From: Phycisphaerae bacterium
Lineage (GTDB): Bacteria; Planctomycetota; Phycisphaerae; Sedimentisphaerales; Sedimentisphaeraceae
Assembly (NCBI GenBank): GCA_027078365.1
Contig: JALWYQ010000044.1
Coordinates: forward strand, 1 to 64,000
Reading direction: 5' to 3'
DNA length: 64,000 nucleotides
Shown: piece by piece, positions 1 through 64,000 of the stretch
How positions within the stretch are numbered: position 1 is the first letter of the stretch
How the letters are laid out: every line of letters starts with the position of its first letter
The notes under the pieces: model-generated
Told to the model about the DNA's origin: nothing
What the model saw: the letters and a program-made list of their open reading frames with translations, nothing else
Databases searched by the model: none
Position numbers and translations under genes: made by a program

Positions 1-3000
1 AAGTCACAGCCTGTTTCCAAACCAGTAAAGATCAAGCATGATGCTCCGCAGAAAAAATTACCGGTTGTCAAACATGCAAAACCAAATGCGACTAAGGTGA
101 TTCAAGAGACAAAAGTTGCTTCAAAAGCTGTTGACTCCAAAGTTGCTAAAGTAACTAAAATTGCAAAGGCAACAAATACAACTGACGCTACGAAGGATGA
201 GGTTGCGGATAAGCCAGTAAAAACGAAGGTTCATGCTAAAACTGATAAGAAAAGGACCCCTTCTGGAAAGTCGATAGTTAGAACTCCTAATAAGCAAGCT
301 TCTAAAACTAACAAGACTGTCGTTGAGGCAGAGCCTAAAAAAATAGTGGCCCAATCTGTGAAAAAGGTAGTACCAAAAAAGGTCGAGCCACAAAAAACAG
401 TGGCATCAAGAGTTAAAAAAGCTTCTTTGAAGGCAGAAGCTGATTCGTCCAAAAAGACTACTACTGCTAGTGAGAAAACAGCACCTAAAACAGAGCCTGC
501 GCAGAGAGAATTACCGCAGGACTTGATTGATTTTTTAAATAAAGTCGCTCCTGAAATGGTTGATGAGGCAAAGAAAGCTGCTGCTAAAGGTCAAGAAAAT
601 AAGCAGAAGACGGTTGAGCCATCTTTAAAGAAGGCCAAAGAGCCAAAGCCAGCCCCTAAGGAACCTCAATTATCTAAAGATGAGAATGCCAAGAAAGATG
701 TATCTAAGGTTATGTCATCTGATGAGAGTAACGTTCAGATTGAGAATGGAGATAAAGATCTAGAGTTAACAATAACTCTGCCAGAAAAAGTTGAGCTAAC
801 AGCCCTATTGGAGCTTGTCGGTAAGCAGCTTGGGTTAAACTACATCTACGACCCTGCCAAGGTTAAGGGCGAGGTAATGCTCAAGATACACAATGGTAAG
901 ATTAAACTCAAAGATACATATGCTCTGCTTGAGTCTGTATTGAATTTCCGTGGTTTTGTTATGACACGCAGAGGCGACCTTGTGACGATTGTCCCCGTTG
1001 CTGACGCAGTGAAGATAGACCCTAGAATAATATCATCAGGAGACAAGGTTAAACCTGGTGAAGTTGTAGTAACCAATATTTTCAAGTTAAACCATATCTC
1101 TACTGATACGGCTAAGGCGGTTTTACAGAGCATGCAGCTTGGTGATAACATAATTGATATTCCAGAGAATAAGACTCTAATCATAACCGGTTATGCCTAT
1201 CGAATGGCTCGTATTGAGAAACTACTCAAGCTTGTAGATGTTGAAGGTGACAAGAGAATTTTCCAGTCGCGTCAATTGAAATATACCCAAGCTGAGGCAT
1301 TACTTAACAAAATACAGTCACTTGCTTCTCAGCTTGAAGACATCTCAATTTCGATTGGAACATCAGCGTCAAAAACTACAAGTAAAAGGGTTGTGAGGCG
1401 AGATAGTAAAGGGCGTGTAATTTCTACTAAGCAAAAGAATGCCACTAAGGGCGGCGTAACCGTTGGCTCTACGGAAGCTAATGGCGTCTTTATGGATGTT
1501 GATGAGAGAACAAATCGGATTCTCATGATTGGTACAGCTAAAGATTTAGCGAAAGTAAATGAGCTTATTGATAGCTTCGATGTTCCAAAAAAGGACTTGC
1601 GTTTTGTTCGTCAATATCAACTTGAATACGTAGATGCATCTGAAGTTCGTGACAAACTCGGTGAACTTGGAATTATATCTAATTATGGCTCTTCATCGAG
1701 AACCAGTCGTACTAGTCGTACTAGCCGCACTAGCAATAGAACTACTAGGCCTCTACCTTCTTCTAAGACTACATATTCTAGGACATCTTCCAACCAGAAC
1801 CCAACCGACGAACCTCAGGTTGTAATTCTAGAGAACACAAACTCTCTATTGGTGAACGCCACTCCAGAACAGCACGATATGATTGTTAATATACTAGCGT
1901 ATATCGATAGTAGGCCTATTGACGATGCGATGCCAGTTAAGATATATTCTCTTGAGAATCAAGATCCAGAAGTCATGGCGGAGACCCTTGAGAAATTAAT
2001 AAGCGAAGTTGTGAAGGATAAAAAAGGTAATATAGAAAAGAAGATTAAGAAGCAGGATGATATTACCATTGTTCCAGACCCACAGACATTCTCTATGATT
2101 GTCTATGCTAGCAAGCGTAATCAAGAGTGGATTGGCAGCCTTATTCACGACCTTGATAAGAGAAGGCCTCAAGTGTTGCTCGATGCAACTCTAGTTGCAA
2201 TAACAAAAGATGATGCATTTAACTATGACCTAAGAATTACAAGCGGTGCACCTGTTCTTGGAAATGAAACAGGAGGTATCTTTGGAAATTCTAAAGAATT
2301 TAATTCACAACCTGCATCGTTAATTGGGCAGGCGTTTTATAGTGATGGTCATATCCAAATGCTTCTTACGGCAATGCAGAAAAAGAAATATGGTCGCGTT
2401 TTGGCCCAGCCTCGTATCCTTGTAAACGACAATGAAGAGGGCGTAATTTCCACGACCAAGACTACCTATATTGCAAGAAGGTCAACGACCTCTCAGGGCG
2501 AGACAACACCTGTGGTATCAGAGAATGTTACATTCGATGAGTTCCAATCAGGAATTGATTTAACAATCAAACCTACAATAAGTGAGGGTAATTTACTTCG
2601 ACTAGAGATTACACTTCACAGGTCTAGTCAGCCATCGCCTGCTACAAATACTGAGAATACACCACCACCTGATAAGACAGAAAACAATATCGAAACAATA
2701 GTAACCGTGCCAAACAATAGCACAATTATTCTAGGCGGTATTAACCAGCTAGATCAAAATAGAGGCGGGAATAAGATTCCAATTCTTGGAGACTTGCCAT
2801 TGATTGGTGGGTTATTTAGGAGTATTGAAAACACAGACAAGCAAACAAAACTCTATATCTTTGTAAAAGCTAATATTATGCGTAGTAGCGATAATAAACC
2901 AGGCTTGCCAGAACTAGAGAAGTTGTCTGATAGAAAGAGAAAAGCTTTTGAAGAAGAGGAAGCGGATTGGCAAAAGTATCAGGACTGGCCTGGAATAGAT

Positions 3001-3042
3001 CCAAAACCTGTTGCGCCTCTTAAAGTTTTGGATGTTGAGTAG
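1..3042 (+). CDS. gspD: Type II secretion system secretin GspD (5' partial)
   Basis: Outer-membrane secretin that forms the exit channel of the type II secretion system. The frame is open from base 1, so the true N-terminus and signal peptide lie upstream; the GTG at 97 is only the first in-window start-like codon. The first ~250 codons are a Lys/Ala/Thr/Pro-rich low-complexity extension. Then follow an N0-type domain (about 760-1020), repeated N1-N3 secretin ring domains (about 1060-2150), and the C-terminal secretin domain (about 2160-2890) with the conserved VPNNSTIILGG and PILGDLPLIGGLF motifs. An Arg-Thr-Ser repeat linker (about 1696-1790) interrupts the N domains. It opens a D-E-F-G operon, and I see no gspC in the window. 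Identity is secure from the secretin core and the neighbours. Confidence 0.93.
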   Translation, partial: KSQPVSKPVKIKHDAPQKKLPVVKHAKPNATKVIQETKVASKAVDSKVAKVTKIAKATNTTDATKDEVADKPVKTKVHAKTDKKRTPSGKSIVRTPNKQASKTNKTVVEAEPKKIVAQSVKKVVPKKVEPQKTVASRVKKASLKAEADSSKKTTTASEKTAPKTEPAQRELPQDLIDFLNKVAPEMVDEAKKAAAKGQENKQKTVEPSLKKAKEPKPAPKEPQLSKDENAKKDVSKVMSSDESNVQIENGDKDLELTITLPEKVELTALLELVGKQLGLNYIYDPAKVKGEVMLKIHNGKIKLKDTYALLESVLNFRGFVMTRRGDLVTIVPVADAVKIDPRIISSGDKVKPGEVVVTNIFKLNHISTDTAKAVLQSMQLGDNIIDIPENKTLIITGYAYRMARIEKLLKLVDVEGDKRIFQSRQLKYTQAEALLNKIQSLASQLEDISISIGTSASKTTSKRVVRRDSKGRVISTKQKNATKGGVTVGSTEANGVFMDVDERTNRILMIGTAKDLAKVNELIDSFDVPKKDLRFVRQYQLEYVDASEVRDKLGELGIISNYGSSSRTSRTSRTSRTSNRTTRPLPSSKTTYSRTSSNQNPTDEPQVVILENTNSLLVNATPEQHDMIVNILAYIDSRPIDDAMPVKIYSLENQDPEVMAETLEKLISEVVKDKKGNIEKKIKKQDDITIVPDPQTFSMIVYASKRNQEWIGSLIHDLDKRRPQVLLDATLVAITKDDAFNYDLRITSGAPVLGNETGGIFGNSKEFNSQPASLIGQAFYSDGHIQMLLTAMQKKKYGRVLAQPRILVNDNEEGVISTTKTTYIARRSTTSQGETTPVVSENVTFDEFQSGIDLTIKPTISEGNLLRLEITLHRSSQPSPATNTENTPPPDKTENNIETIVTVPNNSTIILGGINQLDQNRGGNKIPILGDLPLIGGLFRSIENTDKQTKLYIFVKANIMRSSDNKPGLPELEKLSDRKRKAFEEEEADWQKYQDWPGIDPKPVAPLKVLDVE

Positions 3043-3129
3043 TGTTAGATGGAGTAGTTGCTTTTTGAGCTATACTCTAAAATTCTAACAATAGTATTTT
3101 GCCATTTAATCTAGTTCGATATATCCACA

Positions 3130-4833
3130 ATGAAACAGTTATTGATACAAACAGCGAGAGAATCTAAGATAGTTGACCCGGAAGCTCTCGCGCGATATTT
3201 TGAAGAGAATAAAGACGACTTGCGCAGGCTTGATGAGCTGTTGCTAAGTTCTCCTATGTTTACTGAAGAGACGATTCTAAGGCTCTTTAGCGAGGCATTC
3301 TCTATTGAGTATGTTGATGATATTCACACCGATACAGTACCAAAAGAGTTTATTGAGAAGATTCCTGCAAATTATGCCCAGCAGCATTATCTAATCGCTA
3401 CTAGAGCAGATGAAGATGCTCCAATAAAAGTGATTATTGCAAGTCCGCTCGATATTGATGCGGTTGATAATATCTCAAAGATGCTTGGTGAGGCAGTTGA
3501 ACCGGCTATCTCTACCAAGACAAATATAACTGCGGCAATAGATATTGCATATGAACAGCGTAGTAGCGTTGTTGAGGAAGTGGCAGAAGAACTAGATTCT
3601 CAAAACCTAGACAGACTTGTTGATGAGGTTGCAAGTTCTGATGACCTCTTAGATGTAGTGAATAGACCGCCAGTTATTAGGCTTGTAAATGATATATTTT
3701 TTCGCGCACTTCAGATGCGTGCAAGTGATATTCATATTCATCCATTTGAGAATAAAATTCAGATTCGCTACCGTGTCGATGGAATTCTCTACGATACTCT
3801 GAGTCTAAATCGTAATGTCTTGCCACTTGTAATATCACGTATCAAAGTTATGGCTGGGATGGATATTGCTGAGAGGCGTATGCCGCAAGACGGTAGAACA
3901 AGTGTACGTATGGGGCAGCGTGAGATTGATTTGCGCGTTAGTACCGTTCCAACTAGTTATGGCGAGAGATGCGTGCTTCGTATTCTTGATAAGAGCGCAG
4001 GCGTATTTAAGTTGGAAGAACTTGGGTTAGCAAAAGAAGATCTTGCGACATTTGATTCTCTATTGCACAGGTCGCATGGGGTAATATTTGTTACAGGCCC
4101 AACTGGTAGCGGGAAGAGTACTACGCTCTACGCGAGTTTGAATAGATTGAATTCAAGCGAGAAAAATATTATGACTGTCGAGAATCCTATTGAGTATCAA
4201 CTCGACGGAATCTCACAGATGCAGGTTGCGCAAAAGAAGGGAATGACATTTATAACGGCGCTGCGCCATATACTCAGGCAGGATCCAGATGTCATCATGG
4301 TTGGAGAAGTAAGAGACCAAGAGACTGCTAGAATGGCAATTCAATCATCCTTGACAGGTCACCTTGTATTTTCTACTCTTCACACAAACGATTCAGCAGG
4401 TTCGGTCAGTAGGCTTATAGACCTTGGAGTTGAGCCATACCTTGTGAGTTCATCACTTATAGCTGTTCTTGCCCAGAGGCTTGTTAGACGAGTGTGTATG
4501 AATTGTAGGCAAGAGTATAAGCCGAATGAAAGGGAGCTGCGCGAGCTAGGTCTTAGCGATGAGATGCTAAAAGACGCTACCTTCTATATGGGTAGTGGTT
4601 GTGATAAGTGTTTCAATACAGGTTATAAGGGAAGGGTTGGAATCTATGAACTACTTCTCATTACGGATCAATTGCGAGACTTAATTAACAAACAAGAATC
4701 TGCAGGTGTTATTAAAAAGGCCGCTATTGATGCAGGACTCAAGACGTTGCGCATGGATGGAGCCAATAAAGTCATTTCCGGTGAGACGACAATATCTGAA
4801 GTTTTGAGAGTAACTCAATCTGACACCGTATAG
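3130..4833 (+). CDS. gspE: Type II secretion system ATPase GspE
   Basis: Cytoplasmic hexameric ATPase that powers pseudopilus assembly. The 567-residue length is normal for the family. An N-terminal GspE_N/MshEN-like domain covers about residues 1-150. The ATPase core shows Walker A GPTGSGKST (323-331), an Asp box and Walker B DPDVIMVGEVRD (385-396), His-box residues around HTND, and near the C-terminus the CxxC...CxxC zinc motif (CMNC and CDKC) typical of GspE/PilB. It lies 87 bp after gspD and 37 bp before gspF in the same operon. The CxxC zinc element and the following gspF/gspG argue for GspE over a PilT-type retraction ATPase. Confidence 0.95.
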   Translation: MKQLLIQTARESKIVDPEALARYFEENKDDLRRLDELLLSSPMFTEETILRLFSEAFSIEYVDDIHTDTVPKEFIEKIPANYAQQHYLIATRADEDAPIKVIIASPLDIDAVDNISKMLGEAVEPAISTKTNITAAIDIAYEQRSSVVEEVAEELDSQNLDRLVDEVASSDDLLDVVNRPPVIRLVNDIFFRALQMRASDIHIHPFENKIQIRYRVDGILYDTLSLNRNVLPLVISRIKVMAGMDIAERRMPQDGRTSVRMGQREIDLRVSTVPTSYGERCVLRILDKSAGVFKLEELGLAKEDLATFDSLLHRSHGVIFVTGPTGSGKSTTLYASLNRLNSSEKNIMTVENPIEYQLDGISQMQVAQKKGMTFITALRHILRQDPDVIMVGEVRDQETARMAIQSSLTGHLVFSTLHTNDSAGSVSRLIDLGVEPYLVSSSLIAVLAQRLVRRVCMNCRQEYKPNERELRELGLSDEMLKDATFYMGSGCDKCFNTGYKGRVGIYELLLITDQLRDLINKQESAGVIKKAAIDAGLKTLRMDGANKVISGETTISEVLRVTQSDTV

Positions 4834-4870
4834 GATTTCTCTAGAATAGCTTTTTTGACAATAAGTAATT

Positions 4871-6079
4871 ATGCCAAGATTTAAATATACAGCATTAGAT
4901 TTAGATAAAAAGAAAGTTAAGGGAACTCTTAGCTCAGAGAATCTCTATGCCGCAAGGAAACAGCTTCGTTCAAAGGGGCTTCGTCCAGTCGATATCAGTG
5001 AGTTAGGTTTTGTAGATCAGAAAAAGAGTTTTATAAAAAAGAGCGGAAAAAAGCAGGTTGTTAACTTTACAAAACAACTTGCAACCTTAATCAATTCAGG
5101 TATTAAGCTAACCGATGCTCTCTCTGTACTCACCGCTCAGGTGACTGATGCAAGGTTTAAAGCAGCTCTAACTGACATTAGAGACAGAGTTATTACTGGA
5201 GAATCTTTCACGGATGCGTTGAGTGATTATGATGATTATTTTGATGTCATATATATCAGTATGATACGCGTTGGAGAGATGACAGGAAGTTTTGGGCCGA
5301 GCTTAAATAAGATTGCAGAATTTATGAATAAGCGTGGCAAGATGGAGTCTAAGCTCATTACAGCGATGATTTATCCTGTCATTCTTATGAGTGTTGGAAT
5401 AATCGTCATGCTTATTTTGACCACGTTTGTTATTCCAAGAATAGGAGAGCAGATGCGCAATGTGGGTCGAGAACTCCCTCAGATTACGCAGTTTGTTCTT
5501 GGAGTGAGCGACGTGCTAAAGTCGCCTCAATGGCTATTAACTATTTTTGTCGTTCTGTTTATACTTGTAGTTGCCCTGAGAAAGTTTATAAAGACCCAGC
5601 GCGGGGCATTGATGAAAGATCAGTTTTTGCTTGGGATTCCTTTGATAGGCAAGTTGATTAAACAGGCTGTGGCAGTACGTTTCACATCTACACTATCGAC
5701 TCTGCTAGCCTCTGGTATGCCTATAGCTGAGTCTTTAAAGGTTGTATCGGAGGTAACTGGTAATATGGTTATGGCAAATGCTATCAAGGGCGCGCGAGAT
5801 AGAATTTTAAGTGGTGCTGATATTTCAACTCCGCTTAGTGAAAGTGGTATTCTTGATGCAACAACTGCGCATATGGTTGCTGTTGGCGAACAAAGTGGCG
5901 AACTTGAGACTATGCTTAATAATATAAGTGAAGCGTTGGAAGAAGATAATGAGATAATGATTGAAAGATTGAGCGCTTTAGTAGAGCCATTGATAATTAT
6001 TTTTATTGCTGCTGGCGTTGGTGTTTTAGCGGCAGCAATGATACTACCGATGGTTGATTTCTCTACTTCAGCAATGTAG
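4871..6079 (+). CDS. gspF: Type II secretion system inner-membrane protein GspF
   Basis: Polytopic inner-membrane platform protein that couples GspE to pseudopilin assembly. The 402 residues show two T2SSF domains (about 65-190 and 265-395). Hydrophobic segments lie near 165-190, 217-235 and 372-395, giving the three-TM topology expected of GspF/PilC. The conserved N-terminal start (MPRFKYTALDL) and the FTKQLATLINSGIKL motif are diagnostic. It follows gspE by 37 bp and precedes gspG by 48 bp. Confidence 0.95.
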   Translation: MPRFKYTALDLDKKKVKGTLSSENLYAARKQLRSKGLRPVDISELGFVDQKKSFIKKSGKKQVVNFTKQLATLINSGIKLTDALSVLTAQVTDARFKAALTDIRDRVITGESFTDALSDYDDYFDVIYISMIRVGEMTGSFGPSLNKIAEFMNKRGKMESKLITAMIYPVILMSVGIIVMLILTTFVIPRIGEQMRNVGRELPQITQFVLGVSDVLKSPQWLLTIFVVLFILVVALRKFIKTQRGALMKDQFLLGIPLIGKLIKQAVAVRFTSTLSTLLASGMPIAESLKVVSEVTGNMVMANAIKGARDRILSGADISTPLSESGILDATTAHMVAVGEQSGELETMLNNISEALEEDNEIMIERLSALVEPLIIIFIAAGVGVLAAAMILPMVDFSTSAM

Positions 6080-6127
6080 AAAAGGTTTTTTGCGATACAT
6101 TTATAAATAAGAGATGAAGGTGTTACC

Positions 6128-6568
6128 ATGAAGGATTTACAAAGAAAAAGAAATAAAGGTTTTACCATTTTAGAATTGATGGCTGTTATCGTTATAATTG
6201 GACTTCTATCAGCAGCGGTAAGTTATAAATTTATGGGAGCAATTGACAAAGCCAAAGTTACAAAAACCAAATCAGACCTCAAGGCTCTTCACCAAGCTGT
6301 TTTGCAATTCAAGATGGATACGGGGCGATATCCTACAGCAGAAGAGGGGCTTAGTGTTCTAGTTGAAGACCCAGGTGATGTAGAGGGTTATAGTAGCGAG
6401 GGATACCTTGAAACGACAGAGGTTCCAAAAGATGCATGGAAACATGACTACTACTATCAGGAGTATCCTGAGAGTGGCAAGCCTTTTGTAATTATTAGTT
6501 GGGGCGCAGATGGTGAAGAGGGTGGCGAAGGTTACGACCAAGACCTTTACAGTACCGATGCGGAGTAA
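6128..6568 (+). CDS. gspG: Major pseudopilin GspG
   Basis: Major pseudopilin of the type II secretion pseudopilus. A short basic leader ends at Gly11, the prepilin peptidase site before Phe12. The mature helix starts FTILE with Glu at +5, followed by a 20-residue hydrophobic stretch. The C-terminal half keeps the GspG signature (TGRYPT near 63-68, and the Ca-binding-type WGADGEEGGEG near the end). The 146-aa length fits the family. An AAGGTG-type site lies upstream of the ATG. No prepilin peptidase gene is in this window, so processing must come from elsewhere. Confidence 0.95.
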   Translation: MKDLQRKRNKGFTILELMAVIVIIGLLSAAVSYKFMGAIDKAKVTKTKSDLKALHQAVLQFKMDTGRYPTAEEGLSVLVEDPGDVEGYSSEGYLETTEVPKDAWKHDYYYQEYPESGKPFVIISWGADGEEGGEGYDQDLYSTDAE

Positions 6569-7121
6569 TTCAAACAAGTCAATAAAAGGTTTCACTCTGC
6601 TCGAGACGGTAACGGTTCTCTTTATTATCTCACTAGTTATATCCATTGCTTTGGTGGGATATATGAGCGTCTATCCTAGGCTCCAATTTAGAAAGACTGT
6701 TGATTCGCTTGTCAATGTCTTTGAGATGGCGGCAATATCAGCAGATCAAAGTGGTAAGCGTTACGCAGTATTGATAGATTTTTTTGACCATAGTTATTTT
6801 CTCTACGATGTGAACACTAACGACCCTTACGATAGGGACAACCTCCTTGAGGAGGATATTATCACTAGTGGTTCATTTAATAAAAACTGTGAGCTTGACT
6901 ATGTTCAGTTTGATGATTCAGAGAATATCATTGATGGTGGTGAGGCGGGAACAGCTTTGTTTGTTGTCGGGCATAATGGGTGGAACTATGGTGGTAAAAT
7001 AGTCGTCTCCGATAGCGATGGTAATATATACACCATTGTCATAACTAGATTAGGAAAGAGAGTCGAAATTCTCAAGGGTGATATTGAATTAGAGACTCCT
7101 AAAATTGATCTTAATTTTTAG
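6558..7121 (+). CDS. GspH-like pseudopilin
   Basis: Type IV pilin-like minor pseudopilin, probably GspH by position after gspG. I chose the ATG at 6558, which overlaps the gspG stop by 11 bp. It gives a 10-residue basic leader ending Lys-Gly before FTLLE, with Glu at +5, whereas the longer upstream TTG-initiated form would put about 16 odd residues before the leader. The remainder is a beta-rich, Asp/Gly-rich domain of about 150 residues. Assignment to H rather than another minor pseudopilin is by order only. A terminator-like hairpin follows at 7125-7157. Confidence 0.8.
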   Translation: MRSNSNKSIKGFTLLETVTVLFIISLVISIALVGYMSVYPRLQFRKTVDSLVNVFEMAAISADQSGKRYAVLIDFFDHSYFLYDVNTNDPYDRDNLLEEDIITSGSFNKNCELDYVQFDDSENIIDGGEAGTALFVVGHNGWNYGGKIVVSDSDGNIYTIVITRLGKRVEILKGDIELETPKIDLNF

Positions 7122-7124
7122 AAA

Positions 7125-7157
7125 TGAAGTCTCGACTATTTGTCGAGTCTTTTTTTT
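7125..7157 (+). terminator. Intrinsic terminator-like hairpin inside the gsp operon
   Basis: CTCGAC (7131-7136) pairs with GTCGAG (7142-7147) around a 5-nt loop. Past one T:T mismatch the stem continues with GAAG/TCTT-type pairs, then there is an eight-T run. It sits between the second and third pseudopilin genes, so it may attenuate the distal half of the operon. Confidence 0.6.
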
Positions 7158-7174
7158 GAGATTAGCGTAGAACT

Positions 7175-7819
7175 ATGACACGAATAAGAAACAATGAACT
7201 TGAAATTTCCTTTAAGATGCGCAAGGGCTTTACAGTACTTGAAGCCCTTATGGCAGTTTTGGTTATTGGTTTTGTTGTTTCAAGCGTGATGGTGGTTACA
7301 TCTAACAGTATTGCTTCCCTAGCAGATCTTAAGCTCAGAACAGAAGCTTTTGAAATTGCTCGAGAGAACATGGAATTGATTTTAGCTAGAGATAACGTTA
7401 CCGAGCTTAGCGATTCTGGAACGAGCGATATCAATCCTGAGATAGAATGGGAGATATCAATTAAAGCTGATCAAGCAAGTTCAACCGATGCGACTATGTG
7501 GGTTAAGGCAAAGAGTTTGGCTAATTATACAGATAGTAAAGGTGAGCTTAAAACTGTTGAATTTGAGCAGTGGATTAGTTATCTCAATAGATCTCAGACA
7601 AAGCAAATTCAAAAACTAAGAAGCCTTCAAGCTCAAGATGATACTGACTCAGAGATTACTCCGGATGAAAGCAGTAAAGATGAAGGCGGCAAAGATGAAA
7701 CGAAGCCAGATGATAAAGAAAAACCACAGATGAGTGATGAGCAAATGTGGAAAATTGTAATGGAATATCTCAACGGTGAGATTACTTATCAAGAACTGAT
7801 AGAGAAATTAAATTGGTAA
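7175..7819 (+). CDS. GspI-like pseudopilin with acidic tail
   Basis: Minor pseudopilin, probably GspI by order. From the ATG at 7175 the leader is 18 residues, ending Lys-Gly before FTVLEA (Glu at +5) and a hydrophobic helix. An inner ATG at 7217 would give a 4-residue leader and is also possible. The ARENMELIL segment after the helix fits GspI/GspJ families. Unusually, the C-terminal ~60 residues are highly charged (Asp/Glu/Lys/Ser-rich, 7630-7740) before a short predicted helix ending at Trp. The stop overlaps the start of the next gene. Confidence 0.78.
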   Translation: MTRIRNNELEISFKMRKGFTVLEALMAVLVIGFVVSSVMVVTSNSIASLADLKLRTEAFEIARENMELILARDNVTELSDSGTSDINPEIEWEISIKADQASSTDATMWVKAKSLANYTDSKGELKTVEFEQWISYLNRSQTKQIQKLRSLQAQDDTDSEITPDESSKDEGGKDETKPDDKEKPQMSDEQMWKIVMEYLNGEITYQELIEKLNW

Positions 7820-8712
7820 CGCATAGAAGGGATAGATACACTATCGTGGCAACCCTAAAGAAAAATCACAGAGCGTTAACTCTTTTAGAGGTATTGGTGG
7901 CATTAGCGATTAGTTCGCTTGTGATTGCTGTCTCTGCCATACTGCTAATGCGTTCGAATAAAACATTTAATTCGATTGAATCTGTTTTAGATAAAAACTC
8001 TCTGCCGCGCGAAATATTACACATGATTGCTAGAGATGTAAGAGAGATTGTCAGCCCTGGTGCTGATGTCTTTCTGCACGTTCAAAACAAAACATATAAA
8101 GGACGCAACGAAGCTCGCCTTGAAATTACTAGCCGTGTGTATAACAAAAAAGGAGTTCCAGTAATCTTAAAACGAGTGATATGGCAGAGCAGATACGACC
8201 CTGGTCTTGATAGAATAGTGCTTTACAGGGCTCGTAGTGGTTTGTCTTTAGCCGATAAAGTTCTCGATACACAGGCCAAGGAACACCCAGACTCATTGAT
8301 ATTTGTTCCGCTAACAAACGAACTGACATACTTTAAAATTCTCGTAGGAAACATGCAAGAAGAACCGCTCTCTCAATGGCTTAGTAATAGGCTCCCAGAA
8401 GCTATTAAGGTTGAATTGAGCTTTGCGCAGCCACTAGATACTGTAACGAATAAACAAGAGTTTGCTCCAGAGGATTTAATCTCTAGAACGATAGTTGTTG
8501 ATACATTACGCAAAATTAGCTTTACTGTCCCAGATATTGATGATTACGAGAAAGATAAACTAGGCGAGCCAAATGATATCAATGAAAAAGAAGCTAATCA
8601 AAGAACTAGTAAAGACGCTCAGGCATCGCCAATTCGTAGCACAATAGAAGAAGGGGCAAAGATTGATAACTCAGAGGCTGAGTCCTTGCGTGTTAATGGA
8701 GTCTCTAAGTAA
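7813..8712 (+). CDS. GspJ-like pseudopilin
   Basis: Minor pseudopilin, probably GspJ by order and by its larger size. The frame can start at TTG 7813, overlapping the previous stop, or at GTG 7846. Either leaves a basic leader before the N-methylation-type sequence LTLLEVLVALAIS with Glu at +5. The residue before the cleavage site is Ala (Arg-Ala|Leu) instead of the usual Gly. A beta-rich domain of about 200 residues follows, then a hydrophilic tail of about 60 residues rich in Asp, Glu, Asn and Lys. Its stop shares a base with the start of gspK. Confidence 0.78.
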   Translation: MVTHRRDRYTIVATLKKNHRALTLLEVLVALAISSLVIAVSAILLMRSNKTFNSIESVLDKNSLPREILHMIARDVREIVSPGADVFLHVQNKTYKGRNEARLEITSRVYNKKGVPVILKRVIWQSRYDPGLDRIVLYRARSGLSLADKVLDTQAKEHPDSLIFVPLTNELTYFKILVGNMQEEPLSQWLSNRLPEAIKVELSFAQPLDTVTNKQEFAPEDLISRTIVVDTLRKISFTVPDIDDYEKDKLGEPNDINEKEANQRTSKDAQASPIRSTIEEGAKIDNSEAESLRVNGVSK

Positions 8713-10022
8713 TGATGACGATAGCGGTAAACAATAAAATCTCAATCAAGCAGAGAGGTGTTGCCCTTATCTTTGCACTCATTGTATTGGCAGTACTGAC
8801 TACCTTCTCGTACTCTATATTAACGCGCATTTCTGCTCGAAAAAAAAGATTGGAGTACTACATTAATTATCAAAAGGCTAGCTATGCGAATACCTCGGCG
8901 ATCAAATATGCCCTCTCAAAGATGGATAATCTAAAACTAGAGTATATAGATAGATCCGAGCAACCAGACTTCTCAGATTTGTTTTCGATGAGCGATGATG
9001 AGTATCACGACTTTCTCGCTGATTGGGCGCAGACTATTGACGAGATTCGTCTAGAAGAATTTCAAGAAATCCAAGAAGAGAAGAAAGAAGTTGACAAGAG
9101 CTTAACCGATATGCTCGTTCTCTTTGGTCTTGCAGATGCTAATAGCATAGATATTAAAGGGCAAGAGTTTGTGCCTACAGATCCTAACAGCCTTTCCGTT
9201 GCAGGTCCATATGGTCCAGAGTGGCCTCTTGTTACAAAAGAGCAAGTCCTAGAGATTTCTGGAGTTGAAGTAACTATTCGAATTGAGGATGAAAATGCAA
9301 AACTCCCTGCTGTGCTAGCATTCTTGAAGGATCCAAAAGTCAAGGAGGAAAAAGAGGCTTGCTTTATGACATTCTTTGAATGGATGGGGCTTGAGAGTGA
9401 TGATGTTGACGATTTTTTCTCTGAGGTCGAAGATATTGAAGAGATAAAGACGTTCAATTTCAATGTGGCTAAAAAAACAGAAGTTGACAAATCTGCGGAG
9501 ACCAAGAAAAACACAAAGAGGAGTAAACGTAAACGACGCACTAAAGCAAAGACTAAAAAGACTACAAAGCGTTCTAGTATAAGACAATACAGCGACTTTG
9601 CATATCTGATAGATTCATATATAGACATCAATAAACTCTCTAAGGATGTTATGCATTCTAAAGATAAACCGGAGAGCCCTTTGAAATATCTTGCGATTAA
9701 TGGTTCTAGCAAGGTTAACGTCAATACCGCACCTAGAAATGTTCTTGAAGCTATATTCTCTTTTGGAGGTGATGCAGACCAAGTTGCAGATGCGATTATT
9801 ACCGAGCGTAAAATAAAGCCGTTTGAAAGTATAGGTGACCTAAAGAATAGGCTGTTTCAGTATTCTGATTCTATATCTAAGACGTCTAGGTTTTTGTTGA
9901 CCAAAAGTGTTTTCTTTAACATAAATATTAAATCTAAAATCGGAACTGCCGTTGTTGAATCCAATACGTCGGTTATTAAAATAGGTTCTTTAAATCAGCG
10001 TGTCGCTACTATTATCAAATAG
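8712..10022 (+). CDS. gspK: GspK-like minor pseudopilin
   Basis: Large minor pseudopilin thought to cap the pseudopilus tip. The leader ends Arg-Gly before VALIFALIVLAVL, so position +5 is Phe, consistent with GspK being the pseudopilin that normally lacks Glu5. The C-terminal half carries the GspK helix-hairpin-helix-like repeat (VNVNTAPRNVLEAIF, then a second copy around FESIGDLKNRL). A strongly basic Lys/Arg/Thr insert (about residues 255-290) separates the two halves and is not usual in proteobacterial GspK. The start overlaps the preceding stop in a TAATG arrangement. Confidence 0.88.
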   Translation: MMTIAVNNKISIKQRGVALIFALIVLAVLTTFSYSILTRISARKKRLEYYINYQKASYANTSAIKYALSKMDNLKLEYIDRSEQPDFSDLFSMSDDEYHDFLADWAQTIDEIRLEEFQEIQEEKKEVDKSLTDMLVLFGLADANSIDIKGQEFVPTDPNSLSVAGPYGPEWPLVTKEQVLEISGVEVTIRIEDENAKLPAVLAFLKDPKVKEEKEACFMTFFEWMGLESDDVDDFFSEVEDIEEIKTFNFNVAKKTEVDKSAETKKNTKRSKRKRRTKAKTKKTTKRSSIRQYSDFAYLIDSYIDINKLSKDVMHSKDKPESPLKYLAINGSSKVNVNTAPRNVLEAIFSFGGDADQVADAIITERKIKPFESIGDLKNRLFQYSDSISKTSRFLLTKSVFFNINIKSKIGTAVVESNTSVIKIGSLNQRVATIIK

Positions 10023-10139
10023 AAGCAGTAATTTAGATGTCTAGATTAAGATTAAGAGAGTTTGTGAGTATAAGACAATTGATTTCATAACTTATTTGGT
10101 TAGAATGAGATAGGAAATACTTATTCTAGGGAGAATCGT

Positions 10140-11564
10140 TTGGAAAATAATATTCACGTTGGAATCTACATATCCAAAGATGCGGCACGCGTTGTTGCAG
10201 TCCAGTCATCTGCGCATCGTTACAAGGTTAGAGATGTTTTCGATGTGTCTCTAGATAGTGATGCAGATGCGCAGAGTTCAACTCTTGGCTATGAAATATC
10301 TCTACAATTGAAAGAGAGAAATTTAGATGTCCGAGAATGCAATGTCGCTTTAGATGCTGCAATGTTTACACAGCACAATTTGTATTCTGATTTTGATGAT
10401 GCAAGGCAGATCTCTGCTACCATCGAATCTGATGTTGAAGAGGCAATGGGTGTTGATATTAGTGATTACGCAGTCGCCTTCTCTATAATAGCCAGGCAAA
10501 GTAGTGGTTCACGCGTAAACGTATTTACTGCCCGTAAGGATTTGCTTGAAGAGATTATTCTAGATCTTACGAAGCATGGTCTAGATCCGGTTACGATAGA
10601 GCCTGATGCCGTCTGTATAGGAAGGTGTTTATGTCATGATATTGCATCGCAAAGTTCTACTTCGTGGGTGTTCTGTGTTTTCTCTGAAAGAGTGTGCTAT
10701 ATATGCGCTGATACTAAAAAGGCAAATCAGCCTTTTGTCAGAACTCTTCTGTGTAATGAGTCTACAGATAAGGTTAAATTAATCTCCAGAGAGTTGCCTT
10801 TAACCCTAGCTTCACCTGGCATAGACTACGCTCCGGAAACTCTTTTTATAAATGAGAGCAGTAGTCTCGAAAATTTCCAGAGGGCTGTATCTGTAGATGT
10901 TAAAAGTATCAGTGATTCACTTGTTGATGGCGATAGTATTCTTAGCAATCAAGATAACCTTGCAGATAATGCAGTGGCATGCGGTGCGGCGATGGTGAAT
11001 TTTGTTAGATGTCCTAGGATTGATTTCCGTAAAAAGTTCATGCCATACCAAGGTCGCAAGAAAGTTATTGAGTTTTCACTTAGATTAATCGGTATAGCCA
11101 TTGCAATTTTATTCTTTTCAGTAGCATTTAACTGGAGCAATTCTTATAGAGCTAGCACGAGTGACACCGATGTGATCAAAGCTAAGATTAAGAAAGAGTA
11201 CTCTGCAGTCATGAAGGGTAGAAGAATGACATCTGCGCCTACGAGAGACTTAAAGAGTGAGCTTAATAAATTAAAGAGGATTAAGAGTGGCGATAGTGTT
11301 GGTGATGATTCAACCGTACCAGCTAGATTGCGACAGGTTCTTGAAGCAATTAATAAGACTCCTAGTGGTATAGGCTTAAAGATAAAAACAATAAGCATTT
11401 CTGACTCACGTATAAGAGTTGATGGAAGCACATCGAGTAGAGCAAATACGCAAAAATTGCTTGCTCAGCTGCGCAAACATAAAAAATTAAAAGTATCTCA
11501 GGAGACGCTCAAGCAGGTCGGCAACGAAGATACTTTCATGATCACCTTAGAGCCGTTGCGTTAG
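10140..11564 (+). CDS. GspL/PilM-like actin-fold inner-membrane protein
   Basis: Bitopic assembly-platform protein. The TTG start at 10140 follows a good AGGGAG site. Residues 1-310 resemble the actin-like ATPase fold of PilM/GspL (GIYISKDAARVVAV at the start, and a second lobe around GLDPVTIEPDA). Residues about 315-335 form the single membrane helix, and about 130 residues of periplasmic domain follow with a coiled segment and ferredoxin-like C-terminus. It precedes a GspM-like gene by 15 bp. That order, plus one TM segment in the middle, argues for GspL over a soluble PilM. Confidence 0.82.
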   Translation: MENNIHVGIYISKDAARVVAVQSSAHRYKVRDVFDVSLDSDADAQSSTLGYEISLQLKERNLDVRECNVALDAAMFTQHNLYSDFDDARQISATIESDVEEAMGVDISDYAVAFSIIARQSSGSRVNVFTARKDLLEEIILDLTKHGLDPVTIEPDAVCIGRCLCHDIASQSSTSWVFCVFSERVCYICADTKKANQPFVRTLLCNESTDKVKLISRELPLTLASPGIDYAPETLFINESSSLENFQRAVSVDVKSISDSLVDGDSILSNQDNLADNAVACGAAMVNFVRCPRIDFRKKFMPYQGRKKVIEFSLRLIGIAIAILFFSVAFNWSNSYRASTSDTDVIKAKIKKEYSAVMKGRRMTSAPTRDLKSELNKLKRIKSGDSVGDDSTVPARLRQVLEAINKTPSGIGLKIKTISISDSRIRVDGSTSSRANTQKLLAQLRKHKKLKVSQETLKQVGNEDTFMITLEPLR

Positions 11565-11579
11565 AGAGGTAAGGAAATC

Positions 11580-12101
11580 GTGCAAGATTTTGATTTACAA
11601 GATTTAAAGAAAAAGTGGAACCTATATATTCTCTTGGCTATAGCAATATCGATTGTTTGGCTGTTTGTTGTCGGGGCGTTCTTGCTACCAACTGCATCTA
11701 GATCTAAGACTAAGGCGCTCAAGAAGTACGCTACTGTTAATGAGCTTGCCACTAAAATATACACTCTAGACCCAGCTAGGATTAATTATGCTAGTGGTAA
11801 GTCCAAGGGTGAGACGTTTGTGTACAGCACAGAGATTAATAGAGTCGCAGCTAAGCATGGTATTGCACCAAGCGATTACAATCTTAGCACACAGAAGGCA
11901 AAGAGAAATAAAGGTCGCAGAACGCAGGTGGCAATGATGACAATAAATAATGTAGACATTGTATCCTTGTCAGCCTTTCTTTCTGAACTTCTCGATATGT
12001 GGCCGGACTTGACTTGTGAAACCTTAAAACTTCGGGCGGATAACAACCAAAACGATTTGTGGAGAGCCACTATAAAATTCAATTATAGTGTTGTAAAATA
12101 G
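11580..12101 (+). CDS. GspM-like inner-membrane protein
   Basis: Small bitopic protein likely to be the GspM partner of the upstream GspL-like protein. It starts with GTG at 11580 behind AAGGAA. A short cytoplasmic tail is followed by one membrane helix (about residues 17-39), then a periplasmic domain of about 135 residues with ferredoxin-like alternation. The sequence itself is weakly conserved, so the name rests on size, topology and position as last gene of the operon. A strong terminator follows 23 bp later. Confidence 0.72.
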   Translation: MQDFDLQDLKKKWNLYILLAIAISIVWLFVVGAFLLPTASRSKTKALKKYATVNELATKIYTLDPARINYASGKSKGETFVYSTEINRVAAKHGIAPSDYNLSTQKAKRNKGRRTQVAMMTINNVDIVSLSAFLSELLDMWPDLTCETLKLRADNNQNDLWRATIKFNYSVVK

Positions 12102-12124
12102 TGTCTAATTATGCGAAAATATAT

Positions 12125-12172
12125 AAACGAAACAAAGGGCTACTCATAACGGGGTAGCCCTTTGTTTCGTTT
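12125..12172 (+). terminator. Terminator of the gsp operon
   Basis: A perfect 19-bp stem (12125-12143 with 12154-12172) encloses a 10-nt loop. AAA at the foot and TTT at the exit make it usable in both directions. It closes the D-to-M operon. Confidence 0.85.
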
Positions 12173-12215
12173 ACTCATTTTGTGCCAAAAAAACAGTTAA
12201 TTTCCTCTTTTTTTC

Positions 12216-12244
12216 TTGATTCACTCGCTGTTGGGTTTTAATAT
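12216..12244 (+). promoter_or_regulatory. Sigma70-type promoter for the PEP-CTERM gene
   Basis: TTGATT (12216-12221), a 17-bp spacer, then TAATAT (12239-12244). This gives an 80-nt leader before the ATG at 12324. Confidence 0.5.
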
Positions 12245-12323
12245 TACCACAACTAATCGGATAGTTTCGTAGAAGTAATTGCGTAACTGTTTTTTATCAT
12301 CCATCAATCGGAAGGAAGTAGAC

Positions 12324-12863
12324 ATGAAGAGAGTTTTCTTCGCACTATTGCTAGTGTGCGCACTAGTAGCATCATCATCTGCAGCAGTATTTTCACTTGC
12401 AAACCTTGACTTTTCAAAAGCAACTTGGAACTATGTAGATTCAATGACATTCCAACTAAAGGGTTACGTTGCGCCAGTTGTAACTGGTGACCCAGATGTC
12501 CTTGCTTGGCAGGTTGAAGGTACTATAGACGGCGACAACTACACCGCACATAATGTTACTGCAGAACTATTTGCAGCTGGTCCTTGGGAGGACTATTTTG
12601 TTGGAAAATACACAGCTACTGTTGCAAACTTTACAGACTACAATAATTTTAGCCTAATGATGTCAGCTGGTAGTGCGGTAGCTGATTCTAATGGTGGTGC
12701 ACTAGATGGTGCTACACTTGTTTTTCAGGCTCAGAGCTGGGTTGTTGATGACTATGCAAATGGCGATTTAACAAATGCTCAAATTACATTGGTTCCAGAG
12801 CCAGCAACATTCGTTGCTTTAGGTCTTGGAGCTTTACTTCTTCGTAGGAAGCAAAACAGCTAA
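12324..12863 (+). CDS. PEP-CTERM sorting-domain protein
   Basis: Exported protein of 179 residues, function unknown. The ATG at 12324 is chosen because GGAAGGA lies 8-14 bp upstream and a classic signal peptide (MKRVFF, then a hydrophobic core ending at Ala-Ala) begins there. The mature part is a small beta-rich domain. The C-terminus is a textbook PEP-CTERM tag: Val-Pro-Glu-Pro, a hydrophobic helix (ATFVALGLGALLL), then Arg-Arg-Lys. In other bacteria this tag is recognised by an exosortase, often for delivery to the outer surface or matrix; no exosortase gene is in this window. It is monocistronic, between its own promoter and terminator. Confidence 0.85.
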   Translation: MKRVFFALLLVCALVASSSAAVFSLANLDFSKATWNYVDSMTFQLKGYVAPVVTGDPDVLAWQVEGTIDGDNYTAHNVTAELFAAGPWEDYFVGKYTATVANFTDYNNFSLMMSAGSAVADSNGGALDGATLVFQAQSWVVDDYANGDLTNAQITLVPEPATFVALGLGALLLRRKQNS

Positions 12864-12895
12864 GTCCTATATTTAGCTATAAAAAAGATTTTCAG

Positions 12896-12927
12896 AGGGC
12901 ATCTCCGTACGGAGATGCCCTTTTTTT
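12896..12927 (+). terminator. Terminator after PEP-CTERM gene
   Basis: A 24-bp perfect palindrome (12897-12920) whose centre is GTAC is followed by seven or more T. Placement 30 bp after the stop is ideal. Confidence 0.85.
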
Positions 12928-13099
12928 ATTCACTCGAAGTACCATAGCTCTTTATGCTAGGACCAATAAATATGACCTATTGCTCTCAAAAAAGGCAGTT
13001 GGGGGACTAATCTTTTTGGAGTATATTCTGTGCTGTTTTGTCTAGTTTATTTTATGTAAAATAATTTGGATTTTCATCTTAAACGATAGTTAAGGCTTG

Positions 13100-13163
13100 C
13101 CCTGTTAGGGTCGAAAACCCTCCTGAGTAAATTAATTGATTAATAATCTTTCTTTTTCAGGAG
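13100..13163 (+). promoter_or_regulatory. Leader with alternative pairings that can hide the ribosome-binding site
   Basis: Three pairings compete. CCCT (13100-13103) pairs with AGGG (13107-13110). AGGGT (13107-13111) pairs with ACCCT (13117-13121). CTCCTGA (13120-13126) is a perfect complement of TCAGGAG (13157-13163), which contains the Shine-Dalgarno site of the gene starting at 13172, and AAA/TTT can extend that stem after a 2-nt bulge. The layout suggests translational control of the downstream protease. It matches no riboswitch class I know. Confidence 0.4.
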
Positions 13164-13171
13164 TTATATCT

Positions 13172-14005
13172 ATGGGGTTTAAGTTCTTAACTACTTTAAT
13201 TGTACTTTTGTTGTCTGCACAATCATTTGCAATTATTACCCATGGTGATTACCAGAACGTACCTAATCCAGGCGAGGTTGTAGGACAATGGGGCTCGAAC
13301 GCCTCATGTGTGGCTGTTGGTGAGCAATTGGTGTTGACTACTTGTCATCAAGGTGGAGGAGTAGGAACTTCTATTAAGATTGCAGGTAAAACGTACCGTG
13401 CAACAGATATCCATCAGTTTGGAGATGCTGACATTAGACTTGTCAAAATAGAAACGCTCACTGGTGAAGCTGCTAAGCTAACTGATTACGTTGGAATATA
13501 TTCTGGTGATAGTGAGCAGAAATACATAGCAACTCTTGGAGGATTCGGTCGTGTTACTGGAAACCCACTTACTAATAACGGTGTGACATATGGATATGCT
13601 TGGGGCTCTAGTAGTAACGAGATTGTCTGGGGGACTAATAAAGTTACAGATCTTACGGAAAGTGCTCTAGTGGGTAATTTCAATGAACTTGGCTCTAGTA
13701 GGGCTACAGAGTTTGAGGCTGCACCAGCATTGGGAGATTCTGGTGGTGGATGGTTCATACAAGTTGACGGTGAGTGGAAAGTCGCGGGTTTATTTAGAAC
13801 AGTAGAGAGATACAGCGAAACTTGGTTTAAGAATGGTTACAATACAGCGTATCCTCATCCTGACACATTCACCGCACTTAGAGTTGCTAACTATGCATCC
13901 ATAATCGATGAGGCTGTTGTGGACATGGTTCCAGAGCCGATGTCAATGGGGATTTTTGGTATTACTTCAATGATTGTTGTACTAAGCAGACGCAGAATTA
14001 GTTAG
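13172..14005 (+). CDS. Trypsin-like serine protease with PEP-CTERM-like tail
   Basis: Exported chymotrypsin-fold protein of 277 residues. The ATG at 13172 has AGGAG 8 bp upstream and opens a signal peptide (cleavage near SFA-I). Counting from it, the likely triad is His59 (in LTTCHQ, in place of the common TAAHC), Asp87 (DIRLVKI) and Ser190 (GDSGGG), so it should be active. The C-terminus reads Val-Pro-Glu-Pro, a hydrophobic stretch, then Ser-Arg-Arg-Arg, a slightly divergent PEP-CTERM tag. It stands alone with its own terminator. A surface-anchored protease is the simplest reading; the substrate is unknown. Confidence 0.82.
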   Translation: MGFKFLTTLIVLLLSAQSFAIITHGDYQNVPNPGEVVGQWGSNASCVAVGEQLVLTTCHQGGGVGTSIKIAGKTYRATDIHQFGDADIRLVKIETLTGEAAKLTDYVGIYSGDSEQKYIATLGGFGRVTGNPLTNNGVTYGYAWGSSSNEIVWGTNKVTDLTESALVGNFNELGSSRATEFEAAPALGDSGGGWFIQVDGEWKVAGLFRTVERYSETWFKNGYNTAYPHPDTFTALRVANYASIIDEAVVDMVPEPMSMGIFGITSMIVVLSRRRIS

Positions 14006-14030
14006 CAATTATGCTACAAAAAAATCTATT

Positions 14031-14062
14031 AAAGGATGCCCTTAATTAAGGCATCCTTTTTT
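14031..14062 (+). terminator. Terminator after trypsin-like gene
   Basis: AAAGGATGCC (14031-14040) pairs with GGCATCCTTT (14050-14059) around an AT-rich loop, followed by a T run. Confidence 0.8.
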
Positions 14063-14197
14063 AATGCTATATACACTGATTGTATATGTCTTCTCTTGCC
14101 GATGATACTATGGTAGCATCTAGTAATTTGTCTTGTTTTTAAGCGAGACTCTGTTGTAGTTCTCATTGTGAATATGATGTTTTAATGGAGATTAGAA

Positions 14198-14572
14198 ATG
14201 AGAAAATATTTCTTTGCTGTTTCAATCTTAGTTTTAAGTGCAGCTATAGTGTTTGTTGTTACAGGTGATGTTGTTAGTGCTAATTACTCTACTTCCTATG
14301 AAGTTAATCCTCAGGTTAATGTGCCTTTGAAAAAGAGCGAGCAAACTCAAATTGCTGAAGTATTTGAAAGGGTGATGCTACGTTATCAAGACTTACTTGA
14401 GAAATCATTGCTTAGCCAAAAAGATGACCTAGCCAATCTAACGCAAAGGTTAGACCGTATTGAGGCGAAGTTGGATAATATCTCTAGAATGCTTGAGCGG
14501 ATGCAGGGACAGTCGGCAACTAAGAGTGTAAAAAAAGTGAATACACCAATCAAAAAAGGAACTAATCAATAA
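14198..14572 (+). CDS. Small exported coiled-coil protein
   Basis: A 124-residue hypothetical protein. The ATG follows a GGAG site. Residues 1-28 form a signal peptide or membrane anchor. A short polar linker follows, then residues about 47-105 show Leu/Ile heptads expected of a coiled coil (VFERVMLRYQDLL; LTQRLDRIEAKLDNI), and a basic tail ends the protein. No family is recognised. Its stop is 5 bp from the stop of the convergent permease gene. Confidence 0.7.
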   Translation: MRKYFFAVSILVLSAAIVFVVTGDVVSANYSTSYEVNPQVNVPLKKSEQTQIAEVFERVMLRYQDLLEKSLLSQKDDLANLTQRLDRIEAKLDNISRMLERMQGQSATKSVKKVNTPIKKGTNQ

Positions 14573-14577
14573 CTCTC

Positions 14578-15597
14578 TTATTTACTTTTGTGTTTGTGCT
14601 TAGCAATAATTCCATTTATAAGAAGTAATATCAAGGTGACTGCGCATATATCGTTGATAATCTTTGGCATCATCCACATATGATTGCTAAGCATCTTGAT
14701 TCCCATGTCGAATGCTAGAAAATCAACAATCGCCCCAAATATAAGTGAGCAGATTGCTACGGTAAAGAAGTATATCAGAGCCGTCTTTTTGCCAAATGCT
14801 CCGTATATAGTCGCAAAAGATGCTGCATTAGTTGCAGGACCTGTCATTAAAAACACAAGCGCAGCACCGGGAGAGAGTCCCTTAATCATCATTGCAGCAG
14901 CTATTGGCACAGAAGCGCTAGAGCAAACGTAGACAGGAATCCCGATAAACATCATGGCAACCATTGGCAATAAGCCTCTACCAAGCTTATCTGCGAAGAA
15001 GTCTGCAGGGATTATTGCAGACAAGATAGCAGCAATCCCAACTCCAATGAGCATTGGCTTGCCAACATCTTTGGGTAGTGTGATAACGGCGTATCTTAAA
15101 GCTGCTTGTAATTTCTTTCCTGTTTTATCGCTATTTGTCAAGAACTCACTATTAGGCTCAATCTCTCTTGTGCTAGGGTCAAAGGTCTCTACTAGTAATC
15201 CGCCTATGATTCCTGTTAGAAAAGTTGTTATTGGTCTAATGATTGTGAATGCAGGACCAAGTAGAGAGTACGTCAGGGCAAGCGAGTCAACCCCTGTCTG
15301 TGGTGTTGAAAGAAGAAATGAGATGCTCGCCCCCTTACTTGCGCCTTGCTTATACAAGGAAGTTGTTACAGGCAAAACACCACAAGAACAGAGCGGTAAA
15401 GGAATACCTAAGAGAGAAGCCTTAGTTATAGGCCAAAGCTTCTTTCCTCCAAGATGTTTGCGTACAGTGTTAGCTGAGATGAAAACAGAGATAAGGCCTG
15501 CGACAATAAAGCCAAAAAGAAGATACGGACTCATTTGCCCAACTGTCAACCAGAATTCTTTTAATACCCTAATCAACATTTCCATCCCAGCATCCAT
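14578..15597 (-). CDS. SO_0444-type (Cu/Zn efflux) permease, UPF0718/ArsP superfamily
   Basis: Polytopic inner-membrane permease of about 339 residues. I start it at the ATG 15597 (AAGGG just upstream), not the TTG at 15615. The region PLPLCSCGVLP, then STPQTGVDS, marks the SO_0444 branch, whose CxC pair is thought to bind metal. A second half-repeat follows (GIPVYVCSSASVPIAAAMM and TGPATNAAS), giving about eight to ten hydrophobic segments. It is last in the hcp-ferredoxin direction, 62 bp after the ferredoxin gene. Substrate is inferred from family only; related ArsP proteins move organoarsenicals. Confidence 0.78.
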   Translation of the reverse strand: MDAGMEMLIRVLKEFWLTVGQMSPYLLFGFIVAGLISVFISANTVRKHLGGKKLWPITKASLLGIPLPLCSCGVLPVTTSLYKQGASKGASISFLLSTPQTGVDSLALTYSLLGPAFTIIRPITTFLTGIIGGLLVETFDPSTREIEPNSEFLTNSDKTGKKLQAALRYAVITLPKDVGKPMLIGVGIAAILSAIIPADFFADKLGRGLLPMVAMMFIGIPVYVCSSASVPIAAAMMIKGLSPGAALVFLMTGPATNAASFATIYGAFGKKTALIYFFTVAICSLIFGAIVDFLAFDMGIKMLSNHMWMMPKIINDICAVTLILLLINGIIAKHKHKSK

Positions 15598-15659
15598 GAT
15601 ACCCTTCGCTTTCAAGTATGCATTAAAATGTGTTTTACACTTTAATTAAGATCCCAGCC

Positions 15660-16403
15660 TTATACCATCTTTTCGCTGAGTATATCGCCTTGCAGTGAAA
15701 CCATGACATCTTTAATTTTTAGTTCTATTCCTGCTATCTCAATTGCTTTTGTTGCAATTGCCATCATCCCAGAACAACAAGGAACTTCCATGTGTACAAC
15801 TGTTAGAGAGTTAATCTTGTTGAGTTTGAATATCTGAGCCAATTTTTCTACATAGCTACCAGCGTCATCTAGTTTAGGGCATCCAACGGCAACGGTTTTG
15901 CCAGCAAGAAACTTGCCATGAAAATCTGCTACCGCAAAAGGTACGCAATCCGCTGCTAAAAGCAGGTCAGCGTTTTGAAAATATGGAGCATTTGGCGCAA
16001 GCAAAGTGATTTGAACTGGCCAATGTCCTAGCATAGATTTTGCGCTTGGGGTTGTTGAGGCATCTTGGCAACTGCAAGAACTTGGAGAAGCTGAATTCTT
16101 TTGTGCTAGGGTTCTTGCCATTGTACCAGGGCAACCACTCATCTTTGGCGCTTCAGTGTTAGTTTTGCCTAGATGAGCATCCACAGCGGCTTGATCGTAA
16201 GCAGCTGCTTCACGTTCTATAATTGTAATAGCATCCTGTGGGCATGAACCGATGCAATCACCGAGACCATCGCAATAGTCGTCGCGCACGAGTTTTGCTT
16301 TACCGTCTATTATTTGGATTGCGCCCTCATGACAAGCGTTTGCGCAAAGTCCGCATCCATCGCATTTGTTTTCATCAATCTCAATAATTTTTCTAACTGC
16401 CAT
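15660..16403 (-). CDS. 2x[4Fe-4S] ferredoxin-domain protein next to hcp
   Basis: Cytoplasmic iron-sulfur protein of 247 residues, probably an electron donor or accessory for Hcp. Start ATG 16403 has GGAG 5 bp upstream. The first cluster motif is CDGCGLCANAC and the second is CDGLGDCIGSC, both in the first 60 residues. A Cys-rich linker follows (SGCPG, CSCQ), then a C-terminal domain with VGCPKLDD and VPCCSGM that may hold another metal site. This architecture is commonly found beside hcp in anaerobes. The intergenic hairpin upstream suggests it is transcribed at a lower level than hcp. Confidence 0.82.
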   Translation of the reverse strand: MAVRKIIEIDENKCDGCGLCANACHEGAIQIIDGKAKLVRDDYCDGLGDCIGSCPQDAITIIEREAAAYDQAAVDAHLGKTNTEAPKMSGCPGTMARTLAQKNSASPSSCSCQDASTTPSAKSMLGHWPVQITLLAPNAPYFQNADLLLAADCVPFAVADFHGKFLAGKTVAVGCPKLDDAGSYVEKLAQIFKLNKINSLTVVHMEVPCCSGMMAIATKAIEIAGIELKIKDVMVSLQGDILSEKMV

Positions 16404-16423
16404 AAAAACTCCAAAATCTTTTC

Positions 16424-16460
16424 TCAAAAAGAGCGACTTGCATAATTACAAGTCGCTCTT
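16424..16460 (-). terminator. Hairpin terminator/attenuator between hcp and ferredoxin gene
   Basis: On the minus strand a perfect 12-bp stem (arms 16449-16460 and 16429-16440, 8-nt loop) is followed by a run of five T. It would end most hcp transcripts and let some continue into the ferredoxin gene. Confidence 0.75.
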
Positions 16461-16483
16461 GAATACTATGCATTTGTTCTAGT

Positions 16484-18121
16484 TTAACCAAGGATTTCCT
16501 TGAGGTCGCTTGCTGCGTCTGTTGTTGGTGCAATGTTGAAATTCTCAACAAGTACATTTAAAACATTCTCGCCGATGAAGGCAGGTAATGTTGGACCAAT
16601 CTTAATATTCTTGATTCCAAGGTGAAGTAGTGTTAACAGGATACAGACTGCCTTCTGCTCATACCAGCTCAATATCATTGATAGAGGCAAGTCATTGACT
16701 CCGCATCCAAACGCGTCAGCAAGGGCAACAGCAATTTGAATAGCAGAATATGCGTCGTTGCATTGTCCGCAGTCTAACAAGCGTGGAATGCCGCCAATAT
16801 CACCAAACTCAAGTTTGTTGAAGCGATACTTGCCGCAGGCGAGTGTTAAAATTACACAATCATCTGGAATGCTTGTAGCCATTTCTGTGTAGTAGTTACG
16901 TCCAGGTTTTGCTCCGTCGCAACCACCAACTAAGAAGAAGTGACGAATTGCACCAGACTTAACAGCTTCAATAACAGTTGGTGCAACATTCATTACGGCA
17001 TTGTGAGCAAATCCAATTGTAATTCTCTTTTCTGGAGCATCCTCAGTGAAGCCTTCTGCTTCGAGCGCAGCCTCAATAACGGCAGAGAAATCTTTGTCTT
17101 CACCAATGTGAGTAACGCCTGGCCATTGGACAAGACCAGTAGTAAAGATTCTTGCCTTGTAAGTTTCTCTTGGTTTTTGAATACAGTTTGTTGTCATTAA
17201 GATTGCACCAGGGAAGGCGTCAAACTCTTTCGCCTGATCTTGCCAAGCACCACCATAGTTTCCAACAAGATGAGAGTATTTCTTTAGTCCAGGGTATGCA
17301 TTACAAGGAAGCATTTCGCTGTGCGTATAGACATTTATGCCTTTGTCCTTTGTTTGCTCAAGAAGAAGCTCAAGGTCTCTTAAATCGTGACCTGAAACTA
17401 GAATTGCTTTACCTTTAACTGGAGTAACACGAACCTGTGTTGGCTCAGGATGGCCATACGCGCTAGTGTTCGCGTTATCTAATAGAGCCATGACCTTTAA
17501 GTTTATTTCACCTGTCTTTAGTGCCATTGCAACTAGAGGATCTACTTCTTTAGCTTCTGGAGTTGTTAAGAAGTTAAGTGCTTCATGGAAGAAAGCATAA
17601 ACCTCTTCATCTTCTTGGCCAAGAATTCTAGCGTGATCAGCGTAAGCTGCCATGCCTTTTAATCCGTATGTAATCAACTCTTGCAATCCAGTAATGTCAT
17701 TGCCAAGTTGTTCTAATCTACTTGCTATCGCAACTGATTGAGCGAATGCAATTCTCTCTTCTCTTGAAGATGCAACAGAGAATGAGTCAACATCTGCAAT
17801 TGGCTCACCACCAGCTTCTTTGTACATTGCTCTTGCATTTTGAAGGACGTTGTTTCCCTCATCAATTAACTCATCAAGGTTGCTTGCATCAAAGTTTACG
17901 TTTGTAACTGTAGTAAACAGGGCTTCGACGACATACTTGTCAATTGCTTTGTCACTTTTGCCCAATGCCCTTGCGCGGTGAGCATACATTGATATTGCTT
18001 TAGTTAAATAGATTAGATAATCTTGTAGATTAGCTGTGTCTTGGTCTTTACCGCAGACACCTATTTTGGTACAGCCCTTTCCTCCAGCTGTTTGTTCGCA
18101 TTGATAACAGAACATACTCAT
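16484..18121 (-). CDS. hcp: Hybrid cluster protein Hcp (hydroxylamine / NO reductase)
   Basis: Cytoplasmic iron-sulfur-oxygen protein of the prismane family. Hcp enzymes reduce hydroxylamine, and NO reductase activity has been shown for E. coli Hcp, with a role in nitrosative-stress defence. The 545-residue length is normal. The N-terminal cluster ligands are spaced C-x2-C-x8-C-x5-C (Cys5, 8, 17, 23), the short spacing typical of anaerobe Hcps and not the longer one of E. coli. Hybrid-cluster regions are visible later: VGGCDGAKPGRNYY, ACGKYRFNKLEFGDIGG and LDCGQCNDAYS. An AGGAG site precedes the ATG. It lies between the cupin and ferredoxin genes on the same strand. Confidence 0.96.
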   Translation of the reverse strand: MSMFCYQCEQTAGGKGCTKIGVCGKDQDTANLQDYLIYLTKAISMYAHRARALGKSDKAIDKYVVEALFTTVTNVNFDASNLDELIDEGNNVLQNARAMYKEAGGEPIADVDSFSVASSREERIAFAQSVAIASRLEQLGNDITGLQELITYGLKGMAAYADHARILGQEDEEVYAFFHEALNFLTTPEAKEVDPLVAMALKTGEINLKVMALLDNANTSAYGHPEPTQVRVTPVKGKAILVSGHDLRDLELLLEQTKDKGINVYTHSEMLPCNAYPGLKKYSHLVGNYGGAWQDQAKEFDAFPGAILMTTNCIQKPRETYKARIFTTGLVQWPGVTHIGEDKDFSAVIEAALEAEGFTEDAPEKRITIGFAHNAVMNVAPTVIEAVKSGAIRHFFLVGGCDGAKPGRNYYTEMATSIPDDCVILTLACGKYRFNKLEFGDIGGIPRLLDCGQCNDAYSAIQIAVALADAFGCGVNDLPLSMILSWYEQKAVCILLTLLHLGIKNIKIGPTLPAFIGENVLNVLVENFNIAPTTDAASDLKEILG

Positions 18122-18179
18122 TTTTTAACTCCTATTCTTTAGTTTGAATTATTTATGTTTTGTTTTTAAAGAAAGTTTA

Positions 18180-18205
18180 GTAGTGATAATTTTATAAATC
18201 ACTAC
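18180..18205 (-). terminator. Hairpin between cupin gene and hcp
   Basis: GTAGTGAT (18180-18187) pairs with ATCACTAC (18198-18205). The following minus-strand sequence is only moderately T-rich, so it could be a weak terminator, an operator, or both. Confidence 0.35.
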
Positions 18206-18226
18206 CTTTAAACTTTATATACAGTT

Positions 18227-18577
18227 TTAGTTTTTGCTTTTAATCATCGTTAATAGCATTTTGAATCTTTTGTTTGCGTAGAGAGCATGGGGGATATCTG
18301 CAGGCATAACTATAATTTCACCAGCACCCACAATATGTTCATCTTCGTCAATTGTGATTAGAGCTTCTCCATCTACAATTTGGACTACTGCATCAAACGG
18401 TGCGCTATGTGTGCTCAATCTCTGCCCTTGGTCAAAGGCAAAAAGGGTAATGCTACCAACAGGTTTATCAAGTAGAGTCTTGCTCACTACAGAATCACTG
18501 GAATACTCAATCAGCTGAGCAAGACTTGACGCTTTAGCATCTATGCTGGCCAATATGCTTGTTTTTTTATTTGTCAT
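18227..18577 (-). CDS. Cupin-domain protein of the hcp cluster
   Basis: Small single-domain cupin (116 residues). The core is visible as THSAPFDAVVQIVDGEALI, then VGAGEIIVMPADIPHALYA, with His residues at usual metal-ligand positions. Cupins of this type frequently sit beside hcp, but their activity is not known; a metal- or redox-sensing role is inference. The ATG has GGAG upstream. A sigma70-like promoter lies just upstream at 18598-18625, so this gene probably heads the hcp transcript. Confidence 0.8.
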   Translation of the reverse strand: MTNKKTSILASIDAKASSLAQLIEYSSDSVVSKTLLDKPVGSITLFAFDQGQRLSTHSAPFDAVVQIVDGEALITIDEDEHIVGAGEIIVMPADIPHALYANKRFKMLLTMIKSKN

Positions 18578-18597
18578 CTCTATTCTCCAACGCTAGC

Positions 18598-18625
18598 ATT
18601 ATAATAGCTCTAGCAAGAGTGTCTA
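18598..18625 (-). promoter_or_regulatory. Promoter of the cupin-hcp transcript
   Basis: Read on the minus strand: TAGACA (18620-18625), a 16-bp spacer, then TATAAT (18598-18603). It lies 20 bp upstream of the cupin start. Confidence 0.5.
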
Positions 18626-18691
18626 AGTAAAAAACATTATTAATATTCATCTTTATCGATTAGAATTATAACTTCACTAGTGGAGATGTCT

Positions 18692-18705
18692 TTGACTTAA
18701 GTCAA
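18692..18705. promoter_or_regulatory. Crp/Fnr-family operator (HcpR/Fnr-like palindrome)
   Basis: A perfect palindrome TTGAC-TTAA-GTCAA stands between the divergent regulator and cupin-hcp genes. It is one base per half away from the Fnr consensus TTGAT-N4-ATCAA and resembles sites reported for HcpR/Dnr-type regulators. Its centre is 33 bp before the regulator start but about 105 bp from the cupin promoter. Autoregulation is therefore the most direct reading, and control of hcp from this distance is less certain. Confidence 0.65.
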
Positions 18706-18731
18706 GTATTTCATTTTTTTAGGATTTTTTT

Positions 18732-19415
18732 GTGTTTAAGCTAGATATTAAGATATTAGATTGTTGTCCAATCTTTGCTGGCCTTGAAGATGAAGATAAG
18801 GCTAGCATTATTGATATTTGTCACTACAGAGAACTTGAGCCCAAAGAGCTACTCTTTAGTCAAGGTAGAGTTGCAGATGGATTTTATCTTATCCTCTCTG
18901 GTGTTGTGTTAACATACAGAGTTGGTGTTAGCGGAAAAGAGCAACTCTTACATGTCCTTGGAGAGGGCGAACTCTGCGGAGAAGTTCCTGTGTTTGAAGG
19001 TAGCGTTTATCCCGCAAATGCGCGAGCCCAAGGGAATTTAAAGGTTCTATATATTCCAGCAGAGAAGTTTTTGACTCTAGCGTTAAATCATCCAGCTATC
19101 CTTTTAGGCTTGCTAGCTGTTTTATCGAAAAGGCTTAGAAAATTTGTTTCGCTTATTGACGATCTCTCTCTAAAAGAAGTTTCGACTAGACTTGCGCGTT
19201 ATTTAGTTGAGCTTTTAGAGGCTAGTGCGAGTGATTCTTTTGAATTAAAGATAAGCAAAACCCAGCTTGCTTCTCAGATTGGTACCATTGCCGAGACGGT
19301 TAGTCGTACATTCGCAAGAATGAACAAGCAGTCGATACTTACCATACAGGGTAGCCAGATTACAATACTAAATAAAGAGAGACTCCTAGAGATTGCAGAA
19401 GGCGAGAAACTCTAA
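18732..19415 (+). CDS. Crp/Fnr-family transcriptional regulator (HcpR-like)
   Basis: A 227-residue regulator started by GTG with AGGA upstream. Residues about 15-130 form a cyclic-nucleotide-binding-like beta roll (FYLILSGVVLTYRV, GEGELCGEVPVFEG). Residues about 150-220 form the winged helix with recognition region ISKTQLASQIGTIAETVSRTFARM. There are no N-terminal Fnr-type [4Fe-4S] cysteines beyond two isolated ones, so it is not classical Fnr; heme- or NO-responsive HcpR/Dnr-type sensing fits the divergent hcp cluster. The E-x2-S-R recognition motif agrees with the TTGAC-type palindrome upstream. Confidence 0.88.
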   Translation: MFKLDIKILDCCPIFAGLEDEDKASIIDICHYRELEPKELLFSQGRVADGFYLILSGVVLTYRVGVSGKEQLLHVLGEGELCGEVPVFEGSVYPANARAQGNLKVLYIPAEKFLTLALNHPAILLGLLAVLSKRLRKFVSLIDDLSLKEVSTRLARYLVELLEASASDSFELKISKTQLASQIGTIAETVSRTFARMNKQSILTIQGSQITILNKERLLEIAEGEKL

Positions 19416-19439
19416 AACTTAGCTGTAGGGTTGAACATC

Positions 19440-20318
19440 CTAATATACGATGGATGCGTAACCTACGGTGTCCTTGCTATTTCTGGCAAATTTTTTCTTC
19501 ATTACTTCATAGCTATGTTTATGGGCAAGAAGTGTGGCATTGGTTATTCCAAGCTCTGCTGCGCAGCTAACTAGCGCCGCTGCTGCACCAGCACCACAGG
19601 CATTTGAATTTTCTAGTGAACTTTCCAATAGCTCTTGAGCCTCGAATTTCAATGCGTGGTCAATAAAAATCTTATCATTGACCTCTTTTGCCCATCTAAG
19701 TCCATCATCAATATTTTCTTGAGTCTCAAATCCATAGCTTGGCCCATAGTGTGTGAGATCTGTGGAGGCGATGATTGCGATTTTTTTATTTTGAGAAGCG
19801 ATTATATTTGCAAGTCCTTTGCCAAAACCAACCGACTCTGGTGTCGGTGGTACAATAATTGGTACAATCTCCGCTCTATCAAATAGATATTGAATAAATG
19901 GCACTATGACTTCTATGCTATGTTCGTTGCGATGATATGAAGTATTTGCCATTGCAATTGAATTGCTATTGATTATTTCATTGCAGAGGTTTTTGTCGAT
20001 AGAAATTTTTCCAAGTGGAGAATTCCAAGAGTCTCCATCAAAGACGGCTATCTCAGCACCAATCATTCTGTGCGCAGCTCCAAGAAGTATGAACGTATCA
20101 ATATTGCTATTGCTCTCTTTTATCGCTTTAAATGCGGCAGCGCAGAGGTCTCCACTAAATAGCCAGCCGGCATGTGGAACAATTGCGCAGGATACATCTT
20201 GGGCTAATTCTGTTTCAAATTCTTCTGCGCCAGCAAGGAGATTTTCTATAGTTTCGATGCAGTCTTGCTTGTCTTGTGGATAGAATTGACCAGCGACAAT
20301 CATTTCTCTTGTATTCAT
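19440..20318 (-). CDS. amrB: AmmeMemoRadiSam system protein B (Memo family)
   Basis: A 292-residue member of the MEMO/AmrB family, related in fold to class III non-heme dioxygenases. Signature segments are visible: AGQFYP near the start, VPHAGWLFSG, LLGAAHRM, the His motif near YHRNEHSIEV, and IASTDLTHYG. In many bacteria it is encoded with AMMECR1 and a radical SAM partner; neither is in the window, so this copy is isolated. The reaction is not established. GGAG lies 8 bp before the ATG. It converges on the Crp-type gene with only 24 bp between stops. Confidence 0.92.
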   Translation of the reverse strand: MNTREMIVAGQFYPQDKQDCIETIENLLAGAEEFETELAQDVSCAIVPHAGWLFSGDLCAAAFKAIKESNSNIDTFILLGAAHRMIGAEIAVFDGDSWNSPLGKISIDKNLCNEIINSNSIAMANTSYHRNEHSIEVIVPFIQYLFDRAEIVPIIVPPTPESVGFGKGLANIIASQNKKIAIIASTDLTHYGPSYGFETQENIDDGLRWAKEVNDKIFIDHALKFEAQELLESSLENSNACGAGAAAALVSCAAELGITNATLLAHKHSYEVMKKKFARNSKDTVGYASIVY

Positions 20319-20331
20319 TTTTAGCTCCGAC

Positions 20332-20360
20332 TTGATAAATATCCCATATAGGGCTATTAT
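20332..20360 (+). promoter_or_regulatory. Promoter of purE
   Basis: TTGATA (20332-20337), a 17-bp spacer and TATTAT (20355-20360) lie 55 bp upstream of the purE start. Confidence 0.6.
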
Positions 20361-20415
20361 ACCACCACGCTTTGTAGTTTAAACAATTTTAATCAGTCAG
20401 ATTGAGGGAAATTTT

Positions 20416-20934
20416 ATGACAGCGGCAAATAGTAGTTCAATTGCTATCGTGATGGGTTCAGACAGCGATCTAGCAACAATGCAAAAATGTATTGATATAT
20501 TAAAAACATTTGATATTAGCCCTGAAGTTAGGATAATCTCAGCACATAGAACCCCTGATATTGCTGCAGAGTTTGCAGATAACGCAAAGAGCAATGGTGT
20601 AAAGGTTATTATTGCCGCTGCTGGAATGGCTGCGCATCTTGCAGGGGCAATTGCCGGCAGAACGCCGCTTCCTGTTATTGGTGTTCCAATGCAGGCAAGT
20701 GAGGGGCCTACTGGAATGGATGCACTGCTCAGTACGGTCCAGATGCCTCCGGGAGTTCCTGTTGCAAGCATGGCTATTGGTGTAGCTGGAGCTAAGAACG
20801 CTGCAGTATTTGCCGTTCAGATATTAGCTCTTAGCGATGATGAACTGGCAGCAAAACTCGATAAATTCAGAGAAGACCAAACTGCAGCGGTTATAGCAAA
20901 GGATAAGAAGCTTCAAGAGTCACTAGGTAATTAA
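20416..20934 (+). CDS. purE: N5-carboxyaminoimidazole ribonucleotide mutase PurE
   Basis: Class I PurE, which converts N5-CAIR to CAIR in purine synthesis. The 172 residues show the family motifs MGSDSDLATM (phosphate binding), ISAHRTPD (catalytic His), AAAGMAAHLAGAIAGRT and GVPMQASEGPTGMDALLSTVQMPPGVPVA, abbreviated here. A GAGGG site lies upstream. No purK is adjacent. The gene stands alone, between its own promoter and terminator. Confidence 0.96.
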   Translation: MTAANSSSIAIVMGSDSDLATMQKCIDILKTFDISPEVRIISAHRTPDIAAEFADNAKSNGVKVIIAAAGMAAHLAGAIAGRTPLPVIGVPMQASEGPTGMDALLSTVQMPPGVPVASMAIGVAGAKNAAVFAVQILALSDDELAAKLDKFREDQTAAVIAKDKKLQESLGN

Positions 20935-20953
20935 TTTTGGTAGAATCTAAACC

Positions 20954-20990
20954 AAAAGCCCACACAAAATGACTTTGTGTGGGCTTTTTT
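20954..20990 (+). terminator. Terminator of purE
   Basis: AAAAGCCCACACAAA (20954-20968) pairs with TTTGTGTGGGCTTTT (20974-20988) around a 5-nt loop, followed by further T. Confidence 0.88.
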
Positions 20991-21043
20991 GTTGGGATTT
21001 GTGTTGTAATAAGAAAGACTTCGTTAGGGAGTAGTCTTGTTAC

Positions 21044-22270
21044 TTATCCAACAGTTAACAGAGAGTTGTAATCTCCGTATGGGTTCATTTCAACATCTTC
21101 ATTGTAAGGGTCTTGTTGCCACTTACCATCAACTACGAGACGGTAGCGATACTTGCCTGGTGCTAGATTCAACTTAATCTGCCAAGCACCATCGTTACTA
21201 ATTTTCTCCATGATAGTGTTTTCTGGTTGCCAGTGATTGAAATCGCCTGCTATCTGAACTTTCCTTGCGTTTGGATATAGGGCTGTAAATGATACGATGT
21301 TGCCCTGTTGCCTCACGCCGTAATAGCGTTCTATCTTTTCTTCTACTTTATCAAGAATTCTCTCGCTGACTTCTTCTTTAGTCTTTTCTTGAGATTGTTG
21401 CTGACGATTTAAAGATATATCCCCGAGAATTCCACGTGCATTATTGCCTATTGCTTCAAGTTGGCGAGATAGCGAGCTTACCATTTCTTTGCGATGTGTG
21501 AGTGTGTCTGTGCTAATTAACTCGTCTGCAAGAGAAAGAAAATCCCTGCTTCCCTTACTTGAAGGTTCGTATTCTGTGATTGGCTGGCCAAGGCTTGCTG
21601 CTTCTTTTAGCTTGGTATTGAAGTTTATTACGGTCTGGAACATCTTGGAGCCAAAATGCTTTCTCAGCTCTGCCAAAACCTCACGACTCATCTTAGTGCG
21701 AACATCGTACATGCTAGCGAGAACCATCACGTTTATTGGTTGCTCGCATTGATTTGAGAGAACTGTCAGAGTTTCAAGTTGCTTACTAAGCCCATGTAGT
21801 GAGAAGTATCCAGTCTCAACAGGAACGATTACATCTTGCGAGCTTTTAATAGCATTGAAGGTGAGTAATCCTACCGATGGAGGACAGTCAATAATGCAAT
21901 AATCGTAGTCGTCTGATACAGTCGCAAGTACGTCTCTTAGGCAGTTTTCTCTGCCAACAACTCCAGCCATCTGTTGTTCAAACGCAGCTAGGTCTATATT
22001 TGATGGTGCAAGTTCAAAGTTATCAGATATTTGCCATAGGATTTCTGATAGGTCTATTTTTTCTTTGCGGCTAGCGCTTAACAGGCTGTCGTAGATTGCA
22101 AGTTCAATTTGCTCCTCAGGTACAGCAAGGCCAACTGCGCTGTGAGATTGTGGGTCCATATCAACGAGTAGAGTGCGCTTGCCTCTTACGGCGAGCGAAC
22201 TTGCGAGATTTATAGATACTGTTGTTTTACCACACCCGCCCTTTTGGTTAATAACAGCGATAGTTCTCAT
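21044..22270 (-). CDS. ParA/MinD-type ATPase fused to a C-terminal CBM48/AMPK-beta-like domain
   Basis: A 408-residue protein with two halves. Start is set at ATG 22270 (MRTIAVINQKGGCGKTT), with AAGGAG 12 bp upstream; the longer frame upstream has no support. Residues 1-240 are a ParA ATPase: deviant Walker A with Lys10 (Cys where most have Val), the DMDPQSH motif, and the IIDCPPSVGLLT Walker B region. A Gln/Glu/Lys-rich linker (about 255-320) leads to residues about 324-408, an early-set glycogen-binding-like domain: VQIAGDFNHWQP, AWQIKLNLAPGKYRYRLVVD, then GKWQQDPYNEDV. No ParB lies nearby. A link between DNA or surface positioning and glycogen or another glucan is inference. Confidence 0.88.
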   Translation of the reverse strand: MRTIAVINQKGGCGKTTVSINLASSLAVRGKRTLLVDMDPQSHSAVGLAVPEEQIELAIYDSLLSASRKEKIDLSEILWQISDNFELAPSNIDLAAFEQQMAGVVGRENCLRDVLATVSDDYDYCIIDCPPSVGLLTFNAIKSSQDVIVPVETGYFSLHGLSKQLETLTVLSNQCEQPINVMVLASMYDVRTKMSREVLAELRKHFGSKMFQTVINFNTKLKEAASLGQPITEYEPSSKGSRDFLSLADELISTDTLTHRKEMVSSLSRQLEAIGNNARGILGDISLNRQQQSQEKTKEEVSERILDKVEEKIERYYGVRQQGNIVSFTALYPNARKVQIAGDFNHWQPENTIMEKISNDGAWQIKLNLAPGKYRYRLVVDGKWQQDPYNEDVEMNPYGDYNSLLTVG

Positions 22271-22383
22271 TTCTAACAAATACTCCTTGATAGCAATATC
22301 ATAATTATGCGGTTTTCTGTACTGAAAAGAGCGTCTTGTCCTGTACCCGCACCAAAATTTCAATTAAAGACCAGTTGAAAATA

Positions 22384-22417
22384 CCTAACAGGTTGTTGTG
22401 CAGCAGCAACAGTTAGG
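22384..22417. other. Long hairpin upstream of the ParA-CBM48 gene
   Basis: CCTAAC and GTTGTTG on the left arm pair with CAGCAAC and GTTAGG on the right, with one wobble and a 2:1 internal loop; the loop is 5 nt. It sits 114 bp upstream of the ParA-CBM48 start. It could belong to that gene's leader or be an operator; no T run follows on either strand. Confidence 0.4.
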
Positions 22418-22598
22418 TAGGACTACATAACTAGATATTACTTTTTCGGACCTTGCCGGCATGTAACATTAGTTTTTTTAGGAAAAAACATCAAAAGAGG
22501 CCAATATCAATAGTAATATAGGACTTTTAGTCCTGAGATGTGTAAAGAGGTGCTATTTAAGACGATAAGAACTATGGCTTAATCTTGTTAAAGGGGAG

Positions 22599-22660
22599 GG
22601 GCTTGCTGGACAGGCGGAGAAGTAGGAGGAGAGGGAGGAGATGCCTGCCCAGCAGCGCCC
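22599..22660 (+). ncRNA. Candidate structured RNA: hairpin with GGA-rich purine loop
   Basis: GGGC, TGCTGG and CAGGC (22599-22615) pair with GCCTG, CCAGCA and GCCC (22643-22660): 15 pairs with one mismatch and one small internal loop. The 27-nt loop (22616-22642) is all purine except two T and holds four to five GGA words; two more lie in and before the stem. GGA in loops is the recognition element of CsrA/RsmA proteins, so a CsrA-binding RNA is possible but unproven. No clear promoter or T-run terminator was found. Confidence 0.35.
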
Positions 22661-23019
22661 ATTAAAAGCTCGAACTAGAACAATAAATGTCAAAGTTAGA
22701 GTTGAATAAAAGTAAATGAACTCCCTGGCCTGTGCACTATTCTATTGCATTAGGCTGTCATATTCAAGTGAGTTTGTGATTTAATTAATCAATTCTTGTC
22801 TCCAATTTATTAAAATAATAGCCCTGTGTTTAAATTAGTGGTTTTATACACCATTTAAACTATTATCACTAACCTCTTTTGTTCCAGTATGATAGATTGC
22901 TTTACTATCTTTTGATTCTATCGGAGAGTTACGGCTAATTTAGCTAGCATGTAATTTTCATTTTTTTATGGAACAAACTAAATTTGTCGAGACTCTTTTG
23001 CTACTTTTAGCGAAAAGAC

Positions 23020-23046
23020 TTGACAAGTTGGCGTTGGTAGTATAGT
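23020..23046 (+). promoter_or_regulatory. Promoter of rpsB
   Basis: TTGACA (23020-23025) and TATAGT (23041-23046) are good boxes with a short 15-bp spacer. They sit about 70 bp before the rpsB start. Confidence 0.45.
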
Positions 23047-23050
23047 TTAA

Positions 23051-23080
23051 CGCTCTTGCTTATCGGCGTAGATAAGCGCG
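23051..23080 (+). promoter_or_regulatory. rpsB leader hairpin, possible S2 autoregulatory site
   Basis: GCTTATC (23058-23064) pairs with GATAAGC (23071-23077) around a 6-nt loop; after a 4-nt bulge CGC/GCG extends the stem. rpsB is controlled by S2 binding its leader in several phyla. The sequence here matches no published rpsB leader that I can recall, so the role is inference. Confidence 0.4.
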
Positions 23081-23116
23081 AAAGACATACAAATCAAAAT
23101 TAAAGGAGATTCTTTC

Positions 23117-23923
23117 GTGAGTAAGGAACTAGCTCGTGACCTAATTAACGCGGGCGTACATTTCGGTCATGGAACAAGCCGTTGGAATCCGAAGATGAAG
23201 CCATATATCTTCGCTAAGCGCGGCATGATCCACATTATTGATGTGAAGCAAACCATGAAGGGGCTGCTAATTTCTAAAAAGCTCCTCGCCAAGGTGGTTG
23301 CTTCAGGAAAAGACGTTGTTTTTGTTGGAACAAAGCGCCAAGCTCAGAATGCAGTTGAAACTGCAGCTAAAGAGACTGGTATGCACTATGTTTCTAATCG
23401 TTGGCTAGGTGGTATGCTAACAAACTTCCGTACCATCCGTTCACGCGTCCAACGTATGGAAGAGCTTGAGGCTATGCTAAGTGATGGCTCGATTGAAGCA
23501 GAGAGCAAAAAACGCGGTTCTATGCTCAAACGTGAGCTTGCTAAAATCAAGGCTAACCTTGATGGTGTACGTAAAATGAACCGTATGCCAGGTGCAATTG
23601 TTGTTGTTGATACTAAGAAAGAAAAGAATGCATTAGCTGAAGCTAGAAAGCTTGGTATTCCTACTATTGGTATCATTGACACAGATTCAGACCCAGATGT
23701 GGTAAATATTGCTATACCAGCCAATGACGACTCAATAAAAGGTATTGAAATCTTGCTTTCTGAACTTAGCGCCGCAATTGCTGAAGGTAAGACAATGGCA
23801 AGAGCTCAAGCAGCTTCTAATGAGTCTCCAATTCGTGGTAGAAGTAAGAGACGTGCAATGGGGTCATCTGAAGCATCACAAGAAGATACTAAAGATCAAG
23901 CTCCAGAAGCAGCAGCTGAATAA
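23117..23923 (+). CDS. rpsB: 30S ribosomal protein S2
   Basis: S2 of the small ribosomal subunit, 268 residues, started by GTG 12 bp after AAAGGAG. Family motifs: LINAGVHFGHGTSRWNPKM, FVGTKRQAQNAV, NRWLGGMLTNF and GIIDTDSDPDVVNIAIPAND (each seen in order). The C-terminal ~40 residues are a charged Ser/Glu/Ala tail beyond the globular core. Next gene downstream is tsf, the usual order, but a terminator separates them. Confidence 0.97.
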   Translation: MSKELARDLINAGVHFGHGTSRWNPKMKPYIFAKRGMIHIIDVKQTMKGLLISKKLLAKVVASGKDVVFVGTKRQAQNAVETAAKETGMHYVSNRWLGGMLTNFRTIRSRVQRMEELEAMLSDGSIEAESKKRGSMLKRELAKIKANLDGVRKMNRMPGAIVVVDTKKEKNALAEARKLGIPTIGIIDTDSDPDVVNIAIPANDDSIKGIEILLSELSAAIAEGKTMARAQAASNESPIRGRSKRRAMGSSEASQEDTKDQAPEAAAE

Positions 23924-23954
23924 TTAAATCTGGGGTTAATAATTCTAGAGTTGT

Positions 23955-23994
23955 ACTACAAGCCCCTACAGATGTTGGGGCTTGTAGTTTTATT
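23955..23994 (+). terminator. Terminator between rpsB and tsf
   Basis: ACTACAAGCCCC (23955-23966) pairs with GGGGCTTGTAGT (23977-23988), followed by TTTATT. Because tsf starts 33 bp later with no obvious promoter in between, this may act as an attenuator. Confidence 0.8.
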
Positions 23995-24026
23995 AAAGCT
24001 AAGACAGATTACTGTTGGAGATAGAA

Positions 24027-24884
24027 ATGTCAGAGATTACTGCAGCAGCAGTTATGAAACTGCGTAAGATGAGCGGTCAAGGAATGATGGACTGCAAGAA
24101 TGCGTTAAAAGAAACAAATGGTGACGTAGAGAAGGCAATGGAGATTTTGCGTAAGAAGGGTCTTGCGACTATGGCCAAAAGAGCCGCTAGAGACACTTCT
24201 GAGGGTAGAGTTGTTGTTAAATCAAAAGATAACGCAACTGTTATGGTTTCGCTTTGCTGCGAGACAGACTTCGTTGCGAAAAATGATGACTTTGTTGCAA
24301 CAGCGGATAAACTAGCTGATATAGCATTTGCAGCAGCTGAGATGTCTGCTGAGGCTCTTGGCGCAGTTGATTGTGATGGAAAACCTTTCTCAGAGGTGAT
24401 TACTGAACTTGTTAGTAAGACAGGCGAAAAGACTGAGATTGGCGACTGTGCTAAATTTAGTGCTGGTGACAATGGTTTTGTTGCAACATATACCCACTTT
24501 GACGACAAGAGTGGTGCGATGGTTGAGATAGAGTGTGATAGTGCTAGTACTGCCTCTAACGAAGATCTAAAGAGAGTTGCTAGCGAGATTTGCATGCACA
24601 TCACAGCGGTTAAACCGGTGTCTCTAGACAAGGACAGCTTTGACCCTGAAATAATCGAAAAAGAGAAAGCTATTGCTGCTGAGCAGGTTAAAGATAAGCC
24701 AGCTAATATCATTGAGAAGATTATTGAAGGAAAGATAAACAAGTTCTTGTCTGATAACTGCCTTGTAAATCAGAAGTTTGTTAAGAACGAAGATCTTACA
24801 GTCGAGCAGGCTCTATCTGCAGCGGCTAAAGCAGCTGGCGGAGAGGCTAAGATTAAGAGATTTACAAGGGTTGAGATTTCTTAA
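24027..24884 (+). CDS. tsf: Translation elongation factor Ts
   Basis: Guanine-nucleotide exchange factor for EF-Tu, 285 residues. ATG 24027 (MSEITAAAVMKLRKMSGQGM) has GGAG 6 bp upstream; the TTG at 24015 is rejected. An N-terminal UBA-like domain shows MMDCKNALKETNGDVEKAME. The core follows with VSLCCETDFVAKNDDF and the ENCLVNQKFVKNEDLTV-type C-terminal motif (here starting DNCL). The repeat order is full length. Confidence 0.97.
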   Translation: MSEITAAAVMKLRKMSGQGMMDCKNALKETNGDVEKAMEILRKKGLATMAKRAARDTSEGRVVVKSKDNATVMVSLCCETDFVAKNDDFVATADKLADIAFAAAEMSAEALGAVDCDGKPFSEVITELVSKTGEKTEIGDCAKFSAGDNGFVATYTHFDDKSGAMVEIECDSASTASNEDLKRVASEICMHITAVKPVSLDKDSFDPEIIEKEKAIAAEQVKDKPANIIEKIIEGKINKFLSDNCLVNQKFVKNEDLTVEQALSAAAKAAGGEAKIKRFTRVEIS

Positions 24885-24905
24885 GTCCCCTTAAATATTA
24901 AAATC

Positions 24906-24942
24906 AAAAGCACCGGCGTTTCACACGTCGGTGCTTTTTTGT
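24906..24942 (+). terminator. Terminator of tsf
   Basis: AAAAGCACCGGCG pairs with CGTCGGTGCTTTT (one G-T wobble) around an 8-nt loop, followed by more T. Confidence 0.85.
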
Positions 24943-25021
24943 TGGCTTTTCTTGGAAATAACAATAAGCTAACATAGCAATGAAAATTATGGTAATATTG
25001 TATCTAAAAGATTTGGCAATA

Positions 25022-25050
25022 TTGATAAAAGCCTTTTTTTCTGTTATAAG
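25022..25050 (+). promoter_or_regulatory. Promoter of pyrH-frr
   Basis: TTGATA (25022-25027), a 17-bp spacer and TATAAG (25045-25050) lie 46 bp before the pyrH ATG. Confidence 0.6.
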
Positions 25051-25095
25051 GTGAGTATCTAATCTAACTCTAGTTCAACTTGATAGGTCAAAATC

Positions 25096-25812
25096 ATGAG
25101 TAATGTTAAATACAACAGAGTTCTGCTCAAGATATCTGGAGAGAGTCTTTGTGAGTCGGGTGGTTTTGGTATTGATTCGAAACAGAGCGTATCTATAGCT
25201 AAACGCATATCCAGTATTTGCAAATTGGGTGCGCAAGTTGCAATCGTTAATGGTGGAGGTAATTTTCTGCGTGGAGCGGCCTTCTCAAAAGACGGCATTT
25301 TTCCAAGATCAACATCCGATTATATGGGAATGCTTGCAACTATTATGAACTCTGCGGCTCTAAAAGAAACATTGGAATATTGTGGTCAGCCTGCGAAGGT
25401 GCTAAGCGCTATACCCGTTCCTGCGATTGCAGAATTATTTACCAGAACTAGGGCATTAGAAGAACTCAATAACGGCAAGGTTGTGATTCTTTCTGGTGGA
25501 ACGGGAAACCCATTCTTTTCAACGGACACATGTGCGGCGCTTCGTGCATCTGAGATTGAAGCTGATTTAATTATCAAAGCGACGAAGGTAGATGGCGTTT
25601 ACGATGATGACCCTATGAAAAATCCAGCGGCAAAGCTGATAAAAAAAATCCGCTATCAAGATATCATCAGCAATGATCTTAAGATTATGGATCATGCAGC
25701 GGTTAGTTTGTGTAGAGAGAATAATATCCCTGTAAGAGTGATTAATATTTTCAAAGAAGGCAATATTAAAGATACTCTTGAGGGAAAAGATGTTGGAACT
25801 ATTATCTGTTAA
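25096..25812 (+). CDS. pyrH: Uridylate kinase PyrH
   Basis: Amino-acid-kinase-fold UMP kinase, producing UDP. The 238 residues show LLKISGESL, AIVNGGGNFLRGA, DYMGMLATIMNSAAL, LSGGTGNPFFSTDTCAALRA and KATKVDGVYDDDP in the expected order. The Shine-Dalgarno site is weak (AGGT). It lies 16 bp before frr, so the two are cotranscribed. Confidence 0.97.
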   Translation: MSNVKYNRVLLKISGESLCESGGFGIDSKQSVSIAKRISSICKLGAQVAIVNGGGNFLRGAAFSKDGIFPRSTSDYMGMLATIMNSAALKETLEYCGQPAKVLSAIPVPAIAELFTRTRALEELNNGKVVILSGGTGNPFFSTDTCAALRASEIEADLIIKATKVDGVYDDDPMKNPAAKLIKKIRYQDIISNDLKIMDHAAVSLCRENNIPVRVINIFKEGNIKDTLEGKDVGTIIC

Positions 25813-25828
25813 TTAACGGAGTTTTAAA

Positions 25829-26389
25829 ATGCCACTCAAAGAAATTATGAAGAACCATGAAAATAGCATGAAGAAAGCGGTTGAGTTTCTAGACGCTGAG
25901 TATAAGGGAGTGCGCAGTGGAAGGGCGTCTACCGGTTTGGTTGACAATCTAAAGATTGATTATTATGGCAACCCAACACCACTGCTTCAAATGGCAACAA
26001 CTTCTGCGCCGGATGCAACTAGCATTGTTATTAAGCCGTTTGACCCATCAAGTGCTAAGGATATTGAAAAGGCTATAAAGGCTAGTGATTTGGGCTTGTC
26101 TCCACATGTTGATGGTGGTGTTATCAGGCTTACTGTGCCTCCGATGAGTCAGGAGCGTCGTGAGAAGGTTGCTACTCAAGTGAAGAATATGGGAGAGCAA
26201 CAAAAGGTTTCTGTCAGAAATGTTCGTCGCGATGCAAATAAAAAGATTGATGATTTAGAAAAATCAAAAGAGATTTCTGAAGACCAAAGAGACAGAGCTA
26301 AAAAAGAAGTTGATGATATCACAAAGAAATATATCTCACAGATAGATGAAGCGATAAAAGCTAAAGTTAATGAAATATTGAGTAGCTAA
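25829..26389 (+). CDS. frr: Ribosome recycling factor
   Basis: Splits post-termination ribosomes together with EF-G. The 186 residues show the family pattern GVRSGRASTGLVDNLKIDYYG, PLLQMATTSAPDA, and IRLTVPPMSQERREKV, then the basic triple-helix-bundle C-terminus (VRNVRRDANKKIDDLEK). CGGAG precedes the ATG. It ends the rpsB-tsf-pyrH-frr cluster. Confidence 0.97.
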   Translation: MPLKEIMKNHENSMKKAVEFLDAEYKGVRSGRASTGLVDNLKIDYYGNPTPLLQMATTSAPDATSIVIKPFDPSSAKDIEKAIKASDLGLSPHVDGGVIRLTVPPMSQERREKVATQVKNMGEQQKVSVRNVRRDANKKIDDLEKSKEISEDQRDRAKKEVDDITKKYISQIDEAIKAKVNEILSS

Positions 26390-26402
26390 CTATAATACTT
26401 AT

Positions 26403-26437
26403 AGCGGTAGTGTGGATATATAGTCTATGCTACCGCT
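26403..26437 (+). other. Hairpin after frr
   Basis: AGCGGTAG (26403-26410) pairs with CTACCGCT (26430-26437) around a 19-nt loop. No T run follows, so it is at best a poor intrinsic terminator; it could protect the 3' end of the transcript. Confidence 0.4.
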
Positions 26438-26544
26438 GTAGTAAACTGTGAATCTTAATATAAGTTCTATCTGCGCATCTATCAGCGTTGTCGGGGTATT
26501 GCGAGATTTAGCTTGGTTCCTATATAGAAAGGAGCAATTCTGTT

Positions 26545-29500
26545 ATGGACGATGAAAAAGCTTCTCAAGTTGCTTCTACAGGGAGATTTAGCTTTCATTT
26601 TCATTTCTGGTTAAAGACAACAGCCGTTATTATCCTATTATTAATACTTGCTATTATCTTCATACCACAGATTGTATCTACTAAAGCTGGAAATCGTTTT
26701 ATCATCAAAACGATAAAGACGCATACAGGCTCTGATGTATCATTTGAAAAGCTCTCTTACAGTTGGTCTGATGGTCTCAGAGTAAAGGCTCTCTCTTACA
26801 AGGATTCTCAGAGGGGAATCGAACTAGAGATTGCTGATTTAAAGAGTAAGCCTTCTTTAGTTGCGCTATTAGCACACGATATTGTCTTGCGAGAAACAGT
26901 TATAGATAACTGCAGACTCAATCTCTGCGTTTCTTATTATCAATTCAATAAAGATAACCAAGAAAAACTCTTGGAAGCTAGATCATCTTCAGAAAAAACA
27001 TTTAAGATTTCTAGTCTAGATATTACAGTAAACGACTCTAAGGCTAATATTGTCTTAAGGGATGTTCAGGGAAAAGATATCAATCTTGAGTTGTCAGATT
27101 TCAATCTACATTCTTTGATAAATACAAATGGAGAATATAGCGAGCTTAATTTAGTCACTAAGCTTGGAGGCAATAAGGCTAATTCAAGGATTGACGTTGA
27201 AAGTAAATTTATCATACCTACAGAAGAGTGGTCGCTGTCGAATACCACCGCAGATTTAGATATTGTTGTAAAGGATTTGGATTTAGAAACTGTTTCACCT
27301 CTATTTGCGTTAGCCAAGATTAAGGTTAAAACAAGTGGATTGTTAAATTCAACTATTGTTGCGCAAATAAAAAATGGCTCTGTTGATAAATTTGTAATGG
27401 AAGCAAATTCCAAGGCAATTGAGTTTGGCGGAGATATTCTAAATTCAGATATATTTAAAGCCAATAATCTTAAACTAGAAGCAGATTTAACATCAAAAGA
27501 TTTCGCCTTTGATATTCATAAGCTCTTATTAAAGAGTGATTGGTTTGATATTAATCTCTCAGGAGATTTGCCATACAACCTTGGAAGTTTTGAGCAGTTG
27601 TTAAAAACTAATTCTTCAAATATATTGAAGTCGCAGATTGATGTTGATTTGAATCAGCTAGCTAGCCAATTCCCCAATACTCTTAAGTTGCCTGAAGATT
27701 TATTCTTAGAGTCTGGGCGTCTTAGGGCTGTTGTTAAAAAGGGTTTAACAGAAGATAATAAAGATGCAATATTGTTAGAGGCAGGCATTAACAATCTATC
27801 AATTGTTAAAGATTCTAAACGCATAGATTTAGACAGAGCTGCAAATATAAAATCCGCTCTCTTTTTAGCTGATAATGGTTTGCTTAGCTATACTTGTGAT
27901 TTTGAGAGTAACTTTGGCATGATTGACCTTGCCGGTAATCTTAAACAAGTTGGATACAACGCAGATGTGGATATCTCTAAAACATTAAACACTTTGCGTT
28001 CATTTATACCTTTAGCTACTACATCTATTTCTGGTGTGCTAACATCTAATGGTACCGTAACGATCGGTAAGGATATAAAGGTAGTAGGTGAAGGTGATAT
28101 TGAGAAGTTATCTGTCGTCAAAGAAAATAGAAAGCTTTCATTTGAGAAAATAGATTCTGATTACAACTTTTCTCTGTCGAAGCAGGGGGATATCTTTGTA
28201 GAATCACTACGTTTTTCAAGCGATAACAATTCGGTTGAAGCAAAGAAGTTTAAGATAGGACTCTCCAACTCAAGCAAGAAGAGATATTCAGGAAACATAA
28301 ACATAGATTGCGATTTGGCAAAATTGCTATCTATAGGGCAATTTGTTCAAAACTCATATGGTGATATCAAACTCAATGGAAGAATTGCAAGCCCGCTTGA
28401 TGTGAATATCGATGGCAGTAATATCTCAATCAAAACTAAAGAGGCTAAAATCGATAAGCTCAAGATTTCTCATGGCAATGACAAAGGGTTTTTTCAGAAA
28501 TATGTGAATCTATCCCTCGACACAAACCTTGACCTTGATTCAGAAATATACGATGTTCAAATAAAGCTAGAGAGCCCAAGCTTTGATATTACTGATGCTA
28601 GAATTTCTCAAAAAGTTGCTAGTGGCCAAGCCAGCATAGATGCCAAAATAGTAGCACAAATAGATTTTGCTCGTATTGGCGACTTGGCGAGTGAATTTGT
28701 TCCAGATGAACTTAAGATGACAGGGCAAAGGCAAGCTCGTTGCGAACTTAAGGGTTCTTATCCAATTGAATATCCAGAGAAGATATTTGATAACTTAACG
28801 GCGCATTTGTCATTTGGTTTTGAATCTGCAGATTATATGGGGCTCTCCTTTGGTAAGAGTGATTTTGATGTAACTGTATCTGATGGAGTCTTAACGTTAG
28901 CACCATTTAGAGCGAGCGTTAATAATGGCCATGTTAATTTTGCGGCATATTCAAAATTGAATAAATCGCCGCGATTAATGGTAATTCCATACCCTATCTA
29001 TATCATAGAGAACGTCGAGCTCAATAGAGAAACTACAGAGAAAATGCTCAAATATGTTAATCCTATCTTTGCAGGCGCTATTGAAGCAGCCGGAGTGGTA
29101 AATCTTAAATGCAATAAACTTATTATCCCACTTGGAGATGAGAGTAAAGATTATACTGAGATTGAAGGCATAATTTCCCTAGATAATGTTTATTTGAGCT
29201 CTAATGGTCTGATGGGAGAAATTGCAAAACATATAGGAGTTTCCAAAGAAGAGCCAATTAGAATCAGAGAAACGTATTTTACCCTTAAAGATTCAGTGCT
29301 ATCTTACAAGGATATGCAGGTTGATTTTGGCAATAATCCAGTTAACTTTAGAGGTAAGATCTATCTTGATGATAGGATCGATATGGATGTTGTATTGCCA
29401 TATACGTATTCAGGTCGTACAATCACTACGGGGCAAGATAGTGATGATAGGGTGGTATTGCCAATAACGGGCGATCTTAACAATCCTAAGATTGATTTTA

Positions 29501-29577
29501 ATGCGGCGATTGATCACGGCATAAAAAAAATAATCGACAATGAATTGCAGCGACAGCTTAAGAAGCTATTTAAATAG
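26545..29577 (+). CDS. AsmA/YhdP-like membrane-anchored protein
   Basis: A 1010-residue protein with an N-terminal membrane anchor (about residues 22-46) and a long beta-rich periplasmic body. The opening (RFIIKTIKTHTGSDVSFEKLSYSW-type segment) and the C-terminal block (FRGKIYLDDRIDMDVVLPY, then VLPITGDLNNPKIDF) are typical of the AsmA/DUF3971 group. These are thought to bridge the periplasm and move phospholipid toward the outer membrane. AAGGAG lies 10 bp before ATG. The stop is 16 bp from the next gene, a YihY-type membrane protein. The lipid-transport role is inferred from family. Confidence 0.8.
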   Translation: MDDEKASQVASTGRFSFHFHFWLKTTAVIILLLILAIIFIPQIVSTKAGNRFIIKTIKTHTGSDVSFEKLSYSWSDGLRVKALSYKDSQRGIELEIADLKSKPSLVALLAHDIVLRETVIDNCRLNLCVSYYQFNKDNQEKLLEARSSSEKTFKISSLDITVNDSKANIVLRDVQGKDINLELSDFNLHSLINTNGEYSELNLVTKLGGNKANSRIDVESKFIIPTEEWSLSNTTADLDIVVKDLDLETVSPLFALAKIKVKTSGLLNSTIVAQIKNGSVDKFVMEANSKAIEFGGDILNSDIFKANNLKLEADLTSKDFAFDIHKLLLKSDWFDINLSGDLPYNLGSFEQLLKTNSSNILKSQIDVDLNQLASQFPNTLKLPEDLFLESGRLRAVVKKGLTEDNKDAILLEAGINNLSIVKDSKRIDLDRAANIKSALFLADNGLLSYTCDFESNFGMIDLAGNLKQVGYNADVDISKTLNTLRSFIPLATTSISGVLTSNGTVTIGKDIKVVGEGDIEKLSVVKENRKLSFEKIDSDYNFSLSKQGDIFVESLRFSSDNNSVEAKKFKIGLSNSSKKRYSGNINIDCDLAKLLSIGQFVQNSYGDIKLNGRIASPLDVNIDGSNISIKTKEAKIDKLKISHGNDKGFFQKYVNLSLDTNLDLDSEIYDVQIKLESPSFDITDARISQKVASGQASIDAKIVAQIDFARIGDLASEFVPDELKMTGQRQARCELKGSYPIEYPEKIFDNLTAHLSFGFESADYMGLSFGKSDFDVTVSDGVLTLAPFRASVNNGHVNFAAYSKLNKSPRLMVIPYPIYIIENVELNRETTEKMLKYVNPIFAGAIEAAGVVNLKCNKLIIPLGDESKDYTEIEGIISLDNVYLSSNGLMGEIAKHIGVSKEEPIRIRETYFTLKDSVLSYKDMQVDFGNNPVNFRGKIYLDDRIDMDVVLPYTYSGRTITTGQDSDDRVVLPITGDLNNPKIDFNAAIDHGIKKIIDNELQRQLKKLFK

Positions 29578-29593
29578 TCAAAGGGGCTTTCTA

Positions 29594-30961
29594 ATGATTG
29601 AAGCAGTTTTAAATAAAATCAGAAATATCTTAACTTCGCCAACTGAAGAACTTGGTAGAATGACGAGATTTGCAATTTATCAACTAAAACTTTGGGTCCT
29701 GTGCCGGAAGCTTTTAATTCGAAATCGTTACGGTCAGCAGGCAGCGGCTCTATCCTATCATACAATATTTGGGGTTATCCCTCTTGCTATAATTATGTTG
29801 TTGATATTTCAGTCTTTTCCATCTCATCAAGGTATATCTGAGCAGGTAAGACAATTTATGTATGACCGCCTTGAGCTCTCTCAATTTCAGTATCCATCTC
29901 CAGATGGCTCTGGAGAGACGATTTTACTTACAGACTATATTGATAAGTTGCTAGGTAATTTCTTTAATCGCTCTAGTAAAGGCTCAGTTACTATCGTGAG
30001 TCTTTTAGTGGTTGCTTGGGCTGCGATTGGATTGCTCAGTACTATTGAAAGAACTTTTAATAATATCTGGAATGTGCGACATGGTCGCTCGTTGATAGCT
30101 AGGATTTTTAGTTACTGGACACCTCTAACGCTAGGACCACTATTGCTTGGAGCTGCAATGTTTCTAACGGCTAACCCTCTAGTGCGTCGATGGCACGATG
30201 CTGCAGTTGTTAGTTGGACTGCGCCTATTTTACCGTACTTAATAAATGTTGCGGCGTTGTTTGTTCTTTATTGGTCGATACCAAATACGAAGGTTAAGGT
30301 CTCTTCGGCATTATGGGCGGCAGCTGTTGCAGCATTAATTTGGACGTTAGTTAAAGCCTTGATGCATACATACGTAACAAAATTTATTCCATACAATCAA
30401 CTCTATGGTGTTCTTGGGTTGATACCACTTACAATCCTATGGATATCTATCACTTGGAAGATTGTTTTATTTGGAGTGCAATTAAGTTATACAACTCAGA
30501 ATTTTGAACAACTTGACGAAGCAGAATTGCGGTCATCTGGTGGCGGTGATAATTATTTTATGGTTAATGATGAGATCGTTATTGATATCGTTAATGAGAT
30601 TTCCGCTGCATTCGAAGCTGGCGAGAAACCGATGACGATCGAATCTCTCTGTAAGAAGTTAAACATACCTGCAGATTTTGCAGAGGCAATTCTTGATCAC
30701 CTAGTATCTGAAAATATTATCTACATTACTAGTGAGCCATCTGATGGATATGTGCCAGCAACAAGCGCAGCCAATTTTTCTATTGGTACGATTTTGTCTG
30801 CGATATCGAGTAAGAAGCTTGGTTACAGCGAGGCAAGCTCAAGGGAGAACAAGTTGCTAAAAGAAGCAATATCAAAGAGCAAAGAATACTTAGCAAATTA
30901 CACTCTTGCAGATTTGCAACGTCAAAAAGAAACTCAAGGCTACGAATCGAGAGATGATTAG
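29594..30961 (+). CDS. YihY/BrkB-family inner-membrane protein
   Basis: Polytopic protein of 455 residues. ATG 29594 is preferred because AAGGGG lies 7 bp upstream; a longer frame from 29540 would overlap the AsmA-like gene. The YihY core is recognised from QQAAALSYHTIFGVIPLAI, WAAIGLLSTIERTFNNIW and the final NQLYGVLGLIPLTILWISITW, within six hydrophobic segments. A C-terminal cytoplasmic region (about 330-455) looks like a winged-helix-type domain (PMTIESLCKKLNIPADFAEAI) of the kind seen in some long family members. Function unknown; it was once mislabelled ribonuclease BN. Confidence 0.85.
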   Translation: MIEAVLNKIRNILTSPTEELGRMTRFAIYQLKLWVLCRKLLIRNRYGQQAAALSYHTIFGVIPLAIIMLLIFQSFPSHQGISEQVRQFMYDRLELSQFQYPSPDGSGETILLTDYIDKLLGNFFNRSSKGSVTIVSLLVVAWAAIGLLSTIERTFNNIWNVRHGRSLIARIFSYWTPLTLGPLLLGAAMFLTANPLVRRWHDAAVVSWTAPILPYLINVAALFVLYWSIPNTKVKVSSALWAAAVAALIWTLVKALMHTYVTKFIPYNQLYGVLGLIPLTILWISITWKIVLFGVQLSYTTQNFEQLDEAELRSSGGGDNYFMVNDEIVIDIVNEISAAFEAGEKPMTIESLCKKLNIPADFAEAILDHLVSENIIYITSEPSDGYVPATSAANFSIGTILSAISSKKLGYSEASSRENKLLKEAISKSKEYLANYTLADLQRQKETQGYESRDD

Positions 30962-31019
30962 TTTTTGTATGGATAGACGAGAGGGGATGTAACGAATAAA
31001 AGAACTGTTAGGGATACAA

Positions 31020-31056
31020 GAGAAACCCAGAGGTAGCCATGAGAGACTGCTCTTTG
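31020..31056. terminator. Terminator-like hairpin after YihY gene
   Basis: GAGAAACCCAGAG pairs with CTCTTTGGGTTTCT with a small bulge; TTTG follows on the plus strand. It lies between convergent genes. Confidence 0.6.
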
Positions 31057-31099
31057 GGTTTCTTTGTGTGTATTTTAAATTAACCAGAGATGGTTTGTG

Positions 31100-31429
31100 C
31101 TAGTCTTTATTTATTATGCAAGCCTTGATAGTCTCTGTTGTAACCATTCCACTTGCTATGGCTGTTTCTAAAAACGGAAGGAATAGCTCGATATTCTCTT
31201 TAAAGTCAATGATTTCAATAATAATTGGCAAATCCTCACTTATACGTAATATACTTTCGTAGTGTAATTTACTATGTAGGCCAAAGCTCATTACCCCTCT
31301 AGTTACCGTTACACCAGAGATGCCTAGTTCTTGCGCCTTGTTAACGATTCGATCGTAGAGAAGTCTATGCTCGTATTTATCACTTTCGTTGATATAAATT
31401 TTAAGTCTAGTTTTCTCTATTAGTTTCAT
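31100..31429 (-). CDS. DUF190 family protein
   Basis: A 109-residue PII-like-fold protein (DUF190/COG1993). It opens with a KTRLKIYINESDKY segment, followed by GISGVTVTRGVMSFG and a PIIIEIID strand. DUF190 genes are repeatedly found directly after crcB, as here (10-bp gap), suggesting a part in fluoride handling or its sensing, although the biochemical role is not known. AGGAG lies 7 bp before the ATG. Confidence 0.85.
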   Translation of the reverse strand: MKLIEKTRLKIYINESDKYEHRLLYDRIVNKAQELGISGVTVTRGVMSFGLHSKLHYESILRISEDLPIIIEIIDFKENIELFLPFLETAIASGMVTTETIKACIINKD

Positions 31430-31439
31430 GAGAAATCTC

Positions 31440-31817
31440 CTACCTAATTAAATGCAATAATGCCTTAGCTGTAATCAAACCTAACACAACCATTAAGACT
31501 CCACCAATGTTACTAACCACTATATTAATAATGGCAGGAATCCATTGGTTAGTTCTGATCAAATTTGTGGTTTCTAAAGCAAAGGTTGAAAACGTAGTAA
31601 ATGCGCCGAGAAAGCCTATGAATATCATACTATGAAGCTCTGGTGATATAACCATTCTAGAAGTAATTGGCAAAAGCAGGCCTATAACAAAACATCCTAT
31701 CATATTGACTGTTAATGTTGGTATTGGCCAGATAGAATTGTCTACTAGACCGCCAACAAGGTATCTTGCAAGCGCGCCCAAAGCTCCACCAGATATAATA
31801 GCAATCAGTTTAAGCAT
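31440..31817 (-). CDS. crcB: Fluoride channel CrcB/Fluc
   Basis: Small four-helix fluoride exporter working as a dual-topology dimer. ATG 31817 gives 125 residues, the normal length. The motifs GGALGALARYL (GxxGAxxRY), TLTVNMIGCFVIGL (Asn pore residue) and GFLGAFTTFSTFALE (the FTTFSTF phenylalanine box) are all intact. It heads a crcB-DUF190 pair, divergent from the aldo/keto reductase. I looked for a fluoride riboswitch upstream and saw none. Confidence 0.93.
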   Translation of the reverse strand: MLKLIAIISGGALGALARYLVGGLVDNSIWPIPTLTVNMIGCFVIGLLLPITSRMVISPELHSMIFIGFLGAFTTFSTFALETTNLIRTNQWIPAIINIVVSNIGGVLMVVLGLITAKALLHLIR

Positions 31818-32009
31818 AGATACACTCTCTCTAGGAAAATAATAAAAAGAAGTCCCCATAAGTTTACATTTTTAGTTGTTAGTGGTCAATTTATAAATAC
31901 GGTCCTGTTTTCTAGTATTGATTCTCAAAGTATCTCTGTTATTTCTGTGTGATTTATTGTAGTATACTATCTTGCTATGGATAATCGTTTTTTAGAAGGG
32001 TTCTTTAGC

Positions 32010-33155
32010 ATGATATACAAACAATATGGTAACACAGGATTAAAGGTCTCCGCTGTTGGTTTTGGTGGTATGCGGTTTGATACTACTAAATCAAATGAAG
32101 AGAATGCAGAACTTGTCTTATATGCCTATGATAAGGGTATAAACTTTTTTGATACAGCCCCTGCCTACTGTGGCGACAGAAGTGAAGATATCTTTGGGAT
32201 AGCGTTTAGACAATTAACTGCGCAGAGGAAGAAGTTTTTTGTTTCTACAAAAGGAACACCAATTGAGTTTGATACTGCGCAAAAAGCACAGGATGCAGTT
32301 GATAGGTCTCTTGAGCGTTTGGGCATAGACTACATAGATTTTTACTATGTATGGTGTATTCGTACGATGGCACAATACGAACTCGCAATGATTGATGGTG
32401 GTCAATATGAGGGATTACTAGAGGCTAAATCACAGAAGAAAATTAAGCACATCACGATATCTTCTCATCTTAGAGGGGATCAGCTAGGTAATATTCTAGC
32501 GAAAGATGAGTTTGATGGAGTTTTGCTTGGCATTAATATCCTAAATTTTGGATATCGTTGGAAAGCCGTCGAATTAGCCCATGAGAAAGGTCTGGGCGTG
32601 GTTGCCATGAATCCTCTTGCAGGTGGAGTTATTCCGCAAAATGAAAACAAGCTCTCCTACCTTGCCAGTGAAAACGAGACGCCAACTGAGGCCGCTCTTA
32701 GATTTTGTATCTCTTCTCCTCAAATAGCTGTTACTCTAAATGGTTTTACCACAAAAGAGCATATTGATATGGCTTGCAAAGTTGCAGAGTCGGCTAAAGA
32801 GTTTAGCTCAGAGACACTTGATAAAATTAGAAAATCTACACCAGATGGCGTTAATAGACTGTGTACTTCCTGCGGATATTGTTTGAGAGATTGCCCAAAG
32901 AAGATCCCAATTTCGGGATATCTGCAGATTTATAACGAGTCTCTGATTGCAGATAGAAGCGATTCTGAGATGATTAAGTTGATAAAAGACAATCATAGCT
33001 GGGGGCTTCTAGCTGATAAATGGGGCGATGCTAAAGATTGTATTAGATGTCACAGGTGCGAAGAAAATTGTACGCAACATATTGATATTATGGATCGCCT
33101 AGAGCAGATGAGCAGGTGGGAAGAAAAAGCGTATGAGTTAGAAGAGAATTCATAG
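32010..33155 (+). CDS. Aldo/keto reductase with C-terminal 4Fe-4S ferredoxin domain
   Basis: A 381-residue redox protein. The ATG at 32010 has AAGGG 9 bp upstream; the ATG at 31977 has no Shine-Dalgarno and sits next to a TATACT box (31963-31968). Residues 1-280 are the AKR barrel: VGFGGMRF, FFDTAPAYC (the catalytic Tyr is in this segment), STKGTP, DRSLERLGIDYIDFYYVW and ISPQIAVTLNGF. The last 100 residues hold CTSCGYCLRDCPKKIPI and CIRCHRCEENCTQHI, two ferredoxin-type Cys sets. This combination is common in anaerobes; substrate unknown. Confidence 0.9.
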   Translation: MIYKQYGNTGLKVSAVGFGGMRFDTTKSNEENAELVLYAYDKGINFFDTAPAYCGDRSEDIFGIAFRQLTAQRKKFFVSTKGTPIEFDTAQKAQDAVDRSLERLGIDYIDFYYVWCIRTMAQYELAMIDGGQYEGLLEAKSQKKIKHITISSHLRGDQLGNILAKDEFDGVLLGINILNFGYRWKAVELAHEKGLGVVAMNPLAGGVIPQNENKLSYLASENETPTEAALRFCISSPQIAVTLNGFTTKEHIDMACKVAESAKEFSSETLDKIRKSTPDGVNRLCTSCGYCLRDCPKKIPISGYLQIYNESLIADRSDSEMIKLIKDNHSWGLLADKWGDAKDCIRCHRCEENCTQHIDIMDRLEQMSRWEEKAYELEENS

Positions 33156-33454
33156 AGTTTGATTAACACTCTTGCCTCCTTAATGCTATTCGTTAAGCGA
33201 GACAGTAGCAACTGGCCTTTGATCAAAATGTAGGAGAGTCCCGACTTTCTTTTGCATCCTTACTGTCGTTTGCGTCCTTTGTGTTAAGGAAAGCAAAGCG
33301 GTAAACCTCTCCAGTATTAATAGAGGATAGCTCTCAATTACCAGATTTGAGGGTATTGGTTCTAGAATCACAAAAGGCTCCCCCTTTGCAAGGGAAGCCT
33401 TCCGATGAACCACTTCAAATGGTTTGATGTGATTATTATAAAGTGATGCAATTT
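33156..33454. other. Gene-free stretch between convergent genes
   Basis: About 300 bp with one terminator hairpin (33370-33398) serving the minus-strand gene. Short open frames here lack a ribosome-binding site or recognisable product. Confidence 0.5.
33370..33398 (-). terminator. Terminator of the minus-strand PEP-CTERM gene
   Basis: AAGGCT and CCCTT pair with AAGGG and AGCCTT, with a small internal loop. On the minus strand the hairpin is followed by TTTTGTG, about 57 bp past the stop of the gene ending at 33455. Confidence 0.65.
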
Positions 33455-34042
33455 CTATTTTCTTCTTCGAATTAGGAGTCCACCAAGACCAAGAATCGCC
33501 ATGGTTGCAGGTTCTGGAACAACATTGCCAGTATCCACGATTTTTATAGCGTCAAGATTCGGAGTTCCATGAGAATCAAACTCTGGATTATCAATTAAAT
33601 CAGCACAGCCAAAATTTGTTCTTAACAAAGGAAGACACGATGAATTATCTCTAACATACAAGTATGTCCCTGTGTTGTTAGTTTGAAGGTCTATAGTTGC
33701 TAGGACAACTCTGCCACTAAAATCTTTATCATCAACGCAAACAGTAAAGACGCCTGTAAAGGCAGCAAAAGTAGTGTTGTATGAGTCTGCAGAAACTAGT
33801 TCTACACCAACCAAATCTGTATAGTTTTGATTGAATTCAAGTGCTACTCTAGCATTTCCAGTCCAGTCGCCAAAGAAATTAGCAACGAGATCTATGCTGT
33901 AGATATCACTTGCAGGGTTTTGATCTGGAGATGCTACCAAATCTAGGTCTATCGCAGTTTTGTGTGTGCAACAATTCATCCACGTTGCACTCGCAATCGT
34001 AGGCAATGTGAGTAGTACCACCAATGCCAATAACTTCTTCAT
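33455..34042 (-). CDS. PEP-CTERM sorting-domain protein
   Basis: Exported protein of 195 residues with a signal peptide (MKKLLALVVLLTLPTIASA) and, at the end, a full PEP-CTERM tag: Val-Val-Pro-Glu-Pro, the hydrophobic ATMAILGLGGLLI, then Arg-Arg-Arg-Lys. The mature region has six or more Cys, including a Cys-Cys pair just after the signal peptide, suggesting disulfides. An Ile/Asp/Leu-rich beta domain recalls cohesin-like folds, but I cannot assign it. AAGGAAGTAGG precedes the ATG. Confidence 0.85.
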   Translation of the reverse strand: MKKLLALVVLLTLPTIASATWMNCCTHKTAIDLDLVASPDQNPASDIYSIDLVANFFGDWTGNARVALEFNQNYTDLVGVELVSADSYNTTFAAFTGVFTVCVDDKDFSGRVVLATIDLQTNNTGTYLYVRDNSSCLPLLRTNFGCADLIDNPEFDSHGTPNLDAIKIVDTGNVVPEPATMAILGLGGLLIRRRK

Positions 34043-34363
34043 AATCCTACTTCCTTAAAAATGTAATAATGTTTAATCGCGCAGCTGCGCATTCTATAGA
34101 CTCAAAACACATTACATCTCCCCAAAAGTGGTCACCTCTACCACAAAAGGATTATACATCTTTTGGTAGTCCCATTTCAATGACTAGGCATCGGTTTTTC
34201 GCGGATAAAGAGGGAATTTATCGGACAATATAGCGAGGCAGTAACGATTGTAGCGATAATTCTAATGGTATGGCTGTTGATGCGAGGTTGTACATTCAAA
34301 ACCAGACTTCAGACAACCAGAAAACACCACTGTTTCGACTGTTTTTCTCAGGTTATTATTGGA
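34043..34363. other. Gene-free stretch upstream of the PEP-CTERM gene
   Basis: Holds a 12-bp perfect palindrome GCGCAGCTGCGC (about 34080-34091) and an imperfect hairpin (about 34138-34170, outer arms CTACC/GGTAG), both in the likely promoter region of the minus-strand PEP-CTERM gene. Either could be an operator. No coding signal seen. Confidence 0.45.
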
Positions 34364-35836
34364 CTACCTGTTCTGCATCTGAGGAATTCTGTATCTTTGG
34401 CTTATATTCATATCGGCGATAGCTGCCTTAGCTCTATCTATGACGATGGTTGGATAATCAAGTTCAAATTCAACAATATCAAAACCGTCAATCGAGTCAC
34501 CATTTAATGCATCGAATACATCATCCATAGAGCCGATGTTCTTGTTGTTAATCTTTGAGACTACAAGGCCTGCCAATTGCTGATAACCAACATTAATATC
34601 ATCAGGTATCACCTGCGATAGTATGATAACTTCTTTTCTCTCTGGTGTTGGTTTAAATGATAGACGTTTGTATATATCCAATAGATATGGAGAAACACTG
34701 CCCCTCCAATCGCTACCCCATAGTTTTAAATACGGACGTGTTAACTGTTCAAAGACAAAACCGCCTCTTATTATAAATTTCGGCTGTTTAGATCTCTGAT
34801 AGTATGGAACTAGCATATCTTCAACCTTGAAATTCTTGCATTCAACTTCAAGTGATTGTTTTTTACCATTGCGATAAATTTCAAAGTTAATTTTTTCGCC
34901 GATAGGTTTACTTGTGATTAGATATTCATAGTTTAGCTCACCGTAGAGAGGGTGCTTGAATTTTCCATATGCGTTAATCGTATGATTGTCTATTGCAACG
35001 ATACAATCGTTTACCTTTAATTCCTCTGCACCTGTTCCAATATTTCTAAGCGAGCTAATATAAACTCCGTTAGTCTCATCATCTGGCAGTGAAAGAAATC
35101 TTCTTCTTGCTGGATCAATAAGTTTTTCTGCCTTAAACCCTATCATGCCAAATCCGTGGTACGATTCCTTCTTAGACTCTTCCAAGAAAATCTTTATTGT
35201 CTCAGCAGGGATGACTCCAGACTCTTTAGAGTCTCCATCAAACCAAGACGCAATGCCAACAGCCTTATCTTGATCGTAGAAGATTTCTCCCCAACCAGTT
35301 TCTTGTGAGGCGTTGGCAACAACGTATGTTAGATTTCTAGTATGCGAGCAACTACTTTTACTAACGAGAGCTCTATCCATATAGCCTCGCCCGGTTATAA
35401 CTTCGCTACGTGAATTTAACCAGTAACTGCGTAATTGTGCACCTTCTTTGTAATCTCCAAACACAACAGGTGTTAGAGGTTTATAATCTTGACCTTTATC
35501 AATCTCGAGCAATGCTAGATTTAGAGAGTAGTCTAGTGATTTAATCTTGGCAGAGAGATATTCGTTGCTTGAATTCAATTTAATTTTGATAAAGGTTGAG
35601 TCTATCAGAGCTTCTGCAGTTGTGAGTATCTGCGAACTTGATACTGCGCAGCCGTAGTAGGTGTTCCTTACGACATTCTTCTTCTTCCATGGCATATATT
35701 GATTATACGCCTGTGAGTAAACTGTGATATAGGCTAGTGAGTCCTTAACCTCATCTTTCTTTGGGAAGCCCTGTGCTGCTACCGAGATAGGTATTGAGAT
35801 TATTGTTATCAATAGAGTTTGTAAGATTCGTTTCAT
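34364..35836 (-). CDS. Catalytically dead Deg/HtrA-type protease homologue (pseudoprotease)
   Basis: A 490-residue exported paralogue of the upstream gene: signal peptide, trypsin-like domain (about 30-215), PDZ domain (about 230-340), then a second PDZ-like region with the conserved GGFVFEQLTRPYL motif. All three catalytic positions are changed. Where the partner has TNAHNV it reads TTAEAL (His to Glu). CDLATLK becomes LNLALLE (Asp to Asn). GNSGGP becomes TGWGEI (Ser to Trp). The frame is intact, so the loss is not recent decay; it may be a regulatory or scaffold subunit. ATG 35836 begins 1 bp after the upstream stop, so the two are translated together. Confidence 0.85.
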   Translation of the reverse strand: MKRILQTLLITIISIPISVAAQGFPKKDEVKDSLAYITVYSQAYNQYMPWKKKNVVRNTYYGCAVSSSQILTTAEALIDSTFIKIKLNSSNEYLSAKIKSLDYSLNLALLEIDKGQDYKPLTPVVFGDYKEGAQLRSYWLNSRSEVITGRGYMDRALVSKSSCSHTRNLTYVVANASQETGWGEIFYDQDKAVGIASWFDGDSKESGVIPAETIKIFLEESKKESYHGFGMIGFKAEKLIDPARRRFLSLPDDETNGVYISSLRNIGTGAEELKVNDCIVAIDNHTINAYGKFKHPLYGELNYEYLITSKPIGEKINFEIYRNGKKQSLEVECKNFKVEDMLVPYYQRSKQPKFIIRGGFVFEQLTRPYLKLWGSDWRGSVSPYLLDIYKRLSFKPTPERKEVIILSQVIPDDINVGYQQLAGLVVSKINNKNIGSMDDVFDALNGDSIDGFDIVEFELDYPTIVIDRAKAAIADMNISQRYRIPQMQNR

Positions 35837-35837
35837 A

Positions 35838-37316
35838 TTAATATCCAAATGAAGATTGTGATGTTACGTTGTATTTTTCTAGAATTGTAGCATTATGAGC
35901 TTTTGCTAGTTTAGAATCGATTATCATTGTTTCGTTGTTACCTCGAAACTTTATTTCTATATAATCATTCTTATTGTTCTCAATTAACGAGGCTAAATCT
36001 CTTAATGAGTTTACGGGTTCGTTATTTACAGATTTTACAACCTTATTACGAAATCTCTCACTGTAACTATTAACCTCATCTGGCAATATCTTTGAGATAA
36101 CAACATATTCCTTGAGATGAGTATCCTTATTTATTTCACTACTATGGTAAAAGAGGAATTTTAGATAGCTAGGAATATCTTTAATCCATTCATTGCCCCA
36201 GCTCTCAAGGAAGTCTCTGGAAAGTTTGACAAAAACAAACCCGCCATATGTGTAGTAATCTGGTTTTACATCATACATCTTTGAATAATTTATGATTGGT
36301 CTATCGTTAGCTAGGGTAACAGTCGTCTTTAGAAGTTTGCCATCTCTGTAAAACTCAAAATCGATCTTATCTCCAATCTGGTGAGCCTCTATAGCTTCGG
36401 CGTAGTGGAGTCTTAGTCCATAAATCATTATCTTACCGTCGTTGTCTATTTCCCATCCGTCAATTTTGGAGATACAGTCATTCTTTTTAAATTTATCTGT
36501 AACACTACTTCCAACAAGTGTGCTAAGAACCACAACGCCTTGCGCATCCTCTGGTAATTTTAAATATCGAGAGTAACTTTTACTATGAAGTCCAGGATAG
36601 ATGCTCATGCCCAGATTTCCATATCCATCGTAATGACCGTCTGATATATCTGTTAAGAAATGCTTGATGACCGTTGTTGGAATCATATAGCCAATATTTT
36701 CTGCAGAGGTTAGACCTTGAAATGCAATGCCAACTACTTTAGCGTTTTGCATCACAGGCCCACCAGAGTTGCCAGGGTTAATCGCAGCATCAGTTTGGAT
36801 AACAAGGTGCATGTCTGCTCCGGTGTGGCTGTATCTATCAACTTGAATCCTTGAGACAACACCTTGTGTTACTGATAGCTGTGAACCGCCTAGTGGAAAG
36901 CCATATGTTGTTACCGTTGTGTGTAGTTTTGGAAGGTCGCCAATCTCCAAACTTGATGTAGAATCAAAAAAGCCAGCCGGTTCGACAATCTTTAGAGTCG
37001 CTAAGTCACAATCGTTTGCGATAAATTCAACTCTAGCTAGATACTTCTGAGCGCTAGACTGCTTTTTAACAATTATATATTTTGCATTAGCAACGTTGTG
37101 TGCGTTAGTTAGGATTCTCTCATTATCGATGATAAATCCAGACCCAATACCTTGCCTAAATGGTTGCATTTTCCAAGGGGCAGTGAAGTCAGGTGCTTGA
37201 GTCGCACTTTGTATCATCACCACAGATTTTTTCATCTCTTCGATTCCCAAGGAATCTGTGGCGAATGTGATACTGGTAATTAAGGCGATAATTGCAAGAT
37301 AAAAACGTACTGACAT
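35838..37316 (-). CDS. Deg/HtrA-type serine protease with PDZ domains
   Basis: Exported 492-residue S1C protease. Signal peptide residues 1-19. The trypsin-like domain carries a complete triad: His73 (LTNAHNV), Asp104 (CDLATLKI), Ser184 (GNSGGP). A PDZ domain follows (about 225-330), then a second PDZ-like region with GGFVFVKLSRDFLESWG, a motif I associate with the Deg9/Deg10-like branch more than with E. coli DegP. Substrates are presumably misfolded periplasmic proteins. It is the first gene of a two-gene unit with its inactive paralogue; TAGGA lies before the ATG. Confidence 0.88.
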   Translation of the reverse strand: MSVRFYLAIIALITSITFATDSLGIEEMKKSVVMIQSATQAPDFTAPWKMQPFRQGIGSGFIIDNERILTNAHNVANAKYIIVKKQSSAQKYLARVEFIANDCDLATLKIVEPAGFFDSTSSLEIGDLPKLHTTVTTYGFPLGGSQLSVTQGVVSRIQVDRYSHTGADMHLVIQTDAAINPGNSGGPVMQNAKVVGIAFQGLTSAENIGYMIPTTVIKHFLTDISDGHYDGYGNLGMSIYPGLHSKSYSRYLKLPEDAQGVVVLSTLVGSSVTDKFKKNDCISKIDGWEIDNDGKIMIYGLRLHYAEAIEAHQIGDKIDFEFYRDGKLLKTTVTLANDRPIINYSKMYDVKPDYYTYGGFVFVKLSRDFLESWGNEWIKDIPSYLKFLFYHSSEINKDTHLKEYVVISKILPDEVNSYSERFRNKVVKSVNNEPVNSLRDLASLIENNKNDYIEIKFRGNNETMIIDSKLAKAHNATILEKYNVTSQSSFGY

Positions 37317-37377
37317 GTTAATCCTATCAAAAAGATGTTTGAGTTATAAGGGTAAGGCTAATCTTAGACGTGGAGGG

Positions 37378-37659
37378 TTAGTCGAAACTATAATACTTCT
37401 TTATCGTTTCAGTAATTATCCACTTGCAGGAAAGTCCGTTTGGAAAAATTACTAAGTCTCCACTCTCAAAAGTTACGCTCTTTTTAGGGTCGTCAGAATC
37501 AACTACCGTTGCCTTGCCCTCTATGATAAGGCAAGTTTCTGTTTGTGTGTATTCCCAGTCAAACTCACTTGGTTCGGCAGACCAGACTGGCCATTGCTCA
37601 CACTTAGCCCTATCTTCTTGTGTTGCTTTGCGTACAATAACGTCATCAACTGTTGGCAT
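37378..37659 (-). CDS. Small cupin (DUF861/EutQ-like) protein
   Basis: A 93-residue single cupin domain: WSAEPSEFDWEYTQTETCLI, then VTFESGDLVIFPNGLSCKW, matching the cupin_3 family. A very good AGGAGG site is 6 bp before the ATG. The start is 11 bp after the stop of the ParA-type gene, so they are probably cotranscribed. No catalytic role can be assigned. Confidence 0.82.
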   Translation of the reverse strand: MPTVDDVIVRKATQEDRAKCEQWPVWSAEPSEFDWEYTQTETCLIIEGKATVVDSDDPKKSVTFESGDLVIFPNGLSCKWIITETIKKYYSFD

Positions 37660-37670
37660 TTTGTTTCCTC

Positions 37671-38588
37671 CTAGTATTCTTGAGTTATTGGCTTATCTGT
37701 TTCTTGAGTAATCTGATTTTCTACGTCTTGCTTAGTATCTAGAGCTTCCTGTTTTGGTTTGTAGTCTATTCCTTGAGTTTCAATAGGAGACCCTTTTTGC
37801 ACTGCGCCATTTATGAAATATTCGGCTACCTGCATGTAGTCGATTGCGCCGTTACATTTTGGTTCGTATTCAAAGATTGTTTGGCCATAACTTGGCGCTT
37901 CTGCAAGTTTGACGTTTCTGCGTATTTGGACAGGGATTAACTCTGCTCTATTCCACGCGCACTGAGAATCTCTTGAGTTTTGTAAAAATTCTTCAATGTC
38001 GTTTTTTACTTCACAAGACAGAGACGTCCTTGCATCGTACATACACAAGAGTATGCTTGAGACCCTAAGGGCTGGATTGATTCTTTTGTTTACTAGAGTT
38101 GCTGTTTCAAGAAGCTTGCCTAGGCCCTGTAGGGCTAGAAAGTGTGGTTGTAGAGGGATTAATATCTCTTTTACCGCGGCAAGGGAATTTAAGCTAAGCA
38201 ATCCAAGTGAAGGAGGGCAATCTATAATTAGAAAGTCATAATCATCTTTTATCTTTTCAATGGCTTCACGCAGAATAATTTCACGACCGACCACATTGAC
38301 GAGTTCGCTTTCGGCCCCAACAAGGTCGATGCTTGCCCCCATCAATGATATATTTTCACGCACTTCTATCAAGGCATCCTTTGCCTCTACATTTTGAGTC
38401 AATACTTGATAAGCGCCCACCTCTAACTCTTCTGGATTTATTCCAAGATGTATCGTTAAGTGTGCTTGTGGGTCGAGGTCTATAAGTGCTACTTTCTTAC
38501 CTTTTATAGCAAGCGCCGCTGCAGTATTGACAACTGTAGTTGTTTTGCCAACGCCACCTTTTTGATTTAGTATTGCTATAGTTCTCAC
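37671..38588 (-). CDS. ParA/Soj-type ATPase
   Basis: A 305-residue ParA-family ATPase. The GTG at 38588 (giving MRTIAILNQKGG) has AGGAG 9 bp upstream and matches the start of the other ParA protein in the window; a TTG at 38606 is less likely. The deviant Walker A KGGVGKTTT, LIDLDPQAHLT (Walker A') and FLIIDCPPSLGLLS (Walker B) are intact. The last ~50 residues are a Gln/Lys/Glu-rich tail of low complexity. No parB or centromere-like repeat is adjacent. Flanking genes are nusB and a cupin, so it may be an orphan positioning ATPase and not the chromosome-segregation ParA. Confidence 0.9.
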   Translation of the reverse strand: MRTIAILNQKGGVGKTTTVVNTAAALAIKGKKVALIDLDPQAHLTIHLGINPEELEVGAYQVLTQNVEAKDALIEVRENISLMGASIDLVGAESELVNVVGREIILREAIEKIKDDYDFLIIDCPPSLGLLSLNSLAAVKEILIPLQPHFLALQGLGKLLETATLVNKRINPALRVSSILLCMYDARTSLSCEVKNDIEEFLQNSRDSQCAWNRAELIPVQIRRNVKLAEAPSYGQTIFEYEPKCNGAIDYMQVAEYFINGAVQKGSPIETQGIDYKPKQEALDTKQDVENQITQETDKPITQEY

Positions 38589-38645
38589 TTTTTGAGGCTC
38601 CTGCAAAGGTTGTTTCCTCTCTCAAAAGAGTTTCTTGAGAGATTC

Positions 38646-39056
38646 TTATTCGTCGCTGATTTTCTTTCTGATAGCATCAAGCACTCCATTTATAAATCCA
38701 GGAGATTGCTGTGAGCTGAATTTCTTCGCCATCTCTATCCCTTCATTTATAACTACTTTATGCGGGATTTCTGGGCACTCGAGGAGTTGATAAGTGGATA
38801 CACGAAGAATACTTCTCTCAACTGCAGAGATACGTGGTAGTTGCCAGCCCGAAGCCACCGATTGGATGAGATTGTCGCAGATATCTAGCTCTTTCCAAGC
38901 ACCAAGGGCCCATTGCTTTGCCTGTTTTCGTATCAACTCGTCGTCACTATTTATGGCAAAGAAATCGTCCATTACAGCCAATGCATTTTCACCCTGTGCA
39001 TCTAGCTGAAAAAGCGCCTGCATTGCTAATTCTCTCGCTTTAGTACGTCTATCCAC
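38646..39056 (-). CDS. nusB: Transcription antitermination factor NusB
   Basis: Alpha-helical antitermination factor for rRNA transcription, 136 residues, starting at GTG with AGGA upstream. The family pattern is clear: RRTKARELAMQALFQLD at the start, ISAVERSILRVSTYQLLE in the middle and KKFSSQQSPGFINGVLDAI at the end. It follows ribH, the usual bacterial arrangement. Confidence 0.95.
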   Translation of the reverse strand: MDRRTKARELAMQALFQLDAQGENALAVMDDFFAINSDDELIRKQAKQWALGAWKELDICDNLIQSVASGWQLPRISAVERSILRVSTYQLLECPEIPHKVVINEGIEMAKKFSSQQSPGFINGVLDAIRKKISDE

Positions 39057-39103
39057 TGCTTTATCCTGTAAGAATTAATGCGATATTACCTTGCTGCAAT
39101 CGT

Positions 39104-39568
39104 CTATATTTGTTCAAGAACACTAACCATATCGATAGCGGATGCCGCAGCGTTTGCCCCAGCATTTCCTGCTTTTGTTCCGGCTCTCTCAATGGCCTGT
39201 TCGATGCTATCGCACGTGAGAATTCCAAACATCGCTGGAACGCCTGTGTCATAATTGATTTGACCGACACCTCTGGTAACCTGCTGGCAGACGTAATCGT
39301 AGTGGTCTGTCTGGCCACGGATAACTGCACCAAGGCAGATGACGGCATCGTATTGACCGCTTTGAGCGAGTTTTTTAGCGGCTAGAGTTAATTCGACTGC
39401 CCCTGGCACCCAGACAACTACAATTTGTTCTTCCTTTGCACCATGCCTAGTTAAGGTGTCAATCGCTCCGCCTAGGAGTTTATTGGTTATAAATTCATTG
39501 AAACGGCTTACAACAATTGCAAATTTGGCACTGCCGACAGCCATCTGGCCTTTAATCTCTTTTATCAT
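39104..39568 (-). CDS. ribH: 6,7-dimethyl-8-ribityllumazine synthase
   Basis: Penultimate riboflavin enzyme, joining 5-amino-6-ribitylaminouracil with dihydroxybutanone phosphate. The 154 residues show [46 protein letters not shown] (catalytic His) and [31 protein letters not shown] in order. CGGAG precedes the ATG. The next gene is nusB, 47 bp on. I saw no FMN riboswitch upstream and no other rib gene here. Confidence 0.96.
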
Positions 39569-39913
39569 TTTAATAGACTCCGTGTTTGGTTTAATTCTTA
39601 ACAGCTACGCCTATTGGCGCAGAGCGTTTTTGCTTATAGGACTCAACCCCAAGACCCTCCACAGAAATCTCTTGTTCTGCATAAATAGCCGTAACCGTAG
39701 CAATATCCACTAGAGGGTAACTGCCGATATTCTAAAGTGTTATGAGTTTACAATCCAGAGAAATTTCTTTAGGGCTATCTTTATAGTCAAAAAGTCTAAA
39801 TTAAAAGTTTTGGAGAGTAAGTTGGCTCTTAAGATTGTCGAGAGAATAACTAGCAGAGATTATTTATATGATATTTGAATTAGCTTAGAAACTAAGATAT
39901 TTGCTAGGATATT
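39569..39913. other. Gene-free stretch between ribH and the TPR gene
   Basis: 345 bp. The only coding-like item is a minus-strand mini-frame (39591-39710, GTG start, 39 residues, ending 22 bp before ribH) with a reasonable amino-acid make-up but no ribosome-binding site. The rest is AT-rich and looks like the promoter region of the TPR gene. Confidence 0.4.
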
Positions 39914-41233
39914 ATGATACACGAAGAAGATTTCTTGAGCCCTTGGGACAAAGCTCAGCGGTGCGCAAAGCTTGCACATGAGCTCTACGAATCTGGTGAT
40001 ATCGAGCAGGCCATAGGAATGTTGGACGCTGCACTAGAAATAGACCCAGAAAACGCAAGTCTATACTTCAACAAGGGTTTAGCCTACGAGGCAATTGATT
40101 GTTTTGATGATGCCATTGAGCAACATCAAAGGGCGCTTGAGATTGCCCCAGACGATCTTGAAGTGCTAAATGCATTGGCACTAGATTATACCAGAAATGG
40201 CGAATTCGATCGCTCTTTGGAGATTTTTGAGTATATTGAGCGTCTCGACAATAATTATGAGCCTTGTTATTGCAATCGTATTATAACCTATACAGAATTA
40301 AACAAGCACGAAAAGGCAGAAGAAATGTTCTATCTTGCCCAGCAGATAGATCCAGATTGCCCGTTGTGTTTCTATAATATTGGCAATTCTCTCTACAGTA
40401 GGGCTGCATTTGATAGGGCAATTTGGTGTTGGGAGAAGGTTAGAGAGCTTGATGCCAACCATCCTCAGATAAATTACCGTATCGGCCAGGCCTATTGGGC
40501 AACCGGCAATACCAAGATGGCGCAAAGATACTTTGAAGAAGAACTGCGCAATGATCCATCTGCGATTGATGTATTGTTGGATATGGCCGTAGTTTTGCTT
40601 GAACAAGGCCAAACCGATGCAGCAAGAGATGAACTTGTAAACATTCTTGATCGGGATGCCATGAATGCAGCGGCCTTATTCTACCTTGGGGAGTCGTACC
40701 TATTTGATTCTAAAATCCAAGAAGCTCGCAAATACTATCAAGATGTGCTTAAGTTAGATAGTTATATGAGTGGTCCGCGTTATCGACTTGCGCAGATTGC
40801 GATGAGCGATGGCGACGAGAAATTGGTGGCATCTCTACTAAAATCTGAACTAGAACTAGATATTCAAAATCCTGAGATATTCCTATCGATAGGTACAATG
40901 TTATTGAAGGTAGGCGTTGTTGAACATGCAATACATAGCTTCCTTCAAGTTATAGACATTGATAGCAAGAATATTAAGGCCTATCAATATCTTTCACGCT
41001 CATTGCATGCGATTGGTCAGCATGAAGATGCTTTACAATTTCTTGAATATGCTTTAGCGTTAGACCAAGATAATCCATCGTTGCACCTTGATGCAGCCTT
41101 GTTGTATCTTGAGATGGGATTTGCATTAGAAGCAAAAGAACACCTAGACAAAGCGAGCTTGCTATGGCCAGAAAACGTTAAGTTAAATGAAATTCGTGCA
41201 GAAGTTGAGAAGGCTCTAGCTAGTAAATCGTAG
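39914..41233 (+). CDS. Tetratricopeptide-repeat protein
   Basis: A 439-residue protein built almost wholly of TPR motifs (about eleven to twelve), with no signal peptide, so probably cytoplasmic. Typical repeats are NASLYFNKGLAYEAIDCFDD and PQINYRIGQAYWATGNTKMA, with consensus Gly8/Ala20/Pro32-type positions. A CxxC-like pair occurs in the fifth repeat (DCPLCF). AGGA lies upstream. A protein-interaction scaffold is all that can be said. Confidence 0.88.
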   Translation: MIHEEDFLSPWDKAQRCAKLAHELYESGDIEQAIGMLDAALEIDPENASLYFNKGLAYEAIDCFDDAIEQHQRALEIAPDDLEVLNALALDYTRNGEFDRSLEIFEYIERLDNNYEPCYCNRIITYTELNKHEKAEEMFYLAQQIDPDCPLCFYNIGNSLYSRAAFDRAIWCWEKVRELDANHPQINYRIGQAYWATGNTKMAQRYFEEELRNDPSAIDVLLDMAVVLLEQGQTDAARDELVNILDRDAMNAAALFYLGESYLFDSKIQEARKYYQDVLKLDSYMSGPRYRLAQIAMSDGDEKLVASLLKSELELDIQNPEIFLSIGTMLLKVGVVEHAIHSFLQVIDIDSKNIKAYQYLSRSLHAIGQHEDALQFLEYALALDQDNPSLHLDAALLYLEMGFALEAKEHLDKASLLWPENVKLNEIRAEVEKALASKS

Positions 41234-41383
41234 CTTGCATATTTGTAGCTATCTTCTCTAATGTTATAGACGCAAAAGAAAATGCTTTTGCAATGAGAAT
41301 GTGAAAGTACGCTAGATTACAGCTACAAGTTGGATTTAGTAATGCTTTGAATCTAATCGCTTTCCTTTTTTATATAAAAGATG

Positions 41384-41423
41384 CAAAAAAAAGCCGGCGC
41401 ATCTTTTATGGTTGCGCCGGCTT
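41384..41423 (-). terminator. Terminator of the aminotransferase gene
   Basis: On the minus strand AAGCCGGCGC (41414-41423 side) pairs with GCGCCGGCTT (41391-41400 side), 13-nt loop, then a run of T. It sits 22 bp past the stop at 41445. Confidence 0.85.
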
Positions 41424-41444
41424 AGGTTTCTCTGCAGTGCTAGG

Positions 41445-42533
41445 CTAGTTAATCTCTTCGTCTATGTATGATAGAAGCTGCTTTAGAGATTCCATGTCCA
41501 TGTCTCCCATGTGGGCGATACGGAAATTCTTTTCTTTTAGTGAACCATAACCATTGCCAAAGAGCAAGTTATGCTTTTCTTTAATAGTCTTTATAAGAGA
41601 CGCAATATCAATGCCTCTTGTATTTGCAACTGCTGTTAAAGTGTTTGATGCATACTCTTGAGGTGCGAAGAGATCGAAGTTTTTCTTTGCCCAATCACGT
41701 ACAAAATCTGCCATCTTTTTGTGTCTTGTCCAAACATTCTCCATTCCTTCTGCGACTAACCTGTTGCATTGGTAGTTGAGTGCCATAATTTGTGGTATTG
41801 CAGGTGTTGTTGGAGTTTGGTCTTTCGCTGCATTTTTTGCGTACTGTTGAAGGTCAAAATAGTATCCGCGATTGGCAACTGTTTTGCTCTTCTCCATTGC
41901 TCTGTCACTGACGGCGAACACTGCAACTCCAGGTGGAATTGAGAATGCCTTTTGAACAGAGGCAAAAGTCATATCAATTTTCCACTCATCAAACTTAATC
42001 GGCAAACCAACCATTGCACTAACAGAGTCAACAAGAATCAAGACATCTGGGTGCTTCTCTTGCATCATTTTGCAGATGTCTTCTAGAGGATTTGTTACAC
42101 CTGTACTCGTCTCATTGTACGCAAGAGAGATTGCGGTGTAGTTTCCGTTTGAGAGTTTCTCATCAATCATCTCAGCTGTAATCGCTTGGCCCCACTCGAC
42201 CTTTAACTCTTCAACATTTTTGCCATTGGCCTTAAATACACTTGCCCATTTATCACTAAATGCGCCGCACATGCAACATAGTACGGTTTCGTCATCGCTG
42301 ATGAGATTTCTTGCCGCTGTTTCCCATCCACCAGAACCGCTAGATGAGCAGATGAATACGTTTTGCTCGGTAAATAGAATCTTTTTGAGAAGGGCTACTG
42401 TTTCACCGTGGAGGTCGCTGTACTCTTTAGCTCTATGCGCAAGAGTAGGACGTGCAAGCTGTTGATAGACCTCGTCTAGAACGTGAACCGGCCCAGGTAT
42501 AAATAGTTTTGGTGGATTTTTCCAGTCTGTCAT
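41445..42533 (-). CDS. Class V aminotransferase (alanine-glyoxylate / SerC-like)
   Basis: PLP enzyme of 362 residues, fold type I, class V. Visible are FIPGPVHVLDEV (N-terminal substrate loop), SSSGSGGWETA (phosphate/PLP loop), ILVDSVSAMVGLP (Asp for the PLP ring) and DMTFASVQKAFSIPPG with the Schiff-base Lys. Family members transaminate alanine, serine or phosphoserine. The next gene on the strand upstream is a DUF1015 protein, a pairing seen in anaerobes with serine pathway genes, so a phosphoserine role is plausible but not shown. AAGGAG precedes the ATG. Confidence 0.85.
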   Translation of the reverse strand: MTDWKNPPKLFIPGPVHVLDEVYQQLARPTLAHRAKEYSDLHGETVALLKKILFTEQNVFICSSSGSGGWETAARNLISDDETVLCCMCGAFSDKWASVFKANGKNVEELKVEWGQAITAEMIDEKLSNGNYTAISLAYNETSTGVTNPLEDICKMMQEKHPDVLILVDSVSAMVGLPIKFDEWKIDMTFASVQKAFSIPPGVAVFAVSDRAMEKSKTVANRGYYFDLQQYAKNAAKDQTPTTPAIPQIMALNYQCNRLVAEGMENVWTRHKKMADFVRDWAKKNFDLFAPQEYASNTLTAVANTRGIDIASLIKTIKEKHNLLFGNGYGSLKEKNFRIAHMGDMDMESLKQLLSYIDEEIN

Positions 42534-42583
42534 TTTATGTATCTCCTTTAAGATTTGCGAAAATCTTATGACTCCCTCATTAG

Positions 42584-43894
42584 TTAGAGTTTATTGATTG
42601 TAAGTCCAGTGAATACTTTAGGGTAGAAGAACGTTGATTTCTGAGGCATCTTTTCGCCAGCCGCAGCAACATCTCTAACCTGTTGCGTTTTAGTCGAGTT
42701 CATAAAGAACACGACTTGTTTTTCATCGTTATCGATTGCTTTGATTGATTCTTCTATGGCATCACCAATGTCTTTGATATATTTTAGGTTACTTTGGCTA
42801 GCTAGCTGCGCTTCTCCAATGCCAAGGATTTTGTCTAGGATAAGTGAGTGCAATACCGACACGTCAAGCGATTGTGATGCCTCGCTTAGATTTGGTAGCG
42901 CCTTTTTGACGGCCTCTTTATTCTTCAATGTGACCTTGTAGAATGCACCATCTTTGCCATAGATGCCAAAGCTATTCTTGCCGGCATCAAAGTCTGATTT
43001 CATAAGCTCAAACATCTTATCTCTAGCTGCAACTTTAGAGCTCTCATCGCTAAACGGAAGTGCTGTGATTTCAAAGTCCTCTTCAAGTTCTTCGATAAGT
43101 TTTGCCATATCGAAATTCTCAAGGTCGCCAACGAGTCTGTGCGTTGGCAACACTACGAGTCCTTCGTTGTGCATATTGATAAAGGTCATCATTCTGTAGT
43201 CGGCGTTTGGATTCTGGCTTTCTCTGCGATAATTAAGCGCTGTCTCATATCTGTGATGACCATCAGCAATAACAGCTTCCTTGTCTTTTATCATATTTTC
43301 GATTGCAGCGATATCGTTAGCATCGTCGATTGCGTATATCGCATGGGAGACATTTTCCTCGTCAACAAATTTAGTTAGGGCTTCTTTTTCTGTTGCCTTT
43401 TTGATGATTCTGTCAGCAATTTGCTCCTTGTCATCGTATAGCATAAAGATAAGGCCAAACTGCGCTTGGGTTGCACGGGTTAGATTTAGTCTGTCAGCCT
43501 TTGGTCCATCGAGCGTTTTCTCGTGTGGCTGAACACCGGTGCCAAACTCTTCGAGTTTTCCAAGGGCAATAAATCCACTTCTTGTGAAATTTTCACCAGC
43601 TGCAGTGAAGTTCTGTACGTAGGCATAGATAGTGTCTTTGTCATCTTGTTTGAGTGCGCCCTGTTCAATCCAACGGTTTAGACTCTCGGCGGCCCTTGTG
43701 TATTTATTGTTAGCGTCGTTGTCGCTATCAGTTTCTTTACCTTTGATGATACGCACGATATTAAAATCGTTCTTTGCGTAAAGTTGTTCCTGTTGTTCGG
43801 CGTTGATGACATCATAAGGAGGCGCAATACAATCTCCATCATTGCCAACTACTGAGTCGTTAAATCTATATGCCTTAAATGCTTTAATTTCCAT
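42584..43894 (-). CDS. DUF1015 family protein
   Basis: A 436-residue cytoplasmic protein of the DUF1015/COG4198 family. ATG 43894 (MEIKAFKAYRFN) is the natural start; the TTG at 43909 is weaker. Family hallmarks are CIAPPYDVI near the start, VQPHEKTLDGPKADRLNL, and AVIADGHHRYETALNYR. The last contains the His-His-Arg-Tyr box that looks catalytic or metal-binding. Genes of this family often neighbour serA/serC; here a SerC-like aminotransferase follows by 50 bp. The reaction is unknown. Confidence 0.88.
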   Translation of the reverse strand: MEIKAFKAYRFNDSVVGNDGDCIAPPYDVINAEQQEQLYAKNDFNIVRIIKGKETDSDNDANNKYTRAAESLNRWIEQGALKQDDKDTIYAYVQNFTAAGENFTRSGFIALGKLEEFGTGVQPHEKTLDGPKADRLNLTRATQAQFGLIFMLYDDKEQIADRIIKKATEKEALTKFVDEENVSHAIYAIDDANDIAAIENMIKDKEAVIADGHHRYETALNYRRESQNPNADYRMMTFINMHNEGLVVLPTHRLVGDLENFDMAKLIEELEEDFEITALPFSDESSKVAARDKMFELMKSDFDAGKNSFGIYGKDGAFYKVTLKNKEAVKKALPNLSEASQSLDVSVLHSLILDKILGIGEAQLASQSNLKYIKDIGDAIEESIKAIDNDEKQVVFFMNSTKTQQVRDVAAAGEKMPQKSTFFYPKVFTGLTINKL

Positions 43895-44180
43895 GGTATC
43901 AAGTTCCAATAAAATGATATTTAGTTTGCTTTAATCGCGTAATGATATCACATAGTGAAAAATCTACCAAAACATAAAAATCATTTCAATGAAAATGTGA
44001 ATAAAAAAGCGTCTAAGCGTGAAAAAAATCACAACAAACATTTTTTGATTTACTTTTCCGTTTTGGTAGAGTCGAAATCTTCTAGATTTTATGATTTCAT
44101 AAACTATTGTGAGATATTGAGTTAGTGCATCTATCGCCGCTGTCATAGGCTTTTATGCGCTAATCTTTATGAAGTTTCAC
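43895..44180. other. Intergenic region with an 11-bp inverted repeat
   Basis: TCTACCAAAAC (43963-43973) and GTTTTGGTAGA (44060-44070) are exact inverted copies 86 bp apart. The sequence between is AT-rich and carries GTGA...TCAC words (about 44019-44032). No gene is seen; a regulatory loop or an unrecognised RNA is possible. Confidence 0.4.
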
Positions 44181-44852
44181 CTAGCATCGCTCTGGGATGT
44201 CACCATTTAAAAAAGGATTATGCTTTTTCTCACAGCGCAAAGTGGTTGAAGGTCCGTGACCACAGTAAAGCTTTGTTTCTTCGTCTAATGTGAGAATTTT
44301 CTCTTTTATGCCAGTTATTAACTGGTTGTGACATTTTGCCTGCGCATAGCCTGGAAAATCAGTTCTACCAACTGAGCCTGCAAAGATGCAATCGCCAACA
44401 AATATGCTTTTTTGGCTCTCTACATAGAAGCACACGCCGCCGGGAGTATGTCCTGGTACGTGAATAACGCTAAGTTCTATCGAAGCAAAGTTTAACTTGT
44501 CACCGTGATTTAGCAAAATATCGGCGGCTTCGGTTTCAAATACGTCAAAGATTTCTGTTAGCTTGGACATGTTTTTTTCGCTGTCAGTTAGCATCTGCGC
44601 GTCGTCTTTATGGATAGCTACCTTAATATCTGGGTATTTCTCGCGTAGTTCGGGGGTTCCCTTAATATGGTCAAGATGTCCATGGGTTAGCAGAAGCGCA
44701 ACAGGCGTTAGGCCTTTATTTTCGAGAAATGCAAGCAATTGCGTATTTACCATGCCGGTATCTATGACGATACACTCTTTGGCGTGCTCATTTTCTCTGA
44801 GTATATAGCTGTTTGTCTGGTAACTTCCCTGGGCGATTGTATTTAGAAGCAT
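44181..44852 (-). CDS. Metallo-beta-lactamase-fold hydrolase (glyoxalase II-like)
   Basis: A 223-residue binuclear-metal hydrolase. THGHLDHIKG gives the HxHxDH metal motif; VIHVPGHTPGGVCFYV, FVGDCIFAGSVGRTD and KLYCGHGPSTTL supply the other metal ligands. The size and layout fit the YcbL/GloB-like group without the GloB C-terminal helices. Substrate could be a thioester such as lactoylglutathione-like compounds; not determinable here. AGGA lies 9 bp before the ATG. Confidence 0.9.
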   Translation of the reverse strand: MLLNTIAQGSYQTNSYILRENEHAKECIVIDTGMVNTQLLAFLENKGLTPVALLLTHGHLDHIKGTPELREKYPDIKVAIHKDDAQMLTDSEKNMSKLTEIFDVFETEAADILLNHGDKLNFASIELSVIHVPGHTPGGVCFYVESQKSIFVGDCIFAGSVGRTDFPGYAQAKCHNQLITGIKEKILTLDEETKLYCGHGPSTTLRCEKKHNPFLNGDIPERC

Positions 44853-45063
44853 ATTTTGTCCTAATTAAAATGTTGATAATACGGTTACTGGCTATTTTAG
44901 AGCGGCTATTCTAGTCGTAAGGGGTGAGTAATTCAAGTTTGCGGGTTATGCTCTTTTTGGCGTCTATGCCGAAAAAGGGTAGCCCTAGATATTCAAAGCC
45001 CATATAATGAAGTTTTAATCAGATATTTCGAGGATTTTGAAGAAGGATTTGGGTGTTAACTGT

Positions 45064-47859
45064 ATGGATTTTACGAGACACACGGATAGGTTAATCAGTA
45101 AGGCTCTATTAAGAGCGGTTGCTATCGTTCTTTTGTTGGCTATGGTGCAGAGTCCAACCTGGGCTCGTACGATGGCTAAGCATCAGCAAAAACTTTCGAA
45201 ATATCGTCTTGCGAGAAGAAAAATCCTCAATCAAAGGGCATCTGAGTTTCGGAGTAAATTTCTTAGAGAGAAAAAGGCCGCTAAGCTATGGGCTCATGTG
45301 CATTCTAGAAAATTGAGAATTCAGAGTCGCTCTAGGACCATAGAACTTATGGCGATTAGAAATGGCAAACCGATTTACTATTCTACCCAAAATGAAAATG
45401 CTGCTATCTCAACAGCTGCTGACTTGGTTCGTAATGAACCTTACAATAGTGATGGTAGTGGCCTAACGGTGGGAGTTTGGGATGCCGGTAGCGTTTTGGC
45501 TAGCCATCAGGAGTTTGGTTCGCGTGTCACGATCAAAGATGGGGCATTGAGTAATTATCACTCGACGCATGTTGGTGGTACGATTGGTGCTTCTGGTGTA
45601 GTTGCGGGGGCTAAAGGAATGGCTCCCAATGTAGATATTGATTCCTACGATTGGAATGACGATGTGGCCGAGATGGCCGATGCTGCTATGAGTTTTGCGG
45701 GTGAGGCTGGTAAAATACAGGTCTCAAATCACTCTTACGGTACTACTAGTGGTTGGAGTGAAGATAACGGCGAGTGGACTTGGTATGGAACTTGGGGCGA
45801 CAGAGAGAGTGATAATTTTGGCCAATACGATGAAGATGCTAGATCTTGGGATCAAGTCTGCTACGACGCCCCATATTGGCTTCCATTTAAATCTGCTGGA
45901 AATGACCGTAATGATGGAACTCCTGAGGAGGGCGAGTCGTTTACTTACTACGATAATGGTTGGAAAACAAAGAATTACGACAGCAGTAGTGACCCCTACG
46001 CTGATAGTTGGGACCATGGTGGGTTTGATACGATAGCTACTAGTGCTTGCGCCAAGAACATTATGACTGTTGGGGCAGTTAACGATGCTGTTAATGGCGG
46101 TGTGCGTAATCTTGGGCAGGCGACGATGACCACTTTTAGTTGTTATGGTCCGACGGATGATGGGAGAGTTAAGCCTGATATTGTAGCTAACGGTAGCAGT
46201 CTCTATTCTTGCGACAACGGTAACAATGCCGACTATAGGTGGATGAGTGGAACGAGTACATCTAGTCCAAATGCGGCTGGTTCTGCGGTTCTTCTGGTCG
46301 ATTATTACGGGCAAATTAACCCCGGCAGTTATATGAGAGCTAGTACGCTTAAGTGCTTAATTATTCATACAGCAGATGATCTTGGAAATGTAGGGCCAGA
46401 TTACAAATTTGGTTGGGGCTTGATGAATACAAGAGCTGCCGCAGATGCAATAGCTCAAGACCGCACGAAGGAGGGGCTACTTACAGATACTATAACTCAC
46501 TTGAGCTACGATATTTCTTGCGATGGACTGTCGCCATTGAAAGTTACTATCTGCTGGACAGACCCTGCCGCCACGGCACTGACAGGGCTTGATAATCCTG
46601 CGCCGCGACTGGTTAATGATTTGGACTTGCGCGTTACCTCTCCAGATGGCAGTGTTGTTTATATGCCTTATGTTTTAGACCCTGCTAATCCGACTCTTGC
46701 GGCGACAAAAGGAGATAATGTTCTAGATAACGTTGAACAGGTTTATATTGATGCTCCTGAGGCAGGAGTTTATAGGGTAGAGGTTAGCTATAAAGGCTCT
46801 CTCGTGAACTCTCAGCAGTATTTTTCTCTGGTCAGCGATGCGCCATTTACGACGTATCCTCCTGTGGCTAACGACGTTGAGGTAGAAACTGTCTTCAATA
46901 ATCCAGTAACGATTGCCCTTGATGCGAGTGATGATGGCTATCCAAAAAATCCAGGCTCTCTTAGCTATGTAATTACGTCACTTACCAATCACGGCACTCT
47001 TAGCGACCCTGCTGGCGGCGTTATAGATTCGGTTCCATACACCCTCTTGAATGGCGGTAATGAGGTAATCTTTACGCCTAGAAACGGCTGCGCATTGGAT
47101 GCTAATTTTACATTCAAGGCTTTTGATGGAGGAATCTCTCCAGATGGCGGTTATTCCAACGAGGCATTGGTGAGTGTTGCTATCAATCTAGATGTGGTTC
47201 TCTTGGCAAAAGAAACATTCGATAATGGTTTGCCAGCGGATTGGACGGTCATTGATGGTTTCTCGGATTCCAAGAGCTGGCGAGACGACAACCCTAATAA
47301 TAGGGATGCAATTGGCGGTATTAGTGAACCATTCATGATTGTTGATAGCGATTGGGCTAATAGAGTTGATTTAGATGAAGAGCTTATATCGAAGTCGTTC
47401 GACTGTAGCCAAGCGAGAAATGTTACACTTAGCTTTAATAATGATTTTAAACATTACTCCGATGAAATTGGTGATGTTGATATTAGAGTTAATGGTGGCT
47501 CTTGGCAAAATATAGCACGATATAGTGGCACTGACACTTCTGGCCTTGTCAATATTGATATCTCTGCGATTGCCGATGGAGAGTCTAATGTAGAGCTGCG
47601 CTGGCATTATTACAACGCTAACTATGAATGGTGGTGGGCTATCGATAATATTGAAGTTAGAGGTCTTGGTGTTATTGAGCATCTCAAAGGTGATATTGAC
47701 AATGATTGCGATGTTGACTTTGATGATTTGTTAACATTCGCTCGGAGTTGGTTGCAACATTGCGATGGATGCGCAGCTGATATTACAGGTGACGGACTTG
47801 TAGATCTTGTCGATTTCTCATATATCGCTGGCGATTGGTTGCTCGATTCATTGCAATAG
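45064..47859 (+). CDS. Secreted subtilisin-like protease (S8) with dockerin-like C-terminus
   Basis: A large exported protease, about 931 residues from ATG 45064; TTG 45037 (GAGGA upstream) would add nine residues, and the start is uncertain. After a signal peptide (hydrophobic core LLRAVAIVLLLAMV) comes a basic propeptide-like region. The S8 triad is Asp in GVWDAG, His in HSTHVGGTIG and Ser in SGTSTSSPNAAG. Beta-sandwich regions follow, including an Ig/cadherin-like part (VANDVEVETVFNNP) and a jelly-roll-like part. Two Asp-rich calcium repeats end the protein (GDIDNDCDVDFDDL and DITGDGLVDLVDF), a type I dockerin-like module common in Phycisphaerae secretomes. It is a likely type II secretion client. 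Confidence 0.87.
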   Translation: MDFTRHTDRLISKALLRAVAIVLLLAMVQSPTWARTMAKHQQKLSKYRLARRKILNQRASEFRSKFLREKKAAKLWAHVHSRKLRIQSRSRTIELMAIRNGKPIYYSTQNENAAISTAADLVRNEPYNSDGSGLTVGVWDAGSVLASHQEFGSRVTIKDGALSNYHSTHVGGTIGASGVVAGAKGMAPNVDIDSYDWNDDVAEMADAAMSFAGEAGKIQVSNHSYGTTSGWSEDNGEWTWYGTWGDRESDNFGQYDEDARSWDQVCYDAPYWLPFKSAGNDRNDGTPEEGESFTYYDNGWKTKNYDSSSDPYADSWDHGGFDTIATSACAKNIMTVGAVNDAVNGGVRNLGQATMTTFSCYGPTDDGRVKPDIVANGSSLYSCDNGNNADYRWMSGTSTSSPNAAGSAVLLVDYYGQINPGSYMRASTLKCLIIHTADDLGNVGPDYKFGWGLMNTRAAADAIAQDRTKEGLLTDTITHLSYDISCDGLSPLKVTICWTDPAATALTGLDNPAPRLVNDLDLRVTSPDGSVVYMPYVLDPANPTLAATKGDNVLDNVEQVYIDAPEAGVYRVEVSYKGSLVNSQQYFSLVSDAPFTTYPPVANDVEVETVFNNPVTIALDASDDGYPKNPGSLSYVITSLTNHGTLSDPAGGVIDSVPYTLLNGGNEVIFTPRNGCALDANFTFKAFDGGISPDGGYSNEALVSVAINLDVVLLAKETFDNGLPADWTVIDGFSDSKSWRDDNPNNRDAIGGISEPFMIVDSDWANRVDLDEELISKSFDCSQARNVTLSFNNDFKHYSDEIGDVDIRVNGGSWQNIARYSGTDTSGLVNIDISAIADGESNVELRWHYYNANYEWWWAIDNIEVRGLGVIEHLKGDIDNDCDVDFDDLLTFARSWLQHCDGCAADITGDGLVDLVDFSYIAGDWLLDSLQ

Positions 47860-48081
47860 AATCGTATCCTTGCCTCACTTATCGAAGAGCAAAAGTTTTC
47901 TGCCGATTACCCAAATGCAATTATTAGAGTCACCCTCAATCTTTTTACTGGAATAAAAGCTTATGTACCAATATAATCACTCGCAAGTTTATCTTTAGAG
48001 AAAAAGGGCATTTAATAGTATCAAAATAGCTCTATTTGCCTAAATTAAGGACATTTACCACTAAATTGATACGGATATCTT

Positions 48082-51000
48082 ATGAGAAACTCGGTGATTC
48101 TGGTTTTAGCTCTCGTTATTTTTTCATGCGTTGCAACAAGCAAAGCGGTTACTCCGCAGCAGGCAAGAGTTTTTGCCGGCCAAGATTTACATCTCAGTGG
48201 CGACGAACTAACAGTCTCTACAACCAAATCTGGTAGGCACATCTTGGTTTACAAGGGTGATTTTTCCCTTTTAGTGGCTACAAACAAATACAGCAGTGAT
48301 AACGCAGTTATATGGATTGATGCGGTATCCGATTCACTAACGCAGGCAAGCCCTATGTACCGTGTTAGAGTCTTTCTAGACGGCAATGTTTCTATCAGCA
48401 AAGGTAAGAATTCAAAAACTATCGATAGCGGTAAGAGCATTGTTGCCGGAAGCGGTTCATTGATGACATCACTTACAATCAGAGGAGAAGTTTTTGCTAC
48501 CGCACAGAGCAGAAAAGATGTTAAAGTTATTAACGAGCCACTCTACGAAAAAGCAAAGGGTTATTTGATGCCTATGAAGTTGGCCAAGGCAGGAAAACCA
48601 AGGCCAGAGGCAATTGTTCCTCCTATAAAACCTCTAAAAGAGGATAAAAGTTCTGATGTTTCACAAGAAGATGAAGATGAGCCATTTTTTGCTTGGGTAA
48701 TGCCGCCATCCTTGATGAATGAATCTAAACCTGAAGCTCAAGTGGCGCAGGATAATGCAAATCAGGACTATCAATATCCTGTCAATATCTCAGGAATCTG
48801 GGAACCGGCACCAGAGATTGAAAAGAGCACCCTTGCAGATGGGACGAATGTTGCTACTGTAATAGGCAGGTTTTATCTTTGGCATCGTCTCAACGACAAG
48901 GGGGATATGATTGAGTTTCAGGCTGATGAAGCGGTTGTATTTCTTGCTGATGACAACTTTAAGGTGTCAGATGAGAAGAGCAGTGCTGATAAATTGCTCG
49001 CTAGCGGGAAGGTTAAGTCTGTTTACATACGCGGTAATATTGTTATGACTGAAGGCGATAGGACTATAACCGCTGATGAAATACTCTACAATTTTGTGGA
49101 TAGCCAAGCGCTAATAGTGAACGCTCAAATGCGTAGTTTTGACCGTGACGAAGGCATTCCAATCTACCTTCGCGCAGAAAAACTACTTCGTGTGAGCGAG
49201 AGTATCTTTGAAGCCAAAGATATTGTCCTAACAAACGACGAGTTCTATTTACCTCAGATATCTGCAACTGCTAGTTCAATTGTAGTTACAGACACCTCTA
49301 ATCTCGAGAACAGAGCGTCCAAGCTTGGAGATGCTAGATATCAAGCAGTTATGGAAGATATGAGATTAAAGCTGGGTGAGACGACGATATTTAGATGGCC
49401 TAAACTTACCAGTGGCATAAAAAATCCACACTTACCTATAAAAAGGCTCAGTGTTGGCAACGGCAAATCCTTTGGAACATCCATAGAGAGTGTTTGGTAC
49501 TTAAACCGTTTGATGGGCTGGAAGGAAAAGCCAGGAGTAGATAATACTCTTTCTCTAGATTATTACAGCAAAAGAGGGCTTGGTGTTGGAGTAGATTCCG
49601 AATACGAGACTGACACTGGCTATGGCGAGATGCATGGCTATATGATTAACGATAACGGAGAAGATAGGCTCGGTCGTAGCAGAGATAGAGATAATATAGA
49701 ACCAGACAATAATCTTAGAGGCAGATTGTCAGTTCGCCATAGAGAATATCTTCCGTATGATTGGCAAATGACGCTCGAACTTGGGTATCTCTCAGATAAA
49801 AACTTTTATGAGAGCTTCTATCGAGATGAGTTTAATACCGAAAAAGAGCCAGAAACTCTCATTCATCTAAAGAGATTGAAGAACAACTGGGCATTCTCAT
49901 GGTTAGCCAAAGTTAGAATAAATGATTTCCAAGATGAGTTAGAAGAATTGCCGACAGCGCAGTTCCACATGGTTGGTCAAGATTTATTTGACGGTCTTTT
50001 CACTTACTACACGCACAATAAATTTGGTCGTTTTAGGCAAAGACATGGAGATGATTCAACTTTAACTGGTTCTCAGGAATCATTTACCTATGGCTCCTCA
50101 AGACATGAGATTGATATGCCTCTGATTTGGGGTAACGCTAAATTTGTGCCGTACGTAGCAGGAACTTTTGCTTTTGACGATGGTGATGGCTTCTCGACGG
50201 GGCTAAATGGCAAGGCTGTAGATAGTGATAGTAGTGTATGGCTTGGCGAACTTGGAATGAGGGCATCTACTCAGTTCTGGAAAATAGACCCAGCAGTGCA
50301 TTCTAGATTGTGGGATTTAAACGGTATAAAGCATATTCTTAGGCCGCATGTAGAATTTAGCGTTTATCAGGCTAGCGATGACTCAGTTGACGCAAGAAAC
50401 AGCATCAATCTAGGACTCTCTCAAAGGTGGCAGACAAAACGAGGCTCAAGCGACAATCTCAGGACAATTGACTGGATGAGATTGAATATTGATACAACTT
50501 TTGTCGCTGACAGTGCAGATGCCTCAGACGTGAGCCCAGACAAATACATCTTTAACGATCCAACCATTCCAATGTTCAAAAGAAGAGAAACCGACCAATA
50601 TGGCATCCGCAGTAATACGATAAATGCAGACTATTACTGGTCGATTTCGGATACATATGCAGTAATGAGTGATATGAACTACAATATAGAGGCCGGCACG
50701 GTAGATCAATTTAATATTGGTATTACGAGATACTGTTGGCCAAACCTAAGTTGGTATATTGGAAATCGCTATTTGAAGAGGGTTGTTTCTACAAATTCTA
50801 CGGGTGAATACCATGAGGAAGGTTCTGACTCAGTTACGTTTGGAATAACGTATAAGTTAAGTTCGAGATACACTGTGTTGTTTAATCAAGAATACAATCT
50901 TGATTACGGTAAAAACGTACAAAGTGAGCTTGCTATAGTCAGACATTATCACAGAATATACTATGGATTTACAATTAGTACCGATGAGTCTCTTGACAGT

Positions 51001-51102
51001 AGCTCAATAGTCTTTAGTATATGGCCTGAAGGAGTTAAAGATCTCGCGGTCGGATCGCGCAGATATTACGGCCTTTCTAGGGCTAAATACTACAACGATT
51101 GA
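48082..51102 (+). CDS. lptD: LptD/OstA-like LPS-assembly outer-membrane protein
   Basis: A 1006-residue exported protein (signal peptide residues 1-22). The N-terminal half holds OstA-type jelly-roll strands in two blocks (about 30-150 and 255-400; for example VYIRGNIVMTEGDRTITADE followed by YNFVDSQALIVNAQMRSFD). The rest is rich in alternating aromatic strands ending YYGLSRAKYYND, as expected for a large beta-barrel. LptD with LptE inserts LPS into the outer leaflet. A Pro/Glu-rich linker (about 180-215) between the two OstA blocks is unusual. No lptE is recognised nearby. Confidence 0.8.
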   Translation: MRNSVILVLALVIFSCVATSKAVTPQQARVFAGQDLHLSGDELTVSTTKSGRHILVYKGDFSLLVATNKYSSDNAVIWIDAVSDSLTQASPMYRVRVFLDGNVSISKGKNSKTIDSGKSIVAGSGSLMTSLTIRGEVFATAQSRKDVKVINEPLYEKAKGYLMPMKLAKAGKPRPEAIVPPIKPLKEDKSSDVSQEDEDEPFFAWVMPPSLMNESKPEAQVAQDNANQDYQYPVNISGIWEPAPEIEKSTLADGTNVATVIGRFYLWHRLNDKGDMIEFQADEAVVFLADDNFKVSDEKSSADKLLASGKVKSVYIRGNIVMTEGDRTITADEILYNFVDSQALIVNAQMRSFDRDEGIPIYLRAEKLLRVSESIFEAKDIVLTNDEFYLPQISATASSIVVTDTSNLENRASKLGDARYQAVMEDMRLKLGETTIFRWPKLTSGIKNPHLPIKRLSVGNGKSFGTSIESVWYLNRLMGWKEKPGVDNTLSLDYYSKRGLGVGVDSEYETDTGYGEMHGYMINDNGEDRLGRSRDRDNIEPDNNLRGRLSVRHREYLPYDWQMTLELGYLSDKNFYESFYRDEFNTEKEPETLIHLKRLKNNWAFSWLAKVRINDFQDELEELPTAQFHMVGQDLFDGLFTYYTHNKFGRFRQRHGDDSTLTGSQESFTYGSSRHEIDMPLIWGNAKFVPYVAGTFAFDDGDGFSTGLNGKAVDSDSSVWLGELGMRASTQFWKIDPAVHSRLWDLNGIKHILRPHVEFSVYQASDDSVDARNSINLGLSQRWQTKRGSSDNLRTIDWMRLNIDTTFVADSADASDVSPDKYIFNDPTIPMFKRRETDQYGIRSNTINADYYWSISDTYAVMSDMNYNIEAGTVDQFNIGITRYCWPNLSWYIGNRYLKRVVSTNSTGEYHEEGSDSVTFGITYKLSSRYTVLFNQEYNLDYGKNVQSELAIVRHYHRIYYGFTISTDESLDSSSIVFSIWPEGVKDLAVGSRRYYGLSRAKYYND

Positions 51103-51238
51103 TGTGTGTAGTGGCTTAAGTTGTTTTGTTTAATTGATTTGTGTGGATAAAGCGTTCATTCCTGTGGAGTCTTTCGAGATCGCAAATCAGAGTTTATAAA
51201 TTTAATTTGTTTGTATTTATTCTTAAAAGGAGTTTGCC

Positions 51239-52189
51239 ATGGCATTGGTAACTACCAAAAAAATGTTTGAAATGGCGTACAAGAATGGTTATGCCATCGG
51301 TGCTTTTAATGTTAATAACATGGAAATCACTCAGGGTATCGTTAAGGCTGTTGCTGAGACGAAATCACCATTGATTCTTCAGATATCAAGAGGTGCTAGA
51401 TCTTACGCTAGTATGTCTTACCTAAAGGCTATCATTGATGTTGCGGTTGAGGAAAATCCTGATATTCCTATCGCGATGCACCTAGACCACGGAGACACAT
51501 TCGAGACATGTAAGCAATGTGTTGATGATGGCTTTACATCTGTTATGATTGATGGTTCTCACCACGATTTTGAAGACAATATCAAACTAACAAAGCAGGT
51601 TGTTGAGTACGCTCACGATCACGGTGTTGTTGTTGAGGCAGAACTTGGTCAGCTTGGTGGTATCGAGGAAGACGTTGTCGGACTCAGTCACGATGAGGTT
51701 ATGGATCATCTTACAGATCCAGACCAAGCAGTAGAATTTATCGAGAGAACAGGTGTGGACTCACTTGCAATCGCTTGTGGAACAAGCCACGGAGCGTACA
51801 AGTTTAAGGTTGCTCCAACATTAGCTTTCGATGTAATCGAAAATATTGCGACAAAGGTTCCAAATTATCCGCTTGTTATGCATGGTGCTAGCTCTGTTCT
51901 CAAAGAGTTTAAAGATTTAATCAACAAGTACGGCGGTGATATGCCAGATGCGATGGGTGTTCCTGAGGAAGCGCTAACAAAGGCATCTAAGCTAGCTGTG
52001 TGTAAGATTAACATCGATACAGACCTTCGTATGGCTCTAACTGCAAAGATTCGCCAAGTTTTTGCAGAGAATCCATCAGAGTTTGATCCTCGTAAATATC
52101 TTGGCCCAGGTCGTGAAGCTATTTACGATATGGTAAAACACAAACTTGAGGTACTTGGATGTGCAGGTAAGGCCGCTGAGTGTCTATAA
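51239..52189 (+). CDS. fba: Class II fructose-bisphosphate aldolase
   Basis: Zinc aldolase of glycolysis and gluconeogenesis, 316 residues. Visible are FNVNNMEITQGIV, AMHLDHGDTFETC (zinc His and catalytic Asp), VVEAELGQLGGIEEDV, ACGTSHGAYKF (zinc His), PLVMHGASSV (zinc His) and CKINIDTDLRMA. Length and motifs suit the FBA class; a tagatose-bisphosphate activity cannot be excluded. AAAGGAG lies 7 bp before the ATG. Monocistronic with its own terminator. Confidence 0.94.
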   Translation: MALVTTKKMFEMAYKNGYAIGAFNVNNMEITQGIVKAVAETKSPLILQISRGARSYASMSYLKAIIDVAVEENPDIPIAMHLDHGDTFETCKQCVDDGFTSVMIDGSHHDFEDNIKLTKQVVEYAHDHGVVVEAELGQLGGIEEDVVGLSHDEVMDHLTDPDQAVEFIERTGVDSLAIACGTSHGAYKFKVAPTLAFDVIENIATKVPNYPLVMHGASSVLKEFKDLINKYGGDMPDAMGVPEEALTKASKLAVCKINIDTDLRMALTAKIRQVFAENPSEFDPRKYLGPGREAIYDMVKHKLEVLGCAGKAAECL

Positions 52190-52229
52190 GTATCAGCTCT
52201 TAATTTATATGTAAGTTGATTTTCTTATT

Positions 52230-52263
52230 GACCCCCGCCAGAGAAGCTGTCGGGGGTCTTTTG
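52230..52263 (+). terminator. Terminator of the aldolase gene
   Basis: GACCCCCG (52230-52237) pairs with CGGGGGTC (52251-52258), then TTTTG. Located 41 bp past the stop. Confidence 0.8.
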
Positions 52264-52368
52264 AGTTTATGTTGATTTGATTGCATACTGATATTTATAT
52301 AAGTAATACAGGTTGGATATTTAGGATTTAAATCTGTCATCGTAAATTTAGCATGGATTGGACAGGCA

Positions 52369-54489
52369 ATGAGATTAAATAAAAGTAAAATAGTTATCAT
52401 ATTATCAGTATCTTTATTCTTAAGTGTTTTTTGGGCGCAAGATGCCCTTGCGCAAGGGCAATCATTACAGGCTAGTGTAAGTAAAGATCTTAGCTTTGTT
52501 GATTTGGCAGTAGAGAGAATCTGTAAGGGGCAGTATGATGCAGCAGCAGAGATTCTATCGAATTCTAAAAGCCAAAAGGCTAACGAGCTTCGTAAAATCA
52601 TTGAAGATATCGATGCTCTTAACAAAAAAAGAGCCGCTGCGAAGGTTGAGCAGTATGAAGAGAAACTCAAAGAGCTTCAAGAAATCAAGGATAAGGGTGA
52701 ACCTAAAGAGCCCAATGATATCTCTGATGCCTTTGCGGCTATAGTTGCTGTAAATGAGTATGCAACTAAAGAACAGAAAAAGGCCCTACTTGACGATGAT
52801 TTTGTTAAAAAGACAGTTAAGAACTCTCTTGAACTCTCACTAGAATACCAACAGAAGGGCGATTGGGTTAAAGCCTACACTTCAAGTTATATCTGGCTCA
52901 AGGCTTTATACAAGGATAATAAAGAATACAAGAGTCAAGCTGAAGAGTTGACGCAAAAAGCAATCATTCAGGCATCTCTAAAGGATACTCTTTGTGAGAC
53001 TGCTGCGGATAGATTTGAAGGAATATTGCCGAGTATGTTTATCCGTACTATTCAAGCCTTGGATTTTGGTTATGTTAGTCCTATAGACTATACTGAGATG
53101 GCTCAAAAGGCTATTGACCGCTGTGAGAATCTTGCCGAGGTATTACTCTATCCTGATGAAAAGGTTGCATACAAGGTTTCTAAGGATCAAGTTATTGCTT
53201 GGAATGCGGCAATGCGGGAGATTAAAAAGAACATAGGAGCTAAAGTTGGTGGGCTTAGTAAAGATGATTTTCTAAAGATTTTCAATCAGGTCTTGTTTAT
53301 TCTTCCACGCACATTGAAGATTCCTAGAGAAATTCTTATCTCTGAGTTTGCGCAGGCGTCATTGGAAACTCTTGACCCATATACAAATCTGGTATGGCCG
53401 TGGAATGTTAAAGATTTCGAAAAGAATATGACTCAAAAGTTTTCTGGTATTGGAATCGAGATATCAAATTCTTCAGGTGAGTTGACTGTTAATAGTCTTA
53501 TGCCTGATACTCCGGCATACAATTCTGGTCTTGATGCTGAAGATGTGATTGTTGAGGTTGATGGCGAGCCAACTAAAGATATGAGTATTAATTGTGCGGT
53601 GAGCAAAATCACAGGTCCATCAGGCACAGATGTTACACTCACGATTAGATCAAAAGGGCAAGATAAAACCAAAAAGATTACAATCACAAGGGCAACGATT
53701 GATGTTCCAACAGTGAGAGGTTGGCAACGTAAATCTGATGGTAAATGGAAGTACATGCTTGATCCAAAATCTGGCATTGGATATTTGCGTATTACGAGTT
53801 TTACAGACAATAGTGCTAGACTTATGAAACAAGCAGTTGCATCTTTAGAGAAGCAAGGGCTCAATGGATTAATTCTTGATTTAAGGAACAACCCAGGAGG
53901 TTATCTACAGACTGCTGCGAATATCGTTGATATGTTTGTTGATAAAGGCCCAATTGTTTCTACTCGTCCAAGGTGGGGTTTCACTGAAGTGCACAGGGCT
54001 CATAAGAAGGCTACGCTAAAGATGCCTCTAGTGGTTCTTATTAATGGTTCAAGCGCATCGGCATCAGAAATTGTCTCTGGAGCTCTTCAAGATCCTCTCT
54101 ATAAGAGGGCTACCTTGATAGGCTCTAGAAGCTACGGCAAGGGTACGGTTCAGCAGATTGTCTCTGTGCCGGGAAATGGCGCCAAACTCAAATACACCAT
54201 GGCGTTTTATCATCTACCAAGCGGTCAAAAGGTTAAGAACAGGTATCAGTTTGAGAAGATTGGTCGTACTGATTGGGGAATTACTCCTGACGTTGAAGTC
54301 AAGCTAACAGCTAATGAGTTAAAGACATATTATGATACACAAAAAGATAACGATGTATTGGTTAAAGCTAATCATGACCATACCAATGGCAAGGTTACAA
54401 GGCACAATTTAGAAGAGGTTTTAGAGGCAGATCCACAGCTCGCGATGGCAGTCTTGGTTCTTAAGGCAAAAGAGCTTGGGGCTAATTAG
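52369..54489 (+). CDS. C-terminal processing (S41) protease with PDZ domain
   Basis: A 706-residue exported protease of the CtpA/Prc group. Signal peptide residues 1-28. The N-terminal 330 residues are a helical, Lys/Glu-rich region with repeats resembling TPR. The PDZ domain is about 355-440 (SGIGIEISNSSGELTVNSL). The S41 core shows LDLRNNPGGYL, the nucleophile region NGSSASASEIVSGAL and the catalytic Lys in SRSYGKGTVQ, so the Ser-Lys dyad is intact. It likely trims or degrades periplasmic proteins. lysS starts 53 bp after its stop. Confidence 0.9.
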   Translation: MRLNKSKIVIILSVSLFLSVFWAQDALAQGQSLQASVSKDLSFVDLAVERICKGQYDAAAEILSNSKSQKANELRKIIEDIDALNKKRAAAKVEQYEEKLKELQEIKDKGEPKEPNDISDAFAAIVAVNEYATKEQKKALLDDDFVKKTVKNSLELSLEYQQKGDWVKAYTSSYIWLKALYKDNKEYKSQAEELTQKAIIQASLKDTLCETAADRFEGILPSMFIRTIQALDFGYVSPIDYTEMAQKAIDRCENLAEVLLYPDEKVAYKVSKDQVIAWNAAMREIKKNIGAKVGGLSKDDFLKIFNQVLFILPRTLKIPREILISEFAQASLETLDPYTNLVWPWNVKDFEKNMTQKFSGIGIEISNSSGELTVNSLMPDTPAYNSGLDAEDVIVEVDGEPTKDMSINCAVSKITGPSGTDVTLTIRSKGQDKTKKITITRATIDVPTVRGWQRKSDGKWKYMLDPKSGIGYLRITSFTDNSARLMKQAVASLEKQGLNGLILDLRNNPGGYLQTAANIVDMFVDKGPIVSTRPRWGFTEVHRAHKKATLKMPLVVLINGSSASASEIVSGALQDPLYKRATLIGSRSYGKGTVQQIVSVPGNGAKLKYTMAFYHLPSGQKVKNRYQFEKIGRTDWGITPDVEVKLTANELKTYYDTQKDNDVLVKANHDHTNGKVTRHNLEEVLEADPQLAMAVLVLKAKELGAN

Positions 54490-54542
54490 TGGATCTAGCT
54501 TTTATTATTGAACAAATTATTAAAAAGTTGTACGAGGACTAA

Positions 54543-55988
54543 ATGCAAAGTCAAGGCAGTGATAAACTTCAATATCAGAGAATTGAAAAGATAGAAAAGA
54601 TTAGGTCTCTTGGGGTTGACCCATACGGCCATCGAATTGATGGGGTAGAGTCTAGCGAGAGTATTCGTGCTAGATATATCGAAGATACAGACGGTCAGAG
54701 TGCTTATGCAGCTGGGCGCATTGTTCTTCTGCGAGATATTGGAAAGCTTATTTTTATAACGCTTCGAGACTCTACAGGAACTATCCAGATAGGTCTCAAT
54801 AAAAAGCGTATGCCAGAACAATGGGACTTAGCCAAGCTGCTAGATCTTGGAGACTTAATTGCTGCAAAGGGAGAACTTACTCGCACGAGAACAGGTGAGC
54901 TAACAATCTGGGCTGAAAATATTGATTTTCTTGCCAAGGCAATCAATCAACCGCCAGAGAAATTCCATGGTCTCTCTGATGTAGATATGAGATACAGGCA
55001 AAGATACGTTGATCTATGGGCAAACCCTGAAGTAATGCAGCGGTTCAAAACTCGTAGTGAGATGGTCGCTACCATTAGAGAGCTCTTGCGTAGCAAAGGC
55101 TTTAGCGAAGTTGAAACTCCAATGATGCAATCTATCGCTGGAGGTGCGGCTGCGCAGCCATTTATAACTCATCACAACGCATTGGATATAGATTTGTTTT
55201 TGCGTATTGCTCCAGAGCTTTTCCTTAAAAGACTCCTAGTTGGTGGTATGGAGAAAGTCTTTGAGATTAATCGCTCTTATCGTAATGAGGGTTTGAGCAC
55301 AAGGCACAATCCAGAGTTTACAATGATGGAGCTCTATCAAGCATATGCAGACTATAACGTCATGATGGATATAACTGAAGAGATAGTCTTAACCTTAATC
55401 GAAAAGCATTGCGATGGTGTTGTGCTTGATTACGGAGATATGAAGGTTAATTTTAAAGGTCCTTGGAGACGCGCAACTTACGCAGAGCTCTTAAAAGAAC
55501 ACAGCGGCTGCGACATTAAAGATTTAGACGCTATTAGAAAGAAAGCTTGTGAACTTGGCATTGAAGAAGCAGGTATGGATGATTACGTAGTTATCAATGA
55601 AGTGTTCGAAGAAACAGTTGAACAACATCTAATCGACCCGACTTTCGTAATTGATTACCCTGCACCGCTTTGCCCACTGACAAAGCGCAAAACTGACAAC
55701 CCTGAAATAGCCGAGCGTTTTGAATTGTTTGTTGCTAAGATGGAGCTTGCCAATGCATACACAGAGCTTAACGATCCAAAGGTTCAAGAAGAAAACTTCA
55801 TGATTCAGCTTCAAGGACAGGAAGAGTCAATGGCTACAATGGATGAAGATTTTATTACTGCTTTGATGTACGGCATGCCTCCGGCTGGTGGACTTGGAAT
55901 TGGCATTGACAGACTGATTATGCTACTTACCAATTCAACTAGCATTAGAGATGTAATCCTCTTTCCTCTACTAAAACCACTTGCTTAA
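54543..55988 (+). CDS. lysS: Lysyl-tRNA synthetase (class II)
   Basis: Class IIb enzyme, 481 residues. The N-terminal OB fold (VLLRDIGKLIFITLRDSTGTI region) binds the anticodon. The catalytic core contains motif 1 near FKTRSEMVATIRELL, motif 2 (INRSYRNEGLSTRHNPEF) and motif 3 (GGLGIGIDRLIMLL). GAGGA lies 5 bp before the ATG. A terminator follows, separating it from the Lol genes with which lysS is often clustered. Confidence 0.97.
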   Translation: MQSQGSDKLQYQRIEKIEKIRSLGVDPYGHRIDGVESSESIRARYIEDTDGQSAYAAGRIVLLRDIGKLIFITLRDSTGTIQIGLNKKRMPEQWDLAKLLDLGDLIAAKGELTRTRTGELTIWAENIDFLAKAINQPPEKFHGLSDVDMRYRQRYVDLWANPEVMQRFKTRSEMVATIRELLRSKGFSEVETPMMQSIAGGAAAQPFITHHNALDIDLFLRIAPELFLKRLLVGGMEKVFEINRSYRNEGLSTRHNPEFTMMELYQAYADYNVMMDITEEIVLTLIEKHCDGVVLDYGDMKVNFKGPWRRATYAELLKEHSGCDIKDLDAIRKKACELGIEEAGMDDYVVINEVFEETVEQHLIDPTFVIDYPAPLCPLTKRKTDNPEIAERFELFVAKMELANAYTELNDPKVQEENFMIQLQGQEESMATMDEDFITALMYGMPPAGGLGIGIDRLIMLLTNSTSIRDVILFPLLKPLA

Positions 55989-55992
55989 TATT

Positions 55993-56038
55993 AAACTCCC
56001 ATTGCCAAACTAGAAGTTAACAATGGGAGTTTATTTTA
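55993..56038 (+). terminator. Terminator of lysS
   Basis: AAACTCCCATTG (55993-56004) pairs with CAATGGGAGTTT (56021-56032) around a 16-nt loop, followed by ATTTTATT. Confidence 0.8.
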
Positions 56039-56137
56039 TTAATATAGGGCTGGCTCTAATAATCGATTTTAAGCAATGGAGAGTCTCTCTTTGCTAAATG
56101 ATTTTTGGAGGCTTTCTACAATATAGGAAGATCTACT

Positions 56138-57490
56138 GTGCTAAAGTTGTTACTTTGTATGAAGTATTTGATGCGGCGAAAAATTGTGCTGCTTAGCATT
56201 ATTGCTGTAGCTCTTTCTTGCGGTCTTCTCATAAGTGTATCTTCTCTATTCAAAGGCTTCATCGCATCTGTTGAAACATCGGTCTCTGATAGTTTAGGTG
56301 ATGTAATTATTGGCTCGCCTTATGGTTACAGAAGTATCGCAAGGCTAGATGTGTTGATTCCGCGGTTGGAAGAAATAGATTCTGTTGAATGCGCATCACC
56401 CTTGTTGGTTGGTTCTGGCTTAGCGCTAAAAGGTAAAGGTGATGTCAAACGAGTCTCTATCTGGGGAATAGATCTCGACAGGCACATAAAGGTTACGTCT
56501 TTAAAAGAGTCCCTTCTAACCCAGAAGAATACTCCTGATACAAAATTCAACGCAGCTGCTAATGATAACTCTCTATATGGATTTGTAGGCATAGGTGTCT
56601 GTTCTCGTCCAAATCCAAAGACAGATGAATACAATATTGATGAGGCATCAAAGGTCATAGGCTCTAAAATTATCATAATGACAGGCTCTTTACAGCGAGA
56701 GAGTGTCAATGGTAAGAGAGCTGCTCTAAAACGCAAAAGCTTGGTTGTCAGAGTTGGTGATGTTGTATTTAGTGGTGTTTACAGAGTCGATAACTCTACA
56801 GTTTATTTGCCAATAGATTTGTTGTCAAAGACTCTCTATCCCTACACCGAAGAAGTGGGTACTATTGCTCAGGCGATATTAATTAAGCTAAAAGAAGGCT
56901 CTGATGTTAATGTTGCCGTTGGGGAGATTAAACGCGTCTGGGAAGATTTTGAAATTAATGTGCTTGGTTGGCCAAATATTGCAGAATCGATGTCGCCTAA
57001 AACATCCATAGAGTATCAGAAACGATTGATTGAGGAATATAGAAAACAGATGGAAATGCTTATGATTGTGTTTGGAGTTATAAGCGTTGGAGTAATCTTT
57101 CTTATATCCTGCATTTTCTATATGATGATTCTCACTCGTCAAAAAGATATTGCTATCATAAAGAGTTTTGGTGGTGGTTCCCTGACAATAATAACTATAT
57201 TTCTTTCGTTTGGTCTAGTGGTTGGCATTCTTGGTTCAATGCTTGGAGTTTTGTTTGGTAGTCTATTTATAAAGAATATAAATTCAATAGAGCACTTCAT
57301 TAATATTGTAAGTGGTGTCAAGATTTGGAAGAGTAGTGTTTATATGTTTGATAAGATACCAAATACATTAGATGCAAACTCTGTTGTGTGGATTTCTATA
57401 GCGTCTATTATGGCTGCGATAATAGGGGCCATTATTCCAGCGATTGTTGCTTCAAAGATAAATCCCGTTAAAATTTTACGGTACGAGTAA
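56138..57490 (+). CDS. LolC/LolE-like ABC transporter permease
   Basis: Inner-membrane permease of the MacB/FtsX type, about 450 residues from GTG 56138 (AGGAAG 7 bp upstream; the TTG at 56105 is less likely). One membrane helix near the start is followed by a periplasmic domain of about 240 residues, then three helices in the FtsX domain (about 310-445). The C-terminal ASKINPVKILRYE is the standard end of the family. With the next permease and the ATPase it forms a LolC-LolE-LolD-like set that would extract lipoproteins from the inner membrane. Confidence 0.82.
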   Translation: MLKLLLCMKYLMRRKIVLLSIIAVALSCGLLISVSSLFKGFIASVETSVSDSLGDVIIGSPYGYRSIARLDVLIPRLEEIDSVECASPLLVGSGLALKGKGDVKRVSIWGIDLDRHIKVTSLKESLLTQKNTPDTKFNAAANDNSLYGFVGIGVCSRPNPKTDEYNIDEASKVIGSKIIIMTGSLQRESVNGKRAALKRKSLVVRVGDVVFSGVYRVDNSTVYLPIDLLSKTLYPYTEEVGTIAQAILIKLKEGSDVNVAVGEIKRVWEDFEINVLGWPNIAESMSPKTSIEYQKRLIEEYRKQMEMLMIVFGVISVGVIFLISCIFYMMILTRQKDIAIIKSFGGGSLTIITIFLSFGLVVGILGSMLGVLFGSLFIKNINSIEHFINIVSGVKIWKSSVYMFDKIPNTLDANSVVWISIASIMAAIIGAIIPAIVASKINPVKILRYE

Positions 57491-57538
57491 AATTGTTAGT
57501 TTCTTGTATAATCGATAACTACGAAGAAAGATACTGTT

Positions 57539-58879
57539 GTGTTTAATGTTAAGTTGGCATTAAAATATTTTCTCAAAAAGCCCATATCTTGGTTGGCTAC
57601 ATTGGCGGTAGCAATCTCTGTATTCGTTGTTTTGGTCGTGATGACTGTAATGCATGGTTTGGTTGTTGATTATATAAATAAGACCCATGCTACGGTTGGG
57701 GATGTTATTGTTTATAGTGATTCGTTAGTTGGTTTTCCATATTACGATAGGTTGCTTGGCGAGATTGACAAACAAAATTTTGTAGAAGCAGCATCTCCTG
57801 TTATTAAAAGTTTTGCGATGTTGAGTGTTGCTGGTGGCAATAGGGGCTTGGGCGTTAATCTCGTAGGGATTGAAGCTAGCAGTTATAATCAAGTGACTGA
57901 ATTTAAATCTAGCCTCTATAGAAAGATTGATAACGATAAAATCTTTACACCATATTTTGATTCTAAAAAGAGTGGCTGTATCAGAGGCATTCTAATAATG
58001 AATTCCAAAAACTATCAAGGCAAGTTTACCCACAACCCTCTGATATTTGAAAAGCTCATCCTTACATGTTTTCCTCTTTCCTACAAAGGAACCTTATTAA
58101 AGGCAGCTTCTGGGATAGTTGATTCTAAAAGTTATTATGTTGCTAATGATTCAGATACAGGGCTTGCTAGTGTTGATAGCTCTACAATATACATTCCATT
58201 TACAGATGCTCAGATGCTCTGCGGAATGGACTCGACAATTAAGAGAGCTTCTGCGATATATATAAAGATTAAACAAGGAGAATCGCTGGGGGAATGTGTT
58301 GATAAGATAAGTCAATTAGTTCAACGCATGAAAGAACAAAATGAGAATGATAAGTTTTCAATGTTGTTAAGGAACGTCAGAGTTGAAGACTGGAAAACTT
58401 ATAAGCGTGAATCTATTGCTCCTATGGAAAAAGAACAGGCAATGCTAACGGCTCTCTTCTTATTGATTGCGCTTGTGACTGTGTTTGTGATTTTTGTGGT
58501 CTTTTTTATGCTAGTTCATCATAAGCTCAGAGACATTGGTATTCTTAGGAGTGTTGGTATTTCAGTATTCAAAATCAATGGCCTATTTTTATTGTTTGCT
58601 ACTATGATAGCAATAGCTGGCACTACAATTGGAGCCTTAGGAGGTTGGTTCTTCCTAAGATACATCAACAATCTAGAAGGCTGGCTCTTTAGAGAATTTG
58701 GTTGGCAGTTATGGAACAGAACGATATATGATATTGGAGAAATACCACACGACATTCAGACGGAAGTCTTGTGTGTTATAATTATCTGTTCTTTAGTGGC
58801 ATCACTGTTGGGGGCATTCTTTCCTGTTTTTAATGTGTCAAGGAGAGATCCAGTTAAACTCCTTTCTGTAGATCAATAG
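57539..58879 (+). CDS. LolC/LolE-like ABC transporter permease (second subunit)
   Basis: A 446-residue FtsX-type permease starting at GTG. The topology is the same as its neighbour: helix at about 17-40, large periplasmic domain, three helices between about 305 and 440 (ALFLLIALVTVFVIFVVFFM, then an IAIAGTTIGALGGWFF segment), and the family ending SRRDPVKLLSVDQ. Two different permeases side by side argue for a heterodimer as in LolCE, not a MacB homodimer. It starts 48 bp after the first permease. Confidence 0.82.
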   Translation: MFNVKLALKYFLKKPISWLATLAVAISVFVVLVVMTVMHGLVVDYINKTHATVGDVIVYSDSLVGFPYYDRLLGEIDKQNFVEAASPVIKSFAMLSVAGGNRGLGVNLVGIEASSYNQVTEFKSSLYRKIDNDKIFTPYFDSKKSGCIRGILIMNSKNYQGKFTHNPLIFEKLILTCFPLSYKGTLLKAASGIVDSKSYYVANDSDTGLASVDSSTIYIPFTDAQMLCGMDSTIKRASAIYIKIKQGESLGECVDKISQLVQRMKEQNENDKFSMLLRNVRVEDWKTYKRESIAPMEKEQAMLTALFLLIALVTVFVIFVVFFMLVHHKLRDIGILRSVGISVFKINGLFLLFATMIAIAGTTIGALGGWFFLRYINNLEGWLFREFGWQLWNRTIYDIGEIPHDIQTEVLCVIIICSLVASLLGAFFPVFNVSRRDPVKLLSVDQ

Positions 58880-58995
58880 AGAAGAGTTTAGAGGGGCTAT
58901 AATATATAGCTTTTATAGCGGTTTATTATTAGAAGATTAGGGACTAGATCGTAGGGTTTAATTGCTAGTCATTACAAATAAGAGAGGTGTTGAAC

Positions 58996-59688
58996 GTGTC
59001 AAAGGTTCTACTACAGACGAAATCATTATCCAAGTCATACAAGATGGGTGCGACTAGATTAAAGGTGTTAAATGAAATTGACATCGCTGTTAAATATGGC
59101 GAGTTTGTTACCATTGTTGGTGCAAGCGGTTCTGGAAAAAGCACTCTCTTGCACTTACTTGGCGCATTGGATAAGCCAGATTCTGGTAAGGTATTATTTC
59201 AAGAAGAAGATTTGTCTAAACTAAGTTCATCTGCACTAAATAGATATCGAAATAGTAAGGTTGGCTTTGTTTTTCAGTTCTATCATCTAATTAACGAATT
59301 AAATGTCTTGGAAAATATTCTTATGCCTGCGATGGCTTATTGCTCTGCAATACAGTGGCTCAGAGTCGGTGGTAAGTATAAGAAAAAAGCAATGGAGCTT
59401 ATTGAGAAATTGGGGCTTCAAGATAGAGCAAAACATAAACCATATCAACTCTCTGGAGGTGAGAGGCAAAGGGTTGCTATAGGCAGGGCTCTAATTAATT
59501 CACCAGCATTACTTTTGGCTGATGAACCAACTGGAAATCTTGATTGGAGTAGAGGGCAAGAAATACTCTCAATCTTCTCACAATTACATCAGCAAGGTCA
59601 AACTATTGTCATGGTAACTCACGACCAAAGGGTTGCGCAAAAGGCAGATAGAAGCATAGTTCTTAGCGATGGTCGAATTACTGAATAG
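58996..59688 (+). CDS. lolD: LolD-like ABC transporter ATPase
   Basis: ATPase of about 230 residues. GTG 58996 is favoured because GAGAGG ends 8 bp upstream; GTG 58987 overlaps that site. Walker A GASGSGKST, Q-loop FQFYHLINEL, signature LSGGERQRVAIGRAL, Walker B LLLADEPTGNLD and H-loop THD are all intact. The FYHLI segment after the Q-loop matches LolD/MacB-type ATPases. It follows the two permeases by 116 bp, which contains an AT-rich palindrome (about 58895-58911) and possibly an extra promoter. Confidence 0.87.
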   Translation: MSKVLLQTKSLSKSYKMGATRLKVLNEIDIAVKYGEFVTIVGASGSGKSTLLHLLGALDKPDSGKVLFQEEDLSKLSSSALNRYRNSKVGFVFQFYHLINELNVLENILMPAMAYCSAIQWLRVGGKYKKKAMELIEKLGLQDRAKHKPYQLSGGERQRVAIGRALINSPALLLADEPTGNLDWSRGQEILSIFSQLHQQGQTIVMVTHDQRVAQKADRSIVLSDGRITE

Positions 59689-59723
59689 TGAGATTTGATA
59701 ATCTTTAAAAAAGCACAAATAAA

Positions 59724-59749
59724 AAAAGGACCCACACTTGGGTCCTTTT
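59724..59749. terminator. Bidirectional terminator between lolD and folC
   Basis: AAAAGGACCC (59724-59733) pairs with GGGTCCTTTT (59740-59749), A run on one side and T run on the other. It serves both convergent genes. Confidence 0.85.
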
Positions 59750-59778
59750 AAATTTACTATAAACGACGGATTAGATTG

Positions 59779-61197
59779 CTATGCAGTCTGTCTTTTTGAG
59801 AATCTCTCTTTTGCCTGTCCAACGAGGTAGAAACTACCTGTGATGCAGATGAGGTCTTCTCTAGAGACGGCACTGTCAGCAATAGCTAAAGCTTGTCCGA
59901 GAGACAAGGCTGTTTGGCTCATCTTGCCAGTTAGTTCAGTGTATCTCTGGGCAAGATCATCAGGTGAAGCCGCCTTTGGCGAATTACTTCTCGTAAATAT
60001 TATCTTGTCTGCGCCATACTGTAATTCTAGCAACATCCCGTCTATGTCTTTATCTAGATTGCAACCAAAGATTACAATCATGGAATCATACGGCACGTGT
60101 TGACCAATTGCACGTATCAAAGCCTTGATACTTGCGGCGTTATGGGCAGTGTCAACAAGGACACTTGGATCTCTATGTATAATTTCCATTCTTCCTGTCA
60201 TAGAGACCTTTTCTAACCCATCTATCGCTTTTTGGTCATCAATTTCATAGCCTAGATTCTTGAGCTGATCTAACATCCCAAGTGCAAGCCCACAGTTAGT
60301 TGCTTGGTGCTCACCCGGAAGTGGAACCTTTAGATGCTCAAATTTACTTGTTGGTGTTGTCAGGCAAATTCTCGTATGTGGACCATATTCTCTCGATGAC
60401 TCAAATCTGCAAGAGAAATCAATATCCTCACCGGTTACACATAGAGATGCGTTGGATAGTTGTGCTTCTCTCTTAATAACCTGCATTGCTTCAGGTTGTT
60501 GTGGAACGGTCACAACCGGCGTGCCTTCCTTAATTATGCCGGCTTTTTCCCCAGCGATCATAGCAAGAGTATTACCGAGCTGCGCTTGATGATCGAAGCT
60601 GATGCTAGTAATACCAACTAGATCTGGCGAGAGAACATTTGTGCTATCGAGTCTTCCGCCCATACCTGTCTCAATAATAGCAATATCAACTTCTTTATCT
60701 ACAAAGTACAAGAAGCTCATTGCCGTCATCAATTCGAAGAAGGTAGGAGCATCATCTTTACTCATTTTCTCTACGGTAGCGTAAATTCTATTAATTAGGT
60801 CTCTCATTTCATCTCTTGTAATGAGTTCCGAATTTACGCAAATTCTCTCGCGGATGCTAGTTACGTGTGGAGAAGTGTAGAGGCCGACCTTATATCCGTT
60901 GGCTTCTAACATTCTTCCAAGCATCGTTGCAGTTGAGCCTTTACCCTTAGTTCCTGCAATATGTACAGACCTGAGTTTCTCATGCGGATTACCCAAGTTC
61001 TTTAGCAGACTCTTCATACGATCAAGGTTAAAAGTTGTAACATTATACCTCAACCTTCTTTGCGATTCATAGTCTGTCTTGCTAAATAGGTACTTAATCG
61101 CATCATTATATGTTCTAAAGGCTATCTTCTGCTTTACTTTTGTAACGTTTGATGTTTTTTTAGTTGTCTTTTTTGTGATGGTTTTCTTAGTAGTCAT
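59779..61197 (-). CDS. folC: Folylpolyglutamate synthase / dihydrofolate synthase
   Basis: Mur-ligase-like enzyme that adds glutamate to folates (and probably to dihydropteroate). Core motifs: HIAGTKGKGSTATMLG (P-loop), GLYTSPHVTSIRERI, IIETGMGGRLDSTNV and VDTAHNAASIKALI. The 472-residue length is a little long because of an N-terminal 25-residue Lys/Thr-rich extension, a feature shared with several other proteins in this window. Shine-Dalgarno is poor. Whether it has one or both activities cannot be read from sequence. Confidence 0.93.
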   Translation of the reverse strand: MTTKKTITKKTTKKTSNVTKVKQKIAFRTYNDAIKYLFSKTDYESQRRLRYNVTTFNLDRMKSLLKNLGNPHEKLRSVHIAGTKGKGSTATMLGRMLEANGYKVGLYTSPHVTSIRERICVNSELITRDEMRDLINRIYATVEKMSKDDAPTFFELMTAMSFLYFVDKEVDIAIIETGMGGRLDSTNVLSPDLVGITSISFDHQAQLGNTLAMIAGEKAGIIKEGTPVVTVPQQPEAMQVIKREAQLSNASLCVTGEDIDFSCRFESSREYGPHTRICLTTPTSKFEHLKVPLPGEHQATNCGLALGMLDQLKNLGYEIDDQKAIDGLEKVSMTGRMEIIHRDPSVLVDTAHNAASIKALIRAIGQHVPYDSMIVIFGCNLDKDIDGMLLELQYGADKIIFTRSNSPKAASPDDLAQRYTELTGKMSQTALSLGQALAIADSAVSREDLICITGSFYLVGQAKERFSKRQTA

Positions 61198-61499
61198 AGT
61201 GTTGGCAGTCTAGCAAATTAAAAACTTAAAGTCAAACTACTGGGCTTTTATGGGAGGATATATCTGGTGTGATTGTTGAGTATTTTGACGTAAGTTGTTT
61301 AATAACAATTAGATATATGTTGAGTATTTTATTTGTAATTTGGTAAATAATCCAAAATTCTTTACAAAAAGACTACTCGCAATAGGGGCTTAAATCTGCT
61401 CCGGAGGGCACCTGTGTGTAGGTTAATACTTTATTGTTGACTAGGAGTATCATTTGAGTAATATGTCTAAAAATACCAGATGTATGCAGTGGGGTAATT
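61198..61499. other. folC-dprA divergent intergenic region
   Basis: 302 bp, AT-rich. It contains a 13-bp direct repeat (TGTTGAGTATTTT, about 61274 and 61319), a short GC-rich patch (about 61400-61412), and the mini-ORF described at 61454-61513. No clear promoter boxes. Confidence 0.4.
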
Positions 61500-61513
61500 T
61501 TGGAAAATTCTAG
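61454..61513 (+). CDS. Possible 19-residue leader peptide overlapping dprA
   Basis: TTG 61454 has AGGAG exactly 6 bp upstream (61443-61447), the best ribosome-binding site in this region. The frame encodes 19 residues and stops at 61511-61513, 14 bp inside the dprA frame. Such an overlap would couple dprA translation to the leader. It is too short to judge by composition. Confidence 0.3.
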   Translation: MSNMSKNTRCMQWGNFGKF

Positions 61514-62642
61514 AGATATTCAAACGTGGTTAAGATTGATGAGGGCCAACGGTGTTGGTCCAGTAACTTTTCTAAAACTCATAGAGAAGTTTGGCTCACC
61601 AGAAAAGGTATTAGGTGCTAAGGCATCAGAACTTGCGCAAGTAGAGGGAATAGGAATAAAAAGTAGCGAAAGAATCCTCTCAAATGCTTTGAGCCTAGAT
61701 GTATCACATGAGCTTGAAATGGCCAATGCCAATGGTGCTTACTATATAACAATTCAAGATTCTCGATACCCCAAAGCCCTCAAGGTTATAAATGACCCTC
61801 CTCCTGTACTTTGTGTTAAAGGAACTTTATCGAGTGATGATTCGCTTGCTGTTTCGATAGTAGGCTCTAGAAGGGCAAGCTATTATGGGTCTGAGCAGGC
61901 ATCTAGATTTGCCTATCTACTTGCTAGTTCAGGCTTTACAATAATTAGTGGTATGGCCAGAGGAATAGATACTGCCGCTCATCGTGGGGCAATTAATGCC
62001 AAAGGTAGAACCATTGGAGTCCAAGGCTGCGGCCTCGGTAAAGTTTTTCCTCCTGAAAATAAAGAGTTGTTTGAACAGATATCTCATTACGGGGCCTGTA
62101 TAAGTGAGCTTCCATTTGATATGGGACCCAAAAGAGAGAATTTCCCAGCTCGTAACAGGATTATAGCGGCGATGGGTATGGCAAGTCTGATTATTGAGGC
62201 ATCACTTCGATCAGGAGCTATGATAACTGCAAGACTATCACTCGAGTACAACCGTGACGTTATGGTTGTCCCAGGTAGGATAGACTCACCATTAAATCAA
62301 GGCTCGCATAAATTGATAAAGCAGGGAGCAAGGTTAGTTGACACGATTGAGGATTGTATGGAGGCACTTGGCTATATAGGTGAAGGCCTTATCGATCACG
62401 TAAGTACAAAATCTAAGCAACTTCTGAGAGAGACGCAAAAGCCAAGATGTGATATCTCGAAGCTCAATCTTACTGATGCTGAAAGTAGCATACTTGAATT
62501 CTTAGGCGCCAAGAGTCTTCATTTGGATTCAATAATTAGAGGATTGGATATACCAGTTGGACTGATCAATGCGTCTCTGATGTCTTTGCGGCTTAAGGGG
62601 CTTCTGAGGCAATTGCCCGGAAATGTCTTCATTAGAGCTTAA
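61500..62642 (+). CDS. dprA: DNA-processing protein DprA
   Basis: Single-strand DNA-binding protein that loads RecA during natural transformation, 380 residues. TTG 61500 (GGGG upstream) is the first start-like codon after the in-frame stop at 61455. Residues 1-65 hold a helix-hairpin-helix/SAM-like region (ANGVGPVTFLKL, VEGIGIKSSERIL). The Rossmann core shows VGSRRASYYG, ISGMARGIDTAAHRGA and EASLRSGAMITARLSLEY. A DprA winged helix ends the protein (about 320-380). Other competence genes are not in view, though the gsp-like pilin system is unrelated evidence. Confidence 0.95.
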   Translation: MENSRDIQTWLRLMRANGVGPVTFLKLIEKFGSPEKVLGAKASELAQVEGIGIKSSERILSNALSLDVSHELEMANANGAYYITIQDSRYPKALKVINDPPPVLCVKGTLSSDDSLAVSIVGSRRASYYGSEQASRFAYLLASSGFTIISGMARGIDTAAHRGAINAKGRTIGVQGCGLGKVFPPENKELFEQISHYGACISELPFDMGPKRENFPARNRIIAAMGMASLIIEASLRSGAMITARLSLEYNRDVMVVPGRIDSPLNQGSHKLIKQGARLVDTIEDCMEALGYIGEGLIDHVSTKSKQLLRETQKPRCDISKLNLTDAESSILEFLGAKSLHLDSIIRGLDIPVGLINASLMSLRLKGLLRQLPGNVFIRA

Positions 62643-62678
62643 CTATTAGTTTATCCAGCAACATACTCAATAGCTATA

Positions 62679-62764
62679 AAAAAAGCCCCAGCTTGGGAGT
62701 GCTGGAGCCAGTTTAGGGAGATGGTTTTGAGTAAGATGGGTGGAGGTCATTTTTGTGACCTCAT
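62679..62764 (-). ncRNA. Candidate small RNA with C-rich linker and terminator
   Basis: Read on the minus strand: a hairpin GAGGTCA/TGACCTC (62744-62764, 6-nt loop), a single-stranded linker with CCACCC and ATCTCCC (about 62715-62744), then GCTCCAGC/GCTGGGGC (62688-62706) followed by seven T (62681-62687). It has the shape of a small regulatory RNA with unpaired C-rich stretches able to meet Shine-Dalgarno sites. No promoter has been pinned down, and the hairpin is no terminator for dprA because the T run lies on the minus strand. Confidence 0.4.
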
Positions 62765-63037
62765 GTATATTATTGTATATAAATTAGACAATGCCAAATT
62801 AACCAATTGTTTTTTTATTTAACATTGCAGAAAAAATGCTTATATGGTGCAGGATGTAGCGGTTTTGCAGGCAAATTAGGGATATTTATTGTAATTTTAC
62901 AGGGGAGTAGGCATAAGTCGTATTCCTTTAATTTTTGTTTAGAGCCAATTGCTCCAGCACTTAAATAAGAGAGGCTCCTATTTAATTCGCCATGGTTCTG
63001 GGTATTCTTCTAACTATCTTCAAATCTTGTATTTTAA

Positions 63038-63046
63038 TGTGGATAA
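63038..63046 (-). promoter_or_regulatory. DnaA-box word (exact)
   Basis: TGTGGATAA, the complement of the consensus TTATCCACA. A second, 8-of-9 copy is at 63311-63319. A single exact box is weak evidence; another exact copy occurs at about 51142 before the aldolase gene. Confidence 0.35.
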
Positions 63047-63644
63047 CTTGTTAGTAACTTTATCAGTAGCGTTCACAGTACATAGGTGAGCGGTAAATTG
63101 CCTAAATTAACACGCTGTGTCTTTAATAGATGAAATCTGTTGTTTTGTTTGAAATTATGATATTGAATGCTGTAAGTTGTTTATTTTCAATATGTTATGG
63201 ATTTGAGTCGCAAAAGTGGCAAGTTTTTGTTGTCAAGCGTTCTAAATAGTCGAAATTTGCTCTGCCGTGATTGTTTTTAAAAGTAGTATTAGTGTTGCTC
63301 TATCTTCTACGGTGGATAAGTGTTTTGCTAAAAGATAATTTAGAGTAAAACACTAGGCATTAATTGAGTAGTATTACCTACCAATATAATTGTTCTTACC
63401 TCAAGTCTTATAAGCTTAGATTATAGCGTTATTTATGATGATAAATGTTGATTTCGACATTTTATCTTCTCAGTCAACTATCTACATACTAGATACTAGC
63501 TATCTGATTATTCTAGGTCTAATGGTAATGTTTCAAGAATAACTTTCTTTATGCATTGCATTATTGTCTGTTTTTTATACAAAATACTGATATTATTTTT
63601 TTGTGTCTTGGGAAAATATTGAGCGTTTATACAACAGGTACAAC

Positions 63645-64000
63645 ATGAAGATTTTGGCCATAGAACCATACTATGGTGGTAGCCATAGGGCATTTATGGA
63701 TGGGTGGATTCTTAGGAGCTCTCACGAGTGGACATTGCTTACAATGCCACCTAGAAAGTGGAAGTGGCGAATGCGCGGAGGAGCCTTCTATTTTGCAACG
63801 GAGGTGAATAAATTAATAGAGCAGGGTAAATCATGGGATGTAGTGTTTTGCTCTGACATGCTAAATGTGGCAGAATTTCTTGGTATCGTTAATGCACCAC
63901 TTAGAAAACTTCCTATTGTCGTTTACTTTCATGAAAATCAGATTACATATCCAAATCAAATTGAACTAGAGCGTGATTTACAATTTGGCATAACAAATAT
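63645..64000 (+). CDS. DUF3524 glycosyltransferase, tRNA-queuosine alpha-mannosyltransferase-like (3' partial)
   Basis: The first 118 codons of a gene cut by the window end. The translation opens MKILAIEPYYGGSHRAFMDGW and continues with WTLLTMPPRKWKWRMRGGA, VVFCSDMLNVAEFLG and VVYFHENQITYP, the hallmark N-terminal domain of DUF3524/GTDC1 glycosyltransferases. A eukaryotic member is the tRNA-queuosine mannosyltransferase QTMAN; bacterial members are not all tested. The C-terminal GT domain lies outside the window. The ATG at 63645 is the start of homology, but I see only weak Shine-Dalgarno (CAGGT). Confidence 0.88.
   Translation, partial: MKILAIEPYYGGSHRAFMDGWILRSSHEWTLLTMPPRKWKWRMRGGAFYFATEVNKLIEQGKSWDVVFCSDMLNVAEFLGIVNAPLRKLPIVVYFHENQITYPNQIELERDLQFGITN

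Follow-up and report, generated by a model that had tools for sequence, protein, structure and literature searches.

A ParA-family ATPase joined in one reading frame to a CBM48-type carbohydrate-binding module (CBM) is confirmed here as a class-wide domain architecture in the Phycisphaerae, and we found no earlier description of such a ParA-CBM48 fusion in open-access PMC text. The copy that we describe lies in the window, which is the whole 64,000-nucleotide stretch of a Phycisphaerae contig that was analyzed. We scanned a sample with one genome per species and took the best 80 loci, each of which encodes the fusion in full or, in a few cases, a part that a contig end cuts short; their hosts are mostly MAGs titled Phycisphaerae, Phycisphaerales, Sedimentisphaerales, or Planctomycetota. 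The 80 relatives carry an identical join in one frame, which led us to reject misjoined genes or an assembly error and bears out the original prediction that the frame is continuous across the junction between ATPase and CBM. Protein length ranges from about 400 to more than 540 residues, and the difference lies mainly in the linker, with both ends alignable and conserved, as expected of a true two-domain protein.

An orthologous ATPase was found in about 142 of 198 sampled Phycisphaerae genomes (a hand count, with a best E value of ~1e-76 or lower), and in most of these genomes the match runs through the CBM in one frame. Only an ordinary ParA was found chiefly in families f11 (18 of 20 genomes), f16, f23, and f26, together with three relatives in the window's own family. 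In a sample of 196 genomes of the phylum there was no strong full-length match in any other class, and one clear copy outside the class was recovered in genome G258 (locus L118), with ATPase, CBM, and all key residues. This planctomycetote fusion spans L118:4607-5800, and every glucan-site residue is present in it. Outside the Planctomycetota, fusions were sought through the best 80 loci and a plasmid search; at least 6 plasmid records cover at least 80% of the query, and the four plasmid matches listed are from Photobacterium, where ~29% identity over query residues 1 to 350 falls on a ParA gene and a neighboring hypothetical gene.

Gene structure

The fusion and its immediate surroundings in the window are as follows.

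21044 to 22270, minus strand: ParA-CBM48 fusion coding sequence (P0001), 408 amino acids, a single open frame
21506 to 22270, minus strand: ParA/Soj-type ATPase domain, residues 1 to 255, from Pfam and structure-database matches
21323 to 21505, minus strand: linker, residues 256 to 316, from conservation, length variation, and AlphaFold
21047 to 21322, minus strand: AMPK1_CBM/CBM48 domain, residues 317 to 408, from Pfam, PDB matches, AlphaFold, and residue conservation
22283 to 22288, minus strand: Shine-Dalgarno-like AAGGAG, ~12 bases upstream of the ATG at 22270
20954 to 20990: inverted repeat and T run resembling an intrinsic terminator, between the fusion gene and purE
20416 to 20934, plus strand: purE, the convergent downstream neighbor of the fusion and the best conserved neighbor found

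The AAGGAG and the terminator-like element were read directly from the sequence, as was the identity of the neighboring gene, which we take to be purE. The open reading frame of the fusion begins with an ATG at 22270 and ends with a stop codon at 21044-21046 on the minus strand; a forward-strand reading of 21044-22270 was rejected because its translation is full of stops. The AAGGAG at 22288-22283 supports the start at 22270, as does M1, which is invariant in 33 aligned homologues and marks this ATG as the conserved start, and there is no need to invoke a longer frame from the TTG at 22363.

The ATPase domain

Motifs and full-domain matches in sequence and fold assign the N terminus of the fusion to the ParA/Soj branch of the ParA/MinD family of ATPases. 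Pfam AAA_31 matches residues 1 to 178 (E value of 8.3e-51), CbiA also matches (E value of 1.5e-19), and the deviant Walker A motif KGGCGKTT (K10 and K15), the Walker A' aspartate D39, and the Walker B aspartate D128 are in place, in agreement with the complete ParA ATPase originally predicted. All four residues are present in every fusion-clade sequence tabulated, the exception being f22_L117, in which D39 is replaced by asparagine. By sequence, the nearest solved relatives of the N terminus are ParA 8ray (E value of 3e-51) and Soj 1wcv (E value of 1.2e-44), with ~35 to 40% identity over the whole ATPase domain and the same fold. Foldseek matched the ATPase to Soj 9a6n (E value of 8.9e-25), and the top 50 PDB matches of the full AlphaFold model are all ParA-superfamily folds. 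None of the NCBIfam cutoffs was reached by the fusion, whose best models were ParA partition (114.7 bits), RepA (105.8 bits), and BcsQ (91.6 bits), with cutoffs of 180, 348, and 158 bits, respectively (157.85 bits for the BcsQ equivalog TIGR03371). The fusion has the deviant Walker A motif, the Walker B motif, and most DNA-contact positions in common with Soj/ParA, but it lacks a ParB neighbor, carries a C-terminal linker and CBM, and forms a clade of its own.

Two residues, R191 and K220, are presumably the counterparts of the two DNA-binding arginines of Bacillus subtilis Soj. Both positions are basic in most CBM-bearing members, and with them serving as a proxy only, DNA binding by the fusion ATPase is putative. 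The R191 position is occupied by D, E, S, N, T, or G in CBM-bearing f10 members and in some members of f20, f22, f24, and f25, and because this residue has been lost there despite the CBM, nucleoid binding may not be general.

The linker and the carbohydrate-binding domain

AlphaFold was run on the family alignment of 33 members and returned two confident domains with a low-confidence linker between them. Helices were predicted at residues 239 to 285 and 303 to 316, and pLDDT is under 50 at residues 285 to 312. The linker opens with a conserved heptad-like helix (V..SL..QLE.IS..A.ELL) and continues through a Q/E/K-rich stretch of low confidence into the start of a YYGVRQ lead-in to the CBM; the Gln/Glu/Lys linker of the original prediction was recovered at about residues 286 to 312.

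The assignment of the C terminus to CBM48/AMPK1_CBM held up in the profile search, where both curated Pfam cutoffs were exceeded: AMPK1_CBM matches residues 334 to 407 (E value of 1.2e-11; 45.1 bits, cutoff of 26.8) and CBM_48 matches residues 318 to 389 (E value of 1.7e-9; 38.3 bits, cutoff of 22.4). When the C-terminal 117 amino acids were compared to the PDB by sequence, the first match was AMPK beta-2 (E value of 1.8e-6). Residues 321 to 408 were modeled as an all-beta block with pLDDT of 90 to 96, consistent with the early-set beta-sandwich fold of CBM48/AMPK1_CBM. Folded alone, the CBM gave a poor model (pLDDT of 70), and the top PDB matches of this model, AMPK beta-2 and glycogen branching enzymes, are weak (E value of ~4e-3, probability of 1.00, TM score of ~0.5).

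All 77 full-length members have W347, R377, and W384, and 76 of them also have N402, which we take to be the equivalent of AMPK N150; in a few more distant members, position 402 is occupied by D, S, A, or H. W347, R377 (a conservative K-to-R change), and W384 are the equivalents of AMPK-beta W100, K126, and W133, which contact beta-cyclodextrin and whose mutation markedly reduces glycogen binding (PMC2642990). Together with the stand-alone CBMs in alpha-glucan clusters described below, the conserved contact residues make alpha-glucan the likely ligand of the fusion CBM, and so lend support to the glucan ligand proposed at the outset.

Phylogeny and decay of the CBM

In a tree of 60 ATPase domains, drawn with an arbitrary root, a 100/100 branch splits 25 ordinary ParAs from all 35 fusion-clade sequences. 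Members without a CBM (f10, f20, and f24) or with a degenerate one (f24 and f22) group with the CBM-bearing L077 and L078, and since they sit inside the fusion side, the simplest reading is that loss or decay of the tail came later; apart from these few nested lineages, homologues keep the predicted tail consistently. The ATPase lysines and the Walker B aspartate are intact in the CBM-less and degenerate members (with the D39 replacement in f22_L117), and the retention of Walker residues even where the CBM is lost suggests that the ATPase cycle matters. Most CBM-bearing members keep the basic residue at the K220 position, whereas 13 of the 14 members with no CBM or a degenerate one have lost it, a descriptive pattern among related sequences that, as for R191, presumes the Soj equivalence. 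At L103, L104, L105, L113 to L115, L194, and L195, the CBM and mostly also the putative DNA-contact residues are gone and the Walker motifs are kept; CBM-less ATPases must therefore have gained or kept another role.

Alpha-glucan genes and genomic context

Several clusters connect CBMs of this type, or the window genome itself, to alpha-glucan enzymes.

L123:4913-7848, L124:4993-8292, and L125:5058-8166: GT-GH57-CBM clusters of family f2
L159:9470-14064: operon of the window genome encoding a GT4/GT5-like enzyme, a GH57 enzyme, and a glycogen debranching enzyme
L153:9366-11963: alpha-glucan phosphorylase of the window genome, DUF3417/phosphorylase domain

In three genomes of family f2, which belongs to the window's order, the run of GT, GH57, and stand-alone CBM genes has the CBM last, encoding 113 to 118 amino acids that are 50 to 55% identical to the fusion tail. 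These same three genomes also carry the fusion. G003, a member of the window's family without the fusion, encodes a 109-amino-acid CBM protein just upstream of glgP, glgA, and glgB-like genes (L131), more distant from the fusion tail than those of f2, and in G039 (L127) the gene for a 103-amino-acid CBM protein precedes that of a GH13 enzyme with its own CBM48. The window genome (86% complete) yielded no GlgA above the cutoff and no GT3 glycogen synthase, and its GT-GH57-debranching operon and alpha-glucan phosphorylase indicate that the organism probably makes and uses an alpha-glucan.

Across the 198 class genomes, GlgA exceeded the cutoff in 1, GT3 synthase was found in 81 at an E value of 1e-3 or better (with weak partial matches only in the window's order), GlgP and GlgB were scattered, and the GT4/GT5-like synthase query matched in 150. 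By hand count, the GT4/GT5-like synthase is present in 117 of 142 fusion-clade genomes versus 33 of 56 others, a modest enrichment confounded by shared ancestry. A correlation with classical glycogen synthesis was rejected, as none of GlgA, GT3, GlgP, and GlgB tracks the fusion: the fusion-rich order is without a GT3 enzyme, family f11 has GT3 but is mostly without the fusion, and some f19 genomes (e.g., G107) have the fusion with no GT3, GlgA, GT-GH57-type synthase, or GlgP above thresholds. Synthase type is itself split in the Phycisphaerae, with GT3 in many families and, in the window's order, the GT4/GT5-like enzyme encoded beside GH57 and debranching enzyme; GT3 glycogen synthase also turns up in Bacteroides. 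A GlgA-like domain was additionally observed within frames of 911 to 926 amino acids in several genomes of the order (G015:C6:164119-165546, G193:C40:21224-22678, and similar matches).

Within 81 loci we found no conserved operon of the fusion with glucan genes and, among neighbors of at least 80 amino acids, no widely conserved partner gene or McdB-like adaptor. A purE homologue recurs in about 24 of the 81 and a Memo-like gene in about 23; a function drawn from gene neighborhood was rejected, as neither has a clear functional link.

Proposed mechanism and alternative readings

We tentatively favor an ATP-switched tether between alpha-glucan and the nucleoid, to which we give somewhat less than an even chance. 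The fusion would be a ParA-family ATPase with a built-in cargo adaptor: upon ATP-driven dimerization the N-terminal domain would attach to nucleoid DNA irrespective of its sequence, in the manner of Soj/ParA, and the C-terminal CBM48 would hold cytoplasmic alpha-1,4/1,6-glucan, such that glucan particles, possibly with enzymes on them, would be tethered to the nucleoid and spread or shared between daughter cells. Binding to DNA and to glucan, tethering, and positioning of any kind are all predicted activities of the fusion. Counting for the tether are the retained Walker residues, the mostly basic R191 and K220 positions, the conserved glucan-site residues, the link between CBMs and alpha-glucan genes, and the single fusion ATPase clade, set apart from paralogues at 100/100. 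Counting against it are the placement of the cargo module on the ATPase itself with no partner found among 81 loci, the loss of R191, and the lack of synthase tracking or of a conserved glucan operon. In known ParA systems, a separate cargo-bound partner such as ParB triggers release (PMC10241942); a cargo module in cis would need another trigger, perhaps the glucan itself. Positioning of glycogen granules by the fusion is a plausible proposal, the ligand side of which is now better supported. A one-protein inheritance system, in which a ParA with a glucan anchor would keep alpha-glucan bodies spaced over the nucleoid and pass a share to each daughter cell, class-wide and in bacteria without FtsZ, is a bolder claim that we regard as unlikely.

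Ranked close behind the tether, though somewhat unlikely in itself, is a role as glucan sensor, whereby glucan on the CBM would alter ParA ATPase activity or dimerization and report stored carbon to a segregation, replication, or division partner. Glycogen bound to the beta-subunit domain of AMPK inhibits the kinase, which is a precedent for a regulatory CBM (PMC2642990), and the FtsZ-independent biology of the Phycisphaerae, which have no FtsZ and use a fission-like mode of division, also speaks for a sensor (PMC6952346). Such a role would account for members in which the CBM and Walker motifs persist with the R191 position lost, for the absence of a dedicated cargo operon, and for conservation across the class regardless of which type of glycogen synthase is present. 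However, neither a partner nor a genetic link to segregation or division genes was found, and the long, variable, and partly disordered linker favors a tether over tight allostery.

The fusion might also be the chromosome-partition ParA of an orphan ParB, its CBM being an add-on through which segregation is linked to carbon stores, a reading that we consider quite improbable and that turns on two further features.

L171:4692-5606 (window genome contig C1), and L172 to L177 in relatives: orphan ParB, canonical, with an LGRGL-type N terminus
37671 to 38606, minus strand: second, ordinary ParA of 311 amino acids with no CBM, the paralogue used for comparison

ParB was detected in 38 of 40 relatives (36 above the cutoff), and no ParA lies beside it in the seven neighborhoods that we read, each of ~10 kb in a genome of this order; the sole ParB found in the window genome is on a contig other than that of the fusion, with no ParA adjoining. 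The fusion accordingly does not show the parA-parB adjacency of ParABS systems, and the original remark that no ParB is nearby is true yet uninformative: with ParB never adjoining ParA in all seven genomes checked, its absence near the fusion is not diagnostic. These ParBs without a ParA, along with the Soj-like ATPase, fit a partition role, but G002, G003, and G004, of the same family, keep ParB and an ordinary ParA without the fusion, so segregation does not need it there, and a second ParA occurs in the window genome as well as in most relatives. That second ParA adjoins nusB with no ParB beside it and is a candidate partner for the orphan ParB. Least probable of all is that the CBM48-like domain is unrelated to alpha-glucan and instead mediates protein interactions, plays a structural part, or binds a different glycan, since, although early-set domains can serve other roles and some f19 genomes (G107) keep the fusion with no synthase or GlgP query above thresholds, the glucan-contact residues hardly vary even among strongly diverged members and stand-alone homologues cluster with alpha-glucan enzymes in several arrangements.

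Relation to known systems and significance

ParA/MinD ATPases position DNA, carboxysomes, flagella, and chemotaxis clusters, typically via separate partner proteins. McdA is likewise a ParA-family ATPase, with the carboxysome on the nucleoid where a metabolic body is proposed for the fusion, but it is a remote relative (PDB 6non/6noo, E value of ~1.7e-11) and its cargo link is a separate McdB, whereas the cargo module of the fusion is in the same chain (PMC6328274, PMC8262871). BcsQ is a ParA-superfamily ATPase tied to a glucan pathway, cellulose secretion, and matches the fusion by profile (CBP_BcsQ, E value of 2.5e-14) and by Foldseek (E value of ~6e-14); it differs in serving a beta-glucan system and in having no CBM. 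AMPK beta shares the domain family and the key residues and is a regulatory protein equipped with an accessory module for glucan binding, but in the fusion the CBM sits on a ParA ATPase rather than a kinase scaffold, its glucan ligand is predicted, and the equivalent of L146 is Y or F (by eye). Plant PTST (PROTEIN TARGETING TO STARCH) similarly combines a coiled coil with a CBM48 and is reported to bring a partner enzyme to glucan granules (PMC4339375), but it is a plastid system with no ATPase.

If a glycogen-binding ParA positions cargo, the list of ParA cargoes would extend to storage polysaccharide; alternatively, ParA would act as a sensor of carbon state in these bacteria, whose division does not depend on FtsZ. 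Either way, a fusion found throughout the class could tie a stored sugar polymer to the chromosome, or sense that polymer.
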